A DNA stretch of 64,000 nucleotides from Bacteroidota bacterium. Its GTDB lineage: Bacteria > Bacteroidota > Bacteroidia > M30B66. Shown piece by piece: positions 1 through 64,000 of this stretch. The notes below the pieces were generated by a model. The model did not search any database. It was given only the letters and a program-made list of their open reading frames with translations, and was not told the origin of the DNA. Both the position numbers and the translations under genes were made by a program. Positions within the stretch are counted from its first letter, which is position 1, and the number at the start of each line of letters is the position of its first letter. The stretch spans positions 1 to 64,000 of the forward strand of contig JAIXYK010000059.1 in assembly GCA_027490225.1 (NCBI GenBank). The letters are read 5' to 3'.

Positions 1-1
1 A

Positions 2-142
2 GATGCAACTGGAAGAATTGTATTAAATCAGCAAATAGGAACTTCTGGTAATGTTGAAATAAATCACCTTGCAACTGGAGTTTACTTTGTACGTGTTTAC
101 ACTGCAAATTCATCTTTTGTGCAGAAGTTAATAAAGGAATAA
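2..142 (+). CDS. C-terminal end of a T9SS type A sorting-domain protein (partial)
   Basis: Only the last 46 codons lie in the window; the gene begins upstream. The translation opens with DATGRIVLNQQ, continues through LATGVYFVRVYT and ends FVQKLIKE before a TAA at 140-142. This is the pattern of a type IX secretion C-terminal sorting domain: a short beta-sandwich with a D-x-x-G-R turn, a G-x-Y-F-V-R strand and a basic tail near the stop. In the family this domain directs a protein already moved to the periplasm by Sec out through the T9SS pore, where it is cleaved and attached to the surface. The function of the missing N-terminal part cannot be told. A strong hairpin terminator follows directly. 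Confidence 0.85.
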   Translation, partial: DATGRIVLNQQIGTSGNVEINHLATGVYFVRVYTANSSFVQKLIKE

Positions 143-161
143 ATATTATTAATTTATTTTG

Positions 162-195
162 AAAGGGCTGTTCTGAAAAGGGCAGCCCTTTTTTA
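162..195 (+). terminator. Rho-independent terminator of the T9SS cargo gene
   Basis: AAAGGGCTG at 162-170 pairs with CAGCCCTTT at 183-191, with a 12-base loop, and is followed by a run of T. It starts about 20 bases after the stop codon of the partial gene. Confidence 0.85.
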
Positions 196-218
196 TTGTA
201 ATCCAGTCGCTGTGGTTG

Positions 219-575
219 CTGAGCTTGTGAAATTGCGGTAGCTTGTCGAAAAGCGGTCACTGAGCTTGTCGAAGTGAGGTTTTCTTCGCTTCGCTCATTT
301 TTTAGCACGGAGGGCACAGAGGTTGCGGCACAAAGAGCACAGAGTTTTCTTCGCTAGCTTTTTTGTTTTGTAGATTCCTTCGCCTCGCTCATTGTTTTAG
401 CACTAAGTGTACAGAGGTTTTGGCACCAAGGGCAATGAGCATGTGTAATTGCGGTCACTGAGCTTGTCGAAGTGAGATTTCCTTCGCTTCGCTCATTTTT
501 TAGCACAGAGTGCACGGAGTTTTCTTAGGTAGTTTTTTTGTTTTGCAGATTCCTTCGCTTCGCTCATTTTTATCA
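219..575. repeat. Imperfect tandem duplication in a non-coding stretch
   Basis: This is the main content of the 641-base gene-free stretch 143-783. Unit 1 (about 219-403) and unit 2 (about 435-575) share in order: GAGC(T/A)TGTG(A/T)AATTGCGG; then GCGGTCACTGAGCTTGTCGA with its continuation AGTGAG (253-278 and 451-476); then CTTCGCTTCGCTCATTTTTT; then TTAGCAC with short G-CAC-AGAG words; then TTTTGT/CAGATTCCTTCGC. Unit 1 has about 23 extra bases (322-344). Weaker copies of the GAGCTTGTCGAAGTGA word appear near 588-602 and 629-639, so older copies have decayed. There is no open frame of note on either strand. CACTtcgacaagctCAGTG can fold on itself. The words resemble low-complexity intergenic repeats seen in other Bacteroidota genomes; that comparison is from memory. 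Confidence 0.75.
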
Positions 576-650
576 CTGCGGCCAGCGAGCTTGGAGAAGT
601 GACTACGTAAAGGTTGTTGCACCGCGTTTATCGAAGTGATTTTGTGATTG

Positions 651-724
651 TGGGCCAGCGATAGAGCCAAATAGCTCTTTGTTTGTAAAACAAAGAATAT
701 GGGCGATAGCGCGATTGGCCCCCA
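651..724 (+). repeat. Dispersed hairpin repeat, copy A
   Basis: Five intergenic copies of this family are visible in the window. Copy A reads GCGATAGAGCCAAATAGCTC, then an 8-base perfect stem (CTTTGTTT 677-684 with AAACAAAG 688-695, loop GTA), then AATATGGGCGATAGCGCG and GGCCCCC. GAGCCAAATA and TATGGGCGA are identical to the matching segments of copy B. GGGCCA near 652 can also pair with TGGCCC near 716, closing an outer stem. It sits between two converging genes, just before their shared terminator. Confidence 0.7.
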
Positions 725-731
725 AAAACAG

Positions 732-760
732 AAAAGCCACTTATTGCTAAGTGGCTTTTT
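732..760. terminator. Bidirectional hairpin terminator
   Basis: AAAAGCCACTTA (732-743) pairs with TAAGTGGCTTTT (748-759) around a TTGC loop, with A-runs and T-runs on both flanks. On the minus strand it lies just beyond the stop of the coiled-coil gene at 784. Confidence 0.85.
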
Positions 761-783
761 TATTATGAATTATATATTGTTTG

Positions 784-1746
784 TTATTTTAATTCGAATT
801 CGGTTTGACCAATTTGAACTCCTTCAGCATATATCTCAACTGAATATTGTCCCGGTTTAAGAGGTTCTGTTTGGCTCACTTCCCAATTCAAGCAAAGTTG
901 CATTACTTTATTGTCGTAAAAAATTTCTTTTTTAATACTGAAAGGAATTTCATCGCCATTTAAAAGGGTAATTTTCGATTTGTCGCCAATTGTAAAGGTT
1001 TTTTTATCTGAATCTTTAATAACTACATAAATACTTTTTTCTTGTTTATCAGCAAGTTGATTGTCTAGCACTGTAAAGCAAACACGCAAGCGATTGGCTT
1101 TGCTTGCTTTTTCAGTTGCTTTTTCTTTTTTACCTCCGCCAGAAACTTTTACTGCATCGGCATATACTTCATAGGTTTTTAATCTTTTAGCAACTTCAAC
1201 TGTTTTGGTGAGTTTGCTATTTTCGCTTGTAAGTTTTCCGTTTTGAAGATTGGTTTCTTCTAGTTGTTTGGTTGCGCGGAAGTTTTCATTTGTAAGTTCC
1301 TGATTTTTAGCTTTTAATTCTAAAATAACACCTTCACTTTCATCATAAGTTTGCTGTAACTCTTCTAAACGAGTTCTAAGAGATGCTCCACCTGGGCTGG
1401 CTAAAGTGCCGCCTGATTTTTTCAAGGCCTCATAATCTGCTAGTAACTTTACAACTTTAGCCCTTTCTGTTTCTAGTTCAGAACGCAAACCCTCATGAGC
1501 TTGCATCAAACTATCATATTTTGCAGTAAGGTCGCGCAGTTGGTTGCGGTACTCATCTGTATCTTTTTCGGCAGCAACTTTTTGAGTTTCTAATTCGGCT
1601 TTTTCCTTTTTCAAAGTACTTAATTCAAAGAATAGATAACCAGAAACGGCTGTTAACAGTGCAATTAAGACAAATAATACGAGAATAAGTCCTCTTCCTT
1701 TGTTTTCTTTTTCTTGATTTTCGTTTGATGGTGTATTGTTCTCCAT
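784..1746 (-). CDS. Membrane-anchored coiled-coil protein of unknown function
   Basis: The product is 320 residues. A short polar N-terminus (about 1-18) precedes one membrane helix (about 19-40, rich in L, V and I). Residues about 42-190 are a long coiled coil dense in E, K, Q and L. Residues about 195-320 form a compact, mostly beta C-terminal domain ending in the phrase PGQYSVEIYAEG. The layout suggests an inner-membrane protein with its coiled coil and head on one side, most likely the periplasm, but orientation cannot be proved. I do not recognise a named family. The gene is alone, transcribed away from comF, with a good -7 promoter at 1774-1781 and a terminator at 732-760. A role as scaffold or tether is inference from shape only. 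Confidence 0.8.
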   Translation of the reverse strand: MENNTPSNENQEKENKGRGLILVLFVLIALLTAVSGYLFFELSTLKKEKAELETQKVAAEKDTDEYRNQLRDLTAKYDSLMQAHEGLRSELETERAKVVKLLADYEALKKSGGTLASPGGASLRTRLEELQQTYDESEGVILELKAKNQELTNENFRATKQLEETNLQNGKLTSENSKLTKTVEVAKRLKTYEVYADAVKVSGGGKKEKATEKASKANRLRVCFTVLDNQLADKQEKSIYVVIKDSDKKTFTIGDKSKITLLNGDEIPFSIKKEIFYDNKVMQLCLNWEVSQTEPLKPGQYSVEIYAEGVQIGQTEFELK

Positions 1747-1773
1747 AATGTTGATGAAATTTTAAAAGCCATG

Positions 1774-1781
1774 CAAAGATA
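1774..1781 (-). promoter_or_regulatory. Bacteroidota -7 promoter element (TATCTTTG)
   Basis: Minus-strand TATCTTTG matches TAnnTTTG and lies about 28 bases before the ATG of the coiled-coil gene. Confidence 0.6.
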
Positions 1782-1864
1782 TTTTTTTTTGCAAGAGAGT
1801 GGCAATTTGAGCAAGGTTTTGGTTAATTTTGAATGAATATTATTATTAAAATTATATACTTATT

Positions 1865-2548
1865 ATGTTTAACTCATTATTACACTTGTTTTTTCCTCGT
1901 ATTTGTGCTTCTTGTAACGAGGTTTTGTTAAGAAAAGAAGCGGTAATCTGCCTAACATGCAGGTATACTTTTCCAAGAACAAATTTTCATTTGTATCAAG
2001 GAAATCCTGTTGAACAATTGTTTTGGGGGCGCGCACCAGTAAAAGCCGCCGCCGCATTCTTGTATTTTAGAAAAGATGGAAATGTTCAAGAATTAATTTA
2101 CGCATTGAAATATAAGAATGCCCCTGAAGTGGGCGAGGAAATGGGTAAATTGTATGGTCAGGAATTAAAAGAAAGTAATTACTATAATGATTCAGAATTG
2201 ATTCTTCCTGTTCCTTTGCATCCAGATAAGCAAAGGATTAGGGGCTATAACCAAAGTGAAAGTTTTGCCAGAGGTCTTTCACAGCGCTTGCCGGCGAGTG
2301 TAGAAAACGATATATTAATGAAAAGAGATGCTACGGGTTCTCAAACCAGGCGTTCGAGATTTGCAAGATGGCAAAATGTGGAGTCTGTTTTTGAAGTTAC
2401 AGATAATAGAAGAGTTGCGAACAAGAATATTTTATTGGTAGATGATGTTGTGACAACAGGAGCAACTTTGGAATCCTGCACCCAACACTTGTTGCATGCA
2501 GGAGCAAATTCAGTTAGTATTGCTTGCATAGCAGTACCGTACAAATAA
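1865..2548 (+). CDS. comF: ComF family phosphoribosyltransferase-like protein
   Basis: The product is 227 residues, the usual ComF size. Four cysteines at C14, C17, C29 and C32 form a zinc-ribbon-like N-terminal module. The C-terminal half carries the PRPP-binding loop VDDVVTTGAT at 192-201, the hallmark of type I phosphoribosyltransferases. In naturally competent bacteria ComF is needed for uptake and processing of transforming DNA, but many non-competent species keep it and its substrate is unresolved. It is transcribed divergently from the coiled-coil gene and ends two bases from the MazG-like gene, tail to tail. No clear -7 box was seen upstream. The family call is firm; a competence role is not shown here. 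Confidence 0.9.
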   Translation: MFNSLLHLFFPRICASCNEVLLRKEAVICLTCRYTFPRTNFHLYQGNPVEQLFWGRAPVKAAAAFLYFRKDGNVQELIYALKYKNAPEVGEEMGKLYGQELKESNYYNDSELILPVPLHPDKQRIRGYNQSESFARGLSQRLPASVENDILMKRDATGSQTRRSRFARWQNVESVFEVTDNRRVANKNILLVDDVVTTGATLESCTQHLLHAGANSVSIACIAVPYK

Positions 2549-2550
2549 AG

Positions 2551-2877
2551 CTATTGTAATTTTTTATTTTCCTTGTGCCTGTTTTTATCCCGATTGGACT
2601 TCTTTTCCAGATTGGCGGTTATGGCATCTTGCAGGTTTATTCCTGTTTGATTAGCTATGCAGACCAATACAAACATTACATCTGCCAATTCATCACCCAA
2701 ATTATCGCCTGTTTCACCAGTTTTAAAAGATTGTTCGCCAAACTTTCGGGACATGATGCGTGCAACTTCACCTACTTCTTCGGTAAGAATAGCCATATTG
2801 GTCAATTCATTAAAATAGCGTACTCCGTTTTCTTTTATCCAATTATCAACGGTTTGTTGCAATTCTTGAATTTCCAT
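2551..2877 (-). CDS. MazG-like nucleotide pyrophosphohydrolase
   Basis: The product is 108 residues. It carries the all-alpha NTP pyrophosphatase signature: EEVGE at 33-37 and DELAD at 62-66, the two acidic clusters that bind magnesium in MazG and dUTPase-2-like enzymes. Family members split NTPs or non-canonical dNTPs into the monophosphate and pyrophosphate, cleaning the nucleotide pool. This is the short single-domain form, as in YpjD. The C-terminus is a basic Lys/Arg-rich tail. The start lies three bases after the secA stop, so the two genes are probably co-transcribed and translationally coupled. The exact substrate cannot be read from sequence. Confidence 0.85.
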   Translation of the reverse strand: MEIQELQQTVDNWIKENGVRYFNELTNMAILTEEVGEVARIMSRKFGEQSFKTGETGDNLGDELADVMFVLVCIANQTGINLQDAITANLEKKSNRDKNRHKENKKLQ

Positions 2878-2880
2878 GCA

Positions 2881-5800
2881 TTAATTTTCTGCAGTTAGCC
2901 CGTGGCAAGCTTTATATTTTTTGCCACTTCCACAAGGACAAGGGTCGTTGCGACCAATTTTTGGGTCAGCAATTACAGGTTGTTGTTTTACAATAGTATC
3001 GCTATCGTTAGCAGAAGGTTCTCTTAAAGATGCTGGCGGTGCATCAGAGCGGCTTAGCTTTAATTGAGGTGCAGGTTGTTTCTTAGGAACATTTAAAGCA
3101 ACTCTTGGAGCAGGAGCTTGTTGCACAGCGTTAGGGTCTTGCGTTGGTAAATTACCCTTCATTAAAAATGCGGTAATTTCTTTACCAACAGTTCCTAACA
3201 TTTGCTGGAACAATTTAAAAGATTCAATTTTATAAATCAATAAAGGATCTTTTTGCTCATACACTGCATTTTGAACAGATTGCTTTAATTCGTCCATTTC
3301 GCGTAAATGTTCTTTCCAAGCATCATCAATCATGGCGAGTGTTGTAGATTGTTCCATGGCTGTTACTACTTCGCGACCACCAGTTTCGGCAGCACGTTTC
3401 ATATTCACCATTATCTGAGTGGCTTTTATACCATCAGTAATTGGAATCATCATATTGATATACGTATTTCCAGGAGCATCATATACCTGACGAATGATTG
3501 GCAAAGCAACCTCGGCAATATGCTCAGATTTTCTTCTGTAAAATGCTTCTGCTTCTTTGTACAATTGTTCTCCTAAAATTTCAGATTTACTTTTTAGGAA
3601 CTCTTCATGAGTAATTGCAGTGTCTAAAGACAGAATGCGAATCACTTCTAATTTAAACCCTTCAAAATCTCTTGTGTCTTGGTATTCTACAACAATGTTT
3701 TCGCAAGTTTCAAGCATCATGTTAGCAATATCTACTGCTAATCTTTCGCCATACAAGGCATTTCTGCGGCGCTTGTAAACAACCTCGCGCTGGCGATTCA
3801 TTTCATTGTCGTATTCCAATAATCGTTTACGAATACCGAAATTGTTTTCTTCTACTTTACGCTGTGCGCGCTCAATAGAATTTGTAATCATTCCGCTTTG
3901 AATTACTTCCCCTTCTTTCATTCCAAGACGGTCCATCACTTTTGAAATTCTTTCAGAACCAAAAAGGCGCATTAAATCATCTTCTAGAGACACGAAGAAT
4001 TGAGAAGAACCTGGGTCACCTTGACGACCTGCACGACCGCGCAACTGTCTGTCGACACGGCGACTTTCGTGGCGTTCGGTACCAATAATGGCTAACCCAC
4101 CTGCTTCTTTAACACCTGCTCCTAATTTAATGTCGGTACCACGACCAGCCATGTTTGTAGCAATGGTAACCGTTCCAGCCATACCTGCTTCAGCAACAAT
4201 ATCAGCCTCACGTTGGTGTAATTTGGCATTCAATACATTGTGTTTGATACCTTTTAGTTTCAGAGTTCTGCTTAGCAACTCAGAAATTTCAACCGAAGTT
4301 GTTCCGACCAAAACGGGACGTCCTTTAGAAGTTTCTTCAACAATTTGTTCAATTACAGCATTGTATTTTTCACGTTTGGTTTTGTAAACCAAATCCTGGT
4401 GGTCTTTTCTTGAAATGCTTCTGTTTGTTGGAATTACAGCAACATCTAATTTGTAAATATCCCAAAACTCACCCGCTTCTGTTTCTGCTGTACCAGTCAT
4501 ACCAGCTAGTTTGTTATACATTCTGAAATAATTCTGAAGTGTAACAGTAGCATAAGTTTGTGTAGCATCTTCGATGGTTACATTTTCTTTTGCTTCAATA
4601 GCTTGATGCAAGCCATCGCTGTAGCGACGCCCATCGAGAATACGACCAGTTTGTTCATCTACAATTTTTACTTTTCCATCCATTACCACATATTCTACGT
4701 CCATTTCGAAAAGGGCGTATGCTTTTAATAATTGGTTAATGGTATGTATTCTCTCGGATTTAATAGCGAAATCGCGCATGAGCACGTCTTTCTTTTCGCG
4801 TTTTTCATCTGAAGCAATCCCTGATTTTTCAATTATGGCAATTTCATTTCCAACATCGGGCATTACGAAGAAATGTGGGTCTTCACTTACACCTGTGATC
4901 AATTCAATGCCTTTTTCGGTAAGTTCGATAGAGTTATTTTTCTCATCAATTACAAAGAACAGTTCTTGGTCAACTTTAAACATTTCACGCCCTTGGTCTT
5001 GCATGTATTGGTTTTCAGTTTTGAGCAATAATGCTTTTACACCTGGTTCGCTCAAGAATTTGATTAGAGCCTTGTTTTTAGGCAAACCTCTGTGTGCGCG
5101 CAACAATGCCATACCAGCATCTTTCTCGTTATTGCCAAATGCTTTCTTTGCTTCAGATAATGCAGTATTGATGTATGCTTTTTGCGCATTCACTAATTTT
5201 TCAACCCTTGGCTTTAATGCAAAAAATTCTTGGTTATCACCTTTAGGAGTAGGACCAGAAATGATTAATGGAGTTCTTGCATCATCAATTAAAACTGAAT
5301 CGACCTCATCTACAATAGCGAAATTATGACCGCGTTGCACCAAATCTTCGGGGCTACGTGCCATGTTATCTCTCAAATAATCGAAACCAAATTCGTTGTT
5401 TGTTCCGAAGGTAATTTCTGCAGCATAAGCATTTCTGCGGTCATCGGAATTTGGCTGGTGCTTGTCTATACAATCTACACGTAAACCATGGAATTCATAT
5501 AATGGCCCCATCCATTCGGAGTCACGACGTGCCAAGTAATCGTTTACCGTTACAATGTGCACACCTTCGCCAGAAAGGGCATTTAAGAATACGGGTAAAG
5601 TTGCCACCAAAGTTTTACCTTCACCAGTAGCCATTTCAGAGATTTTACCTTTGTGCAACATGATACCACCTATCAACTGCACATCATAGTGCACCATGTC
5701 CCAAGTCACCATGTTTCCTGCAGCCGACCAGCTATTTGCATAAATTGCCTTATTGCCTTCAATTTTAATATGGGAATATTTGGCAGCTAATGATTTATCA

Positions 5801-6216
5801 AGCTCTGTTGCCGTAACTTCGATACTTGTATTTTCTTTGAAACGACGGGCAGTTTCACGAACAACTGCAAATACCTCTGGCAAAATTTCAGTTAAAACCA
5901 CTTCAATTTCAGCGGTTATCTTCTTTTTAATTTTATCGATTGTTTCAAACATGGCTTCTTTTTGCATGAAGTCCATGTTCGGGTCTGCATTAATTTTTGC
6001 TTGAATGTCTGCAATTTCTTGCTTTTCATTCTGGATGCGCGTCTGAATCAATGCCCTAAAATCTATTGTCTTAGCGCGTAATTCATCATTGCTGAGGTTT
6101 GCCATTTGAGGATAAACTGCAATAGTTTTATCCAATAATGGTTTTATTTCTTTTAAATCAGTTTCTGCCTTGCTTCCGAATAATTTTCCAAACAATCCGG
6201 CAATTGATTTTATCAT
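2881..6216 (-). CDS. secA: Preprotein translocase ATPase SecA
   Basis: SecA is the cytoplasmic motor that pushes unfolded preproteins through SecYEG. The 1111-residue chain is longer than the roughly 900-residue E. coli form; extra sequence between the first helicase motifs and the pre-protein domain, near residues 325-430, accounts for much of this and is usual in Bacteroidota. Visible motifs are Walker A ATGEGKT (about 196-202), DEVDS (303-307), the later [13 protein letters not shown] and the [15 protein letters not shown] arginine-finger helix. The C-terminus ends in a zinc site, C1093-x-C1095-x8-C1104-H1105, used for SecB and lipid contact in the family. The promoter is a perfect TACTTTTG at 6251-6258. 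The MazG-like gene follows three bases later. Confidence 0.98.
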
Positions 6217-6250
6217 GATATTTTAGTTTGAAGTGTCTGATGACGGGGCG

Positions 6251-6258
6251 CAAAAGTA
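6251..6258 (-). promoter_or_regulatory. -7 promoter element of secA (TACTTTTG)
   Basis: The minus strand reads TACTTTTGCGCCCCG, the textbook Bacteroidota -7 box and initiation context, about 35 bases before the secA ATG. Confidence 0.75.
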
Positions 6259-6421
6259 CGCAAAATCATCAATAGCAGCGCCCCATTTTCAAGAATTGTT
6301 CCTTTAGTATTTTTATGACAATTTGAACAGTATAAGTTCCCAATACGGCAAGTACATGGGGCTTTTGTGTGTCAGAATGTCTAAACTAAGAAAAGAGTCG
6401 GCAGTTTAATACGGTTTTTCT

Positions 6422-9400
6422 TTAATTTGAAAATAGCACTTTTTTTACTGATTGTTGATTTGGTGTACGAACTGAAATAAAGTAAATTCCTTCGATAAGC
6501 TGTGGTAAAGAAACAATTACGGAACCATTTTTACTTGCAAAAGCTGAAGTGTAAACTATTCTGCCACTGATGTCGTAAATGAAAACATTTCCAGGTGAGA
6601 GATTATCTAATCCGCTTAAAATCAATGTGTTGTTATGTTGAATGATATTGAAATCTTTAGTATTTTGATTTGAAGCTTGATTAGAAACACTTGAAACTAC
6701 ATATTCAGCAGAAGTGCTACTGCAGCCAATTTCGTCAGAAACTGTGGCTGTATATGTTCCGAAAGAAAAAATAAGTAGCGAATCGTTTGTTTCGTCGGGG
6801 ATAATTTCCCCATTGAGGAACCATGTTGTTTCATTTCCGGCTGTTTCATTTATAATAAGGTAACCTGCACTTTCAGTAATCACCGGAGCTGTGGGTAATG
6901 AATTTACGGTAATGTTTACAGTGTCTTTTCCTGCACATCCATTTAAATCTGTTAAAGTAAGAATGTAAGCAACATTTTCTTGTGGGCTAGCAACTGTGAT
7001 AGGCGAATTTGGGTCGCTCAAGAAATTAGCAGGAAACCAGGAAGCGGTTAAATTTGAGGCTTCTCCTATGTTTAATGTTTCGCCGAAACACAGGGTTGTA
7101 TCGTTACCCGCAAAAACTTCTGGAGCAGCTCCAATAGTAAAAACGAGCGTATCTGTAGTAAAAGGTGTTGTTGTACAAAGCAATGAACTTTGGGCTTGAA
7201 CTATTATTTCTGAAACACCACTTAAATCTGTGAGCGAAACTTGATTTCCTGAAGATGGAACAATGCTGCCATTTAATCTCCAAACGTAAGATGGATTTAA
7301 ACCTAATGCAGTTCCTACAGCTGTTAGGTTAAGGAAATTATTAGAACAATCTATTTCCTGGTTTGGAGAAATGATACTAACCAAAGGTTCAAGATTATTC
7401 GCAATAGTTATGTCGTAACCATTGTCGGGCCCAATAAGCGAAGGGTCGTCGCAAACTACCCGAATTCTATAACCTGTGCCATTTAAATTTGCAGGAAGCG
7501 TGCAAGTTATAATGCCCGCCGGAATGGTGTGCGGAGTAGGTAAAACTAGGCTTCCAATATTAACAGGATTGGCAAAACTGCCAGCGCTGTTGCTAATTTG
7601 TGCAGTAAATGTATGTGTGTTAAGAAACATACCTGATGCATTGTAGCCAACTAGTAATTTTGAACCTGGGCAAAAAGTGCTGTCTTGCAGGTAAGTTCTG
7701 TATATTCCTAATTGTTGTAATGAATGAAACACGCCACTAAGTCCTCCTCCAGCGAATCCCCAGTTTCTTTCTGGTAAATGTATCGTGTTCATGCCTGCGT
7801 TGTTGGCCAAGCAAGCAGTGCTAGCAGAACCTACAGTTGCAGCACCATCAAATGTAAGATGTTGGCTTGTTAGTCTGGAAAAATATGCCGTGTCTTCACT
7901 AAAAAACTGCATTTCAGATATTTCTGCGTTGGTGTTGTCGTCTGGAAATATTGGTTCCCACAAGTCTCCTCCGTTAATTGTTTTGTACATTTTTCCAAAA
8001 CCGCCAACAGCATAAGCAATGGAAGGTGAAATCACCCACACTTCAGATAAATCGCCGTTTGGGACAATTCCAGTATTGCAAGGAATCCAAGAAGCTCCGC
8101 CATTGCTAGTTTTGTAAATTTGATTTCCACCTACAACCATTCCAACATTTCTGTTTAAAAAATGAATTCCATAGAAAGGCAATGTTGCTAAAGTTGATTG
8201 AAAAACCCAGGTTTCTCCTGCATCTATAGTTTTTAAAACCCTCCCATTACCTAAGGCCGCGTAAGCGTATAATGAGTCTACTGCCCAAAGGTCTGTTATC
8301 GTATTGGTAAATGAAGTTTGGATGCGATTAAAAGTCAAACCAGCATCTGTAGTTTTAAGCACAACGCCAGAATCTCCGACAACAAGCGCTGAAGTATCTG
8401 TGAGCCACTGAACTGTCGAAAGATTCACAGTTGTACCACTTTCGCGTTTTCCGAATGTAAGTCCGGCGTTTTGTGTATTTAAGATTCCTCCATTTGCACT
8501 TACTAATATTCCTTGTGTTCGATTCCTAAAATGAAGATTCTCAACTCGCCCAATTAGGCCGGAGGTTAAACCAAAAACAGAGTTTCCGCCGTCTTCGGTG
8601 ATAACGATTTGGCCGATGTTTGCACCAAAATAGCCCTTTTGTTGGTTGAGCATGTATAAACAACTTAGGTTATATCCGCTTGGAACATCTGTAGTAGACC
8701 AAGTTAGGCCATTATCGGTTGTTTTTAAAAGTTGATTGGCATCGTTGATTGCAAAACCTAAATTGTTGTTTATAAGCTGCATGCGCAATAAAAGGTGTAA
8801 AGGGTCGGTATCTACCGGAGTCCAACTAGTTCCACCATTGCTTGTAATTAAAAATCGGGCTCCACTCATAGCAATACCATTGTTTGCATCTACAAAGTGA
8901 ATGTCTCTTAAAAATTCTGTTCCGGTATAAACAGTTTGCCATGAAGTTCCACCGTTGGTAGTTTTACGAATTACCCCATTGCTGGCTGCAAAGAAGCCAA
9001 GATTTGGAGTCACAAATGAAACACCATTGATTGTTCCTGTAACACCAGAGGTAATGGTTTGCCATGTTCCACCTCCGTTACTTGATTTTCTGAGTATTCC
9101 ATTTTGACCAACAACATAGCCTGTATTTGCATCGCCGAAACTAATATCATTGAGCCCGGCTCCAATTCCTGAAGTTTGGCTCACCCAAGTCATTCCGCCA
9201 TCTGTGGTTTTAATAACTGTACTGCTTGCGCCAAGTGCCCAACCGGTGTAAGCGTCCAAGAACAAAAGTTTATTCATGGCATTGTTTACGCCTGTATTGA
9301 GACGTACCCAATTTTTGCCACCATCCATGGTTTTGTGGACGCTGCTGTTGAGGGGGCAACTGCCAATTCCTCCTGCAGGTCCGCAGGCGTAGCCAGTAAG

Positions 9401-9538
9401 TTGGTTGGGAAATGCAATGTCGTTGAAGGTACCTACGAATGGTGTGGAGTTACGCCACTGAGCATTTACAATTGTAGGAGAAATTAGAAGCAGAAAGCAA
9501 GTAATTGCAACTAAAGTGAAAGATTGGATGGTTTTCAT
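6422..9538 (-). CDS. Secreted YCF48/BNR-repeat protein with T9SS sorting domain
   Basis: The product is 1038 residues. A Sec signal peptide (1-26, cleavage near VNAQ) is followed by about a dozen repeats of roughly 45 residues carrying K-T-x-D/N-G-G-x-x-W phrases (for example TTDGGMTWV), spanning about 30-560. These predict one or two beta-propellers of the YCF48/BNR type. Residues about 600-880 look like Ig/PKD-type beta domains. The last 80 or so residues are a T9SS type A sorting domain (VFIYDISGRIVY ... GIYFISVRT ... VKKVLFSN). It should be exported by Sec, passed through the T9SS and anchored or released. No catalytic residues are evident. It has its own promoter at 9615-9622; no clear terminator was seen between its stop and secA. 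Confidence 0.88.
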   Translation of the reverse strand: MKTIQSFTLVAITCFLLLISPTIVNAQWRNSTPFVGTFNDIAFPNQLTGYACGPAGGIGSCPLNSSVHKTMDGGKNWVRLNTGVNNAMNKLLFLDAYTGWALGASSTVIKTTDGGMTWVSQTSGIGAGLNDISFGDANTGYVVGQNGILRKSSNGGGTWQTITSGVTGTINGVSFVTPNLGFFAASNGVIRKTTNGGTSWQTVYTGTEFLRDIHFVDANNGIAMSGARFLITSNGGTSWTPVDTDPLHLLLRMQLINNNLGFAINDANQLLKTTDNGLTWSTTDVPSGYNLSCLYMLNQQKGYFGANIGQIVITEDGGNSVFGLTSGLIGRVENLHFRNRTQGILVSANGGILNTQNAGLTFGKRESGTTVNLSTVQWLTDTSALVVGDSGVVLKTTDAGLTFNRIQTSFTNTITDLWAVDSLYAYAALGNGRVLKTIDAGETWVFQSTLATLPFYGIHFLNRNVGMVVGGNQIYKTSNGGASWIPCNTGIVPNGDLSEVWVISPSIAYAVGGFGKMYKTINGGDLWEPIFPDDNTNAEISEMQFFSEDTAYFSRLTSQHLTFDGAATVGSASTACLANNAGMNTIHLPERNWGFAGGGLSGVFHSLQQLGIYRTYLQDSTFCPGSKLLVGYNASGMFLNTHTFTAQISNSAGSFANPVNIGSLVLPTPHTIPAGIITCTLPANLNGTGYRIRVVCDDPSLIGPDNGYDITIANNLEPLVSIISPNQEIDCSNNFLNLTAVGTALGLNPSYVWRLNGSIVPSSGNQVSLTDLSGVSEIIVQAQSSLLCTTTPFTTDTLVFTIGAAPEVFAGNDTTLCFGETLNIGEASNLTASWFPANFLSDPNSPITVASPQENVAYILTLTDLNGCAGKDTVNITVNSLPTAPVITESAGYLIINETAGNETTWFLNGEIIPDETNDSLLIFSFGTYTATVSDEIGCSSTSAEYVVSSVSNQASNQNTKDFNIIQHNNTLILSGLDNLSPGNVFIYDISGRIVYTSAFASKNGSVIVSLPQLIEGIYFISVRTPNQQSVKKVLFSN

Positions 9539-9614
9539 GATGATTTTTTTTGAACGGCTTTACTAGTCAGTATGTTAATAATGGTTCAATTTTTAAAAAG
9601 TAAAATTTGAACTG

Positions 9615-9622
9615 CAAAAGTA
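9615..9622 (-). promoter_or_regulatory. -7 promoter element of the BNR-repeat gene (TACTTTTG)
   Basis: A minus-strand TACTTTTGC lies about 77 bases before the ATG at 9538, implying a leader of about 70 bases. It is just outside hairpin repeat copy B. Confidence 0.6.
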
Positions 9623-9639
9623 AGATTGAAATCGATATG

Positions 9640-9780
9640 TTGCGCTACCGGATGAGCCAAATACCGCCTGAGGTACGAAGGCAGTATGGGCGAATACGGG
9701 ACGCCGCTCGATTGCACTTATAAAACCGAAGTAAAGTTTGGAGAGGTATTTTTTGTGAAGAAATGCGGCGGAGCGCCCAA
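9640..9780 (+). repeat. Dispersed hairpin repeat, copy B
   Basis: This copy is nearly the same as copy D read on the opposite strand. Shared words are GCGCTACCGG, AAATACCGCCTGAGG, GGCAGTATGG and ACGGGACGCCGCT at the left and GCGGCG-AGCGCCCAA at the right, with an unrelated A/T-rich middle of about 50 bases. TACCGCCT (9662-9669) faces AGGCAGTA (9679-9686), pairing at 7 of 8 positions. GACGCCGC near 9700 can pair with GCGGCGGAGCGC near 9765-9776 to close a larger fold. It ends two bases before the permease stop codon. Confidence 0.8.
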
Positions 9781-9782
9781 CT

Positions 9783-10547
9783 TTAATAGTCTTTTTTCTT
9801 AATGATATAGATGGAAGCAGCTATGTAAATAAAAGGGTAAATAATAGCTGCAATCATTACTCCAATTGGTGTACTGTGCATTCCAAAGCTTGGCGGGTCA
9901 ATAGAAATGGGAGAGGCAACAATGTTATCGAATGTATTTAAGGGAAAATATGGATAAAGGTCCTTGAGCCAAATATTGCCAATAAGCGGCTCTATGATCC
10001 ACATAAAACCTAAGAAAACCAAGATAGAGAGCGCAGAACGTTTTACTAATAGTGTAATAAGAATGGCAGCAGTTTGAAGGCCAAATGTCATCCAGATGAG
10101 TCTTAGCAAATAATCGATGTTTTGAAATATGGCGCCATCTGTTCCTGCACCACTTTTTATAAGCCCTACTATTAAACCTGTTAAACCAGCAACAAGACCA
10201 CCTGCAATGCTTAATACTGCTGCTAAAAATAGCTTTGCATACAACACTTGTTCTCTTGTTAAGCCATCTATAATATGTTGGCGGAGTGTTTTGAAGCTGA
10301 ATTCGTTGGCTACTAAATTTATAATGAGCAAACAAAGTACTGGCGCAAACCAGGTTCCTACATAAGCTGCATAATACCAAACTTTTGGAAATTTATAAAC
10401 GACAGAAAGATCTAGAATACCAATGGTAATAAGTTTATCGAAGCCATAATAAACCCCTAAAATCAACAGCGCGTAAGCAATTGTAAACACATAGAAAGTG
10501 CGGTAGGAGGCTAATTTGAGCCATTCTATTTGGAGGAGCCTTTTCAT
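9783..10547 (-). CDS. ABC transporter permease (ABC-2 type)
   Basis: The product is 254 residues with about six hydrophobic segments: near 18-38, 58-80, 105-130, 145-165, 172-190 and 225-247. This is the topology of ABC-2 export permeases of the YhcN/gliding-GldF class. Its start overlaps the stop of the ATPase gene by four bases (ATGA), so the two are translationally coupled and form one exporter. The substrate is unknown; related Bacteroidota pairs are annotated as antibiotic, bacteriocin-resistance or lipid exporters without evidence. The stop codon abuts repeat copy B. Confidence 0.88.
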   Translation of the reverse strand: MKRLLQIEWLKLASYRTFYVFTIAYALLILGVYYGFDKLITIGILDLSVVYKFPKVWYYAAYVGTWFAPVLCLLIINLVANEFSFKTLRQHIIDGLTREQVLYAKLFLAAVLSIAGGLVAGLTGLIVGLIKSGAGTDGAIFQNIDYLLRLIWMTFGLQTAAILITLLVKRSALSILVFLGFMWIIEPLIGNIWLKDLYPYFPLNTFDNIVASPISIDPPSFGMHSTPIGVMIAAIIYPFIYIAASIYIIKKKDY

Positions 10548-11434
10548 TGGTTTACTAATTTTAAGAATTCACTTTCGAGGTCGGTATTTACTTGTTGTAA
10601 ATGACTGATGCTGATGTTTTTGGCAAATAATGCGGCGTTTAAATCTGCAGCATAGAATCCTTTTTCTAATTCAGCTGTAATGCGTTGCTGCTTATTGAAG
10701 GAAGCGCTTATTACATTTGGAATGGATTGTAAAGCAAGCAATAATGCATCGTTATTATTTGCTGCAATTTCAATTTGATTGGTTTGTTGAAGCAAACTGC
10801 TCACCGTGCCGCTGGCAAGCACATTTCCTTTTTTAAGAATTACTACATCGGTGCATACTTTTTCTACTTCGTTAAGCAGGTGAGAAGCAAGAATAATTGT
10901 TTTGCCTGCTTTACTTTGTTGGAGAATGATTTGCCTAATTTCATTAATTCCTTGTGGATCGAGTCCGTTAGTTGGTTCGTCGAGCACCAGAATTTCTGGA
11001 TTTGTTACAAGTGCGGAAGCGATGGCGAGCCGCTGTTTCATGCCCAAAGAAAATGTTTTGAAAGATGACTTGCGACGCTCAAAAAGGCCTACTTCTTTTA
11101 AAACCGTCTCTATTCTGTCTTTGCCTTGTTGTTTGATGAGCGCAACAATTTCAAGATTCTTTTCAGCGCTTAAGTAAGGGTAGAAATTAGGCGTTTCTAT
11201 TAAGGCTCCAATTTTTTTTCTAGCTTCAGTTTCATCTGTACCGTTGAGCCAGGAATACTGGCCCGAATCGGCATTTAAAATTCCCATGATGCAACAAAGC
11301 ATAGTAGTTTTGCCACTTCCATTGGGGCCGAGAAGTCCGAAAACACTGCCTTTTTTAACAGTAAAGCTAACTTCATTAACAGCTACAAGTTTTCCGTACT
11401 GCTTTTTGAGTTTCTCAACTTGTAGAATGTCCAT
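10544..11434 (-). CDS. ABC transporter ATP-binding protein
   Basis: The product is 296 residues. Walker A is GPNGSGKT at 36-43. The signature segment is SLGMKQR at 129-135, a common variant of LSGGQ in export ATPases of the DRA/CcmA type. Walker B is ILVLDEP at 148-154 with catalytic E153, and the switch histidine is in the phrase ASHLLNEVE. A C-terminal extension of about 80 residues after the core matches the DUF4162-type domain of this subfamily. It powers the permease encoded immediately downstream. It starts two bases after the stop of the fused E1 dehydrogenase gene, so all three are likely on one transcript, though no functional link is obvious. Confidence 0.93.
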   Translation of the reverse strand: MDILQVEKLKKQYGKLVAVNEVSFTVKKGSVFGLLGPNGSGKTTMLCCIMGILNADSGQYSWLNGTDETEARKKIGALIETPNFYPYLSAEKNLEIVALIKQQGKDRIETVLKEVGLFERRKSSFKTFSLGMKQRLAIASALVTNPEILVLDEPTNGLDPQGINEIRQIILQQSKAGKTIILASHLLNEVEKVCTDVVILKKGNVLASGTVSSLLQQTNQIEIAANNNDALLLALQSIPNVISASFNKQQRITAELEKGFYAADLNAALFAKNISISHLQQVNTDLESEFLKLVNQ

Positions 11435-11436
11435 AC

Positions 11437-13422
11437 TTAGTAATTAAAGAGTTGAAGAAGTTTTTCTTCGAAACGTTTTTTAGGAAGAAAATTTTGTTCT
11501 AACACAGAAGAAAATGGCACAGGAGTATCTAAACTACCAACACGCATCACAGGAGCATCTAAACTTTCGAAGCAATTTTCAGAAATGCGGGCGGCTAACT
11601 CTCCACCAAAACCGCCTGTGAGGCAATCTTCGTGTAAAATAATGACTTTTCCAGTTTTGCGCACCGACTCAAAAACGGCTTCTTCGTCGAGCGGCATTAA
11701 AGTTCTCAAATCTAAAAGGTCAGCATCAATTTCTGGGTGTTTGGCCAAAATTTCTAGTGCCCAGTGTACACCAAAACCATAAGTAATGATGCTCAAAGCT
11801 TTTCCCTTTTTCAGCAGATTTGCTTTTCCAATTTCTATGGTGTAGTAATCATTGCTTACTTCTTCTGCATAGCTTCTGTACAAGGCTTTATGCTCGAAGA
11901 ATAACACAGGATTTGGGTCTTCGAAAGATGCTAAAAGTAATCCTTTAGCATCAGAAGGAAAGGCTGGATAAACCACTTTTAATCCAGGCGTGTGGGTAAA
12001 CCAGGCCTCATTGCTTTGGCTGTGAAACGGACCAGCTGCAACACCAGCACCTGTAGGCATTCTTACCACAACATCTACATTTTGTTCCCAGCGGTAATGA
12101 CTTTTAGCAAGGTTGTTAATGATTTGATTGAAACCTTCTGTTACAAAATCGGCAAACTGCATTTCTACCATTGCTTTCATTCCGTTAATAGAAAGGCCAA
12201 GACCTGTTCCGAGAATGGCAGCTTCGCATAATGGCGTATTTCGCACACGATTTTTTCCAAAACGTTCAACAAAGCCATCTGTTATTTTAAAAACACCGCC
12301 ATATTCGGCAATGTCTTGACCCATTAAGATGAGCTCAGGATGTTTTTCCATGGCCAAAGCCAAACCTTCTGAAATGGCATCTATTAGGCGCTTTTCAGTT
12401 TTTTTATCTGAAGCAGGAAGTGTTGGAGTGAAATGATGTGGTGCATACACATCGTTGAGTTCATATGCAGTATCGGGAATAATTTCAGGTTCTGCAAACG
12501 TAGCAGCAACGCCTTCCTCAATATATTTTTTGAATTCTGCTCTTATTTCAGTGATTTTTTCAGGAGAAAGTACATTTTCGTTCAGCAAGAATCCTTCATA
12601 ATTGCTAATCGGGTCTTTCTTCGCCCAAATGTCGAAGAGCTCTTGGGGCACATATTTAGTTCCAGAAGCTTCTTCGTGTCCACGCATGCGGAAAGTCATA
12701 CATTCTAATAGCCAAGGTCTTTGGTTTTGTTGCATGTCTGCGCGTATTTCGCGAATGGCATCGAGTACTTCCAGCACATTATTTCCATCTACTTGTCGCG
12801 CCGGAATTCCATATCCAGGACCTTTTTCTGTAAATGAATTAAAACGAAACTGTTCATTAGACGGAGTAGAAAGTCCGTAGCCGTTATTTTCAATGATAAA
12901 TATTACGGGTAAATCCCAAACAGCCGCAACGTTTACCGATTCGTGAAAATCACCTTGAGAAGTTCCTCCATCGCCTGTGAAAACGGCAGTAATTTTATTG
13001 GTTTTTTTAAGTTGATGCGCAAGTGCAATTCCATCGGCAACGCCCATTTGTGGGCCAAGGTGAGAAATCATGCCGACAATATGGTATTCATTGGCTCCAA
13101 AGTGGAATGAGCGTTCGCGACCTTTAGAAAAGCCATTAAATTTCCCTTGCCATTGGGTAAAAAGTTGGTGAAATGGCATGCCACGACCTGTGAAAATTCC
13201 CAAATTACGGTGCATTGGCAAAATATATTCATCCGTTTCCATTGCGAGCACAGTTCCTACAGAAATTGCTTCTTGACCAATGCCTGAAAACCATTTAGAA
13301 ATTTGACCTTGTCTAAGCAAGTTGAGCATTTTCTCCTCAATCATTCTCGGGAGGAGCAATGTTTTATATATGTGTAGGAGTTCGGAATCGGATTTATCTT
13401 TCCTTGAAAACTGAAGTTGCAT
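11437..13422 (-). CDS. Fused 2-oxoacid dehydrogenase E1 (alpha-beta), branched-chain/pyruvate type
   Basis: The product is 661 residues from the chosen start. The N-terminal half is E1 alpha, with a thiamine diphosphate motif that starts GDGG at about 150 and ends NN at 179-180. The C-terminal half (about 340-661) is E1 beta, with the phrases EHKALYR and HEDCLTGG. E1 decarboxylates a 2-oxoacid on thiamine diphosphate and passes the acyl group to the lipoyl E2. The fused arrangement is common in Bacteroidota and usually annotated as 2-oxoisovalerate dehydrogenase; pyruvate is an alternative substrate. The reading frame extends upstream to 13482, but the TACTTTTG promoter at 13446-13453 would start transcription near 13440, so the ATG at 13422 (MQLQFSRKDK) is preferred. 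E2 and E3 are not in the window. Confidence 0.93.
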   Translation of the reverse strand: MQLQFSRKDKSDSELLHIYKTLLLPRMIEEKMLNLLRQGQISKWFSGIGQEAISVGTVLAMETDEYILPMHRNLGIFTGRGMPFHQLFTQWQGKFNGFSKGRERSFHFGANEYHIVGMISHLGPQMGVADGIALAHQLKKTNKITAVFTGDGGTSQGDFHESVNVAAVWDLPVIFIIENNGYGLSTPSNEQFRFNSFTEKGPGYGIPARQVDGNNVLEVLDAIREIRADMQQNQRPWLLECMTFRMRGHEEASGTKYVPQELFDIWAKKDPISNYEGFLLNENVLSPEKITEIRAEFKKYIEEGVAATFAEPEIIPDTAYELNDVYAPHHFTPTLPASDKKTEKRLIDAISEGLALAMEKHPELILMGQDIAEYGGVFKITDGFVERFGKNRVRNTPLCEAAILGTGLGLSINGMKAMVEMQFADFVTEGFNQIINNLAKSHYRWEQNVDVVVRMPTGAGVAAGPFHSQSNEAWFTHTPGLKVVYPAFPSDAKGLLLASFEDPNPVLFFEHKALYRSYAEEVSNDYYTIEIGKANLLKKGKALSIITYGFGVHWALEILAKHPEIDADLLDLRTLMPLDEEAVFESVRKTGKVIILHEDCLTGGFGGELAARISENCFESLDAPVMRVGSLDTPVPFSSVLEQNFLPKKRFEEKLLQLFNY

Positions 13423-13445
13423 TGTACGTTTTTGAAATGTAGCGG

Positions 13446-13453
13446 CAAAAGTA
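13446..13453 (-). promoter_or_regulatory. -7 promoter element of the E1 gene (TACTTTTG)
   Basis: The minus strand reads TAATACTTTTGCCGC. It lies 23 bases before the ATG at 13422 and inside the longer reading frame, which decides the start. Confidence 0.7.
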
Positions 13454-13476
13454 TTATAAATTGTAACTTGCGCCAC

Positions 13477-13596
13477 ATGCAAGAGCTCCTAGTTTTAATA
13501 TGTGTTGTAGGTTCGGTTTATTGGTTGTATAGGCATTTCAGAGGCAATGTGAAGACTAAAAAAAATCATGGGTCGGGTTGTGATAATTGTGGGTAG
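13477..13596 (+). CDS. Small single-pass membrane peptide with C-terminal CxxC
   Basis: An ATG-to-TAG frame of 39 codons. The translation opens MQELLVLICVVGSVYWLY, one hydrophobic helix (about 4-18). A basic stretch follows (RHFRGNVKTKK), and the tail is GSGCDNCG with C35 and C38. This matches in size and plan the small FeoB-associated Cys-rich membrane proteins (one helix, Lys/Arg stretch, Cys-rich tail), although no feoB is nearby. A TAACTTG sequence at 13464-13470 is a near match to the -7 box, and a bidirectional hairpin terminator starts five bases after the stop. The gene is divergent from the fused E1. Being framed by promoter and terminator supports it as real; the family assignment is by resemblance only. 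Confidence 0.55.
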   Translation: MQELLVLICVVGSVYWLYRHFRGNVKTKKNHGSGCDNCG

Positions 13597-13600
13597 AATA

Positions 13601-13640
13601 AAAAATGCTCATTCCTCTTTAAGAGAAAGAATGAGCATTT
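13601..13640. terminator. Bidirectional hairpin terminator
   Basis: AAATGCTCATTC pairs with GAATGAGCATTT around a loop of about 14 bases, with an A-run before and T-run on the minus strand. It serves the minus-strand gene at 13662 and can also stop the small gene ending at 13596. Confidence 0.8.
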
Positions 13641-13661
13641 CAAGAAAATATAAAGTTTAGC

Positions 13662-14105
13662 TTAGAATCTTAATCTCAAATTGATACCAACACCTGCCGT
13701 TTCAATTTCAAAGGTGCTTTTGGGTGTTTTTTTCATTGCAAATCCATTTTTCTTATTGTATTTGTTTGAAAGAATTGTTGCATGAATAGCTGAGATTAAT
13801 TGTAAGCCTCCTCCTACAGCAATCATTGAAATTGCAAATTCATCAGTAAGAGCGCCAGTATAGTAAGTAGCTAAACCTCCTCCAATAAGCAATGCTTCAA
13901 CTCCAACTGCAATGAATCCTTCTTTCATCATATCATTTGCAAAATAGCCGTATCCAGGAACTAATAGTGATCCCGCAAAAGTACTAGCAGGGTTTTTATA
14001 CATTCCTTTTGGGTTTTCTTTTACTTCAAACCAAGTATTTTGAGCTTCTATGCTAGTAAAGGCCAAGATTGATGAAAGTAAAAATAAAAGTGTCTTTTTT
14101 TTCAT
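13662..14105 (-). CDS. Exported hypothetical protein with hydrophobic segments
   Basis: The product is 147 residues. A signal peptide (1-21, cleavage after IEAQ) is followed by a conserved-looking NPASTFAGSLLVPGYGYFAND segment near 38-60, then two further hydrophobic stretches, about 64-84 and 90-112, rich in Gly. It ends in LRLRF, a terminal aromatic residue as in small outer-membrane proteins. The phrase PG-GY-Y after a hydrophobic stretch recalls DUF5683-like envelope proteins, but I cannot assign a family with confidence. It stands alone between two terminators. A weak TATTATTG-like box lies upstream. Location is probably the envelope. Confidence 0.7.
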   Translation of the reverse strand: MKKKTLLFLLSSILAFTSIEAQNTWFEVKENPKGMYKNPASTFAGSLLVPGYGYFANDMMKEGFIAVGVEALLIGGGLATYYTGALTDEFAISMIAVGGGLQLISAIHATILSNKYNKKNGFAMKKTPKSTFEIETAGVGINLRLRF

Positions 14106-14250
14106 GTTTTAGTTTTAATATTATTTTGCAATAATAGTATTTTATAGATTGTGAAAGTCATATAGGTTATTGAAAAATGTAGTTTAAAATACAAAATGAA
14201 TAATAATCAGTAAAATTACACATGCATCTCTTCCTCAATTTTTAGCCACA

Positions 14251-14285
14251 AAAAAAGCCCAATCATTCGATTGGGCTTTTTCTTT
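14251..14285 (-). terminator. Rho-independent terminator of Ala-rich lipoprotein 1
   Basis: AAAAGCCCAAT pairs with ATTGGGCTTTT around the loop CATTCG, and the minus strand runs into a T-tract. It starts 17 bases after the stop at 14302. Confidence 0.85.
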
Positions 14286-14301
14286 TAAAGAAACTTTAAA
14301 A

Positions 14302-14523
14302 TTATTTTGCAGGAGCAGCAGCTGTGTCAACTTTTGCAGTTGTGTCAACAGTTGCAGCAGCAGCAGCAGCAGCAGCTTCAGCTTCAGCTTTAGCAATTGA
14401 ATCTGCAGTTGCAGCAGCAGCAATAGAATCAGCTTTTGCTTTTTCAGCTTCAGCGTTTCCACCTCCACAAGATGCTAATACAGCGATACCAACTGTAAGG
14501 ATAGCGAATGTTACTTTTTTCAT
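14302..14523 (-). CDS. Ala-rich small lipoprotein (paralogue 1)
   Basis: The product is 73 residues from the chosen ATG. The N-terminus MKKVTFAILTVGIAVLASC is a type II signal with lipobox LASC and lipidated C19. The mature part is GGGNAEAEKAKADSIAAAA followed by an Ala/Glu/Asp run and repeated ADSIA and VDT words, likely one extended helix. It resembles in composition a small Lpp-like or spacer lipoprotein, but no family is recognised. A paralogue with nearly the same first 40 residues lies at 15626-16057. A longer frame starts at 14592, but the TAACTTTG promoter at 14554-14561 puts the transcript start near 14549, so the ATG at 14523 is used. A (GCA)n tract within it could change length by slippage. 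Confidence 0.8.
   Translation of the reverse strand: MKKVTFAILTVGIAVLASCGGGNAEAEKAKADSIAAAATADSIAKAEAEAAAAAAAATVDTTAKVDTAAAPAK
14354..14376. repeat. Trinucleotide (GCA/TGC)n tract inside a lipoprotein gene
   Basis: This is a run of seven to eight GCA units that reads as consecutive Ala codons on the minus strand. It adjoins two further GCTTCA units. Such tracts can gain or lose units by slippage without shifting the frame. Confidence 0.85.
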
Positions 14524-14553
14524 TTTCGTTTTTGTTTTGAGTTTACAAGGGCA

Positions 14554-14561
14554 CAAAGTTA
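14554..14561 (-). promoter_or_regulatory. -7 promoter element of Ala-rich lipoprotein 1 (TAACTTTG)
   Basis: The minus strand reads TAACTTTGTGCCC about 30 bases before the ATG at 14523. It lies downstream of the alternative start at 14592 and so rules that start out. Confidence 0.65.
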
Positions 14562-14868
14562 AAAAAATCTTAAAAAATACAAGCCATTTCATAAAAAATG
14601 TTAAAATTATTTGTGAGAATTAAGCTAACTGCCAGATAAACAGTGCAATAATATTTGTGTTTTTTTGTGATTCTATTAAAGATAGTTGAGAAAAAAGGAT
14701 TTAATGTGTGCTTGACTGATCAAATTGATATTCTTTTTGCGAATTTGCATTGCATTTTGTTAAAATAAGTTAAAATAGCTGAAATAAAACAATAGAACTT
14801 TATCTTATAACATGTATAATTATGTAAATCAAATATTTAAGAAATTTTCAAATGATAAAGTTTTCGTT
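14562..14868. other. A/T-rich intergenic region between divergent lipoprotein genes
   Basis: About 300 bases with no convincing open frame. Apart from the two divergent -7 promoters at its edges I see only A/T-rich sequence with T-runs and scattered TTAAAATA words. No repeat copy or RNA gene was recognised. It may hold upstream promoter or regulator sites that cannot be named. Confidence 0.5.
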
Positions 14869-14876
14869 TACTTTTG
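14869..14876 (+). promoter_or_regulatory. -7 promoter element of the EGF-like lipoprotein gene (TACTTTTG)
   Basis: TACTTTTGCCCCC is a perfect Bacteroidota -7 box and initiation context. It overlaps the first codons of the longer frame at 14874, so the ATG at 14904 is the start. Confidence 0.8.
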
Positions 14877-14903
14877 CCCCCGAAAACAATAAAAACTATA
14901 AAC

Positions 14904-15398
14904 ATGAAAAAAATTATTTTTGGATTATTGGCTGTTACAGCCGTAGCTTTTACTTCTTGTAAAGATGAGTGTAAAGATGTTACTTGTAATAATGGAGGTA
15001 CTTGTACTGAAGGTATTTGCGATTGCCCTTCTGGATATGAAGGAACAAACTGCGAAACTTCTTGGGCATCTGCATTTGCAGGTAATTACAATGTTTCAGA
15101 AACATATACAATCGCTGGTGGTGGAAACGGAACTGATAATTTTTCAAGCGTAATTTCTACAGGTTCAGATCCTAAGAAAATTACTATCAGCAACTTCAGT
15201 TTATCTGGACAAAATATTACTGCTGATTTGGAAACTGCAACTAGCTTAAAAATCAATAACCAAACAGTAACTGTTTCTGGTACTCAATTCGTAGCTAACG
15301 GAACAGGTTCAATTGCTGGTACTACAGTTACTTTGAACTACACACTTGCTACAGGCGGTGTTGTTGCTTTAACAGTAACAGATATCTACACAAAATAA
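14904..15398 (+). CDS. Lipoprotein with one EGF-like domain
   Basis: The product is 164 residues. The signal MKKIIFGLLAVTAVAFTSC places the lipidated cysteine at C19. Residues 23-50 form a six-cysteine EGF-like module (C23, C28, C34, C39, C41, C50) with the typical N-G-G-T-C and C-x-C-P-x-G-Y-x-G phrases. The rest (about 52-164) is Gly/Thr/Ser-rich and predicted beta, ending in LTVTDIYTK. It is probably surface- or periplasm-facing and membrane-anchored, perhaps binding a ligand, but no function is known to me. It is flanked by the two Ala-rich lipoprotein genes on the other strand and has its own strong promoter and terminator. EGF-like modules occur in scattered Bacteroidota lipoproteins, so this is uncommon rather than unique. 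Confidence 0.85.
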   Translation: MKKIIFGLLAVTAVAFTSCKDECKDVTCNNGGTCTEGICDCPSGYEGTNCETSWASAFAGNYNVSETYTIAGGGNGTDNFSSVISTGSDPKKITISNFSLSGQNITADLETATSLKINNQTVTVSGTQFVANGTGSIAGTTVTLNYTLATGGVVALTVTDIYTK

Positions 15399-15417
15399 TT
15401 TTAAGAAACACATTTTT

Positions 15418-15445
15418 AAAGCAGCTCTTAGAGCTGCTTTTTTTT
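15418..15445 (+). terminator. Rho-independent terminator of the EGF-like lipoprotein gene
   Basis: AAAGCAGCTC pairs with GAGCTGCTTT around a short TTA loop, followed by eight T. It lies 20 bases after the stop. Confidence 0.9.
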
Positions 15446-15570
15446 GCTTTTAAGTTTAGTGTAGCTGCTTTATTCAATGTAACTACTTTTAAGTATTGTT
15501 CAAATGAAGTATGTATTGTCCCAATTTCTTGATTCAATTCTAAATTTGAAATAGCGAACATAGTATAAGC

Positions 15571-15604
15571 AAAAAAGGCTGCCTCAATTTGAAGCAGCCT
15601 TTTC
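15571..15604 (-). terminator. Rho-independent terminator of Ala-rich lipoprotein 2
   Basis: AAAAGGCTGC pairs with GCAGCCTTTT around a loop of about 11 bases. The minus strand ends in T-rich sequence, 22 bases beyond the stop at 15626. Confidence 0.85.
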
Positions 15605-15625
15605 TGTTTTTATATTCTTTAAAAA

Positions 15626-16057
15626 TTATTTCTTTTCAAGAACTTTATCAAATTTTGATTTTGGAGCAGCAGCATCTTTTTTATCTCCACCTGTTGCTTT
15701 ATCAAATTTAGAAGGTTGAGATTTGTCTCCAGAAGCAGCGTCAAATTTGTTTTTTGGTTCCTCTTTTTTAGGTTCCTCTTTTTTCTTTGGTTTAGATGGT
15801 TTTTTGCCACCTTTTGCAGCAGCGTCAGCAGCAGCAATAGAATCAGCTTTTGCTATAGCAGCCAATGAATCAGCAGTTGCTTTTTCAGCAGCCATTGCAG
15901 CTTCCGCAGCAGCAGCTTCTGCTTGCGCAATTGAATCTGCTTTTGCAGCAGCAGCAATTGAATCTGCTTTTGCCTTTTCAGCTTCAGCGTTTCCGCCTCC
16001 GCAAGATGCTAACAACAATAAGCTTGCTGCCAACACAGATAATGTTACTTTTTTCAT
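15626..16057 (-). CDS. Ala-rich lipoprotein with Lys-rich tail (paralogue 2)
   Basis: The product is 143 residues. Signal and lipobox are as in paralogue 1 (MKKVTLSVL...LLASC, C19), and the next 20 or so residues, GGGNAEAEKAKADSIAAAA, are identical to it. Residues about 25-85 repeat KADSIA/ADSLA words in an Ala-rich helix. Residues about 86-100 are Lys/Pro/Glu-rich (PSKPKKKEEPKKEE). The tail holds three copies of a KFD word (NKFDAA, SKFDKA, SKFDKV). Function is unknown; the basic tail might touch peptidoglycan or DNA, but that is speculation. The frame extends to 16108, yet the TAATTTTG promoter at 16087-16094 implies transcription from about 16082, so the ATG at 16057 is used. Confidence 0.8.
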   Translation of the reverse strand: MKKVTLSVLAASLLLLASCGGGNAEAEKAKADSIAAAAKADSIAQAEAAAAEAAMAAEKATADSLAAIAKADSIAAADAAAKGGKKPSKPKKKEEPKKEEPKNKFDAASGDKSQPSKFDKATGGDKKDAAAPKSKFDKVLEKK

Positions 16058-16086
16058 GTTTGTTTTTGTTTTTGAATATTCGGCTG

Positions 16087-16094
16087 CAAAATTA
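16087..16094 (-). promoter_or_regulatory. -7 promoter element of Ala-rich lipoprotein 2 (TAATTTTG)
   Basis: The minus strand reads TAATTTTGCAGCC, 30 bases before the ATG at 16057. The same spacing is seen in paralogue 1. Confidence 0.65.
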
Positions 16095-16125
16095 GAAAGA
16101 AGTAGCATATAAAAAACAACATTAT

Positions 16126-16133
16126 TAACTTTG
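16126..16133 (+). promoter_or_regulatory. -7 promoter element (TAACTTTG)
   Basis: The plus strand reads ATTAACTTTGC upstream of the lipoprotein gene at 16214. A second, one-mismatch box TACTTTCG at 16202-16209 lies directly before the preferred ATG. Confidence 0.5.
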
Positions 16134-16213
16134 CATTTAATTGATAGTGAGCAATATATATGTCAGTTCTGCGTTTCATTTCTCCCAATCAATTAAAATA
16201 TTACTTTCGTGGC

Positions 16214-16705
16214 ATGTTTTGGAAATTAAAATCTATACTAATTCTTTCCCTTTTATCAACATTGTTTGTCTCATGCGATAAAACAGGCTGTACAGATATT
16301 TACGCCCGCAACTTCGACGATAAGGCAGAATCTGATGATGGAAATTGTAAATACAATACTGATCCATTCATAGGAATTTGGACGGCAAAAGATTCTATTA
16401 AAATAAGTGAAGATGTTTATGAAGCCGATACCTTACGCACACTCGATATCCGTTTGGTAAATCTCAATAAATCTAAAGTGCGTTTCTTTTGGTATACCCA
16501 AGACGGAATTCCTCAGGACACCATTGATGCTGATTCTGCGCCGGCAGGAATTATCTTCGATCCTCAACCATTCGGACCAGGAAGAACCATTGAAGGGAAA
16601 TTCAAACTTACCTACGATGGCTACCTTGAAACGGAATATACTATAACAATAGTTGCCGACGATCTGGTTACCGAGTATCGCGGCCGAGCAGATTTAAAGA
16701 ACTAG
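16214..16705 (+). CDS. Hypothetical lipoprotein with Cys-bounded calcium-loop-like motif
   Basis: The product is 163 residues from the chosen start. MFWKLKSILILSLLSTLFVSC is a good type II signal with lipidated C21. It is followed by CTDIYARNFDDKAESDDGNC (C26-C45), a version of the C-T-D-x-x-A-x-N-x-D-x-x-A-x-x-D-D-G-x-C motif that recurs in Bacteroidota secreted proteins and looks like an acidic, cation-binding loop. The remainder is predicted beta, about 90 residues, perhaps a lipocalin-like domain (begins FIGIWTAKDS). The frame runs upstream to an ATG at 16160, but that would bury the signal peptide 18 residues in, so 16214 is preferred. The last 12 bases overlap the tail of convergent cinA. 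Confidence 0.78.
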   Translation: MFWKLKSILILSLLSTLFVSCDKTGCTDIYARNFDDKAESDDGNCKYNTDPFIGIWTAKDSIKISEDVYEADTLRTLDIRLVNLNKSKVRFFWYTQDGIPQDTIDADSAPAGIIFDPQPFGPGRTIEGKFKLTYDGYLETEYTITIVADDLVTEYRGRADLKN

Positions 16706-17944
16706 TTTATTTAAAACCACTTTTCTTAGTAAATTCAATGCGCTCAGCGATGCATGAGTGATGTTTCTGTTGCGGTCTGTGCTAAACCTAAAATGCTTGG
16801 CAAACGTTCCTTCTGGTCCAGAAATTCCAATCCAAACTGTACCAACAGGTTTTTCTTCGCTGCCTCCATCTGGTCCAGCAATACCTGTTACTGATAGTGC
16901 ATAGTCAGTTTTTAACTTCTCTTTTGTTTCCTTTGCCATTGCTATCGCTACGGCTTCGCTCACCACTCCATTCGAATCAATTAATTCCGCAGGTACATTT
17001 ACTTTAGCAATTTTCATGGCATTACTGTAACTCACAAATCCTCCTTCAAAATATGCTGAGCAACCAGCCACAGAAGTCAACAAATGCGCAATACTTCCGC
17101 CAGTACAGCTTTCGGCCAACGCCAAAGTTTTGTTATTCTTTATAAACCAATCTTGAATTAAATGAGGCAAAGTAATTTCCCCTTCTCCATATATATGTTC
17201 ACCAACCAACTCATATAATTTCACTGCCAATTCTGCTATTTCATTTTCCAAAATCTCGGCATCTTCACCTGTAGCGCTTAATCGCAAACGCACCATTCCC
17301 GGACTCGGCAAATAGGCCAATTTTATATGCGCAGGCAAAGCATCCTCCCATTTTTCAATCCATTGCGCCAGCATACTTTCGCCCACACCTTGCGTTAAAA
17401 ATGTACGGTGTAAAATGGTAGGTGTTTGCAACTTTTTGCGCAACAATGGCAAGATATCATAGCTCATCATTCCCTTCATTTCATAAGGCACGCCGGGCAT
17501 CGACACAAATATTGTTTCCCCTTTTTCGAACCACATTCCCGGAGCTGTGCCGTTTTTATTTACAATACATGTACATGCTTCGGGTACTTCCGCTTGTAAT
17601 CTATTTATAGGCGTAACTTCCCTACCAAAGCTTTTAAAAATACGCGTAACCTGTTCAAATTGAGCGGCATTAAACACCATTCTACAATTAAAATACTTGG
17701 CCAAAGTCTTTTTGGTAATATCATCTTTCGTCGGGCCTAAACCGCCAGTAATTAACACCACGCGCGCCCGACTTTCGGCTTCTTGCAAAGCCTTTAATAT
17801 ATGCAATTCATCGTCAGACACAGATGTTATCTGTTTCACCTTTATACCAATTTTATTCAGCTCCTGCGCCATCCAGGCCGAATTGGTATCTACAATTTGT
17901 CCAATCAATATCTCATCACCAATCGTAATAATTTCAGCAAGCAT
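16694..17944 (-). CDS. cinA: CinA family protein (nucleotide/NMN amidohydrolase)
   Basis: The product is 416 residues from the chosen ATG. The N-terminal domain (about 1-170, MLAEIITIGDEILIGQ and TGGLGPTKDD) is the MoaB/COG1058 fold, linked in other bacteria to ADP-ribose pyrophosphatase activity. The C-terminal domain (about 245-410; LAESCTGGSIAHLLTSVAG, TGIAGPDGG) is the PncC type, which deamidates nicotinamide mononucleotide in NAD recycling. The two-domain form is widespread; a link to competence is known only in some Gram-positives. A longer frame begins at 17965, but the TAGTTTTG promoter at 17963-17970 overlaps it, so the ATG at 17944 is used. It converges on the lipoprotein gene with a 12-base overlap. 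Confidence 0.93.
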   Translation of the reverse strand: MLAEIITIGDEILIGQIVDTNSAWMAQELNKIGIKVKQITSVSDDELHILKALQEAESRARVVLITGGLGPTKDDITKKTLAKYFNCRMVFNAAQFEQVTRIFKSFGREVTPINRLQAEVPEACTCIVNKNGTAPGMWFEKGETIFVSMPGVPYEMKGMMSYDILPLLRKKLQTPTILHRTFLTQGVGESMLAQWIEKWEDALPAHIKLAYLPSPGMVRLRLSATGEDAEILENEIAELAVKLYELVGEHIYGEGEITLPHLIQDWFIKNNKTLALAESCTGGSIAHLLTSVAGCSAYFEGGFVSYSNAMKIAKVNVPAELIDSNGVVSEAVAIAMAKETKEKLKTDYALSVTGIAGPDGGSEEKPVGTVWIGISGPEGTFAKHFRFSTDRNRNITHASLSALNLLRKVVLNKLVL

Positions 17945-17962
17945 ATTCCAATAATTTTGGCA

Positions 17963-17970
17963 CAAAACTA
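17963..17970 (-). promoter_or_regulatory. -7 promoter element of cinA (TAGTTTTG)
   Basis: The minus strand reads TTAGTTTTGTGCC, 18 bases before the chosen ATG. Confidence 0.6.
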
Positions 17971-18003
17971 ATCTGTTTTTAACAGACTTATTTTAAATTT
18001 TAT

Positions 18004-18132
18004 TTGGGCGCGCCCCTCATTTGCGCATTTTCAAAAATAGTAGCCTAGCGTTATTCGGGTCAGGCTATCGGAAATAGTCCCAACTTGAAAAAAGTTGGGA
18101 GCTATTCTCCTCTATCCTTCGCGCAGCAGCGG
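18004..18132 (-). repeat. Dispersed hairpin repeat, copy E
   Basis: Read on the minus strand it gives GCGCGAAGGATAGAGGAG, then AATAGCTC, a perfect 8-base stem (CCCAACTT 18079-18086 with AAGTTGGG 18092-18099 on the plus strand), ACTATTTCCGATAGCC, and finally GAGGGGCGCGCCCAA. The words GATAGAG, AATAGCTC and CGATAGC match copy A; the GGGGCG end matches copy C. AATAG and CTATT flank the stem and extend it. It lies between the divergent cinA and small lipoprotein genes, the only copy in a promoter-side gap shared by two starts. Confidence 0.65.
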
Positions 18133-18220
18133 TTTCAAATTGGTCTCAAATCGTAATATGAGGCGATTGCTTTTTTATAAGTCATCAACTTTGTCCTCAC
18201 AAAAACTCAAAAAACAACTT

Positions 18221-18574
18221 ATGAAAAACTTACTTTTTGCTTCAATTCTATTAATGCTCATCTCTTCTTGTCGCATTTTCAATTCACTGCATTCTACCAC
18301 CACCATTAAACCACAAGAGAGTTTTGTGTTGGGCAATAATCAACATGGTAAGTTCTCAGTTAAAATAAGAAATCTTTCCACCAACACCATTCAGGTACAC
18401 CGCGCTCCAATTGATGGAGGCAATCATTCTTTTATAGACATCAAACCCAACGAAATGATAAAAGTAAAAGTGGAGCGCAATACCGCATTCATTATCCAGA
18501 ATTCCAGTAAAGAAACCGCATCTGTTAGTTTAGTTGTAAAAGGCGATGTTGGTTTGAGTATGGGGTATAAGTAA
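18221..18574 (+). CDS. Small hypothetical lipoprotein
   Basis: The product is 117 residues from the chosen ATG. MKNLLFASILLMLISSC is a type II signal with lipidated C17. The mature part (about 18-117) is predicted all-beta, with phrases KIRNLSTNTIQVHRAP and IDIKPNEMIKVKVERNTA, and may form one small sandwich. No family is recognised. The frame is open upstream to 18095, but that part would translate repeat copy E, so the internal ATG is preferred. A CAACTTTG sequence about 25 bases upstream is a one-mismatch -7 box. The next gene starts 55 bases later on the same strand, with no clear terminator between. Confidence 0.72.
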   Translation: MKNLLFASILLMLISSCRIFNSLHSTTTIKPQESFVLGNNQHGKFSVKIRNLSTNTIQVHRAPIDGGNHSFIDIKPNEMIKVKVERNTAFIIQNSSKETASVSLVVKGDVGLSMGYK

Positions 18575-18629
18575 AGCTGGGTGATTTATTTATTGCATTT
18601 TGTACTTTTACATGCACAAATAACACCCC

Positions 18630-19331
18630 ATGAAAGCCACTTTTCTGTTTTTTCTTCTTATTACTGCAACGCTCTCTGCGCAAGATATTATCACCCTAAA
18701 AAATGGAGAAGAAATTAAAGCCAAAGTTACAGCCGTAAATCCCAACGATATTCAGTACCGAAAGTTTAATGATGCCGATGGACCTTTGTATACCAAATAT
18801 AAGTCTGAGGTCTTTATGATTAAGTATGCTAACGGTTCCAAAGATGTATTTTCTGCTACAAATGCAGGAAATTCGAACAATTCCAGCATTGACCCAAATA
18901 CACAGCGTGAACTAAAATCAGGAACGCAATTTACCGTAGAACTCACTTGGGACCTCAATTCTAAATACGTGCAAGCAGGTCAAACAGTTGAATTTAGAGT
19001 AGTTGGCGATGTAACAGTTGAAAACAAAACCGTTATTGCCGGAGGAACTTCCTTGCAAGGTATTATAATAAACTCCGAAAAAGCCCAAAGCCTCGGAAAA
19101 GAAGGCAAACTCGACATACAATTAAATAATGTAAAAGCCGTAGACAGGCAAACAGTGCAATTGAGCGGCAACTTATCAAAAGATGGCGAAAATAAAACAA
19201 CAGAAACTGTAGTAATTGGTGCACTTCTATTTTGGCCAGTTCTTTTTGCAAAAGGCAAAGAAGCCATTATTCCAGCTGGTAGTAAATTCATTACTACAGT
19301 AAGCCAAACGCTAGTGGTGAGGGTGAATTAG
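18630..19331 (+). CDS. Exported hypothetical protein with DIITLKNGEEIKAKV domain
   Basis: The product is 233 residues. A short signal peptide (1-18, cleavage after LSAQ) is followed at 19-70 by DIITLKNGEEIKAKV...NPNDIQYRKF...VFMIKYANG. This small beta module is common in Bacteroidota exported proteins and usually annotated only as hypothetical. A linker with an Asn/Ser run leads to a second beta domain (about 95-233). In it the phrases GTQFTVELTWDLNSKY and AGGTSLQGIIINSE recall a barrel-like scaffold, followed by a hydrophobic stretch near 196-208. Location is probably periplasm or outer membrane. A TACTTTTAC sequence upstream is a weak -7 candidate. An apparent relic of the same module follows the stop in frame. 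Confidence 0.78.
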   Translation: MKATFLFFLLITATLSAQDIITLKNGEEIKAKVTAVNPNDIQYRKFNDADGPLYTKYKSEVFMIKYANGSKDVFSATNAGNSNNSSIDPNTQRELKSGTQFTVELTWDLNSKYVQAGQTVEFRVVGDVTVENKTVIAGGTSLQGIIINSEKAQSLGKEGKLDIQLNNVKAVDRQTVQLSGNLSKDGENKTTETVVIGALLFWPVLFAKGKEAIIPAGSKFITTVSQTLVVRVN

Positions 19332-19400
19332 GGTGATATCATAACCCTAAAAACTACTCGTGAATTTATCGGCATTTTAGATTTAGTAAATGCAAATTAG
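19332..19400 (+). pseudogene. Possible relic of a DIITLK-module gene
   Basis: In frame after the stop at 19329-19331 the sequence reads G, DIITLKTTREFIGILDLVNAN, then TAG. The first six residues equal the start of the mature protein upstream (DIITLKNGEE), and the DNA matches at about 17 of 19 bases there before diverging. It may be the remains of a tandem paralogue. It is too short to be sure; chance or a past fusion is possible. Confidence 0.3.
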
Positions 19401-19480
19401 AAGAAACATTTTGGACAAATCAAGAATCCAATCCTTGAAATGTCTAAATAATAGTTTGCAATAATTTATTAATCAAATAA

Positions 19481-20428
19481 TTAAATAAAACTATTAGAAA
19501 GACGCCGTATTGTCTCCTCACATTCCGCCATCAACTCCTCCACAATTTCAGCTGCAGGTTTAATTTCCCGAATAAGGCTACTTACTTGCCCTATTTCTAA
19601 TTCACCTTCTTCCATATCACCTTCAAACATGCCTTTTTTGGCGCGACCGCGTCCTAAAATTTCTGTGAGTTGGGCTGGTGTGGCACCTGCACTTTCAGCT
19701 TCATGAATCTGCTTGGCAAAATCGTTTATCAGCAATCTTACCGGTGTTACTTGCTTCATTGCCAGTTTGGTATCGCCTTCGTTGCTGTGAATTACTCGGT
19801 TTTTAAATGCTTCGTGCCCTGAAGATTCTGGCGTTGCCACGAAACGACTACCAACCTGAACAGCTTCTGCACCTAAGGCCAAACAAGCTGCCATTTGTTT
19901 ACCTGTTGCAATTCCGCCAGCTGCTATTACTGGAATATTTACAGCATTGCATATAATTGGAATCAACACCAAAGTGGTGGTTTCTTCCCGTCCGTTATGT
20001 CCGCCAGCTTCAAAACCTTCTGCTACAACGGCATCAACGCCTGCAGCTTCTGCTTTTTGGGCAAATTTCGTATTGGCTATTACGTGTACTACTGTTATTC
20101 CTTTTTCTTTTAACCATTTTGTCCAAGTTGCAGGATTGCCTGCTGAAGTAAAAACTATTTTTACTCCTAACTCAACAATAGATTGCATGTGTTCTTCAAC
20201 CGCAGGATATAACAAAGGTACATTTACCGCGAAAGGCTTATCAGTTGCTTTCTTACATTTTTCAATATGTGTGCGTAACTGCTCAGGATACATAGAGCCC
20301 GCGCCAATAATACCGAGTCCTCCAGCATTGCTAACCGCTGAAGCTAATTCCCAGCCACTGCACCAAACCATCCCAGCTTGTATTATAGGATGTTGAATAC
20401 CAAATAGTTCCGTAACTCTTGTTTTCAT
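19481..20428 (-). CDS. Nitronate monooxygenase / FabK-like flavoprotein
   Basis: The product is 315 residues, a single TIM barrel of the 2-nitropropane dioxygenase family. Visible family phrases are HPIIQAGM at the N-terminus, GGLGIIGAGS (about 36-45), FAVNVPLLYP, the AGGHNGR loop holding the active-site His, and IAAGGIATGKQMA with GAEAVQVGSRF for the FMN phosphate. Members oxidise nitronates or act as enoyl-ACP reductase II (FabK) with FMN; sequence alone does not settle which. It is a single gene, divergent from glyA across about 90 bases, with a TATATTTG promoter at 20444-20451. Confidence 0.88.
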   Translation of the reverse strand: MKTRVTELFGIQHPIIQAGMVWCSGWELASAVSNAGGLGIIGAGSMYPEQLRTHIEKCKKATDKPFAVNVPLLYPAVEEHMQSIVELGVKIVFTSAGNPATWTKWLKEKGITVVHVIANTKFAQKAEAAGVDAVVAEGFEAGGHNGREETTTLVLIPIICNAVNIPVIAAGGIATGKQMAACLALGAEAVQVGSRFVATPESSGHEAFKNRVIHSNEGDTKLAMKQVTPVRLLINDFAKQIHEAESAGATPAQLTEILGRGRAKKGMFEGDMEEGELEIGQVSSLIREIKPAAEIVEELMAECEETIRRLSNSFI

Positions 20429-20443
20429 TCAAATGAATTTTGG

Positions 20444-20451
20444 CAAATATA
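20444..20451 (-). promoter_or_regulatory. -7 promoter element of the flavoprotein gene (TATATTTG)
   Basis: The minus strand reads TATATTTGCC, 16 bases before the ATG at 20428. Confidence 0.6.
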
Positions 20452-20488
20452 CTCAAGTAAGAATGCTAAAACCGAACACCAAATACAC

Positions 20489-20496
20489 TATTTTTG
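20489..20496 (+). promoter_or_regulatory. -7 promoter element of glyA (TATTTTTG)
   Basis: TATTTTTGCCCCG fits the Bacteroidota consensus. It overlaps an upstream TTG that opens the longer frame, so the ATG at 20518 is the real start. Confidence 0.75.
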
Positions 20497-20517
20497 CCCC
20501 GCAATAATCCAAAAAAA

Positions 20518-21789
20518 ATGAAGAAAGACAAGGTAATATTTGAATTGATTGAACAAGAACGCATTCGTCAAACCGAAGGCATAGAACTTATTGCTTCTGA
20601 AAACTATGTCAGTAATCAAGTGATGAAAGCTGCAGGTTCGGTGCTAACCAACAAGTATGCTGAAGGGCTTCCGGGAAAACGTTATTATGGTGGTTGTCAA
20701 TGGGTAGATGAAATAGAAAACATTGCCATTAATCGTTTAAAAACTTTGTTTAACGCAGAATGGGCAAACGTACAGCCGCATTCTGGAGCACAAGCAAATG
20801 CAGCAGTTATGCTGGCTTGTTTGAATCCTGGAGATAAAATTTTAGGTTTCGATTTGAGTCATGGTGGCCATTTAACGCATGGTTCGCCTGTTAATTTTTC
20901 AGGTAAATTGTATTCACCTTCGTTTTATGGAGTTGAAAAAGAAACGGGTTTAATTGATTGGGATAAGGTTGCTAAAACTGCCAAAAAAGAGAAACCTAAA
21001 ATGATTATTTGCGGAGCATCAGCTTACAGTCGCGATTGGGATTATGCACGTTTACGTGAGATTGCTGATAGCGTTGGAGCTTTGCTACTTGCAGATATTT
21101 CACATCCATCAGGATTAATTGCAAAAGGATTATTGAACGATCCTGTTCCGCACTGCCATATTATAACTACAACAACTCATAAAACTCTACGTGGTCCTCG
21201 TGGTGGAGTAATTATGATGGGAAAAGACTTTGAAAATCCATTTGGACATAAAACGCCAAAAGGAGAGTTAAGAATGATGTCGGCATTGTTAGATTCTGGC
21301 GTTTTTCCAGGAACGCAAGGTGGCCCATTAGAACATATTATTGCTGCAAAAGCAGTTGCTTTCCAAGAAGCGTTATCTGACGAGTACATGGATTACATAA
21401 TTCGTGTTCAGAAAAATGCGCAAGTAATGGCGAAAGCATTCATGAAAAAAGGATACAACATTATTTCTGGAGGAACAGATAACCACTTGATGTTGATTGA
21501 TTTAAGAGGAAAAGGTATCACAGGAAAAGAAGCAGAATTAGCATTAGGTAAAATAGATGTTACGGTAAATAAAAATATGGTTCCGTTCGATGATAAATCT
21601 CCTTTCGTTACTTCCGGTATCAGAGTGGGAACAGCAGCAATTACAACACGCGGTATTTCAGTAAAAGAAATTCCACAAATTGTTGATTGGATAGATTTTG
21701 CTGTTACAAATCATGCCGACGAGAAAAAATTGGCCAGCGTAAAGAAAAAAGTAAACAAATTGATGGAAGAATATCCTTTGTTTGCCTAA
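20518..21789 (+). CDS. glyA: Serine hydroxymethyltransferase
   Basis: The product is 423 residues. It interconverts serine and glycine while loading tetrahydrofolate with a one-carbon unit. The pyridoxal phosphate lysine is K222 in [11 protein letters not shown]. Other family marks are [12 protein letters not shown] near the N-terminus, [18 protein letters not shown] and [10 protein letters not shown]. Length and motifs are normal. The start is the ATG at 20518, [11 protein letters not shown]; the frame reaching 20494 begins inside the promoter. Fumarylacetoacetase follows 34 bases later on the same strand with no terminator between, so the two may share a transcript. Confidence 0.97.
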
Positions 21790-21823
21790 TTTGATTCATT
21801 AAAAGTTCATAAAATATTTCAAT

Positions 21824-23089
21824 ATGATACGTGCTAACGACCCTAATTTACGCACTTGGGTGCCAATTCCTGAAAATTCGGATTTCCCAATCCAAAATTT
21901 ACCACTGGGAATAATAAAAAGAGCTGAAGTGCATCATGTTGCCATGCGAATTGGAGACCATGTGTTAGATTTAGCGATACTAAATAAGAGTGGCTTATTG
22001 GGTGTAGATTTCGTAGATGAAGTATTTTTAAGCGATAGCATCAATCTTTGCATCAGTTTAGGAAAAGATATGATGCGCGATTTGCGTAACCGCGTTAGTC
22101 GTTTGTTAGATGATAAACATGACGATTTGCGTCAAGATGTTGATTTAAGAGAATCTTGTTTGTTTCACATAAGTAAAGTGGAGGTTTGCATGCCTATAAA
22201 AATTGGTAATTACACTGATTTTTATTCGAGTCGCGAACATGCATTTAATGTAGGTTCTATGTTTCGCGATCCAGCAAATGCATTGCCTCCCAATTGGTTA
22301 CACATTCCAATTGGGTATCATGGCAGAGCTTCATCTATAGTATTAAGCGGCACGCCAATACATCGTCCGAAAGGACAAAGCAAGGCTCCCAATGAAGAGC
22401 TTCCTAGTTTTGGACCAAGCAAGCAATTGGATTTTGAATTGGAAATGGCTTTTGTAACCTGCAAATCCAATCCTTTGGGAACAACTATTTCTACTGATGA
22501 AGCGGAAGAATATATTTTCGGAATGGTATTGTTTAACGATTGGAGCGCACGTGATATTCAAAGCTGGGAATATGCTCCATTGGGCCCATTTTTAGGAAAA
22601 AACTTTGCTTCTACAATCAGTGCATGGGTAGTAAATTTAGATGCATTAAAACCATTTAGGGTAGAAGGTCCTGTTCAGGATCCTAAACCATTGCCATATT
22701 TGCATTTTAAAGACACACATAATTATGATATTGAATTGGAGGTTTTATTAGAATCTCCAAGATTTAATCCTAGCCGTATTTCACATTCTAATTATAAATA
22801 CATGTATTGGAACATGGTGCAGCAATTAACGCATCATGCAAGTAATGGATGTAATATTCAAGTAGGCGATTTGTATGCATCAGGAACTATTAGCGGCCCA
22901 ATTAAAGATAGCTTTGGTTCAATGCTGGAATTAACTTGGAGAGGCGCAGAGCCTATAAAAATGCCTGATGGAACTGAGCGTAAATTCGTAAACGACCACG
23001 ACAAAATTTATATGCGCGGTTTTGCAAAAAATGAACAAGTTCGCATTGGTTTTGGTGAGTTGGTTACAGAAGTGCTTCCTGCTAAGTAA
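21824..23089 (+). CDS. fahA: Fumarylacetoacetase
   Basis: The product is 421 residues, matching the bacterial and animal enzyme. It cleaves fumarylacetoacetate to fumarate and acetoacetate, the last step of tyrosine breakdown. Visible are the N-terminal SH3-like domain (about 1-110), YTDFYSSREHA with the general-base His and a metal Asp, the acidic pair in DFELEMAF, and FNDWSARDIQ with a further metal Asp. The motif order and spacing fit the family. The rest of the tyrosine pathway (homogentisate dioxygenase, maleylacetoacetate isomerase) is not here. It ends five bases from the tail of the convergent VWA gene. Confidence 0.95.
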   Translation: MIRANDPNLRTWVPIPENSDFPIQNLPLGIIKRAEVHHVAMRIGDHVLDLAILNKSGLLGVDFVDEVFLSDSINLCISLGKDMMRDLRNRVSRLLDDKHDDLRQDVDLRESCLFHISKVEVCMPIKIGNYTDFYSSREHAFNVGSMFRDPANALPPNWLHIPIGYHGRASSIVLSGTPIHRPKGQSKAPNEELPSFGPSKQLDFELEMAFVTCKSNPLGTTISTDEAEEYIFGMVLFNDWSARDIQSWEYAPLGPFLGKNFASTISAWVVNLDALKPFRVEGPVQDPKPLPYLHFKDTHNYDIELEVLLESPRFNPSRISHSNYKYMYWNMVQQLTHHASNGCNIQVGDLYASGTISGPIKDSFGSMLELTWRGAEPIKMPDGTERKFVNDHDKIYMRGFAKNEQVRIGFGELVTEVLPAK

Positions 23090-23094
23090 AAGTT

Positions 23095-24453
23095 CTACCT
23101 TTTTGACATTGTTTTTATTTCGTCAATAATTGCTCTTTCAGCTTGAGATTTTTTGGAAACTTCAATCATGTTTCCAGCGCCAATCCTGGTGAATTCTTCC
23201 AGCATTGCAAGTGCTTGCTCATCTTCCCCAAAACCAAGAACTGAAAGATTTATTTTTTCTGTTGTGCTGTTTGCGGCGTTAATAATCATTTTTCGGTCTT
23301 TACCAGATATTCTGAAAACACCATCTGTTGCTAGAATTACTTGATTATTTCCACCAGAAATAAATTCTCTTTTGGCATTTTCATAAGCTACTTGAATACC
23401 TCTACTTCCGGCAGTTACACCATCAGCCCGAAGTGTATCGATAACGGTTAGGACTTCTTTTTTCTGATTCCCATTCACGGTAGGAACAACCACTTTAACT
23501 TCTGTAGCATACGTTATAATGGTAATTTTATCTATCAACCTAACTGGGCCCATTAAAGTTGCAATTGATTTTTTTAATAGGGGCAATTTATCTGGCTCTT
23601 TCATAGAACCCGAAACATCAATTAAAATCACAATATTATTGGGCTTGTAGAGCGATTCACTTAATTCATCAGTTGTAGTAATTGTATTAGAAGGATTTGA
23701 AATCACGGAATCTTTAAAAACAATTGCTTCAATTTTTTCTTCCGACTTTATTTTAGCAGGTAATGCAGTGAGCGCAAATGTTTGTTCTTTTTGGTTATAA
23801 GAAATGTATTGTGAAATGGTTTTTGTTTCAAACCCTGGCGCAGAAATAAGCAGAATGTATGGCCCAATTGGAATGGAACTTTGTAACAAACCATTTAAGG
23901 TAGTATGTTCCATTTTTTGTTTTGTAAGTTGAGAAACATATAGAATACTGGCTTCTTTAATACTGGCGCCCGAAGCTGAATCAATAAATTTGGCGGAATG
24001 ATCAGTAAACAATGGAATAATTGACGCGGCACCTCCAACACCAGATTTCGGGTCGAAACGCACACAATTGGCAAGTTCTGCTGATTGAAGTTTTTGCACT
24101 TCACCGGTTACACGTAATTCAGTTGTTGATTCACTAAAATTGGTAAACAATTCAATCTTCCCATTAATTTTCCCAGTGCTTAGAGGTCTTATTGAGATAT
24201 TCAAATGGATGGTATCACCCTGAGGAATGATTTTTTTAGTAGTAGAAATTGTAAACTCTTTTGGAGCATTAGCTTTAAGTAAAACCAATGGCTTAGCTCC
24301 AAGATTAGTAATTACAGCATATGTTTGAATGATACCGGCCCGTTCTATTTTTCCAAAATCTAATGTTCGTTCAGGTTCAATAGTCCATTTTTGAGCATTG
24401 CCAATTGAATAACAACCAATAATCAAAAGAAGTGAAACAAAAAGATATCGCAT
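23095..24453 (-). CDS. Exported VWA-domain protein with N-terminal Ig-like (DUF1573-type) domain
   Basis: The product is 452 residues from the chosen start, MRYLFVSLLLIIGCYSIGNAQ, a signal peptide of about 20 residues. Residues about 22-112 resemble the DUF1573/HYDIN-like Ig fold (LDFGKIERAGI, TNLGAKPLVLLKANAP). Residues about 150-235 look like a carboxypeptidase-regulatory-type beta sandwich. Residues about 270-452 are a von Willebrand A domain with metal site DVSGS at 279-283 and a later LATDGVFR phrase. VWA domains bind partners through a coordinated Mg ion. The product probably acts in the periplasm or on the surface. A frame to 24477 adds eight residues that spoil the signal peptide. No functional partner is evident nearby. 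Confidence 0.83.
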   Translation of the reverse strand: MRYLFVSLLLIIGCYSIGNAQKWTIEPERTLDFGKIERAGIIQTYAVITNLGAKPLVLLKANAPKEFTISTTKKIIPQGDTIHLNISIRPLSTGKINGKIELFTNFSESTTELRVTGEVQKLQSAELANCVRFDPKSGVGGAASIIPLFTDHSAKFIDSASGASIKEASILYVSQLTKQKMEHTTLNGLLQSSIPIGPYILLISAPGFETKTISQYISYNQKEQTFALTALPAKIKSEEKIEAIVFKDSVISNPSNTITTTDELSESLYKPNNIVILIDVSGSMKEPDKLPLLKKSIATLMGPVRLIDKITIITYATEVKVVVPTVNGNQKKEVLTVIDTLRADGVTAGSRGIQVAYENAKREFISGGNNQVILATDGVFRISGKDRKMIINAANSTTEKINLSVLGFGEDEQALAMLEEFTRIGAGNMIEVSKKSQAERAIIDEIKTMSKR

Positions 24454-24494
24454 TAATACTAAAACGTAAAAATTCAAATGAATTGCCTACAAAC

Positions 24495-24521
24495 AAAAAA
24501 GCCCTGAAATTTCAGGGCTTT
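24495..24521 (-). terminator. Rho-independent terminator
   Basis: AAAGCCCTGAAATTTCAGGGCTTT is a long perfect palindrome, with a T-run on the minus strand. It ends the gene stopping at 24544 and separates it from the VWA gene. Confidence 0.85.
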
Positions 24522-24543
24522 ACATATGTTTTAATAGTTCGAA

Positions 24544-26172
24544 TTAAATTTTAACTCTGCCATATTTATAAAACCTACCACTGATGTTATATAGCAACAA
24601 ACTTTCTTCAGACTCTTGAATGAAAATTTTTGGAACCATAATCGTTTCTAATTCTTTGGCATTAAACAATTTTTTCGTTTTAGGTTTTGAGCCATCTAAA
24701 GGCACTGTTGTTTGGTAAGCAGTTGCTTTGTTTGTATTGGTCATTCTATCGTCTGGGTCATCGCGATTGGCATTGTAAATTAAAATAACCTCATTTTCGT
24801 TTGCAATACTGCAGAATGAGCAGTATAAACCTCCATCATTTATAGTAAGTTGATATTTTAGTACTTTCTGAACCCATTCATATTCACCTGTTTTATCCAG
24901 CATAATTACATACATGTCTTCGTAGTTATATCTGAAATCGTTATCATCATAAATGATATAATATTTCTCTGCGATAAGAATTGTTCTTCCATCTTTTAAC
25001 GGAATAATTTTACGCATGTGAAAGTTCTTTAATTCATCAGTTTTCTTTGCTTTTTTCTCACCAACTGCAGCAACAATAAAATCTTCTGTAAAAGCTGCTT
25101 CTGCTTCTTTTTGTTTGTTTGCGTTAGAGGTATTGATGCTTTGATAAAAGTAACCTTCAGCACTCGATTTATTTGTTCCTGAGAAAAATCCAGCAACTTG
25201 TAAATTATTATAATCGTCGAATTCGAAATTAATATCATTGGTGTATTTACCTTCTAATTTTACTGCAAACTCCTCAAGTTTTTTAGTAGAATTTAAATAT
25301 GTAAACAAGGTATACTCAGCATCGGGGCCGTCTTTCTTTTTGTCTTCAGTTTCTTTCTTAAAAAGAGCTGCAAGGTCACCAGTGTTAGATAGTTTTAACT
25401 TTTCTAATTTTACGTTTTTCTCAGTAATTGGCAAATCAAATCTTTCTTTTGAGATTTCTTCTGCTTTTTCATTGAAGAGTTGAATTTCAATTGACTTTGT
25501 TCCTGTTGTATTCTTAGGAAACTCAAGTTCGGCATTTATAATTGCCATTTTTTTATTATCAGGAGAAAGTAAAACTCTAAAAGAATTATCTCTTAAACCC
25601 TTGTTATATTTATTTGTAGTGGTATATGAAGAAATAACAGTTGGGCTTTTATTAATATCACCATCATCAGTAATGGTATGGTATTGCAATATATTTTCAG
25701 ACTTTCCTTCATCGAATTTATAAGAAATGGCAAAAAGCTGGTTCCCTAACATTCCAAATTTCACGAAATCGAAAATGTCTTTTTTTGCATTAAACTCCAC
25801 ATCTAATTCTTTGGAAGATATTTGCTTCAAATTTTGATCGTATTTCTCAAAGAAATAATGACAATTATCGGTATAATAAATCTTTTCTTCGTTAAAAGGG
25901 GCATCATTGCTAAATTTTGAGAAACCCAAAATCATTGCACCCATAGTTGCCTTACCGTCTGAACGAAACAGGTTCATATAGATGCTGTTTCCATAACCAG
26001 TTACACGAACTACATAAAAAATCCCGTCTTTTATTCCTAACAAAACAGGTTTATTATTTCTTGCGTTACTTTCGTATTCTTGACCCATCTGCACTTTTTG
26101 TGAAAAAGCAACTTGAGGCGCAAGGGCAATTACCATAAATAGAAAAGCAATTTTCTGGATTAGTTTCATCAT
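24544..26172 (-). CDS. Exported hypothetical protein, possibly beta-propeller
   Basis: The product is 542 residues with a signal peptide (1-25, cleavage near AFSQ). The mature chain is rich in short strands with repeated aromatic and acidic phrases such as YHTITDDGDINKSP, LKNFHMRKIIPLKDG and NENEVILIYNANRDDP. This suits a WD40/Kelch-like propeller, and a charged segment lies near 265-285 (KKETEDKKKDGPDAEY). I do not recognise the family. It probably sits in the periplasm or on the surface. The genes on both sides also encode exported proteins. A one-mismatch -7 box (TATTTTCG, 26192-26199) precedes it and a strong terminator follows. A second ATG at 26169 is equally possible. Confidence 0.78.
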   Translation of the reverse strand: MMKLIQKIAFLFMVIALAPQVAFSQKVQMGQEYESNARNNKPVLLGIKDGIFYVVRVTGYGNSIYMNLFRSDGKATMGAMILGFSKFSNDAPFNEEKIYYTDNCHYFFEKYDQNLKQISSKELDVEFNAKKDIFDFVKFGMLGNQLFAISYKFDEGKSENILQYHTITDDGDINKSPTVISSYTTTNKYNKGLRDNSFRVLLSPDNKKMAIINAELEFPKNTTGTKSIEIQLFNEKAEEISKERFDLPITEKNVKLEKLKLSNTGDLAALFKKETEDKKKDGPDAEYTLFTYLNSTKKLEEFAVKLEGKYTNDINFEFDDYNNLQVAGFFSGTNKSSAEGYFYQSINTSNANKQKEAEAAFTEDFIVAAVGEKKAKKTDELKNFHMRKIIPLKDGRTILIAEKYYIIYDDNDFRYNYEDMYVIMLDKTGEYEWVQKVLKYQLTINDGGLYCSFCSIANENEVILIYNANRDDPDDRMTNTNKATAYQTTVPLDGSKPKTKKLFNAKELETIMVPKIFIQESEESLLLYNISGRFYKYGRVKI

Positions 26173-26191
26173 TTTATTTAAATTTTTTTGG

Positions 26192-26199
26192 CGAAAATA
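26192..26199 (-). promoter_or_regulatory. Probable -7 promoter element (TATTTTCG)
   Basis: The minus strand reads TATTTTCGCC, one mismatch from TAnnTTTG, 20 bases before the ATG at 26172. Confidence 0.4.
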
Positions 26200-26205
26200 A
26201 ATATT

Positions 26206-28614
26206 TTATTGCATCAATAAACTTAATGTCAATTTTAAGGCAATATTATTTTTTAAAGTAGGCGAGGTATATGGTCCGTATCTATAAAATGCTGAAATTC
26301 CATAGCCTCCAGAGCTGAAGGTTATTAAATTGTTAATTTGAAATCCCGCTTCAAAGAAACCTTTATTGGGTATTTTAAAATCTATGAATTGATGGTTGTT
26401 TGGGTTTTTTAAGCTTCCAAATAATATATTGTGGGCCAATACAAATTCTGGTTTGAAATCTTCAATTTTAAACAAAGCACCTAAATTATGCCTAAAGAAA
26501 ATCGCGAAATACCTATCACTTAGAAATTCATTCATGAGCATAGTTTCAAAATTATTATCACCAGCTAAACGCAAATTTGCTTTTCCTCCTCTAAAATTAC
26601 CTCTTCCGTTAAAAAGTCTTGAATAAGGAATTAAGCCATCGCTTGCTCCTCCATTTATATGCAAAAAGCTTGTTCCGATTCTTCTCCACTTTTTGAATCC
26701 TTCTATTCTGGCGTCGAGTCTTGTATAATTAAATTTTCCATTTTGTAATAAATCATTTCCTCGCGTGAGTTGAAGTCTTAAAACCGGGAACTTGGAACCT
26801 AGTGAAATGCGCAAGTTTCCGTTTCTATAAAACTGCTCTTTCCAAGCTATTTTTACAGCAAGTCCACTTTCTAACCAGCTAAATCGGGTATCTTCCGGCA
26901 AGTTCAAAAATGAATACTGGTATTGTGGCGCCACATGTCTTTGTCTTACAAATAAGTCAGTATTGATGTATTTCAACATTCGAAATCCGAGGCTGCTTTC
27001 TGTAATCTCTTCGAAATCCATGTTGCGCACAATCAGCTTTCTAACCAATTCCATTCTTTGTGGTCTTCTGTCATTGTTTATGAGTGTTCCACCTGCTTCA
27101 TTTACATCGTATGAATAGCTGAAATTCAACATAACATCATGCTTCGATTCAATTAACCAATGACCTTCTGCACCATATTTCCAACGGTAATCTTTAAATC
27201 CATAACCGAAATGTCCTCCAATGGAGAAGTGTTTAGATAAGCGACTATTGGTAAGTCCTCCAGCACCCAACCGAAAACCTTCATGTAAATTGTAAGAAAA
27301 TATTCTGTTAATGTCTAAATCGAACCAACGTATTGGAATGTAGCCCTTTAGAACAGATTCGAATGCTTTCAATTTGAAATTTAGTCCTTCTGCCTTCGAA
27401 AGACTATCTAACATGCGATAAGTGCGTTGTTCTCTTTCAGATAAATGGTCTATCCTTACTTCTTCCCAAAATAATTCATCTTTTTTGCTCGATTCTTTTT
27501 CAACATCTAAAACAGATTCATCTATTTCCTTGCTTTTAACTTCGGGCTCAAAAGTTACATTTTCTATGTAGGTGCGGCTTTCGCCTATCAATTTATATCC
27601 AGGAAGTTTTACTGTTAAGAAATTTAAATCTGTATTAATCTGTTCGGTAAACCATTGTCCATTTGGCAACCGCTTGTATTGTTGTTGTAAACGAATTGAA
27701 ATAGCGCCATCATTATTTACAGGTGAGGCCTGCACATTTTGTAATGCATAATCGGGTGCAGAAATATATAAAATGCCTTCGAGTGCATCGAATATTTTTT
27801 GTTTTTTAGGTTTGAATGTGATTACGTAAACGGAATCATTGCCATTAAATACAGTATCTAATAAACTAAAGGAGTATAGTTCTTCACTATTTTTACTGAT
27901 AGGATTGAGATACGTTTTGCCTGAAATATCCAATATTGGCTCATACAGAGAAAATGGCTGATATTTTAGCGCCATCATAAAGAAAGAAGCCTCTTTTATA
28001 CCAGAAATTTTAGAAGCCACTACTTTTTCCTTTGCATTGCCATTTCTTGAAATCCGTTTATTGAAAGATTCAATTAGAAATAGATGTTGTTCGTTGAATA
28101 AGGAATCGAATGTTTTTTTTCTATTTAACTCTTCAACAAGCTTTGGTTGAAAGGCGGAGTCTGGTTTTCCTGTCAATAGCAGTTTATTGTAAACATCACA
28201 ACGATATGATGGAATTTGCGCAGGATTGTGTTTGTCTCTGTTTTTCCAAACGTTTTTAATAATTCTATTTGCAGGGTTTTCTCCAGCTAATATTTCAACT
28301 TCTTTTAATGCAAAATCATTTGCAGTTAGGAAAATGGGATATTCTTCAGTTTTTACTTCTTCAATTTCTATTATTTGAGCTGCATAACCAATATAAGAAA
28401 CAGCTAATTGACAAGGAATTTGAGGTAATTTAATATTAAATTTTCCGTCTATATCGCTCATTGCAGCAACAGTTGGAGCGTTCTTTACACAAATACTTAC
28501 AAAAGCCAGTGGTTTTTTAGTTGCTTCGTCTTTTACGATGCCTTTAAACTCAAGCTGTGCAAAGACTGAAATAGTTGTGAATGAAAATAAAATTAGAAAC
28601 AGAAGTGCACGCAT
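26206..28614 (-). CDS. DUF5686 outer-membrane protein with carboxypeptidase-like regulatory domain
   Basis: The product is 802 residues from the chosen ATG, MRALLFLILFSFTTISVFAQ, a signal peptide. Residues about 20-100 are a carboxypeptidase-regulatory-like beta sandwich (FKGIVKDEATKKPLAFVSI), as found before many Bacteroidota outer-membrane barrels. The long remainder fits DUF5686: a periplasmic part, then many amphipathic strands from about 430 onward, ending LKLTLSLLMQ, typical of a barrel. Some members are annotated as TonB-dependent-like, but no plug domain is seen. Function is unknown. The TATATTTG promoter at 28621-28628 is so close that the transcript would start within a few bases of the ATG, so the mRNA is nearly leaderless. 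The frame to 28623 would begin inside the promoter. Confidence 0.87.
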   Translation of the reverse strand: MRALLFLILFSFTTISVFAQLEFKGIVKDEATKKPLAFVSICVKNAPTVAAMSDIDGKFNIKLPQIPCQLAVSYIGYAAQIIEIEEVKTEEYPIFLTANDFALKEVEILAGENPANRIIKNVWKNRDKHNPAQIPSYRCDVYNKLLLTGKPDSAFQPKLVEELNRKKTFDSLFNEQHLFLIESFNKRISRNGNAKEKVVASKISGIKEASFFMMALKYQPFSLYEPILDISGKTYLNPISKNSEELYSFSLLDTVFNGNDSVYVITFKPKKQKIFDALEGILYISAPDYALQNVQASPVNNDGAISIRLQQQYKRLPNGQWFTEQINTDLNFLTVKLPGYKLIGESRTYIENVTFEPEVKSKEIDESVLDVEKESSKKDELFWEEVRIDHLSEREQRTYRMLDSLSKAEGLNFKLKAFESVLKGYIPIRWFDLDINRIFSYNLHEGFRLGAGGLTNSRLSKHFSIGGHFGYGFKDYRWKYGAEGHWLIESKHDVMLNFSYSYDVNEAGGTLINNDRRPQRMELVRKLIVRNMDFEEITESSLGFRMLKYINTDLFVRQRHVAPQYQYSFLNLPEDTRFSWLESGLAVKIAWKEQFYRNGNLRISLGSKFPVLRLQLTRGNDLLQNGKFNYTRLDARIEGFKKWRRIGTSFLHINGGASDGLIPYSRLFNGRGNFRGGKANLRLAGDNNFETMLMNEFLSDRYFAIFFRHNLGALFKIEDFKPEFVLAHNILFGSLKNPNNHQFIDFKIPNKGFFEAGFQINNLITFSSGGYGISAFYRYGPYTSPTLKNNIALKLTLSLLMQ

Positions 28615-28620
28615 GGACTG

Positions 28621-28628
28621 CAAATATA
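28621..28628 (-). promoter_or_regulatory. -7 promoter element of the DUF5686 gene (TATATTTG)
   Basis: Minus-strand TATATTTGCAG ends seven bases before the ATG at 28614, implying an almost leaderless message. Confidence 0.6.
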
Positions 28629-28675
28629 ACAGGAAGTTGCTTCAACACTTTGCTTGAATTAAAACTTGAATTGTT

Positions 28676-28683
28676 TAGTTTTG
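28676..28683 (+). promoter_or_regulatory. -7 promoter element of the sensor kinase gene (TAGTTTTG)
   Basis: Plus-strand TAGTTTTG ends nine bases before the ATG at 28693. A TTTG at 28649-28652 could be the -33 element, with a 23-base spacer. The leader would be only about five bases. Confidence 0.6.
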
Positions 28684-28692
28684 TAAGTTCAG

Positions 28693-31600
28693 ATGCAGTT
28701 TTTCAACTCCCGAAATATTTTACTTTTTATTGGTGCCATATGCTTAATGGTTGCAGCATATTTTCAATTCACCAATGCACAAAGTTTTCATGCTCCTGAG
28801 CAAGCGGAGCGGTTCGAGAAATTGTTAAATCAAAGAATTGCAGCCATTGATATTGCTTACGAAAAAGATGTAGCAAAGAAGTGCAAATCGTTTATTGATT
28901 ATCCTAGTTTTCCTGATAAAATAGATGCGCTTTTTCAAAAGGAAGGTGTCGCATTTTTTGTTTACGACAATACGAAACTCTTGTTTTGGAGTGACAATGC
29001 AGTTCCTGTTGATTATGAAACAGTAAAAGAATTTCCAGACTCAATTTTATGGAAACTAAAAAACGGTTGGTACGTTGCAAAAAGATTTAAAAAAGATAGT
29101 TGCTTTGTTTTGGGCTTGGCACTCATCAAAAAAGAATTTTCATATCATAACGATTATTTAAATGATGGTTTTTGGGGAAATGATGTTAATTCATTACAAA
29201 CTGCTTTAAGCGTCGCTGCATGTGAATCTTGTATTCGAATAAATTCTTCAGACAATAAAATTAGGAGTTACTTAACGATTAACGAGCATCCTCCAAATGA
29301 AATTATAAGTAGTAATATCAGTATTTTTTTAAGCATAATTGGAATTTTATTTATTTTAATTGGAATTCATTTTATTATAATTAAAAAAAGAAAACGAGTT
29401 ATTATTTATTGGTTGTTTTTTTTATTGCTATTACGCTCAATTGGGTTTTATTTTAAATTACCTGTTTCTATTTATGAATTAAAGATATTTAGTCCTGAAG
29501 AGTATGCAGCATCTGACTTACTTCCTACATTGGGAGATTTGTTATTGAATAGTTTATTTTTATTATATAGTTTATTTTTAATTAGAAATTATATTTCCAT
29601 TCCATCTTTTATTTCAAACTGGAAATTATTTAATAAAAGACTAACATTAGGAGTTATTCTCACTGTTTTATTTATTGCAAGTTATTTTTGCTATTCTACA
29701 CTTAAAGGTTTAATAATAAATTCAAGTATATCTTTTGATATTAATGACTTTGTTGGACTTAGTATTAGCAGCTATGTTTGCTTCTTTATTTTCGGAATAA
29801 TATTTTCAATTTATTTTATTCTTTTAGATTTTAGTTTTCACGTGTTTAGAAAACTTTTTTCAGTGGAAAATTTAAATTTTGTGTTTAAATATTCTTATGG
29901 ATATATTATTACAATTCTTGCAGTCTTTTCTATTTTAGGAACTTATATTTTAAATACCGCCACTTCTGAAAGAGAGCTTGAAAAACGAAAATTATTAGCA
30001 GTAAAAATATCAGCAGAAAGAGACCCAATTGCAGAGAGTTTATTTTTAGAAACGGAGAATAAATTACTAAATGATACCTTATTAAAAAGTTATTTGCGCC
30101 CCTCAACTTTGGCTACAAATCAAGTGCGCGATTTAGCACAATTGTATTTTAATGGTTACTGGGAAAAATACAGTATTTCAGTAAATGTTTTTGGAACAGA
30201 TGAATGTCCAATGACGGCTTTGTACACTGCATCTGTAAGTGATCCGCTGGTTTTTGATAGGTTAATAGATTCAATTGGAATTCCAACTTTAAGTGATAAG
30301 TTTTTCTTCCTCGACAATGGTTCCGGGAGAATTAGTTACCTGGCACGATTGCAAATTAAAGCCTTAGAAATAGATTCATTGCCACTCGGAACTTTATACA
30401 TTCAGTTTCAAAGTCGCTATACACCTGAAGAAATAGGTTACCCTGAATTGTTGCTCGATAAAATGGTAAGAACAAATACCGATTTATCTAATTATAGTTA
30501 TGCAAGGTATACCAAGAATAAACTGGTGAGTCATTATGGTACATTTCCATACGAATTAAGTGATTTGCATTTTCAAGACGATACTAAAGAGCCTTTTAAA
30601 ATTTACAATCGCGGAGGCTTCTCGCATCTTGTGCATTATGTTGGAAATGGCTCACTGGTTGTGCTAAGTTTGCCTGAAAAGGGCATTTTGGGAATACTTA
30701 CACCTTTTTCTTATTTTATGTTATTCTTGGGTTTATTTGCAATAAGTCCTTTTTTATATCAGTTTTTATTTAATAAAAATAGACAATATAAATTCAGTTT
30801 TAAAAGACGCATTCAACTCTCAATAATATTTATATTATTTACATCTTTATTATTAATTGGAATTGGGACTATATTTTATATTGTTTCAAATAATACCAAA
30901 AAGAATTACCACAGCATAAGCGAAAAAATCCATTCTTTATTAGTTGAGATTGAGTATTTATTTGCAAAAGACAATCAGCTTTCCACAGCAAAATCAGATG
31001 ATATTAGTTATGCTTTAACAAAACAGGCAAATGTATTTTTTGCAGATATTAATTTATTTGATTTAGATGGTCAATTATATGCTTCCTCACGCACTAAAAT
31101 ATTTGAGGAAGGTTTGATAGCTAAGAAAATGAATCCTGATGCATTTTATCATTTAGCGATTGATAAAACCACTGAATATATACATGAAGAACATATTGGC
31201 GATTTAAGTTATTTGTCGGCTTATGTGCCAATGAGAAATTCAGATAATCAGGTTATTGGCTATTTAAACTTGCCTTATTTCGCAAAACAAAATGAATTAA
31301 AAAGAGAAATATTTACGTTTGTTGTTGCTGTAATTAATATTTATGTTTTATTAATTGTATTGGTTTTAATTGCTGCAATATTTTTATCGAATACAGTAAC
31401 AGAACCTTTGAGATTAATTCAAGAAAGGTTAGGGAATATTCAATTAGGCAGAAAGAATGAGCAAATTGCCTGGAAAGGAAACGACGAAATTGCAGAATTA
31501 ATTAATGAATACAATCGCATGGTGAGCGAATTGGCCGAAAGTGCCGAAAAGCTTGCCCGTTCGGAAAGAGAAAGTGCATGGCGGGAAATGGCGAAACAAG

Positions 31601-32259
31601 TAGCGCACGAAATTAAAAATCCATTAACGCCCATGAAGTTGAGCACACAACTATTAAAGCGCGCTTGGGACGATAAAGCACCTGGTTTTGAAAACCGTTT
31701 AGAGCGATTCACTCAAGCCCTGGTAGAACAAATTGATACGCTGAGCCACATAGCAACTGAGTTCTCTAATTTTGCACAAATGCCAAAAATGACAAACGAA
31801 AAGGTTGATTTGGTAAATTTATTAGCAGGTGAAAGCGATTTTCATGCTGCCATGCGCGAAAACCTGGAAGTGAGATTTGTAAATGAATTAAGCAATGGGC
31901 CACATTTCGTGTATAGCGACAAAGAGCAATTGATGCGTGTTATGAATAACTTGATTAGAAATGCCATGCAAGCAATTCCTGCAGAGCGGGAAGGATTGAT
32001 ATTGTTGAAATTATCTGGAAATGAAAGTGAATACTGTATTGAAGTAAAAGACAATGGAAATGGAATTGAACCCGAAATACAGGAAAAAATATTCAGACCA
32101 AATTTTACTACAAAGCAGAGCGGAATGGGCTTGGGATTGGCATTGGTTAAAAGTATAATTGAAAGCTCTAAAGGAACTATTAGTTTTGAAACCAGTGAAG
32201 GAAATGGCAGCAGCTTTTTTGTTACTTTGCCGCACTTTTCAGATTCCAACATTTTTTAA
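28693..32259 (+). CDS. Large multi-pass NtrY-like sensor histidine kinase
   Basis: The product is 1188 residues, much longer than common kinases (400-800). Order: one membrane helix (about 7-25), an extracytoplasmic region (about 26-205), a cluster of about six helices (about 206-420), a second extracytoplasmic region (about 425-660), two helices (about 662-735), a third sensor region, and a last helix (about 870-900). A HAMP-like linker (about 900-960) follows, then HisKA with H972 in AHEIKNPLTP, then HATPase_c with NNLIRNAMQAI, DNGNGI and GMGLGLALVKS. The ENPLTP-like H-box is the NtrY type. The signal is unknown. No cognate response regulator is next to it in the same direction; a receiver-only protein lies at 33184 on the other strand. 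A methyltransferase follows 11 bases later, probably co-transcribed. Confidence 0.9.
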   Translation: MQFFNSRNILLFIGAICLMVAAYFQFTNAQSFHAPEQAERFEKLLNQRIAAIDIAYEKDVAKKCKSFIDYPSFPDKIDALFQKEGVAFFVYDNTKLLFWSDNAVPVDYETVKEFPDSILWKLKNGWYVAKRFKKDSCFVLGLALIKKEFSYHNDYLNDGFWGNDVNSLQTALSVAACESCIRINSSDNKIRSYLTINEHPPNEIISSNISIFLSIIGILFILIGIHFIIIKKRKRVIIYWLFFLLLLRSIGFYFKLPVSIYELKIFSPEEYAASDLLPTLGDLLLNSLFLLYSLFLIRNYISIPSFISNWKLFNKRLTLGVILTVLFIASYFCYSTLKGLIINSSISFDINDFVGLSISSYVCFFIFGIIFSIYFILLDFSFHVFRKLFSVENLNFVFKYSYGYIITILAVFSILGTYILNTATSERELEKRKLLAVKISAERDPIAESLFLETENKLLNDTLLKSYLRPSTLATNQVRDLAQLYFNGYWEKYSISVNVFGTDECPMTALYTASVSDPLVFDRLIDSIGIPTLSDKFFFLDNGSGRISYLARLQIKALEIDSLPLGTLYIQFQSRYTPEEIGYPELLLDKMVRTNTDLSNYSYARYTKNKLVSHYGTFPYELSDLHFQDDTKEPFKIYNRGGFSHLVHYVGNGSLVVLSLPEKGILGILTPFSYFMLFLGLFAISPFLYQFLFNKNRQYKFSFKRRIQLSIIFILFTSLLLIGIGTIFYIVSNNTKKNYHSISEKIHSLLVEIEYLFAKDNQLSTAKSDDISYALTKQANVFFADINLFDLDGQLYASSRTKIFEEGLIAKKMNPDAFYHLAIDKTTEYIHEEHIGDLSYLSAYVPMRNSDNQVIGYLNLPYFAKQNELKREIFTFVVAVINIYVLLIVLVLIAAIFLSNTVTEPLRLIQERLGNIQLGRKNEQIAWKGNDEIAELINEYNRMVSELAESAEKLARSERESAWREMAKQVAHEIKNPLTPMKLSTQLLKRAWDDKAPGFENRLERFTQALVEQIDTLSHIATEFSNFAQMPKMTNEKVDLVNLLAGESDFHAAMRENLEVRFVNELSNGPHFVYSDKEQLMRVMNNLIRNAMQAIPAEREGLILLKLSGNESEYCIEVKDNGNGIEPEIQEKIFRPNFTTKQSGMGLGLALVKSIIESSKGTISFETSEGNGSSFFVTLPHFSDSNIF

Positions 32260-32270
32260 TATTCAATTGA

Positions 32271-33062
32271 ATGCCTCTTTATTTTCATGGTGATGCACCG
32301 CTTAAGTTTCAACACCAATATCTTGTAACACGAGATTATATTATTCCATTTATAGATGTGGAGTTTTTGGTTAAAGCAGGAATGCAAGTCTTGGAAATAG
32401 GCTGCGGGGAAGGTGGTGTGTTAAAAGCTTTTGCTGAACGTGGTTGCATTTGCACTGGAATGGATTTATCAGAATCTAAAATAGAACATGGTAAGGAATT
32501 ATTGAAAGAGGAAGTTAATGCTGGATTGATGCATCTTTTTTGTGCGAATATTTACGATCAGGCAACAATGGATAAGTTTCGCGGGCAATTTGATTTGATT
32601 GTACTAAAAGATACTATTGAACATATTCCCGACCAAGAGAAAGTAATGGCGCATTTGCCCGTATTTTTAAAAGAAGGAGGTAAGATGTTCTTTGCATTTC
32701 CTCCCTGGAGAATGCCATTTGGCGGACACCAGCAAACTGCTGTTACAAAAAAAGGGAAACGACCATGGATGCATTTATTGTCGCGCGCTGGTTACGAGAA
32801 ATATTTACGCAATGCCGGCGAATCACAAGGAACGATAGATTCTTTAATGGAAATACATGACACCAAAATTTCTATTGGACGATTCGAAAAAATTCTAAAT
32901 AGCAATAATTACAAGGTTGTTAGAAAGAGATTTTATTTAATAAATCCGATTTACCGATTTAAATTCAAACTCACACCACGCGAACAATTCCCAATTTTAA
33001 AAAGCATTCCTTGGTTACGCGATTTTTATACCACTACCAGTTATTATTTGTTGGGAAGGTAA
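32271..33062 (+). CDS. Class I SAM-dependent methyltransferase
   Basis: The product is 263 residues. Motif I, VLEIGCGEGG at 40-49, binds S-adenosylmethionine. Motif II acidic residue is in CTGMDLSESKI, and motif post-II is in FDLIVLKDTIEHI. The C-terminal third (about 150-263) is basic and aromatic-rich and may hold the substrate. Such Methyltransf_11/23-type enzymes act on small molecules, lipids or glycans; the substrate cannot be told. It sits 11 bases after the sensor kinase stop and converges on the response-regulator gene across repeat copy C. Confidence 0.88.
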   Translation: MPLYFHGDAPLKFQHQYLVTRDYIIPFIDVEFLVKAGMQVLEIGCGEGGVLKAFAERGCICTGMDLSESKIEHGKELLKEEVNAGLMHLFCANIYDQATMDKFRGQFDLIVLKDTIEHIPDQEKVMAHLPVFLKEGGKMFFAFPPWRMPFGGHQQTAVTKKGKRPWMHLLSRAGYEKYLRNAGESQGTIDSLMEIHDTKISIGRFEKILNSNNYKVVRKRFYLINPIYRFKFKLTPREQFPILKSIPWLRDFYTTTSYYLLGR

Positions 33063-33082
33063 TTTCTCACCAATAATGCTTC

Positions 33083-33180
33083 TGCCAGCGATTGAGCCAA
33101 GTACCTTGTACAGGCGAAAGCGCGGCGCCCCGAAACGAGCACTTGATTTATTGGAGAGTGCTAAAGAGGGGCGGGCAGCC
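33083..33180 (+). repeat. Dispersed hairpin repeat, copy C
   Basis: It reads GCCAGCGATTGAGCCAAGTA, then GTAC-CTT-GTAC (33101-33111) as a minimal central stem, then AGGCGAAAGCGCGGCGCCCC, then AGCACTT...GAGAGTGCT as a second hairpin, and ends AGAGGGGCGGGCAGCC. GAGCCAA, GGCGA-AGCGCG and GGCCCC-like words match copy A; the GGGGCG end matches copy E. It lies between two convergent genes and ends three bases before the response-regulator stop codon. Confidence 0.7.
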
Positions 33181-33183
33181 TAA

Positions 33184-33603
33184 TTATAATTTATCTAGAT
33201 GGTCCTTTCCTAATGGCTTGTTGAGGAAAGAGTAAACACCTCTTACACCCATGGCTCTTTTTTGGTCTACCGGATTGAGTGAGCTGGTTAGGAAAACAAT
33301 TTTTACTTTGCCATAAACCTTTGGTGCAATTTTTTGGAATTCTTCAGCAAATTGAAACCCGTCCATGATTGGCATGTTGATATCGAGGAAAATAATTTCG
33401 GGAATTAATTCGTCTGGAAGGTGCGCTCTTTCGAAGTTCATTAAAAATTCCAGGGCACTTTTACTGCTGGTGTGCACATAAATTCGCTCTGCAAAATTGC
33501 AGCCCTCAACCATTTTTTGATTAATGAAATTGTCGATTTCACTATCATCAATCAACATTGCTGTTTCGTATTTAGCTTTTGGTTTTTTTATAGACATGCT
33601 CAA
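33184..33603 (-). CDS. Receiver-only response regulator
   Basis: The product is 139 residues, a single CheY-like receiver with no output domain. Key residues are the acidic pair D19-D20 in MLIDDSEID, the phospho-acceptor D74 in IIFLDINMP, the Thr/Ser in FLTSS (about 104-108) and K129 in FLNKPLG. The MLIDDSEIDN start is typical of the Bacteroidota receiver-only class, which often works through phosphorelay or protein contact rather than DNA binding. It may serve the nearby NtrY-like kinase on the other strand, but that pairing is only inference from distance. The start could also be the ATG two codons downstream. Confidence 0.92.
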   Translation of the reverse strand: MSMSIKKPKAKYETAMLIDDSEIDNFINQKMVEGCNFAERIYVHTSSKSALEFLMNFERAHLPDELIPEIIFLDINMPIMDGFQFAEEFQKIAPKVYGKVKIVFLTSSLNPVDQKRAMGVRGVYSFLNKPLGKDHLDKL

Positions 33604-33750
33604 AAAATGGGTACTTGTTTAAGTGGTTAAATGTAACTGATTTTTTGATGTTATATGAAAAGCAATTATTTTAAACATTTAACAGATTTGTTATTTATTA
33701 AAATGCTGAATATTAGGTTTATGAATATGTTTTGCACAATTTGAATGCAT

Positions 33751-36700
33751 TTAAAAGAATACGCGCACCTGCACTCCACCAACATGAATTGTTTTAACAT
33801 TTGGCGATTTTCTACCATCGTAATTCACATTTATTTGCATGTTGTTAGACAAAGTGCGCTGGTAACTAAGTCCCCAGGTTAAGTTTTGGCCGGTGCGCAA
33901 ACCCTCTAACATTTCAAAAGCAATAGGCGTATTTTCTTGTCCATCATATTGAATTACAATGAGGTTGAAATTTGCTTGGAAACTTCCTTTTGCTGCTACG
34001 TTATATTTTAAGTCGATACCTGCAGTGTTGCTTGTAGTTTTTTCGCCACCAAGTGCTACTGCATTTTGCTTTTCGCTGTTCTTATAGCTCAATGTTAATC
34101 TAAACGTAGCGCTTGGCTGATAGGATATTTTGGGTTCTAGTTCCACATATCGAATAGAAAAATCTCTAGCGTTGAAAAACTGAATGGTGCTGGATTTTTT
34201 TCCGTTTCGAGTTTCCGCGTTAAATGTGAATTTTGTACCCGGACTCCAACGCAGGCGAAGGTTGTAAAAACTATTGTTTCGCGCTTCTAAACCGTTGTTA
34301 AGTAATGCTTTGGAGCCTACTTGTTGCTGGTTGATATCAAAGCCGAACTTGGGGGCACTTCTGTTAAAGAAAAGCGTGTTTCTAACTGATTGGTTCAGCG
34401 TAATAAGGTTTGTATCGTTAATACCTGTTGTAAACGGATTGTATGCTTCCCAAACATTTTGATTGGTTGTGCGGCCATCGACCCTGTAAGCGCTTTGAGT
34501 AGAAAAGCGGGCAAGAAATTTTAACAGTTTTTTTCCCTTGCTCCAGCTTTGTGGCGCTTTGAGGTTTAAAATCTGGTTAAATTGATTGGAATAAACGCGG
34601 ATGAAATCTGTAGTTGGCGTAAATACACGAATGAATCTTGCCTGGTCAGGGAAAGCTGCAATTTCAAATTCATTTAATTCTTTAATTCCATTGCTATTGT
34701 AGTCAATCCAGGAATAAACACCTTGGCCTGGCTGTACTTCCAAGTAACTAAACTGCTTGCGGGTTTCTAATCCGCTACCTACCTCGAAAAATGTTGTGGA
34801 AGAAATAGAATTTTTAAGAGCTCTGATGCTTAGCTCAATTCTGTTTACTAGGGTTTGTTCTGGTTTTTGGGCAGTAAGCAAACTATCACGAATTTTTAAA
34901 CTTCGAAAAGATGTGATAGAACGAAACTGAACATTTTCGTTGGTGCTTAAATCGAGACTAAAGCCATAGTTTTCGGCCCAGGCATATTGTTTTAAAGCGC
35001 GGTTGCTTAAACCATCGTCGGTGCGGACGCGGTAAAAAAGATTGAATTTACGTTTCGCAGTGTCCACATTTTGCAGAAATACTTGTCGGTCGAAAAAGCT
35101 ATAAGCACCAATTTTTAAGGTGTCTTGCTGCGCATCGCTTAGTAGGTTTTGCTCAAATTCGTCTTTATAGCCTAATTGAAACCAGCTGATGTTTTTAGTA
35201 AAAGTGGTTCTGTGCCGGTAAAATTGCGTATTTGAAACATCGCCTTTCGATTGGGTGTAGCTTCCAATATAGTTCAGGCCAAAACCAAACCTTTTAACAT
35301 CTGTGGTTAAGCTATGTTGATTGGCATTGAGGGCGGAACCCTTGCTGAAAGCTGTAAATAAGTAATTAACGGTGCCAATATCGTTTCGGCGTAAATTCAA
35401 ATTTAAACGAGGAATATATTCTGAGGCTGGTTGATTAATCACTTGTTGTAAGTTCCAGTCACGGTCGAATTCTACGTTTCGAAAGCGTTCTATGGGTGAA
35501 AAATGTTTATCAATTTGCTCATAGCTAGCAGTAGTTACCAATCTCCAAGGCATGGAATCTTTCCCAAAATCTAATGTATGATCGGCGGCAATTCTAAAGG
35601 CATAACCTTGGTCGTCGCTATTATCTAAAGAAGAAAAAGTGTTGAGGTCGAGCTTGGAATATGCAACCTCTGAAACCATTTTAAATTTTTTTGAAAATCT
35701 ATATTCGGTGCCCAAAGTGGCGATTTGCTTTTGAGTAGCAGGAATCAATTGAATTTTGGGTTCAAAGCTACCTTGTGGAATTCCATCAATTGGCGCCACC
35801 CATTGAAAGACGCGTCCGTTAGCAGCGCTATTGGCTTGGATATAATTTCCTTTTTTAGCACCAACACTGGTAAATGTTGCTTTGTAAATGGCGAATGTGT
35901 CGTTGGTGGAATAAATAAGAATATTGGGGTACAACACATTATTTACTGTAGTATCAATTTTTTGGTAAAGAATGAGGTCTTTTGAAAAGGCAACGGTATC
36001 AACTGCATCTATGAGTGCATCTGTTAAATTATCGCCGGCATTGATTAAGATGTCTTTTTGAGGCTGCGTGAGTTTTTGTTGTAGCGGCTGGTTGCGACTG
36101 TCTTGCTCAGAATACACGTTGAGTTTGTAGGTAAACTTACCTTGTTCTATTTCGTTGTTGAAATACAAGAGACTGCGGGCGTAATTTCTATCAGAATATT
36201 CGAACTCCACAAAAATGCGTAAATCTTTGGTAATGAGTGTTCTGGAAGTGAAGGTGACTTCGGCAGCATTGTAATCTATGATGTAATCGTTTTCTTGTCC
36301 GCGTTTAAGCAAACGGCCATCTATGTAAACTTTTTCGGAACCAGAAAGGATGATGATAAACTGCTCATTATTTGTTCCGCGCAAACGATAAGGACCTTGG
36401 TTGCCTTCAATCCCTTGAATTTGGTTTCTGTTGAAACGACCTCTTGCTACTGCGGCGCTGGCTCCACCTTTAATTGTTGCAAGCGGTTTATTAGCATTTG
36501 GAAGAATTCTCACTTTTTGAACTGTGTTAAAACTTCCGCCTTGCAAGCGTTTATTGAAGTTCATGAAATATGATTCAGGACGAGTAATCTGAAAATCGCC
36601 TACAATCAACTTCGATTTTTCGTTGTTTAATTGAATGTACACACGGTCAAAATCTTGCAATTGTTGGGTATTTCCATCAGGTTGAATGGGAATGTTATCG

Positions 36701-37248
36701 TCGGTAATGGCGGCACTTATGTCGATGTCTTGCGATAACTTCCCAGATAACTGCAGGTTGAGGGTAGAATTTACAGAAAGGTCTTGGTTATTGCCCAAAG
36801 AAAGTCCACGCGAAATGGAGCCCGATTTATTTAAGCCATCGAACTTCAGGAGATTCTCAGAGTTTTTGGAAGGCGTAAAAACGAAAGGATTAAAAATTCC
36901 GCGTTGCTCAGCAGTAGAGTAGGAGCGGGCCTTGTTGCGATAAACGGTAGAAAAGTTGAGTGGAAAAACCCGATAAGTAATGCTGATGGAATCATTTTTT
37001 GTCGGAGCATTTTTATTTTTCTTCACAAATATTCCTTGTAGTGGAAGGAATTGATAAGCGCTTGTATCGTTATTTTCTCCGTTGAATTTGAAAGAAGTAA
37101 CATCTATGCTAAGTGTATCAATACGAACGGTATCAGCATTCAATACAATTTTTTTGCTCCTTAAGTTAGAAGCTGACTGCCCTAAACTCCAAAGCGGCAG
37201 CAACAAAAAGCACGTAAATAGGAGTAGTAAGCGCTGCACGATAGGCAA
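33751..37248 (-). CDS. Large outer-membrane protein with SprA-like features
   Basis: The product is 1165 residues with a signal peptide (1-23, cleavage near SLGQ). The N-terminal third has the phrases GNNQDLSVNSTLNLQLSG, VYIQLNNEKSKLIVGDFQ and YIDGRLLKRGQENDY. These resemble repeats in SprA, the T9SS outer-membrane translocon. Later YSWIDYNSNGIKELNEFE, about residue 840, is a phrase also common in that class and looks like a cation-binding loop. From about 560 on, alternating amphipathic strands suggest a barrel, ending QVRVFF with a terminal Phe as in outer-membrane proteins. True SprA is about twice as long, so this is a shorter relative at most; function is unknown. It is divergent from the S9 peptidase. 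The -7-like TATCTTCG at 37254-37261 implies a nearly leaderless mRNA. Confidence 0.78.
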   Translation of the reverse strand: MPIVQRLLLLFTCFLLLPLWSLGQSASNLRSKKIVLNADTVRIDTLSIDVTSFKFNGENNDTSAYQFLPLQGIFVKKNKNAPTKNDSISITYRVFPLNFSTVYRNKARSYSTAEQRGIFNPFVFTPSKNSENLLKFDGLNKSGSISRGLSLGNNQDLSVNSTLNLQLSGKLSQDIDISAAITDDNIPIQPDGNTQQLQDFDRVYIQLNNEKSKLIVGDFQITRPESYFMNFNKRLQGGSFNTVQKVRILPNANKPLATIKGGASAAVARGRFNRNQIQGIEGNQGPYRLRGTNNEQFIIILSGSEKVYIDGRLLKRGQENDYIIDYNAAEVTFTSRTLITKDLRIFVEFEYSDRNYARSLLYFNNEIEQGKFTYKLNVYSEQDSRNQPLQQKLTQPQKDILINAGDNLTDALIDAVDTVAFSKDLILYQKIDTTVNNVLYPNILIYSTNDTFAIYKATFTSVGAKKGNYIQANSAANGRVFQWVAPIDGIPQGSFEPKIQLIPATQKQIATLGTEYRFSKKFKMVSEVAYSKLDLNTFSSLDNSDDQGYAFRIAADHTLDFGKDSMPWRLVTTASYEQIDKHFSPIERFRNVEFDRDWNLQQVINQPASEYIPRLNLNLRRNDIGTVNYLFTAFSKGSALNANQHSLTTDVKRFGFGLNYIGSYTQSKGDVSNTQFYRHRTTFTKNISWFQLGYKDEFEQNLLSDAQQDTLKIGAYSFFDRQVFLQNVDTAKRKFNLFYRVRTDDGLSNRALKQYAWAENYGFSLDLSTNENVQFRSITSFRSLKIRDSLLTAQKPEQTLVNRIELSIRALKNSISSTTFFEVGSGLETRKQFSYLEVQPGQGVYSWIDYNSNGIKELNEFEIAAFPDQARFIRVFTPTTDFIRVYSNQFNQILNLKAPQSWSKGKKLLKFLARFSTQSAYRVDGRTTNQNVWEAYNPFTTGINDTNLITLNQSVRNTLFFNRSAPKFGFDINQQQVGSKALLNNGLEARNNSFYNLRLRWSPGTKFTFNAETRNGKKSSTIQFFNARDFSIRYVELEPKISYQPSATFRLTLSYKNSEKQNAVALGGEKTTSNTAGIDLKYNVAAKGSFQANFNLIVIQYDGQENTPIAFEMLEGLRTGQNLTWGLSYQRTLSNNMQINVNYDGRKSPNVKTIHVGGVQVRVFF

Positions 37249-37252
37249 TTGT

Positions 37253-37290
37253 GCGAAGATAGGAGATTGGCAATAGATAATTATCTTCGC
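37253..37290. promoter_or_regulatory. Inverted-repeat pair forming divergent -7-like promoters (TATCTTCG)
   Basis: GCGAAGAT (37253-37260) and ATCTTCGC (37283-37290) are perfect reverse complements 22 bases apart. Each gives a TATCTTCG box, one mismatch from TAnnTTTG: minus strand 37254-37261 for the SprA-like gene, plus strand 37282-37289 for the peptidase. The arms could equally be an operator for a dimeric regulator. Confidence 0.5.
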
Positions 37291-37309
37291 AGCTCTAATT
37301 TAATAAATC

Positions 37310-39214
37310 ATGAAATTGAATTTGCTTACAACGACATTGTGTTGTTTTTATTTTTTAACAGCTACTGCGCAACTTACACCAGAAAAATTGCAAGAAGTTG
37401 GCCGTGTGAGTGGCATAGGAATTACCGTAGACGGCAAAAATGTTGTCTACAGTGTTTCAGTTCCAAATGTTGAAGAGAATAAAAGCAAACGCAATTTGTT
37501 CTCAATTCCGCTGGCAGGTGGAGCGGCTGTTAAAATAGACAGCGTAGGAAATCTCATAAAAAACAGATTAATAAGTGCTGATGGTTTATACCAATTGAGC
37601 ACCCAAGAAGTAAAAGTTAAAAAAGTGTTGGGAACAGATTTGTACCCAAATTATCCAAAAAACTCAGCCCAGGTTTACGACGACCTGCACTACAGGCATT
37701 GGGATAAATGGGAAGATGGTAGTTTTAATCATGTGTTTTTGCACAAAATTGTAAATGGAAAACCTGATAAAGGAATTGATTTAATGCCGAATGAACCTTA
37801 CGATTGTCCAACATTACCGATGGGCGACGAGAACGATTTTACATTCAGCGCCGATGGTAAATCTGTTGTATATGTGTGCAAAAAGAAATTTGGAACAGCC
37901 TACGCAATTAGCACCAACACAGAATTATACAGTTATGACATAGCCACACAAAAAACAACGGTGCTTACAAAAGGTGCTGGTTATGATGTTGATCCTGCAT
38001 TTTCTTCAACAGGAAATCTTGCATGGCTAAGCATGAAGCGCGATGGTTTTGAGGCAGATAAAAACGACATTATTGTGAGTGGAAAAGCTGGCGAAATGAA
38101 CCTTACTGCTTCTTGGGATGGAACTGTTGCTTCATTTTTATGGGCTGCTGATGGTAAGAAGATTTATTTCATAGCTGCAGTTGATGGCACTTTACAATTG
38201 TTTGAAGTAGATTATCCAGGAACGAGTAAAAAAGCTCCAGTAGTTGTTCAACTTACCAGCGGAGAATTTGATGTTTCATCTATTATAGGTCAATCGGGAA
38301 ATACCTTGGTGGTTAGCAGAAACGATATGAACCGCGCTCCTGAATTATATACTTACGATATTGCTAAAAAGGTGTTGACGCAACTTACCAAAGCGAACGA
38401 TAATTTTTACGCAAAAATCCCTAAAAGCAAAATCGAAAAACGTTACGTTGACACCAAAGACGGCAAGAAAATGCTTGTTTGGGTAGTGTATCCACCAAAT
38501 TTTGATCCTTCAAGAAAATACCCAACATTGTTGTATTGTCAGGGTGGGCCGCAAAGCGCGCTTACGCAGATTTATTCTTTCCGTTGGAACTTCCAGTTAA
38601 TGGCTGCCAATGGATATATTGTGGTGGCGCCCAACAGACGCGGTATGCCGGGCCACGGAGTTGAATGGAACGAGCAAATAAGCAAAGATTGGGGCGGAAT
38701 GGTAATGATTGACTATCTCCTTGCAATAGATAACATGGCAAAAGAGCCATTTGTAGACAAAGATAGATTAGGCGCAGTTGGTGCAAGTTATGGTGGCTAT
38801 TCAGTATTTTATTTGGCAGGCATTCACCAAAAAAGATTCAAAACGTTTATAGCGCATGCAGGTGTTTTTAACCTTAAAAGCATGTATGGAACTACCGAAG
38901 AAGTTTTCTTCCCTAACTTCGATTGGAATGGCGCTTATTGGGAAAAAGATAATGTTATTGCACAAAGAACTTATTCGGAATTTAATCCTATAGAAAAAGT
39001 GGGCGAATGGAATACTCCAATGCTTATTACACATGGCGGAAAAGATTACCGTGTTCCTGAAGGACAAGGTTTTGAAGCTTTTCAGGCTTTGCAGCTTCGT
39101 GGAATTAGGAGTAGATTTCTTTACTTACCCGATGAAAACCACTGGATTTTAAAACCTCAAAATGCATTGGTGTGGCAGAAAGAATTTTATAGGTGGTTAA
39201 AAGAGACCTTGTAG
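37310..39214 (+). CDS. Exported S9 family (prolyl oligopeptidase-type) peptidase
   Basis: The product is 634 residues with a signal peptide (1-20, cleavage near TATAQ). Residues about 25-370 are a beta-propeller of WD40/PD40-like repeats, which gates the active site in this family. The C-terminal alpha/beta-hydrolase domain carries the triad S493 (GASYGGYS), D579 (HGGKDYRVP) and H611 (DENHW). Members of the S9 family release dipeptides or cut short peptides, often after proline. It likely works in the periplasm. It lies across a short gap from the SprA-like gene, with paired -7-like boxes between. The yicC gene follows 24 bases after its stop, with its own promoter. Confidence 0.93.
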   Translation: MKLNLLTTTLCCFYFLTATAQLTPEKLQEVGRVSGIGITVDGKNVVYSVSVPNVEENKSKRNLFSIPLAGGAAVKIDSVGNLIKNRLISADGLYQLSTQEVKVKKVLGTDLYPNYPKNSAQVYDDLHYRHWDKWEDGSFNHVFLHKIVNGKPDKGIDLMPNEPYDCPTLPMGDENDFTFSADGKSVVYVCKKKFGTAYAISTNTELYSYDIATQKTTVLTKGAGYDVDPAFSSTGNLAWLSMKRDGFEADKNDIIVSGKAGEMNLTASWDGTVASFLWAADGKKIYFIAAVDGTLQLFEVDYPGTSKKAPVVVQLTSGEFDVSSIIGQSGNTLVVSRNDMNRAPELYTYDIAKKVLTQLTKANDNFYAKIPKSKIEKRYVDTKDGKKMLVWVVYPPNFDPSRKYPTLLYCQGGPQSALTQIYSFRWNFQLMAANGYIVVAPNRRGMPGHGVEWNEQISKDWGGMVMIDYLLAIDNMAKEPFVDKDRLGAVGASYGGYSVFYLAGIHQKRFKTFIAHAGVFNLKSMYGTTEEVFFPNFDWNGAYWEKDNVIAQRTYSEFNPIEKVGEWNTPMLITHGGKDYRVPEGQGFEAFQALQLRGIRSRFLYLPDENHWILKPQNALVWQKEFYRWLKETL

Positions 39215-39225
39215 CTCAAAATCCT

Positions 39226-39233
39226 TACTTTTG
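39226..39233 (+). promoter_or_regulatory. -7 promoter element of yicC-gmk-nadD (TACTTTTG)
   Basis: TACTTTTGCGCG ends five bases before the ATG at 39239. The mRNA would start at or next to the start codon, so it is probably leaderless. Confidence 0.65.
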
Positions 39234-39238
39234 CGCGA

Positions 39239-40108
39239 ATGATAAAATCAATGACAGGTTTTGGAAAAGGTGCAGCCACTATTGCAGACAGGCTTGTAAC
39301 CATTGATGTGCGCGCACTCAATTCCAAACAACTCGACCTTAACCTTAAATTACCTTCCGTTTTTAGAGAAAAAGAAGGTGAGATTCGAGCCGAGATTACT
39401 AAAGTACTAGAGCGCGGAAAAGTGGATGTTTTTATCAATATCAAAGCTAAAATCGGGACAACAGAAAGTACATTTAACAAAGAACTTATAAAATCACGCT
39501 TTTCAGAACTCAAAGCCTTGGCAGCAGAATTAGGCAGTAACGAAACAGATTTCCTTCGTTTAGCCATGCAGCTTCCGCTCGATAATCAAGAAGAAGAAGA
39601 AACTCTAGCAGATGCCGATTGGAAAGCATTCCTACGCTCGTTGCAAGCAGCATTAAATCAACTCAATGATTTTCGCAAAGACGAAGGCAAAGGCTTAGAA
39701 ACCGAAGTGTTGCAAAGAGTCAATAACATTCAACTATTATTAACTACAATCGCCACCTTCGAAAACGAACGCGTCGCTCACATTAAAACAAAGCTAAACG
39801 CCAAACTGGCCGAACTCAGCGTTCCCGCCATGGACAATAACCGTTTAGAAGAAGAGTTAATCTACTACATAGAAAAACTCGATATTTCTGAAGAAAAACA
39901 AAGATTAACAGCACATTGCAATTACTTTATCGAAACTGCAAAAGAAGAAACTGCAAGTGGTCGGAAACTTGGTTTCATTACCCAAGAAATGGGTCGAGAA
40001 ATCAATACCATAGGCTCCAAAGCCAACCACGCCGAAATGCAGAAAAAAGTGGTGTTAATGAAAGATGAATTAGAAAAAATTAAAGAACAACTCAATAATA
40101 TCCTGTGA
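39239..40108 (+). CDS. yicC: YicC/YloC family protein
   Basis: The product is 289 residues, the family length. The N-terminus IKSMTGFGKG is the usual YicC opening, and the C-terminus (KLGFITQEMGREINTIGSKA) is the conserved DUF1732 end. YicC-type proteins have been linked to ribonuclease activity and to stationary-phase survival; the exact role in Bacteroidota is not known. Its last four bases overlap the gmk start (GTGA), so the two are translationally coupled. The -7 promoter nearly touches the ATG. Confidence 0.93.
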   Translation: MIKSMTGFGKGAATIADRLVTIDVRALNSKQLDLNLKLPSVFREKEGEIRAEITKVLERGKVDVFINIKAKIGTTESTFNKELIKSRFSELKALAAELGSNETDFLRLAMQLPLDNQEEEETLADADWKAFLRSLQAALNQLNDFRKDEGKGLETEVLQRVNNIQLLLTTIATFENERVAHIKTKLNAKLAELSVPAMDNNRLEEELIYYIEKLDISEEKQRLTAHCNYFIETAKEETASGRKLGFITQEMGREINTIGSKANHAEMQKKVVLMKDELEKIKEQLNNIL

Positions 40109-40677
40109 GCGGAAAATTAATCATAATATGTGCACCAAGCGGGGCGGGCAAAACCACCATCGTTCGTCATATTTTGGAAAATATTCCGGGCATAGAATTT
40201 TCTGTTTCCGCTACCAATCGTGCACAACGTCACAATGAAGTAAATGGGGTAGATTATTATTTTATCGACACCGAATCATTTACCCGAAAAATTGCAGGCG
40301 ACGAATTCCTTGAATGGGAAGAAGTGTATCCAGGAACATTTTACGGAACTCTCAAAAATGAAATAGACCGAATCTGGAACCGTGGAAACCATGTAATTTT
40401 CGATGTAGATGTTGAAGGTGGACTCAACATTAAAAGACATTTCGGCGAAAGAGCATTATTGGTTTTTGTGCGTCCGCCATCAATAGAAGTATTAAAAGAG
40501 CGCCTTTTGGCCCGCGCTACTGAAACCGAGAAAAGCTACAACACCCGCGTAGCAAAAGCCGAACGCGAAATGGAATTCGAAAAGTTTGCAGATTATGTCC
40601 TCATCAACGATCAATTGCAACAAACACTTCCCGAAGCCATTAAGATGACAGAGAATTTTCTTTTTAAAGAAGTTTAA
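40105..40677 (+). CDS. gmk: Guanylate kinase
   Basis: The product is 190 residues. It phosphorylates GMP to GDP with ATP. The P-loop is APSGAGKTT (10-18), and the GMP-binding region has TNRAQRHNEVNGVDYYF, where SVSATNR replaces the usual SxTTRxxRxGE. The lid carries Arg-rich RLLARATETE. The start is GTG at 40105, sharing GTGA with the yicC stop; no ATG nearby suits the family N-terminus. nadD begins at the next base after the stop. Confidence 0.96.
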   Translation: MSGKLIIICAPSGAGKTTIVRHILENIPGIEFSVSATNRAQRHNEVNGVDYYFIDTESFTRKIAGDEFLEWEEVYPGTFYGTLKNEIDRIWNRGNHVIFDVDVEGGLNIKRHFGERALLVFVRPPSIEVLKERLLARATETEKSYNTRVAKAEREMEFEKFADYVLINDQLQQTLPEAIKMTENFLFKEV

Positions 40678-41253
40678 ATGCATATCGGGCTTTATTTTGG
40701 TTCTTTCAATCCCATTCACAACGGGCATTTGGCAGTTGCTGGTTACATGGCACAATTCACCGCACTCAACCAGGTTTGGTTAGTTGTTTCGCCTCAAAAT
40801 CCATTAAAAGAAAAGCAAAGTTTACTCAAAGACCACCACCGTTATGCCATGGTGCAGCGTGCTTTAGAGTCATACTCATACTTGCGTGTAAGCGATATTG
40901 AGTTCCACTTGCCTGTGCCTTCATACACCATCAATACCCTTGTTGCACTGCAAGAAAAATATCCGCAACACCAGTTTTCCCTCATCATGGGCAGCGATAA
41001 TCTGCAATCTCTGCACAAATGGAAAAACTTCGACGCCATTTTAGAACACCACCATATTTTCGTGTATCCACGTAAAGGCAGCGATGGCGGCCAATTTCGC
41101 AATCATCCGCATGTAATCTGGGTGGCTGATGCGCCCGAAGTCGAAATCAGTTCAACCTTCATTCGCGAAGCCATCAAAAACAAAAAAAGTGCTCAGTTCT
41201 TAATGCCTCCCGAAGCTTGGCAATACGCAGATGAAATGCACTTTTACAAGTAG
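40678..41253 (+). CDS. nadD: Nicotinate-nucleotide adenylyltransferase
   Basis: The product is 191 residues. It joins ATP and nicotinate mononucleotide to make deamido-NAD, a late step of NAD synthesis. The nucleotidyl-transfer motif is GSFNPIHNGH with H14 and H17, and the second signature is ISSTFIRE near 155-162. SLIMGSDNL in the middle is also typical. The ATG follows the gmk stop directly. The stop is followed within nine bases by repeat copy D, and no classic terminator is seen. Confidence 0.96.
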   Translation: MHIGLYFGSFNPIHNGHLAVAGYMAQFTALNQVWLVVSPQNPLKEKQSLLKDHHRYAMVQRALESYSYLRVSDIEFHLPVPSYTINTLVALQEKYPQHQFSLIMGSDNLQSLHKWKNFDAILEHHHIFVYPRKGSDGGQFRNHPHVIWVADAPEVEISSTFIREAIKNKKSAQFLMPPEAWQYADEMHFYK

Positions 41254-41261
41254 TAACATGT

Positions 41262-41411
41262 TTTGGGCGCTTCGCCGCTATTCAGTTTCCCAATCTCACA
41301 TTTAGTTACATTCTGCAAATTCGTTTCAATGTTATTCAGCGAAGCGGCGTCCCGTCTTCGGCCATACTGCCCTCGTTCCTCAGGCGGTATTTGCCTCAGC
41401 CGGTAGCGCAA
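41262..41411 (-). repeat. Dispersed hairpin repeat, copy D
   Basis: It is a reverse-strand relative of copy B, about 150 bases. On the minus strand it reads GCGCTACCGGCTGAGGCAAA, TACCGCCTGAGG, GGGCAGTATGG, ACGGGACGCCGCTTCGC, a dissimilar middle, then AGCGGCGAAGCGCCCAAAA. GCCGCTTCGC can pair with the GCGAAGC/AGCGGC at the far end, closing a long fold. It starts nine bases after the nadD stop codon. Confidence 0.8.
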
Positions 41412-41530
41412 ATTTCAAGTTCAATATAATCAGCTGTTTATATTTTGAAAAAATCCGTTACAATAATTTAGTAAACTAAGACTAACTCTTTCTTTTCTAC
41501 GTTAATTTGTGCTTAACATTTTAAACATTC

Positions 41531-42388
41531 ATGAAATTACTTTTTACTGCTTTTTGCTCATTCTTCCTATTGACCAATATTTCGGCACAAGCTCCTAAAG
41601 AAAAAGCCCTTCTTTGGAAAATATCTGGCAAACAATTAAAGTCGCCTTCTTATTTGTATGGAACTTACCATTTGTTATGTCCTGATGATTTGAAATTATC
41701 AGATAAGGTAAAAGATGCAGTTAAAGCTTCCAGTAAAGTATATTTAGAACTCGATTTTGACGACCCTGAAATGATGCAGAAAATGCAAGCCAATATGATT
41801 ATGGAAGGTGACGCGTCTATTAATAATCTATTGCCAGATTCAACCTTTCAAAAAGCGAGTAAGTCTTTTTTGACTACTACAGGTATTTCTCTCGAAATGC
41901 TTTCGAAAATGAAACCAATTCTTCTGAGCGTAATGCTGTATCCATCACTTATGAAATGCGAATTGGCATCACCCGAACAATTGTTCTCCGCTATGGCAGC
42001 AGAACAAAATAAATCAGTTGAAGGTTTAGAAACTGTTGAAGAGCAAATGAAAGTAATGGACCAAATTCCTTATGCAGAGCAAGCCCAAATGCTGGTAGAT
42101 TACCTTTTAGAACCAGAGAAATTTAGTAAGGAAACATTAGATATTCTTAAGCTATACAAAGAAGGCGATTTAGCTGCACTGGAAAAATCAATGAACGATC
42201 CTAATCAATCATACTCAAAATACTTAGAGGGAATGCTGCTTCAACGCAATCGAAACTGGATTCCAATCATTATAAAGCAATCTACGGAAAACCCAATCTT
42301 TATTGCTGTTGGTGCTGGTCACTTGGCCGGTGAAGAAGGTGTTATTTCTCTTTTAAGAAAACAAGGATATACTGTTTCTCCTTTATAA
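41531..42388 (+). CDS. TraB/GumN family exported protein
   Basis: The product is 285 residues with a signal peptide (1-19, ISAQ). The family opening is LLWKISGKQLKSPSYLYGTYH, and the C-terminus has the AVGAGHLAGEEGVISLLRKQGY phrase. TraB/GumN proteins share a fold proposed to be a metal-dependent protease or hydrolase (the Tiki/EreA-like group), with the G-T-x-H and G-x-x-H motifs as candidates for the active site. It is probably periplasmic. It stands alone between repeat copy D and rseP, with no recognisable -7 box. Confidence 0.88.
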   Translation: MKLLFTAFCSFFLLTNISAQAPKEKALLWKISGKQLKSPSYLYGTYHLLCPDDLKLSDKVKDAVKASSKVYLELDFDDPEMMQKMQANMIMEGDASINNLLPDSTFQKASKSFLTTTGISLEMLSKMKPILLSVMLYPSLMKCELASPEQLFSAMAAEQNKSVEGLETVEEQMKVMDQIPYAEQAQMLVDYLLEPEKFSKETLDILKLYKEGDLAALEKSMNDPNQSYSKYLEGMLLQRNRNWIPIIIKQSTENPIFIAVGAGHLAGEEGVISLLRKQGYTVSPL

Positions 42389-42430
42389 AATCGTATTTCA
42401 ATTAAAGGCTTTTTGTTACCTGCTATTTAC

Positions 42431-42438
42431 TACTTTTG
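42431..42438 (+). promoter_or_regulatory. -7 promoter element of rseP (TACTTTTG)
   Basis: Plus-strand TACTTTTGCCCCG, 27 bases before the ATG at 42466. Confidence 0.75.
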
Positions 42439-42465
42439 CCCCGCTTTAATCGCATATTATATTAA

Positions 42466-43797
42466 ATGGAAATTCTCATGATTACTGCTCAGTTAATACT
42501 GAGCCTCTCAATTTTAGTTATACTTCACGAATTAGGACATTTTATTCCGGCTAGACTTTTTAAAATACGTGTAGAGAAATTTTACCTTTTTTTCGACCCT
42601 TGGTTTTCTATTTTCAAAATTAAAAAGGGAGAAACAGAATATGGAATCGGTTGGTTGCCTCTGGGCGGTTATGTTAAAATCGCTGGTATGATCGACGAAT
42701 CTATGGATAAAGAGCAAATGAAACAACCTGCTCAGCCATGGGAGTTTCGTGCTAAGCCAGCTTGGCAGCGCCTAATTGTTATGATTGGTGGTGTAACCGT
42801 AAATCTAATTTTGGGAATGTTTATTTATGCAATGGTGCTTTACGTTTGGGGCAAAGAGTTTTTACCCATGAAGAATGTCACCACAGGAATCATGGTTTCT
42901 GATAGTTTAATTTATAATGCAGGATTTAGAAATGGTGACCAGCTTTTAGAAGTAAATGGAATTGTTCCTGAAGACTTCAGAGATGCAAACTTAGCTTTAT
43001 TACTAGAGACTTCTTCATTTGCAAAAGTTAAAAGAAACAACGAAATCATTAATATTCCAATTGCGCCTAATCTTGCTGAAGAAATAATTGAATTAAAACA
43101 ACCTGTTGCTTTTTATGAAGCATTTCCTGCAGTAATTGCAGAAATGCCAGACACATCAGGAGCAAAAAAAGCTGGATTAAAGAAAGATGACCAGATTATA
43201 GCAATAAATCAACAGCCTGTTAATTGGTTTGCAGAACTTTCTGAAACTTTAAAACCATTAAGCGGAAAATCGGCCGATGTTACTGTTTTGCGCGGAACAG
43301 ATTCAGTTACAGTAGTTTGCCAAATATCAAATGAAGGCAAAATTGGTTTTACACCTTATGGACCTGACAAATTCTTTAAAACCGAAATTAAAAGGTATTC
43401 ATTTTTTGGTTCATTTCCTGCCGGTATTGAAGCTGGAGCTGAAACCTTAGGCAATTATGTAAAGCAATTTAAATTGGTGTTTACAAAAGCTGGAGCCAAG
43501 CAAGTAGGTGGTTTTGCTTCCATGGCAAAGCAATTTGATTCTGAATGGGACTGGAAAAAGTTTTGGGGTTTCACAGCTTTTCTTTCTATTGCATTGGCTT
43601 TTATGAATATTCTACCAATTCCAGCATTAGATGGTGGCCACGTTGTATTTCTAATTTATGAAATGATTACAGGAAAACAACCAAACGAAAAATTCCTCGA
43701 AAGGGCGCAATTAGTAGGAATGGTGTTGTTGTTGAGCTTGCTTTTATTTGCAAACGGAAACGATTTGTACAAATGGATTGTTAAGTTAATGGGCTAA
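42466..43797 (+). CDS. rseP: Site-2 protease RseP (RIP metalloprotease)
   Basis: The product is 443 residues, an intramembrane zinc protease. HELGH at 21-25 lies in the first membrane helix and gives two zinc His and the catalytic Glu; the third ligand lies in LDGGH of the third helix (about 390-394). Two PDZ-like regions sit between, near 120-195 and 215-290. In Gram-negatives RseP cuts anti-sigma factors or signal-peptide remnants. The core motifs and length fit well. It is alone with its own strong promoter. The usual partner dxr is not adjacent. Confidence 0.96.
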   Translation: MEILMITAQLILSLSILVILHELGHFIPARLFKIRVEKFYLFFDPWFSIFKIKKGETEYGIGWLPLGGYVKIAGMIDESMDKEQMKQPAQPWEFRAKPAWQRLIVMIGGVTVNLILGMFIYAMVLYVWGKEFLPMKNVTTGIMVSDSLIYNAGFRNGDQLLEVNGIVPEDFRDANLALLLETSSFAKVKRNNEIINIPIAPNLAEEIIELKQPVAFYEAFPAVIAEMPDTSGAKKAGLKKDDQIIAINQQPVNWFAELSETLKPLSGKSADVTVLRGTDSVTVVCQISNEGKIGFTPYGPDKFFKTEIKRYSFFGSFPAGIEAGAETLGNYVKQFKLVFTKAGAKQVGGFASMAKQFDSEWDWKKFWGFTAFLSIALAFMNILPIPALDGGHVVFLIYEMITGKQPNEKFLERAQLVGMVLLLSLLLFANGNDLYKWIVKLMG

Positions 43798-43804
43798 AAT
43801 ATTA

Positions 43805-44383
43805 TTAGCGCATTTCCCAAGTAACAATTAAATTTTCCCAAGCCAAGGAAATTTTCCCAGTTCCATTTTCAGCAACTACTTTGTAAGTTAATCGCTCAGT
43901 TGTTGTTGCTAATTTTTCTGGAGTTGCTTTAATACGCAAAGCATCTTTGCTTTCATCATATTTATAAGAACCCCATTGGTCAGGAACTGAGTTAAAAATA
44001 ATGGTCCACTCTTTTTCGCTAGGAATAGTAAACAAAGCGTATTTTCCGGCCTTCAAAGCCTGCCCACCTACTTTTGTATCTCGGCTTACTTCAATTGTTG
44101 TAGCTTCATTTGCTCCTGAACGCCAAACCTTATCAAATGGAACTAGCTCTCCCCAAATTTTTCTACCTTTTACTGCAGGAGACCCATAAGCAATGCTAAC
44201 TTTTAAATCGTTAATTGTGCCTTCTGCAATTTGAGGAGGACTTGGTCTGTCATCTTTCTTAGCCATAGAAACAGCACTTTTTTCTTTGGTTTCAGTTTTA
44301 GCAGTTTGTCCTTGAGCAACAGCGCTGATGCAAAATGTTGCTGTTACAAGTAAAATTCGAGTTGATATTAGAGAGATTTTCAT
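43805..44383 (-). CDS. DUF2911 exported protein
   Basis: The product is 192 residues from the chosen ATG (MKISLISTRILL), a signal peptide ending near VAQGQ. The DUF2911 core starts at about residue 45 with RPSPPQIAEGTI and continues IAYGSPAVKGRKIWGELVP, WRSGANEATTIE and AGKYALFTIP. This family is confined mostly to Bacteroidota and has no known activity. The frame runs to 44404, but the TATATTTG promoter at 44402-44409 overlaps it, so the ATG at 44383 is used. It converges with rseP across seven bases. Confidence 0.9.
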   Translation of the reverse strand: MKISLISTRILLVTATFCISAVAQGQTAKTETKEKSAVSMAKKDDRPSPPQIAEGTINDLKVSIAYGSPAVKGRKIWGELVPFDKVWRSGANEATTIEVSRDTKVGGQALKAGKYALFTIPSEKEWTIIFNSVPDQWGSYKYDESKDALRIKATPEKLATTTERLTYKVVAENGTGKISLAWENLIVTWEMR

Positions 44384-44401
44384 AGTTTTTAAAATGGTTT
44401 T

Positions 44402-44409
44402 CAAATATA
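44402..44409 (-). promoter_or_regulatory. -7 promoter element of the DUF2911 gene (TATATTTG)
   Basis: Minus-strand TATATTTG, 18 bases before the chosen ATG at 44383. Confidence 0.6.
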
Positions 44410-44442
44410 CAATTTAAATTGTTTGAGCAGTTTTAACTTAAT

Positions 44443-46827
44443 TTATTTAGAAGGCTTCAGAATTAACGGATTCCCAGCTTGTTGCAGAATTTGCTTTTTA
44501 TCCATTAATTGCATTCTAAATCCATTGGTATTGTAAAGTTCAGATTGGTCGCTATAATGTGGTGCCATAAAATAGCCACTTTGTCCTGTAGGTAAAATGC
44601 TATAACTATGTTCAATATCAGCAAAGTCGATAATTCTTCGCATCGCCGGACCAAATTTAACCACGTTGTTTCCAGAAGAGTCAAGATTAAATCCTGTATT
44701 GTTAATTACTTCATTGCCACCATTAATTTCAAAAGGACCAACGTTAAAAAAGTAATTAAACGGCTTTCTTCTTCCAATAGGGTGCACATGCTCAACGGTA
44801 TGCACTTTTTTCCATTTCCAATTTATCTCTTCTTTTCCAAATTGACTTTTCAATTCAGCTTTCATGTTAAACCATGCTTCTTTTACAATAACTGCTCTTA
44901 TTTCTTCTTTGTCTGTATGCACATTATTCCACCATACAGAAGAATACTTGCTTATTAGTCCTGGATAAGAAGTCTTCATAAAGTGGGTATTCATGTAGTT
45001 ATTAAAAAGCGTAGTTCCCAGCTCGTCTTCCATTGCACCTTTTAATATGTAATAAATCCAACGGTAATATATTACAGCGCCAATAGATTCTAGTCCATGC
45101 TCTCCTTCCCAGCTAGATAATCTATTTGCAGTTTCTGTTTTTAATTCAGAGGCTTCAATCGTTCCTAAAATTTGCAACAATCGCTTTGAGAAGTTTTCAT
45201 AAGTGCTGCTTTTGCTGTTTGTAATGAGTTTTTTCATCTCATCTACATTCCAATCATTTTTTGATTCTAAATTGTTAACTATTTCAACTGCTCTGTTTTC
45301 TGGCACATAATACCCTGGATATAAGAATCCAAGTGAAACGCTATCAGGTTGTCCATTTGCAGAATATACAAAACCCGATGCTGGATTTTCAGCATGAGGA
45401 TTTGATTCAAAAGGATACCAGCCTAAATGCTCATCTTGTCCATTTGCACCGTTTAAGAATCGCTTCGATTGCATGCCTTCTCTTCTTTTTACAAGCTTAG
45501 CACTTGCCCACCAAGCAATATTTCCATTATTATCACCATACATTACATTCAAACCAGGCGCGTCAACCATACTGGCTCCTAATTTTGCATCTGCCATACT
45601 TTTTGCATGGTTCATTGTATAGGTTGCTTCTAAATTTCTTGATGGAAATTTTAAGTATGACCACCAAATAGCAACATTTTGTTTTGTTTTTGGGAATGTT
45701 TCAAAAACACTATTGATTATGGGACCATGTGGAGATTCTGCCACTTTTAACTGAACCGAAATGGAATCTTTTACCTTTATTTCTTCATTTCTAAAAGTTA
45801 GAGGAGTCCAATTATTGTTATATTTTACATTGTCTCCTTCTCTTTCTTCGTAATAGAAATCCGCATCATCATTTTCAAACATTGTTAGACCATTTGCACA
45901 AAAATCATTGTGCCCCGTAAGCGCAAAAGGAAAACCTGCTAAGAAATTACCATAAAATCTAAATCCAGGATATTCTATATGTGCCTCATACCAAACAGAA
46001 GGCTGTGCATAGCCCATATGGGTGTCATTACAAAATAGCGTTTTTTTATTTTTTGTTTTGTTTGGCGCCAATACCCACGAATTTGAGCCTATCCAAGGAG
46101 AAACAGGGTATTTGTCTAAAATTAAATTTACTTCTTTAGAGAAATTTGCATTTTGTGCAATAACTGCAGCGTCTGTTTTATTTAAAATGCTTCCTTTTGG
46201 CCAACCTAAATTTAAATCTTCCATGTATTTAGCGCCAACCTTTTGTGTCATCGCTTCTATCATAGGGTCATGCCTGAAACCTTCTGCAAATCCTAACGAC
46301 ATATAACCAGAAATTAGGAAAATATCTTCTAACTTAAATGTCTCTTTTGGAATCCCTATTAAAGTAAATTCAATAGGCATTTTCCCATTTTCTATAAATA
46401 AATTAACTCCTTTTACATAAGCCAAAGCACTTTTTACAATTTCTGGTTTCCCATTTTTCAGGAATTCTTTGGCCGACCATTCAGCATGTTTATTTAGGCC
46501 AATTGTTCTAAAGAATTTATCTGTTTTTAACAAACTATTTCCCAAAACTTCAGACAACCTACCTGCAGCCAATCTTCTTATTAGTTCTAATTGAAAGAAT
46601 CTGTCTTTAGCCACTGTATAACCTAGTGCAGTATATGCATCTGTTTCATTTTGAGCGTATATATGCGGAACCCCAAAAGAATCATAATACACTTCAACAT
46701 TGTTATCTATGCCTTTTAGAGCAACCTCACCATCATATTGTGGTTGAAAAGAATTTAACCAAAACCAAATACCTATGCCTCCGGTAATTAAAATCAGGAT
46801 GAGTGCAATAACTATTTTACGAATCAT
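44443..46827 (-). CDS. Penicillin acylase family N-terminal nucleophile hydrolase
   Basis: The product is 794 residues, the family size. An N-terminal helix (about 4-25) acts as a signal or anchor. The nucleophile is S248 in WIGSNSWVLAP: family enzymes cut themselves just before this Ser to give alpha and beta chains. Later phrases GHNDFCANGLTMFENDDADFY and GRRKPFNYFFNVGPFEINGG fit the beta chain. Members hydrolyse amide bonds of beta-lactams, acyl-homoserine lactones or related compounds; substrate cannot be read here. The TAG of its -7 promoter coincides with the stop codon of the upstream gene. Upstream on the same strand lie two more exported hydrolases. Confidence 0.93.
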   Translation of the reverse strand: MIRKIVIALILILITGGIGIWFWLNSFQPQYDGEVALKGIDNNVEVYYDSFGVPHIYAQNETDAYTALGYTVAKDRFFQLELIRRLAAGRLSEVLGNSLLKTDKFFRTIGLNKHAEWSAKEFLKNGKPEIVKSALAYVKGVNLFIENGKMPIEFTLIGIPKETFKLEDIFLISGYMSLGFAEGFRHDPMIEAMTQKVGAKYMEDLNLGWPKGSILNKTDAAVIAQNANFSKEVNLILDKYPVSPWIGSNSWVLAPNKTKNKKTLFCNDTHMGYAQPSVWYEAHIEYPGFRFYGNFLAGFPFALTGHNDFCANGLTMFENDDADFYYEEREGDNVKYNNNWTPLTFRNEEIKVKDSISVQLKVAESPHGPIINSVFETFPKTKQNVAIWWSYLKFPSRNLEATYTMNHAKSMADAKLGASMVDAPGLNVMYGDNNGNIAWWASAKLVKRREGMQSKRFLNGANGQDEHLGWYPFESNPHAENPASGFVYSANGQPDSVSLGFLYPGYYVPENRAVEIVNNLESKNDWNVDEMKKLITNSKSSTYENFSKRLLQILGTIEASELKTETANRLSSWEGEHGLESIGAVIYYRWIYYILKGAMEDELGTTLFNNYMNTHFMKTSYPGLISKYSSVWWNNVHTDKEEIRAVIVKEAWFNMKAELKSQFGKEEINWKWKKVHTVEHVHPIGRRKPFNYFFNVGPFEINGGNEVINNTGFNLDSSGNNVVKFGPAMRRIIDFADIEHSYSILPTGQSGYFMAPHYSDQSELYNTNGFRMQLMDKKQILQQAGNPLILKPSK

Positions 46828-46870
46828 AATTTATTAAAAGAAAGGTGAAATTTACACAATCATTTCGTTG

Positions 46871-46878
46871 CAAAACTA
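46871..46878 (-). promoter_or_regulatory. -7 promoter element of the acylase gene overlapping a stop codon (TAGTTTTG)
   Basis: Minus-strand TAGTTTTGC; its TAG (46876-46878) is the stop codon of the serine hydrolase gene. It lies 43 bases before the acylase ATG. Confidence 0.5.
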
Positions 46879-48036
46879 GTCAACTGATAATGAATCTAAA
46901 TCTCCTTCAATTACTAGAGAATAGAGCGATTGAAGGCTGTTTAAGCTATAATTTACCGTGTTGCTTAGGATAATTATTGAACTATGATCGCTTAAATTTC
47001 TTAAGAAATAAGTTCTGTACCCTCTCCACCAACCAGTGTGATACACAATTTTTTTGTTAGGATTAGATTGATTTATTCTCCATCCATACCCATAATTTCT
47101 CCAACCTTTTAGTTCCGGATTTGCAGGTATATAAGCCTTTTCAATATTCTTTAATGCAACAATTTTTCCACTGTACAGGGCCTGGTCCCAAAGAAATAGG
47201 TCTTCTACTGTTGAGAAAACGTTTTTATCTCCTGTAACTCCGTTAAAACAGTCATTGGGGGCTTTCCATCTTCCGTTTCTTTCATATCCAGTTAAGTTAC
47301 CTGGCTGGATTGCCTTTTCGCATTTGCTATAAATACTGGTATTCTTCATTCCTAAAGGGTCAAAAAATGCCAATTTCATAAAATTGCTAAACCTCATTTT
47401 GGTTATATTTTCAACAATTGCAGATAGTACAGCATATCCAGTATTGCTGTAAGAATGTCTGGTATCGGGTTGAAAGTATAAATCTGGTGCATGTTTTTCA
47501 AGAAGCTTCATCATTTTTTGATTGCTCAATGGTTTTTCTTTATCGGGCCAAATTGGATCAACAAACCAGCGATAATCAGGCAAACCCGAACGATGAGCCA
47601 ATAAATCCTGAATCTTTATATTTTTATAAGGAAACTTAGGGTAAAATCTTGTAACCAAATCAGAGAATTCAAGCAGCCCCTTTTCTTCTAATAATATGAT
47701 AGCTGCAGATGTAAACTGCTTACTAACAGAAGCAAGTTGGTAAATACTACTAGTAGTTAAAGTGTCTTTGCTCTCTAAATTCGCATAACCAAAAGCTCCC
47801 TTGTAAATTATTTGGTCGTTTACAGAGATTAATACTGAGCCATTAAAACCAAAATTCTTTCTAAGTTTTAAAAATGTAGTTTCAAACGCAGGAATATTTT
47901 TACGGGCTTTTATCTTATCATATAAATAATTTAATTGCTTAGAAATAATTTCTTTATTTAAAAATATCTCAGCTTCATCACTAAAACAATTTAATGATGA
48001 AATAATAAATAAAAACGAAATTATTCGGCTTCTCAC
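46876..48036 (-). CDS. Serine hydrolase, beta-lactamase/PBP4-like fold
   Basis: The product is 386 residues with an N-terminal signal peptide (about 1-19). The class C penicillin-binding fold motifs are complete: S103-x-x-K106 in ASVSKQF, Y196-S-N198 in HSYSNTG, and H333-T-G335 in VYHTGWW, the KTG position. Proteins of this fold are beta-lactamases, D,D-peptidases or esterases; most such Bacteroidota proteins are esterase- or peptidase-like and not proven resistance factors. The gap of about 105 bases to the DUF3089 gene has no terminator or clear promoter. Confidence 0.92.
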   Translation of the reverse strand: MRSRIISFLFIISSLNCFSDEAEIFLNKEIISKQLNYLYDKIKARKNIPAFETTFLKLRKNFGFNGSVLISVNDQIIYKGAFGYANLESKDTLTTSSIYQLASVSKQFTSAAIILLEEKGLLEFSDLVTRFYPKFPYKNIKIQDLLAHRSGLPDYRWFVDPIWPDKEKPLSNQKMMKLLEKHAPDLYFQPDTRHSYSNTGYAVLSAIVENITKMRFSNFMKLAFFDPLGMKNTSIYSKCEKAIQPGNLTGYERNGRWKAPNDCFNGVTGDKNVFSTVEDLFLWDQALYSGKIVALKNIEKAYIPANPELKGWRNYGYGWRINQSNPNKKIVYHTGWWRGYRTYFLRNLSDHSSIIILSNTVNYSLNSLQSLYSLVIEGDLDSLSVD

Positions 48037-48141
48037 AATTATCCTTTATAAAGCAGAAAAATAATTGTTAAATTACTCGATTGGGTAGCTTTAATACTTA
48101 AGTTTTAAGTAAATAAATGTTAATAAATGTAATAATGAAAA

Positions 48142-49224
48142 TTATTTTTTTGATAACAAATAATTGTTGACTTGGTCATTTACATTTTTCCTAATATTAA
48201 ACCAGAATAAATTATAATCAGCCACATGATAATTTTTTAAATTAATAAAAATTCTTCCTGTAACCCTTGGTTCATTTATCCAAAGTATACCATCATTTAC
48301 TTTAGCATTATTTATTTTCTTTACCACTTTATTATATTTCCAGGTAATACCACCTAAATTATTTTCTCTTCCAACTACCTTATTGTCAGTGGTCCAGCTT
48401 AAAGGATTTACGCATTGTGCATTTTTAAATCCAGCACTTTCATAATTTGGAGGAAAATAATTTACGGCATAAGTGCACCACGAATTAAAGCAATACGTAG
48501 CACCCGGATTGTTGCAAATTTTAATTTCTTTAAAATAATTTTCAGGCACAGGCATACCAATTAAATATGCAGTAACAAATTGTTTAATTAAATCAGTTCC
48601 TTCTATTTCTTCTTTAATTAATTTTCCTGCATGTTGTGTTCCTTGGCTATGTCCCGCAATTATAAAAGGTCGGCCTTGGTTATAATTTTTTAAATAATAA
48701 TAAAATGCAGCTTTACAATCTTCATAAGCTAATTGCAAAGCAGCTGCCCCACTTTTTTTATCTTGTGTAAAAAACGAAGAAATATGCGCCTGGCGGTAAC
48801 GTGGAGCATATATTCTGCAAGAACCGTTAAAAACAGTTGCTTGATTTAATATCGAGCTCTCATCCACACTTTTATTCATCTTTATATCATTAATATCTGC
48901 ATTCCATTTAAATTCATTTTCAGGAACATCAAGAAACAAAGTAGGATGTATAAAAAAAACATCAACAGCCGCTGTTGCTTGTTCATCTTTAACAGATTTG
49001 TTAGGTACAGTATCTGCCATGTCTTTTGTATTTGGCAAAGCACACCAGCTTTTTTCTAAAGAATAATCAGGATTGGGTGGTTTTGGCGATTGCTCAAAAC
49101 CATTTTCTAAAATCGGAGGCACATAATTATTCTTCGTAAATCTACTTTTGCATCCCTCAGCCGAAAGCAAAACAAGCAGAATTAATATTATTTTTTTCAC
49201 ATTAATCGGGTATTTAAAATCCAC
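48142..49224 (-). CDS. DUF3089 alpha/beta-hydrolase-like lipoprotein
   Basis: The product is 360 residues. The N-terminal hydrophobic stretch VKKIILILLVLLSAEGC (9-25) looks like a lipoprotein signal with C25, though Glu at -2 is unusual, so a plain signal or anchor is possible. DUF3089 marks are DVFFIHPTLF near 88-98, the nucleophile elbow GHSQG with S193, and the RPFIIAGHSQGT context. The fold is a lipase/esterase type and activity is unproven. It is the first of three exported hydrolase genes. The dcw operon ends upstream, with a hairpin between. Confidence 0.88.
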   Translation of the reverse strand: MDFKYPINVKKIILILLVLLSAEGCKSRFTKNNYVPPILENGFEQSPKPPNPDYSLEKSWCALPNTKDMADTVPNKSVKDEQATAAVDVFFIHPTLFLDVPENEFKWNADINDIKMNKSVDESSILNQATVFNGSCRIYAPRYRQAHISSFFTQDKKSGAAALQLAYEDCKAAFYYYLKNYNQGRPFIIAGHSQGTQHAGKLIKEEIEGTDLIKQFVTAYLIGMPVPENYFKEIKICNNPGATYCFNSWCTYAVNYFPPNYESAGFKNAQCVNPLSWTTDNKVVGRENNLGGITWKYNKVVKKINNAKVNDGILWINEPRVTGRIFINLKNYHVADYNLFWFNIRKNVNDQVNNYLLSKK

Positions 49225-49256
49225 CTAAAATTAGTTTAAAAAGCGTGTAAAATGAC

Positions 49257-49280
49257 AAAGTCCCATTTTATTGGGACTTT
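49257..49280 (-). terminator. Hairpin terminator after the dcw cluster
   Basis: AAAGTCCCA pairs with TGGGACTTT around TTTTAT, beyond the yqeY stop on the minus strand. The T-run is short and broken, so termination may be partial. Confidence 0.65.
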
Positions 49281-49311
49281 ATCATTCATTTAACAACAAC
49301 CATTCATCTCA

Positions 49312-49761
49312 CTAACCCAACAGCGTTTTAACAAGTTGCGAGATTATTTTACCATCTGCTTTTCCGGCAAGTCTTTGGGTAGCCAATCCCATTACTTTGC
49401 CCATTTCTTTTGCAGATGTTGCACCTGTTTCATTAATTATTTTATTTAATTCAATTTTAATTTCTTCTTCTGATAATTGTTGAGGAAGATATTTTTCTAT
49501 TACAGATGATTGAAACAACTCAACATCTGCCATATCCTGACGAGCCTGAGAAACATAAATTTCTGCAGCATCTTTTCTTTGCTTTACTAATTTTTGGAGC
49601 AATTTATTTTCTTCTGCTTCATTAATTTCTGCGGCAACTCCACCAGCAGTTTTTGCCAGTAAAACAGCAGATTTTATAGCGCGTAATGCTTCTAATTTAT
49701 CTTTCTCTTTCGCTAACATTGCTGTTTTTATATCAGCATTAATTTTTTCTTCTAAGCTCAT
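49312..49761 (-). CDS. GatB/YqeY domain protein
   Basis: The product is 149 residues, the full YqeY length. The N-terminal helical bundle (MSLEEKINADIKTAMLAKEKDKLEALRAIKS) and the C-terminal tail (SAKEMGKVMGLATQRLAGKADG) fit. The C-terminal part is homologous to the tail of GatB, the amidotransferase that corrects mischarged tRNA, but YqeY itself has no settled role. It starts 18 bases after the ftsZ stop and is the last gene of the dcw operon. Confidence 0.94.
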   Translation of the reverse strand: MSLEEKINADIKTAMLAKEKDKLEALRAIKSAVLLAKTAGGVAAEINEAEENKLLQKLVKQRKDAAEIYVSQARQDMADVELFQSSVIEKYLPQQLSEEEIKIELNKIINETGATSAKEMGKVMGLATQRLAGKADGKIISQLVKTLLG

Positions 49762-49779
49762 TTTATTTTATTCTAAATA

Positions 49780-51270
49780 TTAATCAACATTATCATGCAA
49801 AAATGAATTGTTCGGACGGAAGGTTAATTTCTTATCGTCTGGATTTTCATTTAATGTATAACGAGAAACATTGTTGTCTGAAGAATAATTCACGCTTTCT
49901 AATTTAACATTTCTTCTTCTAAAAGCTGGAATACTTTCTAATTCAGAAATTGATGAAGGCGATTTAATTTTTGTACTTAACAATTTTAGATTCTCCAAAC
50001 GTTCTTTTGATCTTCTTACTTGCTCATCTTCATCTGTTTTGAAATCAAATTCTTTGGGCTGAGAAGCAGTTTCAGAATTTGTAATAACAGTAAATTGTAA
50101 TTCAGGTCTGCTATCTACATCTTTAATTAGCACATCGGTATCATTATTATTATCTATAGTTGTAGACTTGGTAACTTCTTTTTCTGAAAAAGTATTTGTA
50201 ACAGGAGCAATTGGCGTAAAATCTGATTTCTGTGGATGATTTGCAGTAGTTTTTTCCATTTCAATTACCACTCTTGGTGCTTCATCTTGTCCTGTTTCGA
50301 AACCAGTAGCAATTAATGTCACACATACTTTATCTCCTAAAGTTTTGTCTGTTCCTGTTCCGAATATTACGTTTGCATCTGCACCTGCTTCTTCTTGCAC
50401 GAAATCAATAATTTCACCTATTTCATCCATTTGCACTTCTTCATTACCACAAGTAATGTTGATTAGGATATGTTTCGCACCATTAATCTTATTGTCGTTT
50501 AACAATGGTGATGCAAGTGCCAATTCAGCGGCACGCATTGCACGGTTTTCTCCTTCCGCCATTGCTGAACCCATAATAGCTGCTCCTCCATTAGTCATTA
50601 CCGTTTGAACGTCAGCAAAATCTACATTAATGTAACCTGTTACGGTAATAATTTCTGCAATTCCTTTTGCTGCGGTAGTAAGCACATTATCAGCTTGTTC
50701 AAAAGCTGCTTTTAGACTTAAGTTTCCAAAAATTTCTCTTAGTTTATCATTAGAGATTACTAAAAGCGTATCAACTGCACTACGCAATTCATTTAATCCT
50801 TCTTCTGCTTGTGCTCTTCTTTTTGAACCTTCGAATTTGAATGGAATGGTTACGATACCAACAGTTAAAATTCCCATCTCTTTAGCTGCAGTAGCAATAA
50901 CAGGAGCGGCTCCTGTTCCTGTTCCTCCGCCCATTCCTGCAGTTACAAATACCATTTTGGTGTTATTTGCAAGAATCTTTTTTAATTCATCAATATTTTC
51001 AATTGCAGCATTCTTGCCTACTTCAGGAATGGCACCCGCTCCGCGGCCTTCCGTTAAGGTTGAACCTAATTGAATTTTAGTTGGAATGGGGCTAGCATCC
51101 AGCGCTTGTTGATCGGTGTTGCAAATAACAAAGTCTACACCTTTAATTCCTTGACGGAACATGTGGTTTACAGCATTGCTTCCACCTCCTCCAACTCCAA
51201 TTACTTTTATAATTGATTCAGGTTCTTTGGGTAGGTCAAATTTTACATTAATTTCTGTTTTTTCTAACAT
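49780..51270 (-). CDS. ftsZ: Cell division protein FtsZ
   Basis: The product is 496 residues, longer than the usual 350-400. It is the tubulin-like GTPase that builds the Z ring. The GTP loop is GGGTGTG at 114-120, the T7 synergy loop holds NVDFADV at 215-221, and the core ends near 330. A linker of about 110 residues follows. The membrane-protein-binding peptide, IPAFRRRNV at 447-455, is not at the end: 41 more residues follow, finishing SFLHDNVD. This tail seems to recur in Bacteroidota FtsZ; that is from memory. It sits 42 bases after ftsA, with an AAC-rich leader, and yqeY follows 18 bases later. Confidence 0.98.
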   Translation of the reverse strand: MLEKTEINVKFDLPKEPESIIKVIGVGGGGSNAVNHMFRQGIKGVDFVICNTDQQALDASPIPTKIQLGSTLTEGRGAGAIPEVGKNAAIENIDELKKILANNTKMVFVTAGMGGGTGTGAAPVIATAAKEMGILTVGIVTIPFKFEGSKRRAQAEEGLNELRSAVDTLLVISNDKLREIFGNLSLKAAFEQADNVLTTAAKGIAEIITVTGYINVDFADVQTVMTNGGAAIMGSAMAEGENRAMRAAELALASPLLNDNKINGAKHILINITCGNEEVQMDEIGEIIDFVQEEAGADANVIFGTGTDKTLGDKVCVTLIATGFETGQDEAPRVVIEMEKTTANHPQKSDFTPIAPVTNTFSEKEVTKSTTIDNNNDTDVLIKDVDSRPELQFTVITNSETASQPKEFDFKTDEDEQVRRSKERLENLKLLSTKIKSPSSISELESIPAFRRRNVKLESVNYSSDNNVSRYTLNENPDDKKLTFRPNNSFLHDNVD

Positions 51271-51312
51271 GGCTAAATTGTTTATTGTGGTTGTTGTGGT
51301 TGTTGTTTTCTT
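51271..51312 (-). promoter_or_regulatory. AAC/CAC-repeat leader before ftsZ
   Basis: The 42-base gap between ftsA and ftsZ reads on the minus strand AAACAACAACCACAACAACC, then ACAATAAACAATTTAGCC before the ATG. It is the largest gap between genes inside the cluster's core. There is no Shine-Dalgarno sequence. Such C/A-repeat leaders are unstructured and may help ribosomes load; that role here is inference. Confidence 0.45.
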
Positions 51313-52590
51313 TTATGAGTTTTTGTCGTTATCGTCTTCGAAGAAGTTTTTTGTTTTGGCAAATAGTGCATCAAAAAAACCTCCTGGTTTAGGCTCTTTT
51401 TTATCTGTTTTGGGTAAGAATTCATTGCGTAATTTCTTACTATCGCTCAGTTCAAAACCTTTAATTACAAGTCCAACGGATGTAGCAAACATTGGTGAAG
51501 CAATTTCATCGGCTCCTTTAGCAAGGTGCTCGTTAGGATAACCAATGCGTGTATCCATTCCGGTCATGTATTCTATTAGTTGAGAAACATGTTTCAGTTT
51601 AGCGCCTCCACCAGTTACTACTATTCCGGCAATTAACCTCTTCTCATATCCAGAGTTTTTTATTTCGTAATAAATATGCTCTATGATATCTTCCATTCTC
51701 GCCTGAATGATATTTGCCAAATTCTTTAGACTGATTTCCTTCGGTTCTCTTCCCCTTAACCCAGGAATAGATACGATTTCATTGTCTTTGCTTTCGCTCG
51801 ATAATGCAGAACCAAACCTGATTTTTAGCATTTCTGCCTGGTCTTTTATTATCGAACAACCTTCTTTTATGTCTTCTGTAATAATGTCGCCACCAAGTGC
51901 AATTACAGCGGTATGTCTAATGATTCCTTCCTGAAAAATAGCAATATCTGTAGTTCCACCTCCAATATCAATTAATGCAACTCCTGCTTCTTTTTCTTCT
52001 TTGCTCAATACTGCTTCTGCAGATGCTAATGGTTCAAGAATTAAATCGGAAGCTTCCAAATTGGCGCGTGTAACGCATTTGTAAATGTTTTTGGCAGCTG
52101 CAATTTGCCCTGTTATAATGTGGAAATTGGCTTCCATTCTAATACCACACATTCCAATCGGATCTTTTATACCTTTCTCATTATCAATAATGTATTCCTG
52201 TGGTAATGCATGAATAATTTCTTCTCCTGGCAACATTACCAATTTAAACATGTCCTGAGTCAACGCTTCAATGTCGAGTTGACTTATTTCATTGTCGTAA
52301 TTATTACGCATCAATACACCATGGTGTTGAATGCTTTTTATGTGCTGGCCTGCAATGCCAACATTTACAAACTTTATGTCAACACCAGATTTGTTTTCAG
52401 CCTCATCTACAGCTGCTCGAATACTTTGCACCGTTCGTTCTATGTTCGAAACAACTCCTCGTTTTACTCCGATAGAAGTTGATCTACCATAGCCTAATAT
52501 TTCTATTTTGCCGTGTTCATTCTTGCGCCCTACCATAGCTACAATCTTGGTAGTGCCAATGTCTAAACCTACAATGATTTCTGAGTCCAT
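51313..52590 (-). CDS. ftsA: Cell division protein FtsA
   Basis: The product is 425 residues, an actin-like ATPase that ties FtsZ to the membrane. The start IVGLDIGTTKIVAMVG holds the phosphate-1 loop, and VALIDIGGGTTDIAIF is phosphate 2 (about 205-220). The 1C domain lies between. The C-terminus ends in FFDALFAKTKNFFEDD, an amphipathic helix suited to membrane insertion, followed by a short acidic tail. It begins two bases after the ftsQ stop and precedes ftsZ in the normal order. Confidence 0.97.
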   Translation of the reverse strand: MDSEIIVGLDIGTTKIVAMVGRKNEHGKIEILGYGRSTSIGVKRGVVSNIERTVQSIRAAVDEAENKSGVDIKFVNVGIAGQHIKSIQHHGVLMRNNYDNEISQLDIEALTQDMFKLVMLPGEEIIHALPQEYIIDNEKGIKDPIGMCGIRMEANFHIITGQIAAAKNIYKCVTRANLEASDLILEPLASAEAVLSKEEKEAGVALIDIGGGTTDIAIFQEGIIRHTAVIALGGDIITEDIKEGCSIIKDQAEMLKIRFGSALSSESKDNEIVSIPGLRGREPKEISLKNLANIIQARMEDIIEHIYYEIKNSGYEKRLIAGIVVTGGGAKLKHVSQLIEYMTGMDTRIGYPNEHLAKGADEIASPMFATSVGLVIKGFELSDSKKLRNEFLPKTDKKEPKPGGFFDALFAKTKNFFEDDNDKNS

Positions 52591-52592
52591 CG

Positions 52593-53396
52593 TTAATTGT
52601 GTGTTGTTTTAGTACAAATGAGTTGATCGTGAAATTTTAGGTTAATCAATGCGTATTCTTTCCACCCCGATTGCGGCAAACCTTTCAAATAGAATAGTTT
52701 TAGCTTTCTGAGTTTCTCTTTTAAATTGGTTTTATCTCCAAACAAGATGGCATCAGCACCAAGTTTGGGTATCATTTCTATTTCCTTATCAGGCCTTACA
52801 AATAATTGCTCTGTTAACTCTAAGAGGAAACTATCTTTTGAAATTTCAGAAGCAATCTCATATAAATCATCTATAACCGCTTTTTTTGCTAATGAATCAT
52901 TTTTATTTACAGCAGCAATAGATGTATTCAATTTGTAATAAGGGTCAAAGATAAATCCGGTGGCTACAGGAACTCTTGCTGTGTAATCCATACTTTCAGG
53001 CATGAACTTTCCATTTACATCTAAATAATAGCTTTCTCCTGCTCCATCAATAACCCGTAAAAGAGGTGTTTTTTGTGTGATGTTTATATTTAATTCACCA
53101 TTGATATTGAAGAATACTACAACCGAATCAATATTCGGTTGCTCAGAAATAGCCTTTTCAACTTCCATCGTATTGATATCAACTAATGGAGTGTTTTCAA
53201 ATACAAATCCTTTGTTCTTTAGTATTTCTGAAGCATCTGCTTTGTTTATAAAATGTAGACTTGTATCACCAGCTATATTGATGTTCACTTTTTGACAAAG
53301 CACATGCTTCTTTTGGCTTTGAATAAAGCCAAGAAACACAATGATTAAAACCATTGAACCGAAGAAAACTATCATTTTAACAACTTTCTTTTTCAT
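52593..53396 (-). CDS. ftsQ: Cell division protein FtsQ
   Basis: The product is 267 residues: a short cytoplasmic N-terminus, one membrane helix (about 8-26), and a periplasmic part with a POTRA-like region (about 37-115, INIAGDTSLHFINKADASEIL) and the FtsQ beta domain. It recruits late divisome proteins through FtsB/FtsL. Sequence is divergent, as usual for FtsQ, but the place between murC and ftsA and the topology are decisive. Its start overlaps the murC stop by four bases. Confidence 0.93.
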   Translation of the reverse strand: MKKKVVKMIVFFGSMVLIIVFLGFIQSQKKHVLCQKVNINIAGDTSLHFINKADASEILKNKGFVFENTPLVDINTMEVEKAISEQPNIDSVVVFFNINGELNINITQKTPLLRVIDGAGESYYLDVNGKFMPESMDYTARVPVATGFIFDPYYKLNTSIAAVNKNDSLAKKAVIDDLYEIASEISKDSFLLELTEQLFVRPDKEIEMIPKLGADAILFGDKTNLKEKLRKLKLFYLKGLPQSGWKEYALINLKFHDQLICTKTTHN

Positions 53397-54784
53397 AACG
53401 TTTGAAGATTAGCGGTTAAAGAATCTTTAATTGGTCTTACAAATTGGTCAATATCTCCTGCGCCAAGTGTCAATAGAATTTCTGGTTGTTTCTCAAGTAT
53501 TGTTGACACCAGTTGTTCTTTGCTGCAAAGCATTTTGTTAGTGCTTTTAATTTTATCAAGTAGCGCAGATGATGTAACTCCTTCAATTGGAGTTTCTCTT
53601 GCAGGATAAATGTCTAGCAGAATTATCTCATCCAAAAGCGATAATGATGTTGCGAATTCATCATAAAAATCGCGTGTGCGGGAAAACAAATGCGGCTGAA
53701 ATACACCAGTAATTTTTTTGTCTGGATATAAAGATTTTACAGAATTGATGCATGCAGTTAATTCAGCAGGATGATGCGCATAGTCATCAATATAAATGCA
53801 CTTTTCACTTCTAACAATGTACTCGAATCTGCGTTTTACACCTTTAAAATTTGCGAGCGCCTTTCTTATTTCAGCATCTTCAACTCCATGGTAATGACAA
53901 ATTGCTGTTGCTGCCAATGCATTTTCTACATTGTGAAATCCACCAAGTCCTAACTGAAGGTTTTCAATGATATGTCCTTCAATATTTATAGAGAAATGAT
54001 AAATATCTCCCTCCAATTTACAATTTTGTAGTTGTATTTGGGCTGGTAACTTTGTGTTGTATTTTTTCGATTTCTCAATCCATTTGGCGTCCATATCAAT
54101 ATCAGCCTTTATAATTAAAAAGCCATTTGCATTGGTTTTTTCTGCGAACAAATTGAATGATTCAATTAAGTCTTCGCGTTTCCCATAAATATCTAAATGG
54201 TCAGCATCTGTTGAAGTTATGATTGAACTGTATGGACTTAATTGCAGAAATGAACGGTCATATTCATCAGCTTCAACTACTAACAAAGAAGATTTGCTTC
54301 CTGCCAAATAGTTACTGTTATAATTCACCGCAATACCTCCAAGAAAAGCAACTGGATTCATACCAGCTTCTTGCAATATATGCGCAATCATGGTTGAAGT
54401 TGTAGTCTTTCCATGAGTTCCTGCAACTGCAAGCGTTTTATGATTTGCTGATATTATTCCAAGAATTTGTGCCCTTTTGTAAAGTATTACGCCTTTTTCT
54501 TTTAGGTAATTAAATTGTTTATGGTCTTTAGGAATTGCTGGTGTATAAATCACCAGAACCTCTGATGCAGAAATATTACCTTTTAAAATTTCAGGTAAAG
54601 ATTCAATTGCATCTTCATAAGTTAAATACATTCCTTCAGCAACCAGCTCCTCGGTTAATGTAGTGCAGGTTTTATCATAACCTCCAGCTGAGATGCCTCT
54701 TTGCAGGAAATATCTTCCCAAAGCGCTCATTCCAATTCCTCCGGCACCTAGAAAATAGACATATTTCACGTTCTCCAGGTTCAT
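53393..54784 (-). CDS. murC: UDP-N-acetylmuramate-L-alanine ligase
   Basis: The product is 463 residues. It adds L-Ala to UDP-MurNAc with ATP, the first peptide step of peptidoglycan. The N-terminal Rossmann loop is GAGGIGMSALG (13-23), the ATP loop is GTHGKTT (122-128), and later EADEYDRSF and DDYAHHPAE are the family signatures. Length is normal. Four-base overlaps join it to murG upstream and ftsQ downstream, so it is made as part of a coupled series. Confidence 0.97.
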   Translation of the reverse strand: MNLENVKYVYFLGAGGIGMSALGRYFLQRGISAGGYDKTCTTLTEELVAEGMYLTYEDAIESLPEILKGNISASEVLVIYTPAIPKDHKQFNYLKEKGVILYKRAQILGIISANHKTLAVAGTHGKTTTSTMIAHILQEAGMNPVAFLGGIAVNYNSNYLAGSKSSLLVVEADEYDRSFLQLSPYSSIITSTDADHLDIYGKREDLIESFNLFAEKTNANGFLIIKADIDMDAKWIEKSKKYNTKLPAQIQLQNCKLEGDIYHFSINIEGHIIENLQLGLGGFHNVENALAATAICHYHGVEDAEIRKALANFKGVKRRFEYIVRSEKCIYIDDYAHHPAELTACINSVKSLYPDKKITGVFQPHLFSRTRDFYDEFATSLSLLDEIILLDIYPARETPIEGVTSSALLDKIKSTNKMLCSKEQLVSTILEKQPEILLTLGAGDIDQFVRPIKDSLTANLQTL

Positions 54785-55884
54785 CTTTTAGCTGGTATTA
54801 GTGAATAAATTTCATCTACAATTTTACTTGCAGCGTTTTCTCTTCCTAGTTTAGCACTGTTTTCGGTCATTGTTTTTTGCTGAGATTGGTCATTTACCAA
54901 ACTCAACATTTCATTTACCAAGACTTCCCTTGCTTTTTCATCTTTAATCATTATCGCCGCTCCTGCATTTACTAACGTTAATGCATTTTGGGTTTGATGA
55001 TCTTCTGCCGCAAATGGAAATGGAACCAAAATACTTGGCTTTTTTACTAAGCACAATTCAGAAACAGCAATTGCTCCAGCGCGACTCACTACCAAATCTG
55101 CTGCTGCATAAGCTAAATCCATTTCTTTTATAAAATCAAAAGCTTTAATAGCTGGTGTTTGCTGACTTTCGACAACATTTTTGGCTTTTTCAAAGAAGGG
55201 TTTTCCAGTTTGCCATAATAGTTGAATTCCAGCAGTTTTAACTTTTTCAAGGCCAGCAGCAATGCTTTCATTAATAGACAATGCTCCTAAACTTCCACCA
55301 ATAACAAGTACTGTGAATTTTTCTGGATTCAATGCAAAATGAATTTGCCCTTTTCCTCTTTTTCCATCTTGTTCTACAATTTCTTGTCGAACTGGATTAC
55401 CAGTAAGTTTTAACTTTTTGGCAGGAAAGAATTTCTCCATTCCTTCAAATGCGACACAAATGGTATTAACCCTTTTCCCAAGAAATTTATTTGTTACTCC
55501 TGCATGTGCATTTTGTTCCTGAATAAGGGTAGGAATATTTTTAGCAGTTGCAGCATAAAGTAAAGCTCCACTTGCATATCCACCTACACCAATAGCAACG
55601 TCCGGTTTAAAATCGGAGATTATTTTCATAGACGCCCTCAAAGCACCTATGAATTTAAATGGCACCAGCAAATTAGAAATGCTCAATGATCTTCTTATCC
55701 CAGAAATATTTAGCCCTATTATTTTATAGCCTGCTGCAGGAACTTTCTCCATCTCCATTTTTCCCTTGGCTCCAACAAAAAGTATTTCCGCATGTGGTTC
55801 TCTGCGTTTAATTTCGTTAGCAATGGCAACAGCAGGAAAAATATGCCCACCTGTTCCGCCTCCTGATATGATGAATTTACTCAT
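54781..55884 (-). CDS. murG: Lipid II synthase MurG (GlcNAc transferase)
   Basis: The product is 367 residues. It transfers N-acetylglucosamine from UDP-GlcNAc to lipid I on the inner face of the membrane, giving lipid II. The N-terminal loop GGGTGGHIFPA (8-18) and the second glycine-rich loop VIGGSLGALSIN are conserved, as is the C-terminal donor site phrase VSRAGAIAVSELC followed by PSILVPFPFAAEDHQTQNA. It overlaps ftsW by eight bases and murC by four. Confidence 0.97.
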   Translation of the reverse strand: MSKFIISGGGTGGHIFPAVAIANEIKRREPHAEILFVGAKGKMEMEKVPAAGYKIIGLNISGIRRSLSISNLLVPFKFIGALRASMKIISDFKPDVAIGVGGYASGALLYAATAKNIPTLIQEQNAHAGVTNKFLGKRVNTICVAFEGMEKFFPAKKLKLTGNPVRQEIVEQDGKRGKGQIHFALNPEKFTVLVIGGSLGALSINESIAAGLEKVKTAGIQLLWQTGKPFFEKAKNVVESQQTPAIKAFDFIKEMDLAYAAADLVVSRAGAIAVSELCLVKKPSILVPFPFAAEDHQTQNALTLVNAGAAIMIKDEKAREVLVNEMLSLVNDQSQQKTMTENSAKLGRENAASKIVDEIYSLIPAKR

Positions 55885-57037
55885 TTTCAGCTACCTCCTC
55901 TCCTTGTTCTTCCTTTACACAAAAACGACTAACACACAGAATTATTCCTATAGAAATACTAGTAAACCAAATTGAAGTTCCTCCCATGCTAATCAAAGGC
56001 AGTGCTTGGCCTGTTACCGGAAACAAATTCACAGCAACGGCCATATTTATAAATGCCTGAAAAACAAGCATTAAACTTATTCCAATGGCTAGAAATGTAG
56101 CAAAAGCCTGAGGGCTGTATCTAACCATTTTTATTACCCTGAAAAACAAAATCAAATACAAAAACATCAGAAATGTTGCTCCCAGAAAACCATACTCTTC
56201 AATTATAAATGCAAAGATGAAATCTGAATATGATTGAGGTAAAAAGTTTCTTTGTGAACTGTTTCCTGGGCCTTTACCAAATATTCCTCCATTGGCAATG
56301 GCTATTTTTGCTTGTTCAGATTGGTAATTCGATTCAGAATCACCGCTTCTGAAATTTTCTATTCGAGCTTTCCAAGTGCCAATTCTTCCGGGTAAATCAA
56401 AGTTGAGCGCAACAATGATAAACAGCACAAATCCTATTATGCCAATAGCCACAAGCATAAACAGGTGTTTTAGATTTACCCTTCCAATAAATAGGATGAT
56501 TAAACAGGTAACAAAAAGTATTGCTGCTGTAGAAAAATTTTCCGGCAAAATCAAAATACAAGTTAAACCTATAGGAATCATTAGTGGAATAAATGATTCT
56601 TTAAAATCTTTAATGTTATCTTGTTTTCTAGAAAGTAACCTCGCCAAATACATGATCAATGCAAGTTTTGCAAAATCTGATGTTTGGAAGGATACGTTTA
56701 TTAATGGCACTGTAATCCATCTGCTGGCATCATTTACTTTGCCACCAAGAAGAGTTATGGCAAGCAATGGAAAAGCTACCCAAATGGCAAGTTGACCAAT
56801 TCTTGAGAAGATTTTATAGTTAGCAAGGTGTGTGAAATACATTAAAAACAGACCAGTTACAACCAAACCTAAGTGTTTAATCATGTAATGTTCTGTATCG
56901 CCTCCTTGTTTTGAATATGCTAATGAGCCAGTTGCGCTGTATACGGCCAATACCGATATTACCGAAAGGATAATCACCACGATCCAAATGGTGCGGTCTC
57001 CTTTAGCGTAAATTTTCGGTATTTTCATGGTACTCAT
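55877..57037 (-). CDS. ftsW: Septal peptidoglycan polymerase FtsW (SEDS family)
   Basis: The product is 386 residues with about ten membrane helices. The SEDS marks are ITVPLINVSFQTSDFAK, IANGGIFGKGPGNSSQRNFL and, near the C-terminus, LPLISMGGTSIW. FtsW polymerises lipid II glycan chains at the septum with its partner FtsI. It lies between murD and murG in normal dcw order. The start could also be the ATG three codons downstream. Gap to murD is 14 bases. Confidence 0.96.
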   Translation of the reverse strand: MSTMKIPKIYAKGDRTIWIVVIILSVISVLAVYSATGSLAYSKQGGDTEHYMIKHLGLVVTGLFLMYFTHLANYKIFSRIGQLAIWVAFPLLAITLLGGKVNDASRWITVPLINVSFQTSDFAKLALIMYLARLLSRKQDNIKDFKESFIPLMIPIGLTCILILPENFSTAAILFVTCLIILFIGRVNLKHLFMLVAIGIIGFVLFIIVALNFDLPGRIGTWKARIENFRSGDSESNYQSEQAKIAIANGGIFGKGPGNSSQRNFLPQSYSDFIFAFIIEEYGFLGATFLMFLYLILFFRVIKMVRYSPQAFATFLAIGISLMLVFQAFINMAVAVNLFPVTGQALPLISMGGTSIWFTSISIGIILCVSRFCVKEEQGEEVAENE

Positions 57038-57051
57038 TGCAATACAGTATT

Positions 57052-58398
57052 TTAAAGTTCTCTTACAGCTTGTTTAAATTGACGACCTCTGTCTTCGTAG
57101 TTTTCAAATAAATCGAAGCTTGCGCAAGCAGGAGAAAGTAACACAGCATCTCCTTTTTTACCAATTAAATAAGCAGCTTTTACGGCTTCTTTAGCACTTT
57201 GTGTATCAACAATTTGATCAATGATTCCTTTAAAAGCATCATGTATTTTTTGATTGTCTTTACCCATGCACACGATGGCCTTAACTCTCTGTTTTACCAA
57301 ATCAGTGAGCATTTCATAATCATTTCCTTTATCAATACCGCCTACAATCCAAATGATAGGATTGTTTACGCTTTCAAGTGCATACCATGTTGAGTTTACA
57401 TTGGTAGCTTTTGAATCGTTAATAAACTCAATGCCGTGCACTTTGGCAACAAATTCGAGCCTGTGTTCAATATTCTCAAAATCCATTAAGCTTTCGCGGA
57501 CAATTTCTTTGCGGATATCCCACACTCTTGCAGCTATTCCAGCTGCCATTGAGTTGTACTGGTTGTGTTTGCCTTGTAAGGCGAGGTCGAAAATAGACAT
57601 AGTAAATGGATCGGGTTGTATGTTAAATTGTATAAGATTGTCTTTTATGTAAGCTCCATTTTGTATCTCATCATTAAGCGAGAAAGGCAGAACCTTAGGA
57701 GTGATATTTAAATTTTTTATATAATCGGCTGTAATTGAATCGTCTTGGCAGTAAATAAATACACCATTCTTATCCATGTTTTGTAAGACCCTGAACTTCG
57801 AAAACACATAGTTTTGTAATTCGTAGTCATATCTGTCCAAATGATCTGGTGTAATATTCAATAGAATGGCTACATCTGCTTTGAATTCATACATGCCATC
57901 TAATTGAAAACTACTCAGTTCCAAGATGAAATAATCGTAATTGAAATCAGCAACTTGTCTCGCAAAACTTGTCCCTACATTTCCTCCTAAACCAACATTC
58001 AAACCTGCTTTTTTGAATATATGATAGGTAAGTAGGGTAGTAGTGGTTTTTCCGTTAGTTCCTGTAATTACAATTAGCTTGGCTTTCGTGTAACGAGCTG
58101 CAAATTCTATTTCAGAAACTACTTTGATTCCTCTTTTGTGCGCTTCAACAATAATCGGAGCTTTGTCGGGTATTCCTGGACTTTTTACAATTAATTCGGC
58201 TTCAAGGATTTTTTCAGATGTATGCTTTTCTTCTTCAAACGGAATTGAAAATGATAGCAATTCGGTTTTGTATTTATCAGCAATTTTCCCTTTATCAGAA
58301 ACAAAAACCTCCCAACCTTGCTTAAGTGCAAGCACAGCTGTTCCAATACCGCTTTCGGCAGCACCAAGAATTGCTATTTTAGGAGTTTGTGTTTTCAT
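57052..58398 (-). CDS. murD: UDP-N-acetylmuramoylalanine-D-glutamate ligase
   Basis: The product is 448 residues from the chosen [20 protein letters not shown]. It adds D-Glu to UDP-MurNAc-L-Ala. The ATP loop is GTNGKTT at 113-119; later NDSKATNVNSTWYAL and LSPACASFDLFENYEDRG are MurD signatures. The frame is open to 58455, but the ATG at 58398 shares one base with the mraY stop (TAATG) and gives the proper family start, so it is used. Confidence 0.97.
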   Translation of the reverse strand: MKTQTPKIAILGAAESGIGTAVLALKQGWEVFVSDKGKIADKYKTELLSFSIPFEEEKHTSEKILEAELIVKSPGIPDKAPIIVEAHKRGIKVVSEIEFAARYTKAKLIVITGTNGKTTTTLLTYHIFKKAGLNVGLGGNVGTSFARQVADFNYDYFILELSSFQLDGMYEFKADVAILLNITPDHLDRYDYELQNYVFSKFRVLQNMDKNGVFIYCQDDSITADYIKNLNITPKVLPFSLNDEIQNGAYIKDNLIQFNIQPDPFTMSIFDLALQGKHNQYNSMAAGIAARVWDIRKEIVRESLMDFENIEHRLEFVAKVHGIEFINDSKATNVNSTWYALESVNNPIIWIVGGIDKGNDYEMLTDLVKQRVKAIVCMGKDNQKIHDAFKGIIDQIVDTQSAKEAVKAAYLIGKKGDAVLLSPACASFDLFENYEDRGRQFKQAVREL

Positions 58399-59666
58399 TA
58401 ACGTAGTTTCAAGGTTACAATGGTCAATACAGCTAGGGCTACGCCTACAATCCAAAAGCGGGAAACAATTTTTGCTTCGTGAAATCCAAGTTTTTGATAA
58501 TGGTGATGCAGCGGAGCCATTTTGAATATTCTGCGTCCTTCTCCAAAACGTTTTTTGGTAAATTTGAAGTAGCTCACTTGCAAAACCACACTTAAGTTTT
58601 CAACCAGGTAAATGCCACAGAAAATTGGAATAAGTAATTCTTTTCTTAGCGCTATTGCTACAACTGCAACGATTCCTCCCAATGCCAAAGAACCAGTGTC
58701 ACCCATAAATATTTGAGCCGGATAAGAATTGTACCATAAGAACCCAACACATGCACCAACAAAAGCGCTCATGTAAATTACTACCTCACCGGAATCGGGT
58801 ATGTACATTACATTCAGGTAATCTGCAAAAATTAAGTTACCAGATATGTAAGCAAATACAGATAAAACAAAACCAATAATAGCGGTAGTTCCGGCAGCCA
58901 AACCATCCAAACCATCAGTCATGTTTGCCCCATTAGAAACGGCAGTTATGATGAAGATTACAATAACTATGTAAATGAGCCAAGACCATTTTTCATAACC
59001 ATCACCCAAAAATGAAATCAATTTTGAATAATTGAATTCATGATTTTTTACAAATGGAATTGTTGTAATTGGAACTTTTACATCAACATATTTGGCATTC
59101 TCTGCCGCAATTATCTCGTCAGAAACATTTTCGGGAAGCGCGTTACTAAAAGTAGATTGCGATTTTATATCTGAACCTACAATCTCACGACGCATTGTTA
59201 CATCTGGATGATAAAACAAAGCTGCCCCAACCAAAATACCAACAGCAATCTGACCTACAATCTTGAACCTACCAGCTAGACCTTCTTTATTCTTCTTGAA
59301 GACTTTTATATAGTCATCTAAAAAACCAATTAGCCCTAACAATATTGTAGAAATTATAAGTATTACAATATAGATGTTGTGAAGTTTTGCAAATAGTAAT
59401 GTCGGAATTAGAATACAAGCAAGAATAATTAATCCACCCATTGTAGGAGTACCTTGTTTCGACATTTGTCCAGCCAAACCTAAGTCTCTGATGGTTTCTC
59501 CTACCTGTTGCACTTGTAGAAAGCGAATAATCTTCTTCCCGAAAATCAAAGAAATCCCCAAAGAAGTAATGAGCGCCATTGCAGCTCTAAAAGAGATAAA
59601 CTGGAAAACACCAGCTCCGGGAAAGTCCAGAAATTTATCGAGATATTGGAATAAGTAGTACAGCAT
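58398..59666 (-). CDS. mraY: Phospho-MurNAc-pentapeptide transferase MraY
   Basis: The product is 422 residues, about 60 longer than E. coli MraY. It loads phospho-MurNAc-pentapeptide onto undecaprenyl phosphate, making lipid I. Around ten membrane helices are visible. Catalytic Asp residues lie in [16 protein letters not shown] (D117, D118) and [12 protein letters not shown], with the C-terminal [12 protein letters not shown] histidine motif. An extra loop of about 60 residues (about 165-230), mostly polar, sits between two helices; this seems usual in Bacteroidota. One-base overlaps link it to murE (TGATG) and murD (TAATG). Confidence 0.97.
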
Positions 59667-61129
59667 CAGTTATCCAAGTTTTTGAAGGTTTCTTTTAATT
59701 CTTCTAAATCATCAAAAGGGTTTTTTACTCCTTTTATTTCTTGATATTTCTCATGCCCTTTTCCAGCAATCAATATAATATCTCCGTTTTGAGCCAATGC
59801 AAATGCCGTTTTAATAGCTTCTCTGCGGTCAACTATAACCAAAGATTTTCTGCTCAATGAAGCGTCAATACCTTTTTTCATTTGGGCAATAATCTCATTA
59901 GGGTCTTCAGATCTAGGATTGTCTGAAGTTAAGATTACCTTATCGCTTAATTCTGCAGCAATTCTTGCCATTTCTGGTCTTTTTGCCGCATCTCTATCGC
60001 CACCACAACCAACCACAGTAATTACCTGCTCATTTCCTGTCCTTATTTCCTTAATTGTATTCAGTACATTCTTTAATGCATCGGGTGTATGGGCATAATC
60101 AACAATTCCTGTTACTTTGTTTGGAGATTGCAAATATTGAAACCTGCCTTCTACACTTCTTAAATCACTTAATGTTGTAAGAACACTTAATTTATCTTTA
60201 CCAAGTTCTACTGCTGTAGCGTATACTGCGAGTAGATTGTAAGCATTAAAATTCCCAATTAAATGTGTCCAAACTTCATTTTCGTTAATGCGTAAAAGCA
60301 TTCCACTCAATTGTTTCTCGAGAATTTTACAGCTATAATCAGCATTGGGGCTTAAGCCATAAGTTTTAACTTCCGATTTTGTGCCGCTAGCCATAACTGG
60401 CCCGTTTGTATCATCTCTATTTATTATGCAAAATGATTCTGAACCTAATTGGTTAAAAAACTGCTGTTTAGCATGCAAGTAATTTTCAAAAGTTATATGG
60501 TAATCTAAATGGTCGTGCGTAATGTTAGAAAATACACCACCTTTAAATGCTACTCCTGCAATTCTTTGTTGATCAACCGCATGTGAACTAACTTCCATAA
60601 AAGCATAAGTGCAATTAGACTTTACCATTTGTGCAAGCAACTTATGAAGCTGCACAGCATCTGGAGTTGTATGAGTTGAAGGAATTACATCCTTATTTAT
60701 TTGGTTTTTAACTGTTGATATGAGTCCACAGTTGTGACCCAAGCGAGTAAATAATTCAAACAATAATGTTGTAATAGTTGTCTTTCCATTTGTTCCTGTA
60801 ACACCTATCAATTTTAACTTTTCAGATGGATTTTCATAGAAGTTTCCTGCCATCACACCTAATGCAAAAGCGGAATCTTTCACTACAACGTAACATATTT
60901 TTTCTTCAGTAATTTGAGGAAGTTGCTCGCAAACAATTGCAATTGCTCCTTTCTCTACAGCTGTCTGTATAAAAGAATGTCCATCAGATAATGTTCCTTT
61001 AACTGCTACAAACAATCCGTTCTTTTCTACCTTTCTAGAATCTGCAGTTAAAGACATAATAGCAGTGTTAGTAGAACCAAGTAGTTCTACAGCACCAGCT
61101 TTATATAAAATATCTTTTAACAGTCTCAT
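59666..61129 (-). CDS. murE: UDP-MurNAc-tripeptide synthetase, meso-DAP type
   Basis: The product is 487 residues. It adds the third amino acid to the stem peptide. The ATP loop is GTNGKTT (112-118), and the DNPR motif at 403-406 is the mark of enzymes adding meso-diaminopimelate rather than lysine. [10 protein letters not shown] and DYAHTPDAL are further family signatures. The organism therefore most likely has DAP-type peptidoglycan. The stop shares its last base with the mraY start. Confidence 0.97.
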
Positions 61130-61130
61130 A

Positions 61131-63227
61131 TTAAGTGAGTTGTATAGTTATTTGTGAGTTTTTAATTATTCTTGAACCTGCAGGTTGAGACTGTTTTCTT
61201 ACAGTTCCTTTCCCCATTACTCTTACTCTTAATCCACTATTTTCTAATAAAAACACGGCATCTCTTAAGCCCATTCCTGTTACATTAGGAACCATGGAAG
61301 CACCATTACCCAGGTCGTTGATTCTTACAGACTTTCCTATAACTTCTGTTCTTACCCATTCATTTTCTTCAGTTTGAATGGTTTTTACACCCATTTTCGA
61401 AAACAAATCGTTGAAATCTGAAGCTTTTCCATTTTTTACCTTAGGCGCATCTAGTGCTAGGCTTGGTTTTGAATTTTTATCTTGAATTTCAATGCTTTGA
61501 GCATAAACCTTATCTGCTACTTCTTTAAAAACTGGACCAGCTACTAAATTCGCATAGTAAATCCCATTTGAAGGTGCTGTTATAACTACAATACAAGAGT
61601 ATTTTGGTTTATCTGCAGGGAAATATCCAACAAATGAAGCTTGATAGGTTTTCGAATCACCTCCGTAACCACTTGAACCTAAAGCCACTTGAGCAGTTCC
61701 TGTTTTACCGCCAATTTTAAAATGTTCGTTTTTTAAATTGCTGGCTGTACCTCTTTCTACTACACCTTCTAACATCGGTTTCACTTTAGCAATCGTAGCA
61801 GGTGAACAAATTGCCGAATCAATTACAATGGGCTTAAAAATCTCTACAGATTGACCGTGGCTCCTAATTTCTTCTACAAATTGAGGTTTCATCATTCTGC
61901 CGTTATTGGCCACAGCATTGTAGAAACTTAATATTTGCAAAGGTGTAAGTTGAGATTCGTAACCTATTGACATCCACGGCAAACTAACACCTGACCAGGT
62001 TTTGGCTGTTGCATCTTTAATCATTGGAGCCCCTTCACCTGAAAGTTCAATTCCTAATGGTTGATGAAGGTGAAATTTTTTAATTCTATCTATAAATCTT
62101 TGAGGATTTGATGAATAAGCCCTATTTACTGCCTGCGAAATTGCTGTGTTTGATGAAAGTACAAAGGCATCATTTAAGTTTATTTTTCCGAATCCACCTT
62201 CATGTGAATCAGACATTATTCTTCTCCCAAATACTACTTTTCCTCCATGTGTGTCCCAGATATCAGTTGGTTTAGCTAAGCCATCTTCAAACAATGCCAT
62301 CAAAGAAGCCAGTTTGAAAGTAGAGCCTGGTTCTGTACTGCTACCTATAGCGTAATTGTAGTTTTCATAGTAGCTACTATCAGCGGTTCTTCCAAGATTT
62401 GCAATTGCTCTCACATATCCTGTTTCAACCTCCATTAAAATTACGCAACCTGATTTTGCGTTGTGCAGCTTTAATTGCTGTAATAGCGCATTTTGTGCAA
62501 CATCTTGCACCCTAACATCAAGTGTAGAAACAATATCTTGACCTTCTCTTGGTTCAATCTCAAATTTATCGTTTACAGGTTTCCAAACGCCCCCAGAAAT
62601 TTGCTGCATCAATCGTTTACCAACAACACCAGCTAAATAATCATTGTAAGCACCTTCTATTCCTATTGGTTTTATTCCTGCCTGATATCTTCCCAGCGTT
62701 CTAGAAGCCAACTGTTTAAAAGGCATTTCTCTTCTACTTTTCTGCTCAATTACTAATCCACCTTTATACCTGCCTTTTCTAAATATTGGAAATTGCTTTA
62801 ATGCTTTTAAATCATTGAATCGAATATCTTTTTTTAATAAGTAATATCCGTTTTTATTACGGTATTCCTTTTTCAATTCAAGCTTATATTGCTCCTTCGA
62901 CTTTTCAGGAAACAATTGAGAAAGACACAGCGCAAGCGAATCAACTTCTTTGGTAAAAATCTTCTTTAAATACGGTACTCTGAAGTCAATTCTAATATCG
63001 AATATTGGAATAGACGTTGCCAGGAAACTTCCATCAGTAGAATATACATTACCTCTGATTGCTTCAATTGGTTGTAATTTTATAGTAGCTTTATCTTTCT
63101 TTGATAGCCAGAATTCTCTGTTAATTACACCAATAGAAAATGCCTTCACCAAAATGGCAAGCCCAAATATGCAAATCGCAACATAGAGTATGCGAAGTCT
63201 CCATAATATGTCTTTTGGTGTGCTCAA
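61131..63227 (-). CDS. ftsI: Septal transpeptidase FtsI/PBP with C-terminal PASTA domain
   Basis: The product is 698 residues. One membrane helix (about 12-32) is followed by a dimerisation domain (about 50-210) and the transpeptidase domain, with S302-x-x-K305 in EPGSTFK, S358-S-N360, and K508-T-G510 in GGKTGTAQ. The last 60 residues (about 638-698, VPNVTGMGLRDAVFLLENSG) form a PASTA domain, more common in Gram-positive PBPs but frequent in Bacteroidota FtsI. It crosslinks septal peptidoglycan with FtsW. It overlaps ftsL by four bases, and murE follows one base after its stop. Confidence 0.97.
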   Translation of the reverse strand: MSTPKDILWRLRILYVAICIFGLAILVKAFSIGVINREFWLSKKDKATIKLQPIEAIRGNVYSTDGSFLATSIPIFDIRIDFRVPYLKKIFTKEVDSLALCLSQLFPEKSKEQYKLELKKEYRNKNGYYLLKKDIRFNDLKALKQFPIFRKGRYKGGLVIEQKSRREMPFKQLASRTLGRYQAGIKPIGIEGAYNDYLAGVVGKRLMQQISGGVWKPVNDKFEIEPREGQDIVSTLDVRVQDVAQNALLQQLKLHNAKSGCVILMEVETGYVRAIANLGRTADSSYYENYNYAIGSSTEPGSTFKLASLMALFEDGLAKPTDIWDTHGGKVVFGRRIMSDSHEGGFGKINLNDAFVLSSNTAISQAVNRAYSSNPQRFIDRIKKFHLHQPLGIELSGEGAPMIKDATAKTWSGVSLPWMSIGYESQLTPLQILSFYNAVANNGRMMKPQFVEEIRSHGQSVEIFKPIVIDSAICSPATIAKVKPMLEGVVERGTASNLKNEHFKIGGKTGTAQVALGSSGYGGDSKTYQASFVGYFPADKPKYSCIVVITAPSNGIYYANLVAGPVFKEVADKVYAQSIEIQDKNSKPSLALDAPKVKNGKASDFNDLFSKMGVKTIQTEENEWVRTEVIGKSVRINDLGNGASMVPNVTGMGLRDAVFLLENSGLRVRVMGKGTVRKQSQPAGSRIIKNSQITIQLT

Positions 63228-63619
63228 TTTTCTTTCTTATTTTCAGTATTTGTATACAATTTAAATGGAGGTACTTTAGCTTCTTTTAATCCAAGTGGAG
63301 CAACTAATTGAGCTACCTGACTTTGGTTTGAGTGAAACATTAACTCAGATTTAAGACTGATGTATTCGCTTCTTAATTCCTTTAAATCTTTGGTCGTTTT
63401 TGAAGTTTCTCTTACTGTTTTTTCAGCATTGTATGTATTTGCTATATAGAAACCTCCAATTACTGAAACAAACAATGCAAATGGGATATTTCTTACAGAG
63501 CCGTCCTTGCTCAAGAAACTTCCATCTAGAATATGTATGAAATAAGCAGTGAGAGGGTTTCTCTTTTGAGACACCTCTTTTTTTACTTTGCTTTCTTTCT
63601 TTTCTTTCAGTTTATTCAT
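63224..63619 (-). CDS. ftsL: FtsL-like divisome membrane protein
   Basis: The product is 131 residues. A Lys-rich cytoplasmic N-terminus (about 1-40) is followed by one membrane helix (about 44-62) and a periplasmic coiled-coil-like stretch (about 63-105). Sequence is poorly conserved in this family, and the call rests on topology, size and position between rsmH and ftsI, the classic place. FtsL works with FtsB and FtsQ to activate FtsW/FtsI. Its start follows the rsmH stop by one base. Confidence 0.88.
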   Translation of the reverse strand: MNKLKEKKESKVKKEVSQKRNPLTAYFIHILDGSFLSKDGSVRNIPFALFVSVIGGFYIANTYNAEKTVRETSKTTKDLKELRSEYISLKSELMFHSNQSQVAQLVAPLGLKEAKVPPFKLYTNTENKKEN

Positions 63620-63620
63620 T

Positions 63621-64000
63621 TTATTTTCTTTGTGCGATTCTCAATACCGCACTTCTTGCTCTGTTATTTTTAAAAATTTCTTCTTCACTTGGCCTAATCG
63701 GTTTTCTATTTACACCCTCAAATGGAGTATTCGAAACACCAAAAAGATTTTTCTCTGCCTCCCCTTCAAATTTTCCGCTTCTTATATAATTCTTTACAAG
63801 CCTGTCTTCTAATGAATGATAACTCAATACAACCAGCCTTCCTCCTGTGCTAATCAATTCTTCGCATTGCATTAAAACAGATTTTAAACTTTCTAATTCA
63901 TCATTTACTGCAATTCTAATGGCTTGAAAAACTTGAGCTGCAAACTGGTGTTCCTGTCCTTTTCTCGAAAAAGGCTGAATAATTTGCAACAGCTTTCCCG
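63621..64000 (-). CDS. rsmH: 16S rRNA m4C1402 methyltransferase RsmH (partial)
   Basis: Only the C-terminal part is present; the frame continues past the window edge (GKLLQIIQPFSRKG at the boundary). Family marks are FQAIRIAVNDELESL and GGRLVVLSYHSLEDRLVK, followed by the basic tail NRKPIRPSEEE and NNRARSAVLRIAQRK. RsmH methylates N4 of C1402 in 16S rRNA and usually heads the dcw cluster after mraZ. A start at 63989 would be internal, so the gene is open at the 5' end. Confidence 0.95.
   Translation of the reverse strand, partial: GKLLQIIQPFSRKGQEHQFAAQVFQAIRIAVNDELESLKSVLMQCEELISTGGRLVVLSYHSLEDRLVKNYIRSGKFEGEAEKNLFGVSNTPFEGVNRKPIRPSEEEIFKNNRARSAVLRIAQRK

Follow-up and report, generated by a model that had tools for sequence, protein, structure and literature searches.

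The annotation of cysteine-rich PF12669 peptides places them either downstream of feoB or within FeoB itself, as one of its domains (PMC8749426; PMC8980893), and a 2022 study of Feo evolution names the translation of such frames into functional peptides as an unanswered question (PMC8749426). A 64,000-nucleotide stretch of Bacteroidota DNA (here called the window) raises this question in another setting, where a frame of 39 codons lies opposite the gene for a fused 2-oxoacid dehydrogenase E1. Is the frame a gene and, if so, is its product tied to E1, to FeoB or to neither? Frames of this kind are conserved, biased towards synonymous change and almost always found in genomes with FeoB; from this our analysis argues that FeoB-associated cysteine-rich frames are translated into functional peptides, many of them from loci away from feoB.

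A 39-residue frame opposite E1

The preliminary description of this DNA had reported a plus-strand frame with one hydrophobic helix, a basic stretch and a CxxC tail, and the frame is present as described (Table 1), translating to MQELLVLICVVGSVYWLYRHFRGNVKTKKNHGSGCDNCG. A longer version of 59 residues, opening at a TTG at 13417, was rejected; the MQ start is common to relatives. AlphaFold predicted a helix over residues 2–28 and a low-confidence tail (averaged over successive blocks of ten residues, pLDDT is 93, 91, 60 and 56), and the genome holds a single match for the peptide. The divergent E1 counts 661 residues from its conserved ATG.

The frame had also been placed between a divergent promoter region and a terminator. 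The E1 side of this claim stood, and the downstream hairpin is strong (folding energy of −17.1 versus −7.0 kcal/mol for shuffles, z −4.6), but the hairpin as a terminator of the peptide gene itself is weak because the terminator scan found no scored T-run on its plus strand; it was scored on the minus strand only, in the position expected for the end of the convergent gene.

Table 1. Features of the peptide locus, in window coordinates
Feature	Position	Strand	Remarks
Fused alpha-beta E1, 2-oxoacid dehydrogenase complex	11437–13422	−	E1_dh, Transket_pyr, Transketolase_C
Divergent intergenic region	13423–13476		54 bp, from peptide start to E1 ATG; one −7-like box per direction
E1-side −7-like box TACTTTTG	13446–13453	−	TAnnTTTG; ends 23 nt before E1 ATG
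Peptide-side −7-like box TAACTTGC	13464–13471	+	one T short of TAnnTTTG
39-residue peptide gene	13477–13596	+	one hydrophobic helix, basic stretch, C-terminal CxxC
Hairpin	13602–13641		terminator-like on minus strand; between peptide gene and convergent gene 13662–14105

The peptide is conserved under purifying selection

Comparison of an informative pair of relatives (G006 and G007) shows purifying selection on the peptide: of the 22 substitutions between them, 15 are synonymous and 7 nonsynonymous (dN/dS 0.07), and 16 fall in third positions. Three pairs among genomes of a second family (G011, G057 and G093 of f3) gave dN/dS values of 0.14–0.26, while the nearly identical G003 and G008, with 1 synonymous and 3 nonsynonymous changes, were uninformative (dN/dS 0.78). 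Loss of the frame or its cysteines in relatives had been named beforehand as the outcome that would count against the peptide; it was looked for and did not occur, frame, start, helix and both cysteines being kept in relatives across families. In 30 aligned sequences C35 and C38 are invariant, and beyond these and the hydrophobic helix little is conserved. A profile made from these 30 sequences (A3) matched 132 of the 135 peptide genomes exactly once; it includes the window peptide, whose own E-value of 5.5e-12 is thus no independent evidence.

The frame is short and its Pfam score lies slightly below cut-off, as a chance frame in an intergenic region might; against the cross-family conservation, the synonymous bias and the single match in nearly every peptide genome, such a spurious origin is extremely improbable. 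The frame is coding, and its gene, tiny and easily overlooked, looks both conserved and real.

Profile evidence relates the peptide to PF12669

What had been claimed as a resemblance to FeoB-associated cysteine-rich proteins proved to be an actual profile match. Using hmmscan, residues 3–39 of the peptide aligned to positions 2–37 of the 44 in PF12669 (FeoB_associated) with an E-value of 8.5e-6 and 26.4 bits, 0.6 bit short of the 27-bit cut-off; this may be the reason that routine annotation would skip it. The E1-divergent counterparts in five genomes (G006, G007, G041, G081 and G090) score above the cut-off, and 29 of the 30 aligned sequences, the window peptide among them, match PF12669 at E ≤ 0.01. 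NCBIfam returned only unrelated families with scores far below their cut-offs. A PF12669 search of the peptide's own genome missed it; since profile searches can miss such short peptides, we used our own alignments alongside PF12669.

FeoC, another Feo accessory, is a cytoplasmic winged-helix protein, whereas the window peptide, which has no FeoC match in the Pfam scan, is predicted to be a membrane helix. The likeness is that of a small FeoB accessory, often with cysteines, as FeoC is described (PMC8749426). With the PF12669 peptides the window peptide shares size, N-terminal helix, basic stretch and cysteine tail, having, as they do, one predicted membrane helix followed by C-terminal cysteines. 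It differs in that its gene is neither downstream of feoB nor fused to it, and in that the motif reported for the family, Cx3-5Cx2-3Cx6-8C (PMC8749426), is absent, the tail holding CDNC only.

The shorter tail is characteristic of the E1-divergent group, a trait that the preliminary description did not foresee. Exactly two tail cysteines occur in 47 of 57 E1-divergent but only 2 of 20 FeoB-adjacent peptides (p 1e-8, for sequences that are related, not independent; two of the 57, L102 and L247 of G166, are identical and probably one genome twice, and the starts of L226, L230 and L258 were untrimmed), and the remaining 18 of 20 FeoB-adjacent peptides carry three or more. Because it has no feoB neighbourhood, lacks the longer motif and falls on one side of this group difference, we do not file the peptide as a FeoB-associated protein proper; judged by profile comparison it is a homologue of PF12669 peptides, a variant with two tail cysteines that lies divergent to E1, and with a CxxC only, its function may have shifted relative to the FeoB-adjacent ones.

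Divergent pairing with E1 across families

The promoter region said to be shared with the fused 2-oxoacid dehydrogenase is no peculiarity of this contig: the divergent position beside E1 is conserved across families. Within the window's family, all eight genomes with an E1 match (G000, G002, G003, G004, G006, G007, G008 and G009) have the peptide beside it, and G001 and G005, which are 80% and 73% complete, have a match for neither. In a set of 100 genomes, a divergent peptide lies within 250 bp of E1 in 27 of 84 E1-bearing genomes, and an intact ORF with a cysteine tail was extracted at all 27 loci. A second, overlapping set of 247 genomes, each at least 90% complete, shows the arrangement in at least 47 of 135 peptide genomes, from 14 families; adding f5 and f18, seen in the 100-genome set, brings the two samples to 16 families, 15 of them besides the window's own. 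Among the matches listed, 51 peptide–E1 pairs share a contig; 47 of these diverge over no more than 250 bp, and the only pair on one strand is separated by 68 kb.

Named Bacteroidota E1 loci present the pairing as well. An intact divergent peptide ORF was found at 5 of 80 E1 loci (L093, L094, L102, L110 and L120), these being the best 80 of at least 585 E1 relatives, and 3 of the 75 loci without a match have less than 400 bp of upstream sequence. A strict motif filter had retained L094 and L102 as convincing, together with chance-looking ORFs at L133, L150 and L152 that were rejected; our own HMM, whose training set included L094 and L102 and left out L093, L110 and L120, raised the count to five. 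Across 32 loci (the 27 genomes and 5 named loci, chosen for having a peptide match, so that presence there is no rate), the gap between peptide and E1 is 28–217 bp, with a median of 59.5.

A predicted compact divergent promoter region

In 19 of these 32 loci a TAnnTTTG box ends 6–29 nt before the E1 ATG (shuffles: mean 0.6, maximum 4), and in 17 an exact TAnnTTTG ends 0–13 nt before the peptide ATG (shuffles: mean 0.3, maximum 3), both counts being uncorrected for relatedness. By-eye inspection found no −33 element at a fixed distance. The window is not among the 17; its TAACTTGC fits instead the TAnnTTGY variant reported in F. psychrophilum (PMC9723704). Among eight members of the window's family, five have a peptide-side box ending 4 nt ahead of the ATG and one, G004, has it 6 nt ahead; neither G009 nor the window has an exact peptide-side box. 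In F. psychrophilum the box is mapped at −12 to −5 (PMC9723704), which would therefore place the transcript start at the peptide ATG in those five members, and the window's own box predicts a leader of about 1 base. Thus, the peptide mRNA is probably leaderless in this family, a form that is reported as uncommon in F. psychrophilum, where it makes up 5.5% (PMC9723704); in B. thetaiotaomicron, 5′ UTRs shorter than 10 nt make up 3.7% (PMC7366714).

Presence of the peptide and of FeoB

The claim that no iron-uptake gene lies near the peptide held for FeoB: the genome's one FeoB_C match is on another contig (G000:C64), and the 16 kb surrounding it contain no peptide of this kind (best match E 4.2). 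Across genomes, however, peptide presence tracks FeoB rather than E1, which the preliminary description had not foreseen. FeoB is present in 134 of 135 peptide genomes versus 76 of 112 peptide-free ones (247 genomes, of which two, absent from the listings, were scored without peptide, FeoB and E1; Fisher p 2.7e-13, uncorrected for relatedness). At least 20 of the 135 have FeoB-adjacent peptides; without 20 such genomes the counts are 114 of 115 versus 76 of 110 (p 3e-11, in the 245 genomes with known family), and at family level p is 0.002–0.02 depending on the filter, one variant dropping three genomes with weak or partial peptide matches (G100, G156 and G250). The sole FeoB-less peptide genome, G100, is such a weak partial match. 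By contrast, the 247 genomes show no association with E1, which is present in 118 of 135 peptide genomes and 95 of 112 others (p 0.58), leaving 17 genomes without an E1 match on either side. The 100-genome set gave FeoB in 54 of 56 peptide genomes versus 28 of 44 (p 3e-5), the exceptions G026 and G095 being only 84–85% complete, and p values of 0.05–0.25 by filter for E1.

Families holding both FeoB states were counted by hand. In f28 the peptide occurs in 2 of 3 FeoB-plus and 0 of 6 FeoB-minus genomes, in f11 in 4 of 4 and 0 of 2, in f4 in 1 of 4 and 0 of 4, and in f2 and f8 in no genome; f28 alone is informative, since the peptides of f11 and f4 adjoin FeoB. All 47 listed E1-divergent genomes have FeoB, and their 14 families show no FeoB-minus genome. 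The co-occurrence is thus partly phylogenetic, with phylogeny only partly controlled. Many homologues adjoin neither E1 nor FeoB and lie in varied neighbourhoods (24 genomes, genes named by eye). Together, these counts indicate that the conserved neighbour, E1, and the gene that peptide presence follows, FeoB, do not clearly coincide.

Candidate functions

We give slightly better than an even chance to a membrane-anchored thiol or metal peptide that would act in trans on behalf of ferrous-iron uptake, its gene sharing a compact divergent promoter with E1; it probably helps in handling iron from a locus distant from that of the FeoB importer. Basic residues mark the cytosolic side of a membrane helix under the positive-inside rule, and since they follow the helix here, the translated single-span peptide, homologous to those accompanying FeoB, would have its N-terminal helix in the membrane and its basic stretch and C-terminal CxxC in the cytosol. 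There it could act for the FeoB encoded elsewhere by holding Fe2+, passing it on or sensing it; as its tail has two cysteines only, a four-thiolate site would have to be completed by dimerisation or with a partner. Its message would be transcribed from the divergent promoter it has in common with the fused E1 and, in this family, would start at or adjoining the ATG. Iron-linked expression is reported for other PF12669 members: one is up 1.8-fold in iron-depleted P. gingivalis (PMC10434189), and one in Bizionia depends on the iron regulator MliR (PMC9478572). Because of this, the pair of thiols that the membrane peptide carries, its family's link to FeoB and the co-occurrence, ferrous-iron handling is the likeliest role, if at little better than even odds. 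The CC-licensed literature searched yielded no published experiment on the E1-linked branch and no published link to E1. A more elaborate version is decidedly unlikely: that a two-cysteine PF12669 branch, spread over many families of one class, uses the E1-divergent promoter to couple ferrous-iron handling to 2-oxoacid metabolism, its dimer forming an Fe site of four thiolates that acts for FeoB in trans.

The main rival has the peptide serve the neighbouring dehydrogenase, as a membrane anchor, a redox partner of lipoyl thiols or an E1 regulator, the two products being kept in balance by the divergent promoter. It accounts for the close pairing at the 32 loci and in 14 families plus f5 and f18, for the distinct cysteine pattern of the E1-divergent type and for an E1 association that neared significance under one filter of the 100-genome set (p 0.05), but not for the distribution: presence does not track E1 in the 247 genomes, 75 of the 80 named E1 loci lack a peptide match, and homologues adjoin FeoB in at least 20 of the 135 peptide genomes. 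We consider it rather unlikely. Comparably doubtful is a general thiol-redox or metal-buffer peptide of the membrane with no particular partner, its neighbours being chance positions with usable promoters; the varied neighbourhoods outside E1 and FeoB and the conservation of little besides two cysteines and a hydrophobic helix would fit it, whereas near-complete co-occurrence with FeoB and the recurring divergent arrangement with E1 would not.

For peptides that work from loci distant from feoB, neighbourhood-based annotation would overlook the link, and the repeated pairing with E1 offers a short, defined promoter region in which to probe a connection between iron and 2-oxoacid metabolism.

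Neighbouring genes

Several neighbours were seen around the peptide and its homologues. On the minus strand of the window, 14302–14592 and 15626–16108 are two paralogous small lipoprotein-like ORFs rich in Ala, Asp, Ser and Lys, each with a lipobox followed by repeats such as KADSIAAA. A pattern scan found similar ORFs convergent to the peptide at 15 of 60 loci (f1, f5, f6, f18, f22, f30 and f47), including G013, G095 and G014, where E1 is unmatched or on another contig. By eye, a phosphofructokinase-like gene (recognised from its N-terminus) follows the peptide on the same strand in three f3 genomes (L180, L182 and L183), and in three genera of f10 (L080, L083 and L201) the homologue lies between metH-like and amino-acid permease-like genes, all on one strand. 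In G075 (L082:6724–7800) a homologue is divergent to a gene that by eye resembles the iron-sulfur repair gene RIC/YtfE, with E1 1.5 kb off. Finally, the plus strand of the window carries a Cys-rich EGF-like ORF at 14874–15398 (CNNGGTCTEGICDCPSGYEGTNCE), and a similar gene adjoins the homologue in L082.
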